Shown here piece after piece: positions 1 through 22,718 of a stretch of 22,718 bases of DNA; the first letter of the stretch is position 1; every line of letters starts with the position of its first letter. The notes under the pieces are model-generated. The model searched no databases, was not told the DNA's origin, and was given only the letters and a program-made list of their open reading frames with translations. The position numbers and the translations under genes are program-made. Origin of the DNA: a virus. The DNA lies in the IMG/VR virus record IMGVR_UViG_3300002835_001171, positions 1-22,718 of that record; one strand, given 5' to 3'.

Positions 1-254
1 CCTGTCATTGGCTGAACGCCTACCAACTCGTTAGCAATAACTGTTGGCATAACACGTCGAATCACTGGAAGAATCACACGGTTTAATGTGGCGATATTTC
101 CAGATGCAGTAGAACCTGAACTTGCGTTCTCACGCAAATACTTTTTGGTATTTTCGAGGATAACGCTCATTGAAGTACGCTTTGAACCTTGCAGGCCTTC
201 TAGCAATGCTTCTTTGGTCTCGTTCCAACGACCTTCTAATAATTCCTGTGACAT
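1..254 (-). CDS. 23: Major capsid protein gp23, N-terminal 84 residues (gene continues past window start)
   Basis: The reverse strand encodes the N-terminus of the T4-type major capsid protein, which forms the hexameric shell of the head. Only residues 1-84 are inside the window. Residues 55-84 (ATLNRVILPVIRRVMP, then ELVGVQPMT) match the conserved block just after the propeptide in T4-like gp23 proteins. ATG at 254 follows a strong Shine-Dalgarno sequence (AGGAG). The first ~42 residues are charged and helical-looking, as expected for a removable propeptide. An LRE tripeptide at 40-42 fits the (L/I)xE recognition pattern of the gp21 protease encoded upstream, so the mature chain may start at Asn43 (inference). 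It is the last visible gene of the minus-strand head operon and lies 22 bases after gp22. Confidence 0.93.
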   Translation of the reverse strand, partial: MSQELLEGRWNETKEALLEGLQGSKRTSMSVILENTKKYLRENASSGSTASGNIATLNRVILPVIRRVMPTVIANELVGVQPMT

Positions 255-276
255 TTAAGTCTCCTTTTTTTCTTTT

Positions 277-1374
277 TTACAGTCCGGCCAAGCGTTTAAG
301 ATCGATTACATTGCTTTCGGCAACTTGGTCATCTTCTTGAACACGGACGGATTTATCGCCAGTTTCTGTGGAATATGTTTCTGTAATCACTTTTTTACCG
401 GCTCTTACAGAACGATCTTCCAACACAGCTGGTAGATACTTTTCGAATGCATTTTTCAAACGTGACGTTTGAACGCTTTCTAGCAAATTACGCATTGTTT
501 CTTGCTTTTCTTTGTTTAAAGGAGCAAGCAAGAGTTCCATGGTGCTTTCGCGCTCATTGGACTCTTTAATAACACGTATTTCACGTTCTTTGGACTCCAC
601 AAGAACTTTTGCTCTTTGTGTGAGTTTGATGGCTTCAGACAATTTGTTATTCTTTTCAGCAATAATATCATGCAATTTACGAACTTCTGCTTTCTCATTT
701 AAATGAGTAGCACCAAATTCTGTTGCATATGCTTCAAAGATTCTACGTCCAAAATTGTTCTCGCGAGCAACTTGGATGTCTTCTTTTAACTGTCCTAGTT
801 CGGCCTTAAGATGTTGGCTAACAGCATTAGACATTTTCTTGGCAGATTCTGTTACGAATCGAGCTTTGAGACTTTCTAATGTACGACGAGCTTCACGCAC
901 TAAACGAACCTTAGTCTCTACGACATCACGTTTGTCTCTTGCAAATTCTTGAATCTCGCCAGCAAGTGCATGTACCACAAAGTTTTCTAATTTAGCTAAA
1001 CTTTCTGTGTGCATCTTGCGGTCTTTGCGCAGTTCGCCAATTTCTTCTGCTAATTTGGTCACCATAAAGTCGTTGAACTTTGTAGATGATTCTTTCATTT
1101 TAGCTTGGAACTTAACGCGATCTTCAACTAGTTGAGCTTTTTCAGCCTGCACTTGTTGAATCTCTGCAGCAAGACCATCTGTAACCATACGATCTAGGGC
1201 TTCCACCATCACTGTCTTGTCATGCTCATAGCGTTGTGCAAACTCTTCGCGTAGTTCTGCACGTACCTGTTCACGAGCTTCAGTCATCTTGGCTTCCCAA
1301 GCTTCTGTAATCTCGCTGCGAGTTTCCTCGTTGATCAAGTCGCTATCTAATAATGGTTTTATAATGTCTAACAT
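277..1374 (-). CDS. 22: Prohead scaffold core protein gp22
   Basis: 365-residue, highly charged protein made almost entirely of predicted coiled-coil helix: long Glu/Lys/Arg/Ala/Leu-rich stretches with few Pro or Gly between about residues 10 and 300. T4 gp22 is the major internal scaffold on which gp23 assembles; it is later degraded by gp21 and leaves the head. This protein is longer than T4 gp22 (about 270 aa), but its place between gp21 and gp23 is the canonical T4 order. The ATG at 1374 is preceded by AAGGA. Many (L/I)xE tripeptides are present, consistent with proteolytic removal. The call rests mainly on synteny plus coiled-coil composition, because scaffold sequences diverge quickly. 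Confidence 0.85.
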   Translation of the reverse strand: MLDIIKPLLDSDLINEETRSEITEAWEAKMTEAREQVRAELREEFAQRYEHDKTVMVEALDRMVTDGLAAEIQQVQAEKAQLVEDRVKFQAKMKESSTKFNDFMVTKLAEEIGELRKDRKMHTESLAKLENFVVHALAGEIQEFARDKRDVVETKVRLVREARRTLESLKARFVTESAKKMSNAVSQHLKAELGQLKEDIQVARENNFGRRIFEAYATEFGATHLNEKAEVRKLHDIIAEKNNKLSEAIKLTQRAKVLVESKEREIRVIKESNERESTMELLLAPLNKEKQETMRNLLESVQTSRLKNAFEKYLPAVLEDRSVRAGKKVITETYSTETGDKSVRVQEDDQVAESNVIDLKRLAGL

Positions 1375-1384
1375 TATGTTTTCC

Positions 1385-2023
1385 TTAGATTTTGAGATCT
1401 TTGATCAGCTTCATTACTTCGCTTTTCAAATATCTCTGTACCTTGTTGTCCGCGCTAGCGTCACGTGCCATCTCAAGAATTTTATGTCCGTGCTTCATGT
1501 TAAGAAGACCTTCATAGATTGCTGTAGGATAAGCATGAGGCGCACTAGGTTGGGCAACTACATCCACAGTGACAATTTCAAAGTCACTGACATGTCCGTT
1601 TGAGTCGTTGACATTTCCGGATCCACGACTTGAAACACCTAATTTAACACCAGAATCCAACATGGTTTTAACCAGTTGTCCCATTGGTGTTGGTAATACT
1701 TTTAATTTTCCGTAGCCGCAATGGCCTTCCATCCACATACCTTCAATCATGTGACTCACACGATCCAAGTTGATTTTTAAATCATCTGGATGATCTACTT
1801 CACCTAGTACACTATGACCAGTTTTGATTTGTTCATTGATAGTTTCTACTGCCTTGGCAATTTCACGTACAGGATACACACGCTCATTGGCATTTTTTAC
1901 ATCGCCCTCAATGCAAACACCCTTCATATAAAGGGTTTTGCCAGATCCATCTGCGGCTTCCTCAGTCAAGAGTTCAATCTTGGCCTGAGTAAAGCTCAGA
2001 TGTTCTTTTAGATATCGAGCCAT
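1385..2023 (-). CDS. 21: Prohead core protease gp21 (serine peptidase)
   Basis: 212-residue T4-type prohead maturation protease. It cleaves capsid and scaffold proteins after (L/I)xE motifs inside the prohead and then itself. Visible family hallmarks are the GEVDHPD block with candidate catalytic His78, the GVSSRGSG block with candidate catalytic Ser131 or Ser132, and the FEIVTVDVVAQPSAP block (Asp154 region) that closes the fold in herpes-assemblin-like phage proteases. The length matches T4 gp21 (212 aa). ATG at 2023 lies 9 bases after the core-protein stop, so it is probably translated by coupling; only a weak purine-rich RBS is seen. The order gp21-gp22-gp23 is conserved in T4-like phages. 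Confidence 0.93.
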   Translation of the reverse strand: MARYLKEHLSFTQAKIELLTEEAADGSGKTLYMKGVCIEGDVKNANERVYPVREIAKAVETINEQIKTGHSVLGEVDHPDDLKINLDRVSHMIEGMWMEGHCGYGKLKVLPTPMGQLVKTMLDSGVKLGVSSRGSGNVNDSNGHVSDFEIVTVDVVAQPSAPHAYPTAIYEGLLNMKHGHKILEMARDASADNKVQRYLKSEVMKLIKDLKI

Positions 2024-2032
2024 ATCTTCTTA

Positions 2033-2920
2033 TTAGCCTCTCGGAAATGGTGTTTTTGTGTTAACACCACTGGCTTGAGCTGTCGTTGGCTTTGGAGCCG
2101 CTGACAATTTAGAATTTGCGTTGCCTTTGCCAGGAACATTTTTAAATGTGCCTGCTTGTGGCAAATCGCCTGTTTTTGGTGCTGGACGACCTTGTGCAGT
2201 GTCACCTGTCATTCTAACAGGACTAGCTGCCATGCCTTTAGCACCAGAGTTAAAAGCAACTACGCTTTTAGTGTTAGCACCGTCGTCACCCATTTTAGGA
2301 GTAGCAACTTTGTCTAACTGTACGTTTTCCATCATTGACTCGTCGTCAAATGCTTGTGTGTCATCTTGAGCAAGTGCGTCTCCACCTAGTGGTTCGTCTT
2401 CGTCGCCAGCCAAATCGCTGTCAATTCCGTCGTCCATTTCGTCATCGCCGCCCATCATTGATTCAAATTCGGCCATCAATTCATCAAGCTTGTCTTCAAG
2501 ATCAACCACACGATCTTCTAATTCGCCTTCGTCATGACCTTGTTCCATGTCGTGAGTAAGTTCGTGCCCAGCTTCTTCAGCGTTGTCATCAAACTCTTCA
2601 TCATCTTCCATTGGCATGCCTTGCTCTTCGGTTTCAACATCGTCGATCAAGTCATCACTGGCATCACCACCCATCATGGCATGACCTTCGTCCATCTTTT
2701 CGTCATACTCGATGTCTTTAGCAACTTTCTTACCGGCTTTTTCAGCATGGTCGTCGCGTTCTGCATCAGACTCTTCGTCCAATGCTTCAGCATCGTCGTC
2801 CATGAGATTTTCGTATATCTCACGAGATTTTTCTACCACGATATCGTGGAAAAGCTCGCGAGCTTTTTGTTCTTCATCGTTGATTACGTATTCAATCAAC
2901 TGTTCAAATTTCGATGTCAT
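2033..2920 (-). CDS. Acidic prohead core protein (gp67/gp68-like)
   Basis: 295-residue, very acidic protein. Residues ~1-45 form a helical head (FEQLIEYVINDEEQKARELF and following) resembling the N-terminus of T4-like prohead core gp68. Residues ~45-190 are a low-complexity Asp/Glu-rich region that includes a short predicted coiled coil (EDRVVDLEDKLDELMAEF). The C-terminal ~100 residues are Gly/Ala/Pro/Lys-rich and probably disordered. It sits between portal and protease, where T4 carries gp67/gp68, the minor scaffold components that affect head shape. The start is taken as ATG 2920 because GGAGG lies 8 bases upstream; the longer frame from TTG 2935 would place the RBS inside the coding region. 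Whether it corresponds to gp67, gp68 or a fusion cannot be decided by eye. Confidence 0.75.
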   Translation of the reverse strand: MTSKFEQLIEYVINDEEQKARELFHDIVVEKSREIYENLMDDDAEALDEESDAERDDHAEKAGKKVAKDIEYDEKMDEGHAMMGGDASDDLIDDVETEEQGMPMEDDEEFDDNAEEAGHELTHDMEQGHDEGELEDRVVDLEDKLDELMAEFESMMGGDDEMDDGIDSDLAGDEDEPLGGDALAQDDTQAFDDESMMENVQLDKVATPKMGDDGANTKSVVAFNSGAKGMAASPVRMTGDTAQGRPAPKTGDLPQAGTFKNVPGKGNANSKLSAAPKPTTAQASGVNTKTPFPRG

Positions 2921-2952
2921 ATTGTGTACCTCCAAAAGTATGGCTCGTAATA

Positions 2953-2959
2953 TATTTAC
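2953..2959 (-). promoter_or_regulatory. Candidate late promoter -10 (GTAAATA) for prohead core/gp21/gp22/gp23
   Basis: Reverse-strand GTAAATATAT resembles the T4 late promoter TATAAATA. It lies 33 bases upstream of ATG 2920 with GGAGG between, in a true intergenic gap. It shares the TAAATA core with five other gene-start sites in this window. Confidence 0.5.
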
Positions 2960-2975
2960 ATATATTAGATAATAT

Positions 2976-3031
2976 TGGTAGTTTTAAAGCAGAAAACTGG
3001 TAGTTTTTTGAATAATTGTTAAACAATTATT
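2976..3031. repeat. Direct repeat pair and AT hairpin upstream of core-protein promoter
   Basis: TGGTAGTTTT occurs at 2976-2985 and again at 2998-3007, exactly 22 bases apart (about two helical turns). On the transcribed minus strand the repeats read AAAACTACCA and fall at roughly -35 and -57 relative to the GTAAATA box. The distal copy also closes a 6-bp hairpin (AAAACT ggt AGTTTT, 2993-3007). Next to it AATAATTGT-TAA-ACAATTATT (3011-3031) is a perfect 9-bp inverted repeat covering the stop codon of the small upstream gene. It is not followed by a U-run on the minus strand. A regulatory role is inference. Confidence 0.4.
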
Positions 3032-3251
3032 ACAGACCAGGTGCTACAGGAGGAGGTGCGTATTGTTGACGCACTAGTTTTAATTTTTCTTTGTATTCAT
3101 AACTACGCACATCATTCATTTGTCGTAGCTTGTTTAACTGACGCAGAGTCAGTCGAGTCTTTCTCAAATCGCCTAGTTTAAGTTGGCTGTTGTCCTGGCT
3201 TAGATCTTGATAAGCACCAGGAGATTTTTCGTATATTTCGTTGAGAATCAT
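3030..3251 (-). CDS. Small basic conserved protein between portal and prohead core genes
   Basis: 73-residue protein. It has an N-terminal IYEKSPGAYQDLSQDNSQLK segment, a basic helical middle (RKTRLTLRQLNKLRQMNDVR) and a Pro-rich tail ending PPPVAPGL. A gene of this size and style sits between portal and protease in aquatic T4-like phages and is usually annotated as hypothetical. It occupies the place of T4 gp67, but that protein is strongly acidic while this one is basic, so equivalence is not claimed. The ATG at 3251 is 8 bases after the portal stop; a TATAAATA box overlaps the end of the portal gene just upstream. It is probably a virion or prohead assembly factor, judged from position only. 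Confidence 0.7.
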   Translation of the reverse strand: MILNEIYEKSPGAYQDLSQDNSQLKLGDLRKTRLTLRQLNKLRQMNDVRSYEYKEKLKLVRQQYAPPPVAPGL

Positions 3252-3256
3252 ACCAG

Positions 3257-3264
3257 TATTTATA
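3257..3264 (-). promoter_or_regulatory. Exact TATAAATA late-promoter motif at the end of the portal gene
   Basis: The reverse strand reads TATAAATACTGG, an exact T4 late promoter octamer. It lies only 5 bases from ATG 3251, so transcription from it would give a nearly leaderless message for the small gene, or would mainly serve the genes beyond it. It may also be chance in an AT-rich genome. Confidence 0.4.
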
Positions 3265-5080
3265 CTCCGGGTACTCCAGGCGCACCACCACTTGGAGCAC
3301 CTGCGCCTGCTGCACCGCCCAAACTGTTGGCACCTGGACTTACACTTGGTGTAGGCTGACTGCCCGGAGCTCCTGCAAATTCACTTTGAGAAAGATCTTG
3401 ACCAGTTTGAATGTCTGCTTCCATACCTGCAGGAGTGATACCAATGGCACGTAGATCTTGCCCTTGTGTGGTTTCCAGATCTGGAGTGTCACGTTCTTCA
3501 CGCCAGTGTTGTTCGTTTTCCATGACTTCTTCGTCAGTAAGGCCTAGATAACGTTTCATTAAAAAACGTTTACTCATGTAAGGCAATGGCTCTAGTTGGG
3601 TAAATGCAGTGATTCTTGTGGTATCAAGTTCACTTTGACGATAACTGGCAAAGTTCTGTGGAGCACATAGTTTGATAGTAAACAAACCTGAATCAATATT
3701 GAATCCTCTCCAACGCATGAACATTTTAAACTCATCGTCTAGTTTTTGCATGATCAAGTTTTGCAATCGTATACAGTATTGGTTGAAACGATATTCTTGA
3801 ATCAGTGCAGTTCCTACTTTGCCGTCATTCATAGCAATACCACTATCATCAGGGCCTGTGGGCAAATAGCTTGAAGGCACACGTAAACCACGTGCCATTT
3901 TGTTGTTGAAGTATTTCAGATCATCAATTTCGCCAAGATTTTCGCCGCCTGGCAACACTTCTACACTGCTGCCACGTCCATCCGAAGTTTGTGGGAAAAA
4001 GTAATCTTCGTTAATGCTCAATGGATTATAACTGGAATCCATCATGTTAGCACCGCCACCTGTGTTGGTAGGAATACGCCGTTGATGCATTTCATTTTTG
4101 ACACGTTCTACAAACTGCATGGCCATATGGCTGGGCATGTTTCCTACATCAATCTTGAACAAACGTCTTTCTGGTGCACGTTGCACACGATAAATTAACA
4201 CGGAATCTTCTAGTAATTCTTTTTGTTTGTAAACTTTAAAAATATTTTCTAATATGCTTTGTCCAAAAGGCCAGAAAAAGTCCAGTCCTTCGTTCAAGCT
4301 TAGGTGCACAATATGACGACTGTCTATGCAACTTTCGTTCATGGCCTGTGTGAATCTGTTGTTGCCTACGCCTCCGCCTGCACCACCATAGCCACCACCA
4401 TTGGGTGCAGTGTAGTTGGTTTGTCCTGACGCTCCTGTGGCACGACTAACATAGTAATCTTGTGTGGTTTTTGAAGCCACACTCATGTTTTGAAAGTTGG
4501 GATTTATGTCTCTAATAATATACTGTTCGGGGCGTTTGCCTTCTGACTCGTTCACAATGACCCTGGCAACTTTGACCATGTCAACCCAGTACATTTCAAA
4601 TGTTTCCGGATCACGCAAAAATACCTGATCGCCGTATTTGATAGTATTACGGAACAGTTTGAACATGCGTTGATCTAGTTTGTTCAGTTTGGTCCACTGT
4701 TGCAGTTGCTTCTTAATAATTTCTATTTCGTGATCAGTTGGTTTGTCTGAAAAATGTATGTCAAATGGTGTTTCGTTATCTTGGTTTAGTTGTGTGCTGA
4801 ACTCAGCAATAATATCCAAACAAGCATTGACTTCTGAATCAGCATCCATATTTTCATACTGATTGTAACGTTCTACACGATTTGGATGGCCAGAATAAAC
4901 TTCAGGCAGTCTGCTGGCATAGTTTCTAAATGCAAAATCGTTGGGTGTTCCGCCAGTATAATCGCCTCCGCGTTGACGATCATATCCTGGTGCTCCAAAT
5001 TGGTTGCGACCCGAAATTGGACTTAGCTGTCCGCCTACCCCATCAGGTCCAGCGACTTTGAAATATTTTTTCCAAGACAT
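3260..5080 (-). CDS. 20: Portal vertex protein gp20
   Basis: 606-residue portal protein, the dodecameric ring at the head vertex through which DNA is packaged and to which the neck attaches. Recognisable T4 gp20 blocks include NRVERYNQYENMDADSEV near residues 67-84, the basic-acidic crown region, and the C-terminal wing/stem block with MARGLRVPSSYLPTGPDDSG and GTALIQEYRFNQYC. It is longer than T4 gp20 (524 aa). The extra length includes a Gly-rich loop (about residues 215-240, many Gly/Asn) and a low-complexity Gly/Ala/Pro/Ser tail after about residue 560. ATG 5080 is preceded by AAGGA and by GTAAATACTG, a late-promoter-like box. It is followed 8 bases later by the small basic gene. Confidence 0.95.
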   Translation of the reverse strand: MSWKKYFKVAGPDGVGGQLSPISGRNQFGAPGYDRQRGGDYTGGTPNDFAFRNYASRLPEVYSGHPNRVERYNQYENMDADSEVNACLDIIAEFSTQLNQDNETPFDIHFSDKPTDHEIEIIKKQLQQWTKLNKLDQRMFKLFRNTIKYGDQVFLRDPETFEMYWVDMVKVARVIVNESEGKRPEQYIIRDINPNFQNMSVASKTTQDYYVSRATGASGQTNYTAPNGGGYGGAGGGVGNNRFTQAMNESCIDSRHIVHLSLNEGLDFFWPFGQSILENIFKVYKQKELLEDSVLIYRVQRAPERRLFKIDVGNMPSHMAMQFVERVKNEMHQRRIPTNTGGGANMMDSSYNPLSINEDYFFPQTSDGRGSSVEVLPGGENLGEIDDLKYFNNKMARGLRVPSSYLPTGPDDSGIAMNDGKVGTALIQEYRFNQYCIRLQNLIMQKLDDEFKMFMRWRGFNIDSGLFTIKLCAPQNFASYRQSELDTTRITAFTQLEPLPYMSKRFLMKRYLGLTDEEVMENEQHWREERDTPDLETTQGQDLRAIGITPAGMEADIQTGQDLSQSEFAGAPGSQPTPSVSPGANSLGGAAGAGAPSGGAPGVPGV

Positions 5081-5097
5081 TTGATTTTTCCTTGCAG

Positions 5098-5104
5098 TAT
5101 TTAC
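5098..5104 (-). promoter_or_regulatory. Candidate late promoter box GTAAATACTG upstream of portal gene
   Basis: The reverse strand reads GGTAAATACTG 18 bases upstream of ATG 5080, followed by the RBS AAGGA. The same string with the same 18-base spacing precedes the gp48-like gene at 18853. It resembles T4 late promoter TATAAATA. Confidence 0.5.
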
Positions 5105-5110
5105 CGCATA

Positions 5111-7837
5111 TCAGTGTTGATAAGCTAATATCTTTCCCGACACATCAAGTTGACTGGTCATGACTCTGACCAGTTCATCTAGTTTGTTCAATTGTTGACT
5201 CATCAATGCCAGTTGTTCCGAATTATCTGTGGTCGTTGCAGTTGGTGTGATTGTTGATGGAGTATTATTGTTGGCTGTTTGTTGATTTATTTTGTCTGCA
5301 ATAGAAGTTGCAATGTCATTAATTGGTAACATCTTAGAAAAATCAGGCATCACACTGTTGAGCAAATCACTTGAAGAAGGCATTTTTGTATTCACAAATG
5401 TGTCCAGCATAGATTTCATACTGTTTAAATTGTCAGCTATTTTTAAATCAGGTGAAATAGTTTGAGTTAATTCTCCGCCAGCAGGCTGAACTGCTCGATA
5501 ATCGCTTATACTACTGGCTACTATTTTAGCAATGGCTTGTGGATCCATCTGACCAGGTTGATTTACTTCGCCCAAAATATTTTTAGCAAATTCTTTAATA
5601 AAATTTGAATTTTTAATATCTACAGGAATTTTGCCACGAGCCAAGGGCACAAATGCTTCGTCTTGCCCTGCTTCCCCTGCTAAAATATTGGTACCACCCG
5701 GTTTGGCTCGCACTATTCCGCCGAACTCAGCTTTTTGCTGTGCCAAACTGGTTGCGTTAGAAATTCGTTTGTTTAGGTGTTGCCCTGTTGATCTTTCATA
5801 CAGGCGGTCTACAATCTGTGCAGCTTCTTCTGCAGTTTTGGCCGATTTTAAACTGTTGCCGGCTTTTATTTCAGTGTTAGATAATTCCCACTGTATAAAC
5901 TCTAGTTGTTCATTCAATGATGATTGTTGTATGGGCTTGCCAAAATATTTTTCAAAATCTTTCTGGCGAGGCGGATGCCATTGAGCAATGCCATACGCTT
6001 TTCCACCGTCCCCCACTGCGGATATATTCAATCCTGGGCCAGACTCTGCTTGCAAATTTCCAACAATGCCTGCAGCTTGTTCTTTGGTCCAGCCTTGGCT
6101 TTGAAAATATGCTAGTGCAGTCTGTGCTGACCCTGTGGCACCTGCGCCTTTGATCTGTGTCTCGGGCGGCGCAGCTTCTTTGTCTGGTTGCGAAAGTCCA
6201 AAAAAATCTGCTATAGCAGTTCCAATTTTGTTTCCTATCATGGCACCACCAACTGCACCTGCCACTGTGCCAATTCCAGCAGTGGCACCACCAACAGCCA
6301 ATGCACCCGCAGTGCCGCCAATAGCAGTGGCACCATAATCCAATGCTTTTCTCGCCATGCCACCACCACCAGTTGATCCACCTCCAACTGACTTGCCGCC
6401 TGCAGGTTCTTTGGCCCCGGGCATGACTTTGTTGGCCATTCCGGCTGCAGTATTAGTTGCACCTGCCAATGCTTTCATTGCTTCAGTAGCAGGTGCAACA
6501 CCTGCTTGCACAAAACTCTGCAAGCTGTCTCTAGAATTCATCTGAGCAATACGTAATTCAACTTGTGATTTAGTAGTAGGATCTAGTCCTTTTAATTGCA
6601 GTTCTTGTTCAGCTTTGGCTCGTTCTCGTTGTTGTTCAGCAGTTTCTGCTGCATAACGAGATTGCATTTGTCCAATTTCTTTCATTGGCAACAAGAAATC
6701 ATTGGTAGCATTAAATTTGGCCAAACTTCCTAAGCTATCTCTGGTTTGACCTGCACCTTTGGCCAGTGCATTGATATATTCTTCAGCAGTGTAAGAGCCT
6801 TTGCTTAACATTTGAACTGCACCACTGGCAGTCATAAAAGTTTTGCTCATAGCGCTGACATCACCACCTACACCTTGTTGGAACTCTTTTAGTGCAGTTC
6901 CAGTCAGTCGCATTGCAATTTCGTTGTTGGCTTGATATTGTTTGGATGCGGCCAGATCACCTGCATCTGCTTTGCGTTTTAATTCATACTGTGTTTGATT
7001 AAATGCATCTTCGGCCTGTGCTTCATCAATTTTACTTTGCAATTGTTCAGCATTTTCACCTGTCAGTTTGCTTAGTAAATCTAGATTTTTAATATAAGCT
7101 GCACTTTGAACAGACAAATCTTTATTGATATTTGCAGAAGAAACACCAAATCCTTGTTGTTGTTTGACAAATAATGCTATACCTTTGTTGATGTCATCTG
7201 GCGTTTTGCCCAGCATTTGCAGTGCCCGGCCAACATCACTGCGTTGAATGTCATTGGCAGCATTGGCAAATGCCTTGGACCCAGTGGCAGCAGTGCCACC
7301 AAAATCTGACAATGCCTTGCTGTTTTCTTTGAGCAAGGCAGTCATGTCGCCCAACTGCTCAATGCCATAACCAAATTTTTGCATGCTTTCAAAAATTTCA
7401 GTCATACCTCCAGCAGCGGCCTGGCCACTGGAACTTAGATCTTTGTAGGTTTTAAATAGTTCGTCAGCTTGTTTACTGGCAACTTTGTTAAACTTGCCCA
7501 GTGCTATTACACCAACACCTACGGCACCTGCCAGTAGACCCAGTGGTCCTCCCAGTGCCATCAATGCTACACCAAGTGCGCCAAGTGCAGTTGTGACAGT
7601 TTCTACTCCGTCGGCCATGACTTCTGCACCCTGCTTGCCTTGATACATGGCCTTGGTAGTGTCAGCAATGGCCTTGCCCAGTGCTTTGTACAAACCAGCC
7701 TGGGCTGCAGTCAGTCCTTTGATGCCAGTCTGAGCATCTTTAAACGATTCAAACAGTTCTTTGGTAACAGGAATACCATTTTGAACCGAATAATAATAGT
7801 CGTCTATGGCCCGTTGTCGTTCGTCATCTGACATCAT
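5111..7837 (-). CDS. Tail tape-measure-like protein with internal tail lysozyme domain
   Basis: 908-residue virion protein. The N-terminal part has a long hydrophobic Gly/Ala/Leu segment (residues ~85-118) followed by Gln/Ala/Lys-rich helical regions to ~460. A second Gly/Ala hydrophobic segment spans ~505-545. A phage tail lysozyme domain lies at ~570-700: WTKEQAAGIVGNLQAESG carries the likely catalytic Glu (~598) and is followed by AYGIAQWH. Downstream, GGIVRAKPGGTN and GEAGQDEAFVPLARG match the GGI…GEAGxEAfvPL signature common at tape-measure C-termini. The C-terminus is Thr/Asn-rich and then helical. It would span the tail tube and locally open peptidoglycan during DNA entry. The start is chosen at ATG 7837 (or 7834), with AAGG 11 bases upstream; the GTG at 7849 overlaps that RBS. 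In T4 the tape measure (gp29) and tail lysozyme (gp5) are separate proteins. Confidence 0.8.
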   Translation of the reverse strand: MMSDDERQRAIDDYYYSVQNGIPVTKELFESFKDAQTGIKGLTAAQAGLYKALGKAIADTTKAMYQGKQGAEVMADGVETVTTALGALGVALMALGGPLGLLAGAVGVGVIALGKFNKVASKQADELFKTYKDLSSSGQAAAGGMTEIFESMQKFGYGIEQLGDMTALLKENSKALSDFGGTAATGSKAFANAANDIQRSDVGRALQMLGKTPDDINKGIALFVKQQQGFGVSSANINKDLSVQSAAYIKNLDLLSKLTGENAEQLQSKIDEAQAEDAFNQTQYELKRKADAGDLAASKQYQANNEIAMRLTGTALKEFQQGVGGDVSAMSKTFMTASGAVQMLSKGSYTAEEYINALAKGAGQTRDSLGSLAKFNATNDFLLPMKEIGQMQSRYAAETAEQQRERAKAEQELQLKGLDPTTKSQVELRIAQMNSRDSLQSFVQAGVAPATEAMKALAGATNTAAGMANKVMPGAKEPAGGKSVGGGSTGGGGMARKALDYGATAIGGTAGALAVGGATAGIGTVAGAVGGAMIGNKIGTAIADFFGLSQPDKEAAPPETQIKGAGATGSAQTALAYFQSQGWTKEQAAGIVGNLQAESGPGLNISAVGDGGKAYGIAQWHPPRQKDFEKYFGKPIQQSSLNEQLEFIQWELSNTEIKAGNSLKSAKTAEEAAQIVDRLYERSTGQHLNKRISNATSLAQQKAEFGGIVRAKPGGTNILAGEAGQDEAFVPLARGKIPVDIKNSNFIKEFAKNILGEVNQPGQMDPQAIAKIVASSISDYRAVQPAGGELTQTISPDLKIADNLNSMKSMLDTFVNTKMPSSSDLLNSVMPDFSKMLPINDIATSIADKINQQTANNNTPSTITPTATTTDNSEQLALMSQQLNKLDELVRVMTSQLDVSGKILAYQH

Positions 7838-7901
7838 AATGGGCAGCACCTTTTGTAATCAATGGTTTTTGTAGTCATAATTATATTTAGCGAGGATAAA
7901 A
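7838..7901. promoter_or_regulatory. Divergent intergenic promoter region between tape measure and gp26 operons
   Basis: This 64-base gap separates the two divergent virion operons, so it must hold at least one promoter in each direction or be read through. On the minus strand CTAAATATAAT (7880-7890) carries the TAAATA core 47 bases before ATG 7837. On the plus strand the same AT-rich box reads TTATATTTAG and is followed directly by the RBS GAGGA seven bases before ATG 7902. Confidence 0.5.
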
Positions 7902-8741
7902 ATGACCCCAAACAACCCCCTGAGACAGTATTTTAGACAACCTGCAATTTATATTCGGCTGCCCAGTCAAGGGCAATTTTACCCGCCTGGCACATTGACT
8001 CTGACAGAAACAGGCGAGCTGCCTGTGTACCCAATGACTGCCATTGACGAAATCATGTATAAAACCCCAGATGCATTATTCAATGGACAAGCTACAATCA
8101 ATGTCATACAAAGTTGTGTACCAAATATTACCAATGCATGGGGAGTACCTGCCATGGATGTAGACACATTGTTAGTGGCCATACGTATTGCCAGCTACGG
8201 GCACGAAATGGAATTTGGTACAAAATGTCCTAAATGTGCATCTGAAAGCGATCGATCACTGGATTTACGCACAGTCATGGATGCTATTCGAGCGCCTGAT
8301 TACAGCGCCAGTGTACAGTCAGGTGACATGGAAATTTATTTCCGACCCATGAACTACAAAAATCTCAACGACAACAATCAATTGCAATATGAAAATCAAC
8401 GCATGTTACAGATGTTGCCAGACACCAAATTTGAAGACACTGAAAAAATGAATGCGCTCACTGCTGCTTTGAAAAGAATCACTGACATCACTGTTACTGC
8501 ATTGGCACAAAGTATAGCCACAGTCAAAACTCCCAGTGCCATGGTCTCAGAACCTGAATACATTGAAGACTTTCTTAAAAATTGCGATCGCAGCTTGTTT
8601 ACACAGATTAGAGATCATATTATCAAATTAAAATCACAAGCTGAAATACAACCAATGACACTGACCTGTGACGAATGTGCTCACACGTATGAACAATCTA
8701 TAGCACTGGACATGTCAAATTTTTTCGCACCCGCCTCCTAG
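7902..8741 (+). CDS. 26: Baseplate hub subunit gp26 (T4 baseplate family)
   Basis: 279-residue member of the T4 baseplate gp26 family. Characteristic strings include the N-terminal RLPSQGQFYPPG, PMTAIDEIMYKTPDALFNG, then VIQSCVP and MDVDTLLVAIRIASYGHEME. Two CxxC pairs (Cys109/Cys112 in KCPKC, and Cys256/Cys259 in TCDEC) suggest a zinc-ribbon pair at the ends of a central helical insert; zinc binding is inferred. gp26 helps build the central hub of the T4 baseplate. ATG 7902 has AGGA 7 bases upstream. It is the first gene of the plus-strand operon and is followed by gp51, the neighbour it also has in T4. Confidence 0.9.
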   Translation: MTPNNPLRQYFRQPAIYIRLPSQGQFYPPGTLTLTETGELPVYPMTAIDEIMYKTPDALFNGQATINVIQSCVPNITNAWGVPAMDVDTLLVAIRIASYGHEMEFGTKCPKCASESDRSLDLRTVMDAIRAPDYSASVQSGDMEIYFRPMNYKNLNDNNQLQYENQRMLQMLPDTKFEDTEKMNALTAALKRITDITVTALAQSIATVKTPSAMVSEPEYIEDFLKNCDRSLFTQIRDHIIKLKSQAEIQPMTLTCDECAHTYEQSIALDMSNFFAPAS

Positions 8742-8779
8742 TCTCTGATTCTGACACCATTGGCAAGATAGTTGACGCA

Positions 8780-8956
8780 ATGGATAAAGAAATTAAAAAT
8801 ATTAGACAGGAGGCAATGCAAATGGCCTGGTACATGAGAGGTGGTCTCAGTTACGAACAAGCCTTGCAACTCAGTAGCTCTGAAAGAGAAATTGTCAGTG
8901 CACTAATCAAGGAAAACATGGAGACCACCAAAAAAAGCGGCCTCCCATTTTTTTAA
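8780..8956 (+). CDS. 51: Baseplate hub assembly catalyst gp51
   Basis: 58-residue small protein directly after gp26. It begins MDKEIKNIRQEAMQMAWYMR, continues with GGLSYEQALQLSSSEREIV, and ends with ENMETTKKSGLPFF, a C-terminal pattern typical of gp51 in aquatic T4-like phages. In T4, gp51 is needed for hub assembly and is considered catalytic rather than structural. ATG 8780 is the first start in frame; the same frame is open upstream into the end of gp26 without an ATG, and no good RBS is visible, so translational coupling to gp26 is likely. The stop at 8956 is one base before the ATG of the next gene. Confidence 0.85.
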   Translation: MDKEIKNIRQEAMQMAWYMRGGLSYEQALQLSSSEREIVSALIKENMETTKKSGLPFF

Positions 8957-8957
8957 T

Positions 8958-9461
8958 ATGCTATATCAAGATCAAGTACGCAAAGACATATTACATTGGC
9001 TGGAAAACTTTGTTGAAAAGCCACACCCTGCACTAGGCGGCTGGGCACCTTGCCCGTATGCACGTAGGGCCAGACTGGACAATGATTTCGAAATTAGACT
9101 GGGATTGGCGCCTATACATGATTTGATAAAAATCAGCAAGCACGGTCTTGGTGGTAAAAGTGTTATTATCATTGTGTACAAAGCTGATCAAGTATCACAT
9201 GAATCGTTCAGCAACGATATTGAAATAGCCAACAGAGAATTTTTGTTGCCAAATAACCTGTTGGCACTGGAAGATCACCCTGATGATGTAGAAATGGTAA
9301 ATGGAGTTTGCATGAATCAAGGCACTTATGCATTGGCACTGGTGCAAAACCTTGATGATCTCAATGCCAAAGCCCACCAGATGGCCAACAAAGGATTCTA
9401 TGACACGTGGCCAGAAGCATACTTAAAACCATTATTTAAACACAGGAAAGATCCACGATGA
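8958..9461 (+). CDS. Conserved protein of unknown function, first gene of accessory cassette
   Basis: 167-residue soluble protein without signal peptide or membrane segment. I do not assign a function. Notable motifs are HPALGGWAPCPYARRARL (residues ~23-40) with a Cys in a PCPYA context, a β-strand-like GKSVIIIVYK segment, LALEDHPDD, and a C-terminal GTYALALVQNL followed by the helical KGFYDTWPEAYLKPLFKHR. The pattern of conserved-looking Pro/Cys/Arg and a repeated α/β layout suggests a compact domain resembling conserved hypothetical proteins of marine phages and bacteria. It starts one base after gp51, and its stop overlaps the amidinotransferase start by four bases (ATGA), so the two are translationally coupled and probably act together. 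Confidence 0.8.
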   Translation: MLYQDQVRKDILHWLENFVEKPHPALGGWAPCPYARRARLDNDFEIRLGLAPIHDLIKISKHGLGGKSVIIIVYKADQVSHESFSNDIEIANREFLLPNNLLALEDHPDDVEMVNGVCMNQGTYALALVQNLDDLNAKAHQMANKGFYDTWPEAYLKPLFKHRKDPR

Positions 9462-10597
9462 CATATTCAGTATACCAACACTGGGACCCATTGAAAGTCT
9501 GTGTAGTAGGACGCAGCTATGCACCTGAATTTTATTCTTGGATCACAGTGCCTCATGTGAGAACATTATTTGAAAAAATTGCTATCGAGACTGAGGAAGA
9601 TTATCAAGCCATTATAAAAAAACTACAAGAGTTTGGTGTAGAAGTACTGAGACCTAATTTGCCAACAGATGCGTTTGCAAACGGAAAATATGTCCCACCA
9701 CCGATGTGTCCGAGAGATTATATGGTGATGACTGGCGACAAATTTTACGAAAACTATAGTTTTGCTTTTAAAAAATCATACCAGAATGTCAAAGACTTGT
9801 CCTGGCCAGACTGTAGTTCAATGGAAGAGTTCGTATTGTTACCCAACAGTATACAACAAGAATGCAACATTAACCATTGGTTCAACGAATACCAAAAAAT
9901 TTATTCCACATGTGATCATATTTTTGATCACATACGCCAACAAGGAAATACAATTAAGTCACACCATTATGACACAGACTTGTTAAACGGAGCACAAATA
10001 TCACGCATTGGCAAAGATTTGTATTTTGGAACAAACTCTTATGATCAAGACACAACCAATTATAAAAAATTTATTGACCAAGAATTTTTAAACACCAGAA
10101 ATCACATTGTCAACACCGGCGGACATGGTGATGGAACCTACTGTCCTGTATGCCCTGGATTAATCATAAGTCTTTATGATGTGCCCACTTACGCAAACAC
10201 CTTCCCAGGATGGGAAGTAGTGTATCTTCCTGGGCAGAGTTGGAACAAAGTACAACCATTTTTAAATCTTAAACGTAAAAACAAAGGCAAGTGGTGGATA
10301 CCAGGTTTTGAACATGACCAAGATGTAATTAATATTATTGAAAAATGGTTAGGACATTGGACTGGATATGTTGAAGAAACAGTGTTTGATGTCAACATGT
10401 TGATCATTGACCCTAAAAATGTTATGGTGTTTAACTACAACAAACAAGTATTTGATGCATTGGATCGATATGGTATTACTCCGCATGTAGTTCCGTTTAG
10501 ACACAGATATTTCTGGGATGGAGGAATACATTGTGTAACCAGTGATCTTCATAGAGAAGGTGTGATGCAAGATTACTTTCCAGGAAGGAATCAATGA
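9458..10597 (+). CDS. Glycine amidinotransferase-like enzyme (pentein fold)
   Basis: 379-residue protein of the amidinotransferase family, whose classic members move the amidino group from arginine to glycine (giving guanidinoacetate and ornithine) or to inosamine phosphates. Visible signatures are an N-terminal LKVCVVGRSYAPEFY, a CPRDYMVMTGDKFYE block (PRD region ~residues 84-98), YDTDLLNGAQISRIGKDLYFG with Asp174, NTGGHGDGTYC with His223, and GGIHCVTSDLHR with Cys359. Asp174, His223 and Cys359 are the natural catalytic triad; the Asp-to-His spacing of 49 equals that of human AGAT (Asp254, His303), while His-to-Cys is longer (136 versus 104). All triad residues appear intact, so it is likely active; the acceptor is unknown. 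It overlaps its neighbours by ATGA on both sides and lies in an operon with baseplate genes. Confidence 0.85.
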   Translation: MTYSVYQHWDPLKVCVVGRSYAPEFYSWITVPHVRTLFEKIAIETEEDYQAIIKKLQEFGVEVLRPNLPTDAFANGKYVPPPMCPRDYMVMTGDKFYENYSFAFKKSYQNVKDLSWPDCSSMEEFVLLPNSIQQECNINHWFNEYQKIYSTCDHIFDHIRQQGNTIKSHHYDTDLLNGAQISRIGKDLYFGTNSYDQDTTNYKKFIDQEFLNTRNHIVNTGGHGDGTYCPVCPGLIISLYDVPTYANTFPGWEVVYLPGQSWNKVQPFLNLKRKNKGKWWIPGFEHDQDVINIIEKWLGHWTGYVEETVFDVNMLIIDPKNVMVFNYNKQVFDALDRYGITPHVVPFRHRYFWDGGIHCVTSDLHREGVMQDYFPGRNQ

Positions 10598-11037
10598 CAT
10601 ATCAATTTGCCAGAATTGACCTCAGTAAAACTGAATATACACCTAGTGTACACTGGGAATATATCCAAGATCGCAGTGAAGATACATTAAAAAAATTAGA
10701 TGATATCTACAGGACCTACACTATTTACAAACACTTTGCTAGTGTAATGCCTATGTTTCACAGTAGATATTTGGATCCAATGGCAGATGTCATTGGCTAC
10801 TACGATAACAACAAACTTGTGGCATGGAGTTTGATCCGGCGTTTTGATAACCATAATGCCCTGTGCGATCAATTTGCATGGACATATCATCAACCTCGTT
10901 CAAGATTAGGAATTGAAACGATGAAAACAGAATGTGCTATCTACAAGGAGCGAGGATTTAAATACCTGTATCTTGAACAAGCACATCTGTACAAATCTGA
11001 AATTGATGGATTTGAAATAATAGGACCACTGGAGTAA
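10594..11037 (+). CDS. GNAT-like protein, possibly related to the arginyl-tRNA-transferase C-terminal fold
   Basis: 147-residue soluble protein. The core runs ADVIGYYDNNKLVAWSLIRR (β-strands with a turn), then DQFAWTYHQPRSRLGIETMK and YKERGFKYLYLEQ. This strand-turn-strand / helix / LYL-E order resembles GNAT acyltransferase folds, and especially the C-terminal half of Ate1/FemX-type aminoacyl transferases, where xYxxPxxRLGI and a following YxYLG/YLYL strand recur. I do not see a classical Q/RxxGxG/A acetyl-CoA loop, so the donor may not be acetyl-CoA. The start overlaps the amidinotransferase stop by four bases; the stop is followed after two bases by the next gene. Function is inferred from fold-like pattern only. 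Confidence 0.75.
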   Translation: MTYQFARIDLSKTEYTPSVHWEYIQDRSEDTLKKLDDIYRTYTIYKHFASVMPMFHSRYLDPMADVIGYYDNNKLVAWSLIRRFDNHNALCDQFAWTYHQPRSRLGIETMKTECAIYKERGFKYLYLEQAHLYKSEIDGFEIIGPLE

Positions 11038-11039
11038 CA

Positions 11040-11375
11040 ATGGATTTATACACAATTTGGGCAGACAAAGAGGGCGATATTTCTGACCTTGACTGGGTCA
11101 ACGGAATGAAAAGTTTTTTTGATCATTTGATTGCTGAAGGCCGAATGGAAAGCTATAGAATCACAAGATGCAAAATGGGATTCCGCAGCATTGCTAACAT
11201 GCCCGAATGGATGATCATCATGGAATTTAAAGACATGGCTCAGATGGACATGGCATTCAAACGAGTAGCACCGCTCGAAGGCGAACTCGAAGAGAAACAC
11301 AAATCGTTTAATCAATTTGTCAGTGGCAACATACAGCATGCGCTCTTCAGAGACTGGCCTGATCAAAATCTATGA
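11040..11375 (+). CDS. DUF6614-like small protein
   Basis: 111-residue protein. The pattern is an N-terminal MDLYTIWADKEGDISDLDWV, a helix with FFDHLIAEGRMESYRITRCK, MGFRSIANMPEWMIIMEFKD (β-strand), QMDMAFKRVAP (helix), and a C-terminal HALFRDWPDQ. This β-α-β-β-α-β order with 'GxxxSYRxTRxKxGF…' and 'D.AQ.D.AF' agrees with the DUF6614 family, small ferredoxin-like proteins common in marine bacteria; assignment is from memory of the pattern. It has a good RBS (GGAG, spacing 6) at the end of the preceding gene, and an ATGA overlap with the SGNH hydrolase. No catalytic residue can be nominated. Confidence 0.75.
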   Translation: MDLYTIWADKEGDISDLDWVNGMKSFFDHLIAEGRMESYRITRCKMGFRSIANMPEWMIIMEFKDMAQMDMAFKRVAPLEGELEEKHKSFNQFVSGNIQHALFRDWPDQNL

Positions 11376-12157
11376 AATACACACTTTTTGCAGGTTGTTC
11401 ATACACAGCCGGCGACGGATTTGAATTGAAAAAAACTGAACCGTCTTTGTGGGTTAATCAGGTATATCATAAATGTTTTTCGCACACTACCCAACTTAAC
11501 GTGAGTCGAGGTGGCCGATCCAATGCAGGTATTTTTCAAGACACAGTAAAAGTATTATTAACGTATCCGGTTGAATATGCCATAGTCGAATGGACCAGTA
11601 TGCCGCGCTATGAGTTAGAATTAGGTTTTGAAACTTACACTACCAGACAATGTTTTATGCCAAATCTCAAATGCCATACCCATAACTTAAATGATATAAA
11701 CTACACCAGTGCTTATTTGACTTCAATTTGCGAGAGGTTTACATCACTGGCACACGATTACTACGAAATATCAAATCTTATTGAGTATGTTAATACAATT
11801 GTTAATCTTGCACAATTAACAAAAACCAAAGTCTTTTTTATCAATGGATTGTGTCCTTGGGACAACAATTTTTTTATTAAAAAAGAATCTGTGCTTCCAT
11901 CTGAATATACCACGTATACTCAAAAACTATTAAACACCAACAGTCGAGATGATACCGAAGTGTTTCAGTTATACAATACCATGCATGATAATTTTATTAA
12001 TTTGGGTGGCATACACGAACTACTATGGTTAAATTTATATAATTCGATGCTATCAAGCAAAATAGATGTAAACGATGATCTTGCTCATCCTGGCATTAAC
12101 TCTAATAATCTTTATTTTGATTTATTTTCTAAGCTATTAACCAAACAACTACTTTAA
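11372..12157 (+). CDS. SGNH/GDSL-like hydrolase
   Basis: 261-residue protein with SGNH-hydrolase blocks. Block I is FAGCSYTAGDG with candidate nucleophile Ser10, block II is NVSRGGRSNAG (oxyanion Gly/Asn), and block V is NDDLAHPGINSNN with Asp236 and His239. Such enzymes hydrolyse esters on lipids, polysaccharides or small molecules; related proteins are frequent in aquatic phages, where the substrate is unknown. There is no signal peptide, so it should act in the cytoplasm or in the virion. It is the last gene of the plus-strand operon, joined to the preceding gene by a four-base overlap and followed at once by a double-hairpin terminator that begins at the stop codon. Confidence 0.82.
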   Translation: MKYTLFAGCSYTAGDGFELKKTEPSLWVNQVYHKCFSHTTQLNVSRGGRSNAGIFQDTVKVLLTYPVEYAIVEWTSMPRYELELGFETYTTRQCFMPNLKCHTHNLNDINYTSAYLTSICERFTSLAHDYYEISNLIEYVNTIVNLAQLTKTKVFFINGLCPWDNNFFIKKESVLPSEYTTYTQKLLNTNSRDDTEVFQLYNTMHDNFINLGGIHELLWLNLYNSMLSSKIDVNDDLAHPGINSNNLYFDLFSKLLTKQLL

Positions 12158-12216
12158 GAACTTTGCGCTGCAAAGTTCTATTGATTTCACTTCGTTCATC
12201 AATTTTGTTTTTCTTT
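12157..12216 (+). terminator. Double-hairpin intrinsic terminator of the gp26-SGNH operon
   Basis: AGAACTTTGC (12157-12166) and GCAAAGTTCT (12170-12179) form a perfect 10-bp stem with loop GCT. A second weaker stem, ATTGAT…ATCAAT (12180-12203), follows directly and leads into TTTTGTTTTTCTTT, a U-rich tail for plus-strand transcripts. The first hairpin overlaps the last base of the SGNH stop codon. It lies between convergent operons. Confidence 0.75.
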
Positions 12217-12237
12217 AGTATTATCTAGATTAACTGG

Positions 12238-12303
12238 TCACAATTCACCGTATGCACGGTGAACATGAAAAAGCATTATCTGAGTAGCCCAGTCATCTAT
12301 CAT
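12238..12303 (-). CDS. Possible 21-aa micro-ORF in the convergent intergenic region
   Basis: The reverse strand reads ATG at 12303 to TGA at 12238-12240, encoding MIDDWATQIMLFHVHRAYGE plus Leu. The peptide is amphipathic and protein-like, and could be a remnant of a larger gene. An inverted repeat TTCACCGT-ATGC-ACGGTGAA (12244-12263) lies in its 3' half, so the stretch may instead be an RNA hairpin. No good RBS is seen. Confidence 0.2.
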   Translation of the reverse strand: MIDDWATQIMLFHVHRAYGEL

Positions 12304-12304
12304 A

Positions 12305-12560
12305 ATGAGATTGCAGTTTCCTGCGCGGAGGCGGTTGACCGGTACCCCCTACTCAAGTTTCACATATCAACGGAACCCTAGTAACCCGACGATAAATCCA
12401 AGTTCTATGAGCACGGGTTGTATCTTTTTCATCAGAGCCCGAACCATTTGTTGCCTTAAGTTAGCAATTGCCTTTGACACCCAAAGTTCTAGACCGGGTA
12501 TTGCACCGTTCCTCGATGGGGCTGGACCAACCATCCAGCACAGAGTCAGTAAAGCTGCCT
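12305..12560. other. GC-rich block of unknown origin in an AT-rich intergenic region
   Basis: Between the convergent operons about 250 bases have near 50% GC (115 of 230 by hand count over 12311-12540), while 12181-12240 has 27% and 12601-12660 has 37%. Both strands are partly open: a plus-strand frame from ATG 12305 without RBS, and a 55-codon minus-strand frame from ATG 12534 to TGA 12367. Neither resembles a protein I know. Two similar strings, CCAAGTTCTA (12398-12407) and CCAAAGTTCTA (12481-12491), each followed by a GGGT, form an imperfect direct repeat. I found no tRNA, tmRNA, RNase P or group I/II intron core. It could be a recent insertion, a structured RNA or an assembly join; it sits beside a GIY-YIG endonuclease. 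Confidence 0.45.
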
Positions 12561-12562
12561 AT

Positions 12563-12991
12563 CTAAATTTTATTTTTTATGTGACTACCATGTATGCGGC
12601 ACACAATCTGTCCGTTGTAGTAGTCGTCTGATTCTAATACTCTATGATTGAATTGTTCTCTAGCTTCTACATAACTGCATTCTGCTTTTGATTTACAATA
12701 AAATAATATTTCTCTTGTGAAGTTGTCGGCGCCTTGCGCTAGAATGTCTTTGTTGAGTTGGTCGTTTGATCCATAATATAGTTGCCAGTCTGAGTCAATC
12801 TTGCTTCGAATTCGTTTTTTCTTTTTGTTGCCGTTCTTTAATTTTACTACTTTGTATGAGGTTTTACTAAATTTTGCTAATTTTTTGCCTATGTACTTGC
12901 GACCAGAAAGATTATTTGTAATCAAGTAAACAAACCCTACACAATCTTCTGGTAAAGTCTCAATTGGAGCATTTTGATATAGCCAGATCAT
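12563..12991 (-). CDS. GIY-YIG family endonuclease
   Basis: 142-residue protein with a GIY-YIG nuclease domain. GFVYLITNNLSGRKYIGKK (residues 19-37) carries the two signature tripeptides in the form VYL…YIG. A Lys-rich loop (49-60), SDWQLYYGSN (67-76) and an acidic helix ECSYVEAREQF (104-114) with candidate catalytic Glu109 follow. YYN…IVCRIHGSH closes the domain. The version with SDWQxYYGSN is widespread in T4-like aquatic phages as a free-standing, probably mobile or DNA-processing nuclease. There is no separate DNA-binding domain. It is the last gene of the minus-strand recombination operon, 60 bases after the radical SAM gene, and borders the GC-rich block. RBS is weak. Confidence 0.85.
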   Translation of the reverse strand: MIWLYQNAPIETLPEDCVGFVYLITNNLSGRKYIGKKLAKFSKTSYKVVKLKNGNKKKKRIRSKIDSDWQLYYGSNDQLNKDILAQGADNFTREILFYCKSKAECSYVEAREQFNHRVLESDDYYNGQIVCRIHGSHIKNKI

Positions 12992-13051
12992 GTGTTGTGT
13001 GCGGGTTATCCTTGCTCTATAGTTATGCCTTGTTGTTGCCTGTTTGTGATT

Positions 13052-13897
13052 TTATGTTAGTTCTATTTCTCGTTGCCATTGTTGATCAAATGCTGTGCCC
13101 ATACTGGTTTGCCCACACACTGCGGAACAGATAGGGTCCTGTGTAGGAATAGCATCAATATCTGTAATAAAGTCCTGTTGTCTTGTGCCTAACCAACAAC
13201 AGGGTACCAAGTTGCCTTTTGCATCAATAAATGCACTTTTTTCTCTAAGGGCGTAGCAATTTATTGCAGTTGATTGTGTTTGAATTGGTTGCCATCCAGT
13301 TGGGAATTGCAACGTTTCTGTAAATGGACGTTTTGAAACTTTGGCACGAAACCAGCTGAACCCCATGTCTCTAGCCATTTGTTCGCATTTGTCGACCTGG
13401 TGTTGATTGTGTCTATACACCAACATATCCCAGTGTGCAGAGCCGCCGGCCGAAACAAATGATTCAACGTTGGCCATTAGTTTATCCCAGTTTACATTTT
13501 TACGATATACGCCATTAGTGTCTGCCAGCCCGTCAATACTGAACACCACATAATCTTGCGGCTGAGTCATGAGTTGGGCTAGGCCGTGCCACCAGAATGT
13601 GCTTTGTATAGCGCCATTGGTATTCATACCCAGTGTAATGTTGTTGTTGATAGACCTGAACCTATTGAATATGTCCAGCGTGTGTTTACCAGCAGCCGGA
13701 TCTCCGTAGTTGCCGCACATAAACATTTTGTCTAATTGGCGTATTTTATCTTCATTGATCACATTGAGAATTTGACTCATAGAAAGATGATGCTGACGAT
13801 CTTTTCTAAAGTTTGTGTCAGTTTCTCTAGCACACAACGGGCATGCGGCCTGGCATACGTCCGTGGGTTCGAGATGTAGAACTTTTAAGTCACGCAA
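13052..13897 (-). CDS. Radical SAM protein with C-terminal cysteine (SPASM-like) region
   Basis: Radical SAM enzyme of about 281 residues. The [4Fe-4S]-binding motif CQAACPLC (CxxxCxxC) follows VLHLEPTDV near the N-terminus. GNYGDPAAGKH, LGMNTNGA and VVFSIDGLADTN are the usual strand motifs of the partial TIM barrel. A C-terminal Cys-rich part (NCYALREKSAFIDAKGNLVPCC…ICSAVC, not contiguous) suggests an auxiliary cluster or SPASM/twitch domain, common in peptide-modifying members. The substrate is unknown. Start choice: an ATG at 14017 or 13978 would overlap gp46 by 88-128 bases, whereas TTG 13897 (or 13903) gives an 8-14 base overlap and puts the cluster motif at the usual distance from the start; this is uncertain. 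The gene follows gp46 in the recombination operon. Confidence 0.82.
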   Translation of the reverse strand: MRDLKVLHLEPTDVCQAACPLCARETDTNFRKDRQHHLSMSQILNVINEDKIRQLDKMFMCGNYGDPAAGKHTLDIFNRFRSINNNITLGMNTNGAIQSTFWWHGLAQLMTQPQDYVVFSIDGLADTNGVYRKNVNWDKLMANVESFVSAGGSAHWDMLVYRHNQHQVDKCEQMARDMGFSWFRAKVSKRPFTETLQFPTGWQPIQTQSTAINCYALREKSAFIDAKGNLVPCCWLGTRQQDFITDIDAIPTQDPICSAVCGQTSMGTAFDQQWQREIELT

Positions 13898-15653
13898 GAT
13901 CAATGTCCGTGTTGTAGCTAGTAAAGCCGTTTTCTTTGATAACTTTGAGAATGTTCTCCACACGTCCGGCCAGTTCATCGCGATGTGAAACAAGCCAGAT
14001 TGACTTGTGGCGTTCACGACTCATTTTCTTCAGCAAAGCCAGTGCATTCTCTACACCTTGTGTGTCTAAACCGCTGTCGATCATTTCATCAACAAACAAC
14101 AAATTGATAGGCTGGTATAAACTTTCCCAGACATCACGGAATGCCCAGCTCATACTCAATATCAATCTGTTGCGTTCGCCACGCGATAAATTATCAAAAT
14201 CTAATTCACGCCCTAGTTCTTCAATGCTGACTGTTAAATCGTTTTGGAATAACACTGTGTGCGGTAATCCAATACGATCTAGATAGTGTGTGAGCCTTAT
14301 ATTAAGATAACTTAAATTTTGCTCAATGATTTTTTTGCGAATAAAACTGTCTTTGCTGGTCAATAGTTTAAGCAAGAAATCTTGATGCTCTTGCAATCTT
14401 GTGAGTTCATTGAGTGTTTCATAATCAACTGTTTGCAGTGCCTGTCCTTGCATATCTTCAATTTGCTCACCGTATGGATCTACTTCTGCTGACTTGTCTG
14501 CAATTTGTTTTTGTAGATTTTCTAGTGTGGCACGGTGCTGAATGGCATCCTCTTCTTTGTCATAGAACATTTTAGGAGGCTTGCCTAACACACCTAATCC
14601 TTTGTGTGTGGCTTCCAGCTGCATGAGATCATGTGTGTACATTTCGGCATTGGCATGAGCTGTGGCCAGATCTTGTTGTTTACTGGCCAGTACTTCTTCA
14701 TGTTTTTCGTCATGCAGATCTTGCCCGCAGGCATGACAAGTATGTTTTTCCAATGCAGCTACGTCTTTGACTATCTTGGCAATTGTTTTTTCTTCTCGAC
14801 CTAAATCAAGTTTAATTCGACTGATAGAGCCGGCTAGGTCATTGATATCTTTGCGTTTTTGATCCCAAAGTTTGTGATCCTTGTGCGCTTGTATTTCAAC
14901 ATCAATATCAATTTCTTTTAACGCAGTTAGTGCGTTGGTAAGATTGTTAATATCTTCTGTGTGTTTGTTAGACCATAAAGTCTGGCGGCGTTTTATGGCT
15001 TCAATTTGTTCTTCGATTCTTTTGTTAGCTTCGGTAACTGCACGAATTCTAAATTCTTCTTGAGTTATTGCATCTTTAGTTTCTCGATTAAGTTCTTTAA
15101 TCCTGTCAGCTCGCTCGCTGAGCATGGTAATGCCTAACAACTGTTCAATGATGGTGCGCTGGTCGTTGGCCTTTAGACTCAGGAACGGTTCTGTGTAAGT
15201 GTTAAGTGCCAGGATATGTTTGAACATATCGTGACTTAGACCTAGAGTTTGTTCAATGGCATCCTGTGTTTCTCTGCTGTCGCCCTGTGCTTCGTCAGTG
15301 ACCATTTGCTCTTGATTGTTCACAAAGAATCTTAACACATTGGGTTTGCGACCTCGTTCAATTTTATAATCTCGGCCATTGCAAACAAAGTCTAAACTGA
15401 CCAACATGTTCTTCCCATTGGTTTTGTTTACTAAATTATCTTTGCGAATGTTTGAAAGAGCATTGCCATACAATGCATAACTTAAAGCATTGATGATAGT
15501 GGTCTTACCTGTGCCGTTACGGCTTCCATCTCCGCCTAGATCTAGATTTTCGCCTAGCACCAGTGTGAGATCACTACGATCAAAGTCAATGGCCTGTGTG
15601 GCATTGCCCACACTCATGAAATTTCGGACAGTAAGATTTTTAATGTGTATCAA
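13890..15653 (-). CDS. 46: Recombination endonuclease subunit gp46 (Rad50/SbcC-like ATPase)
   Basis: 587-residue SMC-type ATPase that pairs with gp47 to resect double-strand ends for recombination-dependent replication. Walker A GSRNGTGKTT is at 43-52, after a LGENLDLGGDG insertion typical of aquatic phage gp46. Long coiled-coil arms span ~190-300 and ~320-440, with a zinc-hook CHAC (Cys306/Cys309) at the apex. The ABC signature is LSRGERNR (489-496), Walker B INLLFVDEMID (516-526), D-loop SGLD and switch His557. The start is TTG 15653, giving a TTGA overlap with the stop of the upstream gene; the next residues, IHIKNLTVRNFMSVG, are the expected N-terminus, so the non-ATG start is well supported. 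The length is close to T4 gp46 (560 aa). Confidence 0.93.
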   Translation of the reverse strand: MIHIKNLTVRNFMSVGNATQAIDFDRSDLTLVLGENLDLGGDGSRNGTGKTTIINALSYALYGNALSNIRKDNLVNKTNGKNMLVSLDFVCNGRDYKIERGRKPNVLRFFVNNQEQMVTDEAQGDSRETQDAIEQTLGLSHDMFKHILALNTYTEPFLSLKANDQRTIIEQLLGITMLSERADRIKELNRETKDAITQEEFRIRAVTEANKRIEEQIEAIKRRQTLWSNKHTEDINNLTNALTALKEIDIDVEIQAHKDHKLWDQKRKDINDLAGSISRIKLDLGREEKTIAKIVKDVAALEKHTCHACGQDLHDEKHEEVLASKQQDLATAHANAEMYTHDLMQLEATHKGLGVLGKPPKMFYDKEEDAIQHRATLENLQKQIADKSAEVDPYGEQIEDMQGQALQTVDYETLNELTRLQEHQDFLLKLLTSKDSFIRKKIIEQNLSYLNIRLTHYLDRIGLPHTVLFQNDLTVSIEELGRELDFDNLSRGERNRLILSMSWAFRDVWESLYQPINLLFVDEMIDSGLDTQGVENALALLKKMSRERHKSIWLVSHRDELAGRVENILKVIKENGFTSYNTDIDLA

Positions 15654-16792
15654 ATGGTGTCTAGCCTATGGTTTAAAATAGTATTTGAAAATTCTTGAAC
15701 ATAAAACCTGTGGTTAAATTCAACTGTATCCTGTACACTATACATTAAATCTTTCAACTGGTCAATTGATAGTGCGCCAATTTCCTTGACAATTTTTATC
15801 ACTGCTCGTATGCGATGGTTCGGATCTTGAATTAAATCATAGTCTTCGTTCCATAGATGATCAAAAGTTTTAAATCCTAATTTTTTTATTTGAGCTAAAG
15901 ATCCAGGTGCACCTAAAATTACAAAAGGTCTTTTATACAAGATTGCTCGAAATGTTTTTTCTGTTAGATACGGATACGGGTATTGTAATACAGTCTCAAC
16001 CGACACGTATAAAAATGCCTGCTGAACCGACGGAATATCCCACCGATTTATATTTGGTGCACCGGTGATTGTTGTATCTTTCCAATTGTTGGAAAAAAAC
16101 CAATGGTGTCGATTAAAAACGTCTTGCCCAGCAACATCTATGCCAAATCGATCATTAATGTTAGTAAACGGAGTCGTTGTTACAAATATCAAATCAGTTG
16201 GCAGGTTTGTAGTGTCGCTGCTAATCTTTGTTGTGTTTGAAAGTGTGGCCAGGGCGGAATTAAAATGCCAGGACAGAATACCACAGTCTAGCAACTGGTG
16301 TTCTCGAAGATAGCACAAAAACATGACCCGATGCAATCGTTTGGCACCATTTAAACAGATGTAGGATTTAACAATTTTGTCAACATTGATATCAATTGAT
16401 TGAGGATTTGGATCAGTTTGTTTCAGTAAATAGTTATTTTCAAATATTTGCATGCCAAACTCGTCGGTTACTCCTTGATTTATTTCGCTTGAAATACCAT
16501 AGTGATTGGTCAGCAACAGGCAAAAGCACACAGATATGTCCAAATGATTTAAACAGGTCATGAGATTGCTGATAATAAATCCATCTCCGCTGCTTCCATA
16601 GTAAAAGTCTGTGTCATAATGATAAATTAAAATTCGATCATTTGGATCATAATGATCTTTATATGCCAAAGACAAACTCTGGTACAATCGGCCAGGATCA
16701 TTTGCTAAATTATGTAAATTAATTTCGGCTATAATGTTATATTTTGCTTGTAGCCTAGCATAAACCATTGGCCATAGAGGATATGTCAGCAT
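15650..16792 (-). CDS. Glycosyltransferase-like protein inserted between gp47 and gp46
   Basis: 380-residue soluble protein. An N-terminal half with ILIYHYDTDFYYG holds a DxD-like Asp60-Thr-Asp62. A middle motif NGAKRLHRVMFLCYLREHQLLD (split: NGAKRLHR, then FLCYLREHQLLDCGILSW) precedes a conserved-looking C-terminal block with VSVETVLQYPYPYLTEKTFR, KRPFVILGAPGSLAQIKKLG and FKTFDHLWNEDYD. The TEKTF…kPFvilG.pg.l…L…GF.TF…YD pattern recurs in a glycosyltransferase-like family of marine phages and bacteria. The exact activity is not identifiable. It shares a four-base TTGA overlap with gp46, so translation is coupled. In T4, α-glucosyltransferase lies between gp47 and gp55, an intriguing but unproven positional parallel. 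RBS upstream of ATG 16792 is weak. Confidence 0.6.
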   Translation of the reverse strand: MLTYPLWPMVYARLQAKYNIIAEINLHNLANDPGRLYQSLSLAYKDHYDPNDRILIYHYDTDFYYGSSGDGFIISNLMTCLNHLDISVCFCLLLTNHYGISSEINQGVTDEFGMQIFENNYLLKQTDPNPQSIDINVDKIVKSYICLNGAKRLHRVMFLCYLREHQLLDCGILSWHFNSALATLSNTTKISSDTTNLPTDLIFVTTTPFTNINDRFGIDVAGQDVFNRHHWFFSNNWKDTTITGAPNINRWDIPSVQQAFLYVSVETVLQYPYPYLTEKTFRAILYKRPFVILGAPGSLAQIKKLGFKTFDHLWNEDYDLIQDPNHRIRAVIKIVKEIGALSIDQLKDLMYSVQDTVEFNHRFYVQEFSNTILNHRLDTI

Positions 16793-16819
16793 AGTAGCTT
16801 TGATTTTTTTAATGGCATT

Positions 16820-17833
16820 TCATAAATTCTGATAGATTTGCAGCAATAACTTTGAATCAAAGAATTCAGATTCAATATTGGTCAGTTGGTCTGTGACAAT
16901 TTGATCTACACTTTCAAATTTGATTTCGCCAGGCGACATGTCTGTGTCTACTGCTGAATTCTTAACAGGAATCAGTGCCATTTCACGCAGATTATAATCC
17001 TTGACAAACGTATCTTTGATAAAGTTTGCTTCCTCGTAGCTGATGTCAATGTCTAATTCTACACGAATATGCATATTTGGTGCTAGCAGTGTCGGGGCAC
17101 TGTCGATTACTTGACTAAGTTTGAGCACACGATATAATGGTTGTCCTGGCCAAGCATGATATTCCGGCTCATCTCCCCAGTTCAATATCATCATTCCGCG
17201 ATCTGCATCTCCGGCATCTGCATAATTATGAGGAAAGCAATTGCCAATGTAATGTATATTTTTACGTTGTTGTCTAAGATGAAAGTGCCCACTAAAGACT
17301 CGATCTACACCACCAAAATCTTCTGCCGATATTTCTCCATGGTCTGGCATCTCTACCATGGCATTCATTTTGAAATGTGGCAGTTCAAAATGTCCAAACA
17401 CATATTTGGATGTTAATTTGGGCACACGCTTGTGATCATCTCCAACTAGCCAAGGAGCAATAGTTACATCACCATCAGTGAACCAGTCGTTTACAATTTG
17501 AATGTTGGGCAGGTGTCGAGCCCATTCAGTGCTGTAGATATCACGTCGGTCACGATAGTACAAGTCATGATTGCCAGGAATAAAATAAAAGCGATCAAAT
17601 GCCGCCGAAAGCTTTTCTAAACTACGCAAACTGTATTGCAAGGTCTGCATGTTTATGCTGGCACGATGATGACTCCAATCACCCAGGAACATGCCAGTCT
17701 CACAACCATTTTTTTTGGCAGTGGCAATAAACCAATCAACAAAATTGCTGCAGTCTTGATTGTGAACAAGACTGTTTGATTTCAGCCCAAAATGTATATC
17801 TGTGCAAACTGCAACTTTTTTAAATAGACTCAT
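16820..17833 (-). CDS. 47: Recombination endonuclease subunit gp47 (Mre11/SbcD-like nuclease)
   Basis: 337-residue calcineurin-type phosphoesterase, the nuclease partner of gp46. All metal-binding motifs are visible: TDIHFG (Asp12, His14), LGDWSHHR (Asp52), PGNHD (Asn88, His89), FGHFE (His148) and SGHFHLRQ (His183, His185). The length matches T4 gp47 (339 aa). ATG 17833 lies 7 bases after the gp55 stop. The partner gp46 is separated from it by the glycosyltransferase-like gene, whereas in T4 only two small ORFs lie between them. The complex processes DNA ends and is also linked to host DNA breakdown in T4. Confidence 0.94.
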   Translation of the reverse strand: MSLFKKVAVCTDIHFGLKSNSLVHNQDCSNFVDWFIATAKKNGCETGMFLGDWSHHRASINMQTLQYSLRSLEKLSAAFDRFYFIPGNHDLYYRDRRDIYSTEWARHLPNIQIVNDWFTDGDVTIAPWLVGDDHKRVPKLTSKYVFGHFELPHFKMNAMVEMPDHGEISAEDFGGVDRVFSGHFHLRQQRKNIHYIGNCFPHNYADAGDADRGMMILNWGDEPEYHAWPGQPLYRVLKLSQVIDSAPTLLAPNMHIRVELDIDISYEEANFIKDTFVKDYNLREMALIPVKNSAVDTDMSPGEIKFESVDQIVTDQLTNIESEFFDSKLLLQIYQNL

Positions 17834-17840
17834 TGAGTAA

Positions 17841-18743
17841 TTATACTACATCATCTAGACTGGAGTAAACCGGACCGGACAACGCCATCATTGAATGTTT
17901 GCCAGTGTTTTGTCGCGTCCATGACGGATTGAGACCATTCATTTCTAATATGTCGTCTCTGATATTTTGATTTTTCTTTTCTAAATTCAAGATACGAGTA
18001 AAGCTATTAGTGATAGCGGCAGTATAATACGCAAAAGGGTTCTGCGATTTTGATTCATCGAACTGAAGTCCGATTTGACTGAGCTGCAACAGGGCTTGTC
18101 CGCGCATTTCTTCATTGTAGGTGTATCCTCTCCAATTTGATCGTGTGGCATAACGCTCACATAACTTCATAAACATAGTAGCCAACTTGCGAGTCATTTC
18201 GCCATGATCTCTGCTGAACTCGCCGTTGACTAAATCGCCTTTCCAATGGCTTTTGCCCACAAGATAAGGAACTTTATTTTCATCTAAGCGATAGTGATAA
18301 AATGGAGGAAAGTTTAATCTAACATGTTTGGGATCCAACACAGGAATTTCCACCAGTTCTGCCAATGGATCTTCCTCCTCCATTTCCAGTTCAAAAATAT
18401 CTTGAAGCTTTTGTTTTTTGGCCTCAGCTTTGGTAATCTTTTTAGGCGCCATTGGAATATGCTCCCAACAGGTTATCCTAAACACAAGATCAGTGTTGGC
18501 AATCTTTTTAGGATCTACAATTATACCTTCACGTTTGAGCCGGTCTGCACGATTGCGCCGCGCCTCGGCCACAGTTTTTTGATTGATTTTGTTAACTGCT
18601 GGTAAAATAATATCGTATTGGTGATCCAATTTGGGATCACGGAATGTGCAATATGTATTTTTACTTGAATGTATTTCTTTAAGAATATCTCTGTTGTTGA
18701 GATAGTTGACTTTGGCTGGGGTTCTAGCTATAGTTTCTGCCAC
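17841..18743 (-). CDS. 55: Late-transcription sigma factor gp55
   Basis: 300-residue T4-type late sigma factor, which directs host RNA polymerase to late promoters in concert with the sliding clamp. The sigma-2-like core is in the C-terminal half: MTRKLATMFMKLCERYATRS, WRGYTYNEEMRGQALLQL and NPFAYYTAAITNSFTRILNL. The C-terminus ends SLDDVV, resembling the short acidic/hydrophobic clamp-binding tail of gp55/gp33 (inference). T4 gp55 is 185 aa; the extra N-terminal ~115-150 residues (LNNRDILKEIHSSKNTYC onward) are a feature of aquatic phage versions. GTG 18743 is chosen because AGGAG lies 8 bases upstream; the frame also opens at TTG 18785, but that would enclose the RBS and promoter box. First gene of the minus-strand operon. 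Confidence 0.9.
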   Translation of the reverse strand: MAETIARTPAKVNYLNNRDILKEIHSSKNTYCTFRDPKLDHQYDIILPAVNKINQKTVAEARRNRADRLKREGIIVDPKKIANTDLVFRITCWEHIPMAPKKITKAEAKKQKLQDIFELEMEEEDPLAELVEIPVLDPKHVRLNFPPFYHYRLDENKVPYLVGKSHWKGDLVNGEFSRDHGEMTRKLATMFMKLCERYATRSNWRGYTYNEEMRGQALLQLSQIGLQFDESKSQNPFAYYTAAITNSFTRILNLEKKNQNIRDDILEMNGLNPSWTRQNTGKHSMMALSGPVYSSLDDVV

Positions 18744-18762
18744 TGATGTTCTCCTGAATATA

Positions 18763-18769
18763 TATTTAT
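18763..18769 (-). promoter_or_regulatory. Candidate late promoter box ATAAATA upstream of gp55
   Basis: The reverse strand reads CAATAAATATATATTCAGGAG, in which ATAAATA is 20 bases before GTG 18743 and the AGGAG RBS lies between. It resembles T4 TATAAATA and would place gp55 under its own control; an early promoter cannot be excluded. Confidence 0.45.
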
Positions 18770-18827
18770 TGTAGCACAAACACAACAGTTGTCAACCTTA
18801 ATCATTATATTTGCCGATTATTTTACT

Positions 18828-18835
18828 GGTAAATA
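18828..18835 (+). promoter_or_regulatory. Candidate late promoter box GGTAAATACTGG upstream of gp48-like gene
   Basis: Plus-strand GGTAAATACTGG ends its TAAATA core 18 bases before ATG 18853, the same string and spacing as upstream of the portal gene. It is the only visible promoter candidate for the downstream baseplate operon. Confidence 0.5.
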
Positions 18836-18852
18836 CTGGACAGAGAACAAAC

Positions 18853-20292
18853 ATGGCCGGACTAACACCAGAAGAACAAGCATTTTATATAGAGGACCTT
18901 GCACGAGTAACTGAGTCTATTGCTTTTCTGCAACAAAGGATTGCAGAAAATCAAACGGCTATCAACGAAGCACAGGTTCAAATCAATGCGGCCCAACAGA
19001 CTATTGCAATTGATCAAGCTAACTTAAATAATCCAGATGTTGATCCTGCCTTCTTGCCGGATATTCGTGAAAACATCGTTGAAGCACAAGCAAGTATCAA
19101 TCAAAATCAAATTGTTATTCAACAATCAACCAACACTATTGCAGTAGACCAAAATCAACTTGGTGAACTGGAATTATTTCAGGAACGAGATCAAGAAGCA
19201 TTAACAGGAACTGCATCACCTAGTCCGGTTTCTACCACTGTAAATGTCCAATCAGTGACCACGGCAGTGGGGGTACCGGTCAGTCAAATAGCTCAATCTG
19301 CTGGTGCAGTACCAAACAACATTGCCAGGCCAGCAGCATACAACAGCAATGGACAGTTAAATCCAGGCTATGTATTGGATGAAAACAACAATCCTGTGTT
19401 TGTGGGTGTCAACACCGCGGCCACACCTGTGTCAACTTCGCAGCTGTCAGCGGCACAACAACAGGCCACACTTAGACTGGCTCAACAACAACAGACTATT
19501 GCTGCCCAACAACGCACAGTAAACTATGGAGATTGGCGAGTCAAGCTAAGTCTGGCGCCCAATGCCAAATATTTGTACAATTCTAGCAATCCTGGGATAC
19601 TGCAACCATTGTCCAGCAACAAAGGCACAGGCGGTGTTATATTTCCCTACACTCCGTCAATAGATACTGCGTATCGAGCCAACTATAGCAACTATGATTT
19701 AACACATTCGAACTATCGAGGATATTTTTATCAAAACAGCTATGTGGATGCAGTAAGCATGCGAGCTACGTTTACTGCTCAGAACACCAATGAAGCAAAC
19801 TATCTGCTGGCAGTAATACATTTTTTCCGTTCAGTGACAAAAATGTTTTACGGGGCCAATGACAGTCTACGAGGATCACCGCCACCATTGGTATTTTTAA
19901 CCGGACTAGGGTCTTATCAGTTTGCACAACATCCCTGTGTGGTAAGTAGTTTTGCTTATAATTTACCATCAGATGTAGACTATATCCGGGCACTGAGCAA
20001 CAGCAATCTTGGAACCAATCAACAAAATCAACAAATAAATCAAAGCACAATTCCCACAAACGGGTCAACCAGCAGCGATAGATTGGCCAATAATGGGCTA
20101 CCAGCTGGTGCCACTGCCACACCAAATCCTGCGCCAAACACTGCAGATTTATTAAACTCACCTACCTATGTGCCAACTAAATTAGAAATGACAATAACTT
20201 TACTGCCTATACAAAGTCGTCAACAAGTAAGTCAAAATTTTAACATGCAAGATTTTGCCAGTGGATCATTGTTAAATGGAGGATACTGGTAA
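18853..20292 (+). CDS. Baseplate/tail-tube junction protein, gp48-like
   Basis: 479-residue virion protein. Residues ~8-115 are a Gln/Asn/Ala-rich helical coiled coil with heptad-like repeats, followed by a low-complexity linker. A globular domain at ~225-385 contains DWRVKLSLAPNAKYLYN, GGVIFPYTPSIDTAYRANYS, THSNYRGYFYQNS, NEANYLLAVIHFFRSVTKMF and FAYNLPSDVDYIRA. This block is characteristic of a tail-tube-like baseplate protein of aquatic T4-like phages, usually called gp48 (tail tube cap/initiator); a gp54 assignment is also possible. ATG 18853 is chosen over TTG 18811, which would enclose the promoter-like box. The stop overlaps the gp53 start (TAATG), consistent with a joint baseplate role. 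Confidence 0.7.
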   Translation: MAGLTPEEQAFYIEDLARVTESIAFLQQRIAENQTAINEAQVQINAAQQTIAIDQANLNNPDVDPAFLPDIRENIVEAQASINQNQIVIQQSTNTIAVDQNQLGELELFQERDQEALTGTASPSPVSTTVNVQSVTTAVGVPVSQIAQSAGAVPNNIARPAAYNSNGQLNPGYVLDENNNPVFVGVNTAATPVSTSQLSAAQQQATLRLAQQQQTIAAQQRTVNYGDWRVKLSLAPNAKYLYNSSNPGILQPLSSNKGTGGVIFPYTPSIDTAYRANYSNYDLTHSNYRGYFYQNSYVDAVSMRATFTAQNTNEANYLLAVIHFFRSVTKMFYGANDSLRGSPPPLVFLTGLGSYQFAQHPCVVSSFAYNLPSDVDYIRALSNSNLGTNQQNQQINQSTIPTNGSTSSDRLANNGLPAGATATPNPAPNTADLLNSPTYVPTKLEMTITLLPIQSRQQVSQNFNMQDFASGSLLNGGYW

Positions 20293-20591
20293 TGGCTTCA
20301 TACGATTCAACTAGTCCTTATTATCTCACTGGGTATAGTCAGTTTTTCTTAGATACTATGATCAATCGTCCCATACCCAAACAACCAGATGATATATTGT
20401 TCAAACTAAATTTGACTTATCAATACCGACCAGATTTACTAGCATTTGATTTGTACAAAGATTCACGATTGTGGTGGGTGTTTTATCAAAGAAACCCCAA
20501 TACATTACAGGCGCCACCATTGGATTTTGCCGCTGGTGTTGCTATATATTTGCCAAAACTTGCTACACTAAAGTCAGCATTGGGATTCTAA
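20292..20591 (+). CDS. 53: Baseplate wedge subunit gp53
   Basis: 99-residue protein with the gp53 family pattern: YYLTGYSQFFLDTMINRPIP at the N-terminus, then DDILFKLNLTYQYRPDLLAF, DLYKDSRLWWVFYQRNPN, and DFAAGVAIYLPK followed by a short helix. gp53 completes the T4 baseplate wedge and binds near the hub. T4 gp53 is 196 aa, so this is a compact version with only the conserved domain, as in many aquatic T4-like phages. The start overlaps the gp48-like stop by one base (TAATG); the stop is one base before the next gene. Confidence 0.9.
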   Translation: MASYDSTSPYYLTGYSQFFLDTMINRPIPKQPDDILFKLNLTYQYRPDLLAFDLYKDSRLWWVFYQRNPNTLQAPPLDFAAGVAIYLPKLATLKSALGF

Positions 20592-20592
20592 C

Positions 20593-22044
20593 ATGTCGCA
20601 ACCACCTATCGCCAGTTCTGGAGTTATAGCAAGTGTTCAGCAGACTGCCAAAGATGACGGTGCTTTAAATCAAGACCCCAATCAACCTGGTACTGTGCTG
20701 ACATTAGACGGCAGAATTATACCAGCTGGAACTCCTACTGCTACTCCTGCTGCTTCAAATACCACGGTGGTCAATGGGCAAACAATATCAGCCACTGATG
20801 AAGCAGGAACAAATGCTCCTTTAAAATCTATAACCCAGACGCAGGCTACTCCTCCGTACAACCCTAATTTGACTGCTCCAGTTGGTACACTGGGCAGTGG
20901 AACATTTGGCATTTTAAATCAAGACGGTAGTCAAGCAGGACCTAACAGTGGTGTTGGGCAATTTTTTGCTGCAGGGCAACTTCCTGGAGCAGGGTCTGGA
21001 TCAGGGGTCAACAATTTGGCTAACCAAAGCGATGACAATCCGGGGGCTACCAATGCTCCTGCAGGAACACAACAGGTGTTAACACAAACATTTGCTGGAC
21101 AAATCGTCACACAACAAAATCAATTGGATCGATATGCCAGTTATACCTATGCACTGTCGTGGTACTTGCTAACACCAGAACAATATAGTATTTTTCAAAC
21201 AGGATCAAAAAATTCATCGTTGTGGATGTTATTGATGCAGAGCGGCGGTGCTGCGGCTACTCCTACACAGTCTTTTGAAAATAGTGAACAAACATCTTCT
21301 AGCATGGGAGGACGTAGCCAATTTTTTCCCTATGATTTCTACATGGATGATTTAGAAATTACTACATTAGTTCCATTGGGAGGTACAGGGTTGTGTCATA
21401 GTGCCACTGATATAAAATTTAAAATTGTTGAGCCCAATGGCATTACTTTAATCAATAACTTGTACAACGCAGTAACTACGTTGTACAAACAACCTCAGAC
21501 AACCTCTACCGCAACAACAGTCAATACCAATGCTACCACGTCTATTCAAAATCCCAATTACCCAATGGCACATTACTGTATGGTCATACATTTTTATGGA
21601 TATGACCAACAAGGCAATTTGGTTGCACCTGCTACAGGTTCTTATGGCCCCAATGGCGGCCGTGCCGCAACTGATCCTACAGCAGTGATAGAAAAATATT
21701 ATCCATTTATTATAACAAATTTAAAATATAGAATGGCCAATAAACAAATTGAATATGAATTAACCGGCAAGCCACAAGCACAGAATTATAATCTTGGTAC
21801 TGATCGCGGCAGTATCCCGTTTAACTTTAATCTAGCAGGAACCACAGTGGGACAATTGCTGTCAGGTACTGGAATCAGCACTCAAACCAATACCGCAGAT
21901 CCCGGTGCCAGAATAACCAACCCTACTCCGCCATCAGCAGGTGCAGGCAGAGGATTTGTCAATCCTCCATTGGTAGGTGATACCAATCCTTCCTATGTCA
22001 ACAGCACCAATGGTAGCGAATCTGTTATAGGAATTGATTTTTAA
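20593..22044 (+). CDS. Virion structural protein, probable baseplate component (unassigned)
   Basis: 483-residue protein I cannot equate with a named T4 gene. Residues 1-170 are low complexity and probably disordered (Ala, Thr, Asn, Pro, Gly, Gln). A globular part follows: LDRYASYTYALSWYLLTPEQ (178-197), FPYDFYMDDLEITTLVPLGG (245-264), DIKFKIVEPNGITLINNL, MAHYCMVIHFYGYDQQGN, and YYPFIITNLKYRMANKQIEY. The last parts have a β-rich character like baseplate or fibre-adaptor proteins. The C-terminal ~60 residues are again disordered and contain AGAGRGFVNP (449-458), a decapeptide repeated in the N-terminus of the next protein. Tight packing with gp53 and composition support a virion role. Such long disordered Ala/Thr/Asn arms are common in structural proteins of marine myoviruses. 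Confidence 0.7.
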   Translation: MSQPPIASSGVIASVQQTAKDDGALNQDPNQPGTVLTLDGRIIPAGTPTATPAASNTTVVNGQTISATDEAGTNAPLKSITQTQATPPYNPNLTAPVGTLGSGTFGILNQDGSQAGPNSGVGQFFAAGQLPGAGSGSGVNNLANQSDDNPGATNAPAGTQQVLTQTFAGQIVTQQNQLDRYASYTYALSWYLLTPEQYSIFQTGSKNSSLWMLLMQSGGAAATPTQSFENSEQTSSSMGGRSQFFPYDFYMDDLEITTLVPLGGTGLCHSATDIKFKIVEPNGITLINNLYNAVTTLYKQPQTTSTATTVNTNATTSIQNPNYPMAHYCMVIHFYGYDQQGNLVAPATGSYGPNGGRAATDPTAVIEKYYPFIITNLKYRMANKQIEYELTGKPQAQNYNLGTDRGSIPFNFNLAGTTVGQLLSGTGISTQTNTADPGARITNPTPPSAGAGRGFVNPPLVGDTNPSYVNSTNGSESVIGIDF

Positions 22045-22059
22045 TTATTTTTAAATCCT

Positions 22060-22718
22060 ATGGTAACAAGTAATAATTTTTTTGGCAACAACGGCGGCGG
22101 AGCAGCATTTGGTAACCCTACCATTGCTCGGCAAGGTCAAACATCTGGGGCAACTCAGATTAGCAATGCAGGAGCTGGTCGAGGATTTGTTAATCCAACT
22201 TTTGTTGATCCATCTTTGTCTCCTCCCAAGGCGCCTGCTGCACAAGCCAAAACCAATGCGGTTTATTCTAGTCTAGTTGATGCATTGAATCAAAATCAAG
22301 CAAAGTTAGTTCGAGACCGCAAACAAGAAATTGCAGATCAGTATATTATAGAATTTGCACCACAAGACTTGGCTGCCAGTGGATTAAAAAAACCCGGCGA
22401 AGTGAATTCTGAAAACACTGCCATGCAAAACAACAACACTGCAGCCAGTGTGTTAAATCCATCAACCAACTTTATTGACTACAATAGTCAAGGTTGGCAA
22501 GTCACTGCTGGCACACAAATAGTACAACTAATTGATCAAGTCATGCGCAGTAGTACCTATATAAGCAATCAACAATCAACAGTGATAGATGATGACGGGC
22601 AAAGTAAAGCAAATCCTTCATCTACTGCTAGCACCGCATGGTATAAAATTTCAGTGCAAGCTACACCACTGGGCTACGATCATATCAGACATGATTTTGC
22701 CTATCAACTAAGATATGT
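22060..22718 (+). CDS. Virion structural protein, N-terminal 219 residues (runs off window)
   Basis: An open frame starts at ATG 22060, 15 bases after the preceding stop, and stays open to the window end. The first ~65 residues are low complexity (FFGNNGGGAAFGNP, then AGAGRGFVNPTFVDPSLSPP at ~37-56). A helical segment AVYSSLVDALNQNQAKLVRD and QEIADQYIIEFAPQDLAASG follow, then AGTQIVQLIDQVMRSSTYIS and, at the cut end, WYKISVQATPLGYDHIRHDF. The pattern suits a large structural protein of T4-like aquatic phages; no function can be assigned from the visible part. The AGAGRGFVNP decapeptide is shared with the C-terminus of the upstream protein. RBS is unclear (AAATCCT precedes the ATG), so translation may be coupled. 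Confidence 0.75.
   Translation, partial: MVTSNNFFGNNGGGAAFGNPTIARQGQTSGATQISNAGAGRGFVNPTFVDPSLSPPKAPAAQAKTNAVYSSLVDALNQNQAKLVRDRKQEIADQYIIEFAPQDLAASGLKKPGEVNSENTAMQNNNTAASVLNPSTNFIDYNSQGWQVTAGTQIVQLIDQVMRSSTYISNQQSTVIDDDGQSKANPSSTASTAWYKISVQATPLGYDHIRHDFAYQLRY

Follow-up and report, generated by a model that had tools for sequence, protein, structure and literature searches.

Genes and features of the locus

The window, that is, the whole stretch of DNA that was analyzed, is a 22.7-kb virus record (22,718 nucleotides) from a jumbo T4-like myovirus, whose portal protein is ~50% identical to those of Sinorhizobium phage Phosso and Agrobacterium phage Atu_ph07. It contains an operon-like run of genes, of which the baseplate hub gene is the first, with the following features.

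7902..8741, + strand: baseplate hub protein, gp26/T4_baseplate type (PF12322, 2.7e-16; phrog_150, 1e-16)
8780..8956, + strand: gp51-like small protein, named by position; no family match in Pfam or PHROGs
8958..9461, + strand: gene A (core), remotely DUF6875/DUF1415-like (weak DUF6875 match; phrog_10325)
9458..10597, + strand: gene B (optional), amidinotransferase fold with a KDxSWP insertion (HsvA and AGAT matches)
9770..9895, + strand: KDxSWP motif inside B, about residues 105-146 (profile search over loci)
10594..11037, + strand: gene C (core), stand-alone GNAT of the ATE_C type (family-level ATE_C match)
11040..11375, + strand: gene D (core), DUF6614 (PF20319)
11372..12157, + strand: gene E (optional), SGNH-hydrolase-like (motifs only)
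12157..12179, + strand: hairpin, probable transcription terminator (pattern scan, 10 pairs)

An earlier note on this DNA had described five closely joined genes after gp51, followed by a terminator, and the ORFs and sequence agree with it: the gp51-like gene and A are separated by 1 base, A and B overlap by ATGA, as do B and C, C and D are separated by 2 bases, and D and E again share an ATGA overlap. Its naming of the upstream gene as a baseplate hub is likewise borne out by the matches listed above. The hairpin at 12157-12179 (AGAACTTTGC-GCT-GCAAAGTTCT) is weak evidence by itself, since five hairpins of this kind were found against 3.2 expected in shuffles. The late expression that the note expected finds no backing in a T4-type late promoter: the sequence TATAAATA, with at most one mismatch, occurs at 34 sites compared with 29 expected, and no convincing site of this type lies upstream of the hub gene on the + strand. 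An Rfam search of the window returned no match.

Two further genes of the window, both on the − strand, differ between related phages. One (13052-14017) encodes a radical SAM protein (PF04055, 1.3e-9), its ORF sharing 128 bases with the end of g46, and the other (15650-16792) encodes a 380-aa protein with no confident family match.

A, C, and D are inherited as a unit

A search of viral contigs anchored on B retrieved 194 relatives, and among the best 80 of these 194, A, C, and D join B in two distinct genome backgrounds. Clustering of the ORFs over 36 hub-context loci and 14 loci of other context identified A (34 + 14 loci), B (36 + 14), C (35 + 14), and D (35 + 8) as the sole families broadly common to both. 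Because this search was anchored on B, it was repeated with C, D, and A as anchors, each of which yielded at least 570 confirmed viral contigs. Counting only loci whose flanks reach 2.5 kb or more in each direction, C is accompanied by A in 51/51 loci, by D in 48/51, by B in 12/51, and by E in 8/51; D by A and by C in 40/40 and by B in 7/40; and A by C and by D in 34/34 and by B in 7/34. The three genes are also contiguous: where B does not intervene, about 190 loci have A and C overlapping or abutting, and in about 170 (>165) the gap between C and D is no more than ~50 bases. Together, these counts and the contiguity define A-C-D as the core, with B and E as optional members. Both here and in the hub-anchored sample below, each search was limited to its 80 closest relatives, so that the loci are mutually related and do not represent independent events.

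The same picture emerges when the hub gene serves as the anchor. Among 60 viral contigs with at least 2.6 kb downstream of the hub gene, A, C, and D are all present in 40, all absent from 20, and never found as a partial set. The claim that a co-inherited accessory cassette is fused to the baseplate-hub operon is therefore upheld for A, C, and D, which are concordant in 60/60 loci, a gene order well beyond chance, while the claim that the five genes form a single unit fails, B being present in 6/60 and E in 8/60. The earlier note had proposed looking for the five families together in other genomes; A, C, and D do co-occur elsewhere, with B and E as optional additions. The earlier interpretation is thus partly supported: the coupled accessory cassette holds, but its membership was misjudged.

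The block lies directly after gp26/gp51 in 197/207 loci with enough upstream sequence, and it is also found without hub genes, in unrelated gene contexts. The gp51-like gene is kept with or without the block (28/81 loci by tblastn). Four empty sites were read, and in three of them gp51 is followed by the convergent segE and g46 with the block genes absent between; in the fourth (L481), other genes come after segE, and the ORF list shows no gp51. By annotation and HMM search, the cultured jumbo phages Atu_ph07, Phosso, and Munch also lack the three block genes at the hub site, and neither C nor D found a match in 50,697 phage records. The all-or-none pattern in 60 loci, the empty sites, and the cultured phages without the block identify it as an accessory insertion: the three genes come and go as a set, and a clade of jumbo myoviruses has them inserted between gp51 and the convergent segE/g46. 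Its position at the hub may reflect one ancient insertion.

Variants of the block were also seen. In L298 (2990-3691, − strand), L299, and about 18 similar loci, C, still located between A and D, is a divergent 233-aa version encoded on the other strand, so that the three-gene block is kept even where C has been inverted or replaced. In L074 (5297-11933), A-C-B occurs without D, flanked by several 2OG-Fe(II) oxygenase-like proteins (named by eye).

The core proteins

A carries an invariant CPxA motif together with invariant Asn92 and His107. DUF6875 (PF21780) is matched by 32/35 A members, the best at 6.6e-4, but all below or near the cut-off; the window protein scores 18.3 bits against a curated cut-off of 24.5. 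Profile–profile alignment (hhalign) of A with DUF1415 gave a probability of 78 over the N-terminal 44 columns, and phrog_10325 was matched at 6e-9. The predicted structure of A (pLDDT 95.7) has no match in the PDB at E ≤ 0.001 and resembles three uncharacterized viral models (TM 0.74-0.86); PDB profile searches with A and D gave nothing convincing. An HMM search found A homologs in the cultured phages HMO-2011, CRP-810, Syn1, and S-SCSM2R, where they neighbor a structural gene (HMO-2011), baseplate wedge genes (Syn1 and S-SCSM2R), and a 2OG-Fe(II) oxygenase gene (CRP-810 and S-SCSM2R). One paper mentioning DUF6875 reportedly concerns a terpenoid cluster. The idea that A is the separate ATE_N half of a split arginyltransferase, raised by the PCPY common to both, was rejected, as hhalign gave a probability of 2.9 and no ATE fold was matched.

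C had been called a GNAT-like, probable acyl/aminoacyl transferase; the GNAT assignment stands and can be refined to the ATE_C type. ATE_C is matched by 26/37 C members, the best at 9.8e-7, the window protein itself falling below the curated cut-off (E 0.042), and alignment with the GNAT domain of bacterial Bpt proteins gave E 5.5e-5 and a probability of 66 (hhalign). No copy of C was found in 299 Pseudomonadota genomes, in a search run without a positive control.

D, which the note had termed DUF6614-like, is a full member of that family (PF20319, 2.7e-22; 79.4 bits against a curated cut-off of 25). Its predicted structure is of moderate confidence (pLDDT 77) and matches dimeric α/β-barrel proteins such as olivetolic acid cyclase (Foldseek, 2.4e-4). 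The phage copies of D are 69-93% identical to the window protein. A literature search found no paper on DUF6614. Glutamine synthetase-like and agmatinase-like genes beside DUF6614 in L082 were considered as a clue to function and discarded, as these neighbors did not recur.

The optional genes

B matches HsvA (8e-8) and AGAT (about 1e-6), which supports an amidinotransferase fold. Cys359, His223, and Asp225 are found in 72/72 aligned homologs, so that the catalytic Cys and the His-x-Asp are retained, and Asp87 is kept in essentially all. The position aligned with the acid of the catalytic triad, Asp254 in AGAT and Asp179 in StrB, is Asn in 50/72, Pro in 10/72, and Asp in only 5/72, the alignment here being by motif and not by structure. 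With the triad acid replaced, amidino transfer from arginine is not assured; of the proposed arginine-dependent amidinotransferase, the fold stands and the arginine dependence does not necessarily follow.

B occupies several slots: it may lie between A and C, between C and D, or downstream of D, or stand by itself at another place, and 31 loci have B but none of A, C, and D. These slot labels interleave in a tree of 103 B-like rows (8 of them motif-only matches, and with some long branches flagged), where well-supported branches require at least 10 changes for the slot between C and D and 8 for that between A and C, both counts being approximate. B is present in 10/10 listed non-hub cassettes, loci that come mostly from the B-anchored search. 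A recombination hot spot might account for how often B is present at all.

Several loci with B have distinctive surroundings. In L011 and L019, where B stands alone, glycosyltransferase-, epimerase-, and methyltransferase-like genes were recognized by eye. In L066 (183-8906) and L068 (2610-10726), three amidinotransferase paralogs lie in one cluster and one of them keeps the canonical DAAN acid, so that two types of amidinotransferase coexist there; alongside are a weak Asp/Asn β-hydroxylase match and, upstream, a nucleotide-sugar-dehydrogenase-like gene. DpdA/TGT-like, FolE-like, and QueD-like genes (by eye) lie near the cassette or B in L003 (294-6115), L004 (903-2603), and L019 (1181-2752), hinting that these phages may carry out 7-deazaguanine DNA modification.

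The KDxSWP insertion of B is a motif of 42 residues (YxxVKDxSWPxxxSxxEFxxLPxxIxxEC) that also occurs in 21 phage proteins other than B, at the N-terminus, in the middle, or at the C-terminus. Once the motif is masked, these 21 proteins fall into nine clusters; the motif is common to B and at least eight other, apparently unrelated, groups of phage proteins, including GDSL/SGNH-like (L466) and methyltransferase-like (L011) ones, both named by eye. Carriers include L011:6665-7570, L011:4376-5206, L016:862-2106, L007:10675-11523 (− strand), L058:2651-3493, L205:7483-8196, L466:6928-7737 (− strand), and L469:79-837. Five of these (the two of L011 and those of L016, L007, and L058) were scanned and gave no convincing Pfam match and no PHROG match. 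A pattern scan for the motif gave only 11 stretches because its codons were fixed, and it is no census. It has the look of a docking motif or mobile domain used by enzymes of aquatic phages.

E has the motifs GCSYTAGDG near its N-terminus and DDLAHPG near its C-terminus, in keeping with the SGNH hydrolase that had been proposed, although no SGNH family was matched at E ≤ 1 in Pfam, PHROGs, or NCBIfam. Its occurrence is sporadic: in the C-anchored loci it lies near the block in 8/51, often on the other strand.

Discussion

The present analysis identifies A-C-D as a strictly co-inherited unit, without a named function, in hundreds of phage contigs from lakes and the sea. It brings together DUF6614, a DUF6875/1415-like family, and a stand-alone ATE-like GNAT as a single system open to testing; the block and its empty site provide natural presence/absence pairs at an identical locus. 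Judged from sequence, A-C-D appears to be a new gene module assembled from known enzyme superfamilies, with a putative function.

We tentatively favor, at somewhat short of an even chance, the reading that A-C-D is a mobile accessory modification block of aquatic phages in which C is the group transferase and B an optional tailoring enzyme of guanidino type. In such a block, C would transfer an aminoacyl or acyl group to an acceptor amine, with a charged tRNA as the probable donor; D, with its dimeric α/β-barrel fold, and A, with its invariant Cys, His, and Asn, would act on the same product; and B, where present, may tailor it, acting on the new amine or through arginine chemistry. The likeliest acceptor would be a virion protein or a surface glycan, a guess from gene context. 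In favor of this reading are co-inheritance, with agreement of the searches anchored on C, D, and A, the empty sites, contiguity, the occurrence in unrelated contexts, the ATE_C type of C, the fold of D, the repeated joining of B to the block, and the relatives of A that cultured phages carry next to baseplate or structural genes and 2OG oxygenases. Against this stand the weak ATE_C match of the window C, the many donors that GNATs use, the moderate confidence of the D model, the close relationship of the loci, and the possible hot spot for B. A more specific version, which we regard as rather unlikely, is that A-C-D(-B) is an undescribed modification system of phages: a minimal GNAT that lacks ATE_N and depends on aminoacyl-tRNA, a protein of a fold unmatched in the PDB, and a DUF6614 protein would together install on a virion protein, glycan, or nucleobase a group that is aminoacylated and, in some of the phages, guanidinylated.

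The five-enzyme pathway envisaged earlier, centered on an arginine-dependent amidinotransferase and leading to a guanidino small molecule or a polymer modification, would account for the five contiguous genes of the window with their overlapping starts and stops, for L005 and L007, which likewise hold all five in a row, for the fold of B, and for its presence in every listed non-hub cassette. However, B is absent from 54/60 and E from 52/60 hub loci, and the triad acid of B is not conserved, which weakens this pathway as a general account; since the invariant core is A-C-D, a pathway centered on the amidinotransferase is not the general function, and we consider it unlikely. That B is instead a neutral passenger functionally unconnected with A-C-D, spread by recombination at a hot spot next to the homing-type segE, is rather doubtful: B does move between slots, and the GIY-YIG gene segE is nearby in 28/81 loci, but in many lineages B has inserted exactly between A, C, and D or immediately behind them, with near-overlapping junctions kept, and it is found in all listed non-hub cassettes.

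Two other proposals concern the core itself. A host-takeover or antidefense module, in which C would tag host proteins by an N-degron-like aminoacylation with A and D as adaptors, would fit the accessory, all-or-none nature of the block and its occurrence in several contexts, traits of many host-interaction modules, as well as the resemblance of C to N-end-rule transferases; yet the ATE_N domain is missing, and conservation of D as strong as 69-93% identity is unusual for arms-race genes, which makes this proposal quite unlikely. That A, C, and D are baseplate assembly or structural factors and not enzymes of a modification pathway seems very unlikely, even though the block so regularly follows gp26/gp51 (197/207 loci) and relatives of A adjoin baseplate wedge genes in Syn1 and S-SCSM2R, because one third of the hub-anchored loci lack all three genes, the block occurs without hub genes, and C and D have enzyme-type folds.

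The modification block that we favor can be compared with several known systems. Virus-encoded creatine-pathway genes have been described from the ocean, namely GAMT, with GATM discussed (PMC11360552), and a phage glycine amidinotransferase has been reported (PMC8226683). As far as the available text of these two sources goes, virus-encoded guanidino metabolism is proposed there from sequence, as it is here, but the systems are single genes and partners such as A-C-D are not mentioned, unlike the block described here.

With AGAT, StrB, and HsvA, B has in common the fold region, an RD motif, the His-x-Asp, and the C-terminal catalytic Cys; it differs in its triad acid, mostly Asn or Pro, and in the KDxSWP insertion, which was not seen in this analysis in other members of the fold family. 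The W..(x)..CPxA motif region of A is common to DUF6875 and DUF1415 (PF07209), but A remains below the Pfam cut-off and the likeness is convincing over the N-terminal part only. C matches the C-terminal GNAT domain of the ATE1/Bpt arginyl/leucyl-tRNA-protein transferases (PF04377), including the final YK...F...E.LG, whereas the 147-aa C lacks an ATE_N domain and A does not supply a separate one. DUF6614 is also bacterial, with a copy above the cut-off in 20/385 alphaproteobacterial genomes; in contrast to these bacterial copies, which have no conserved neighbors (17 loci), the phage DUF6614 protein, D, is always accompanied by A and C in the loci tested.
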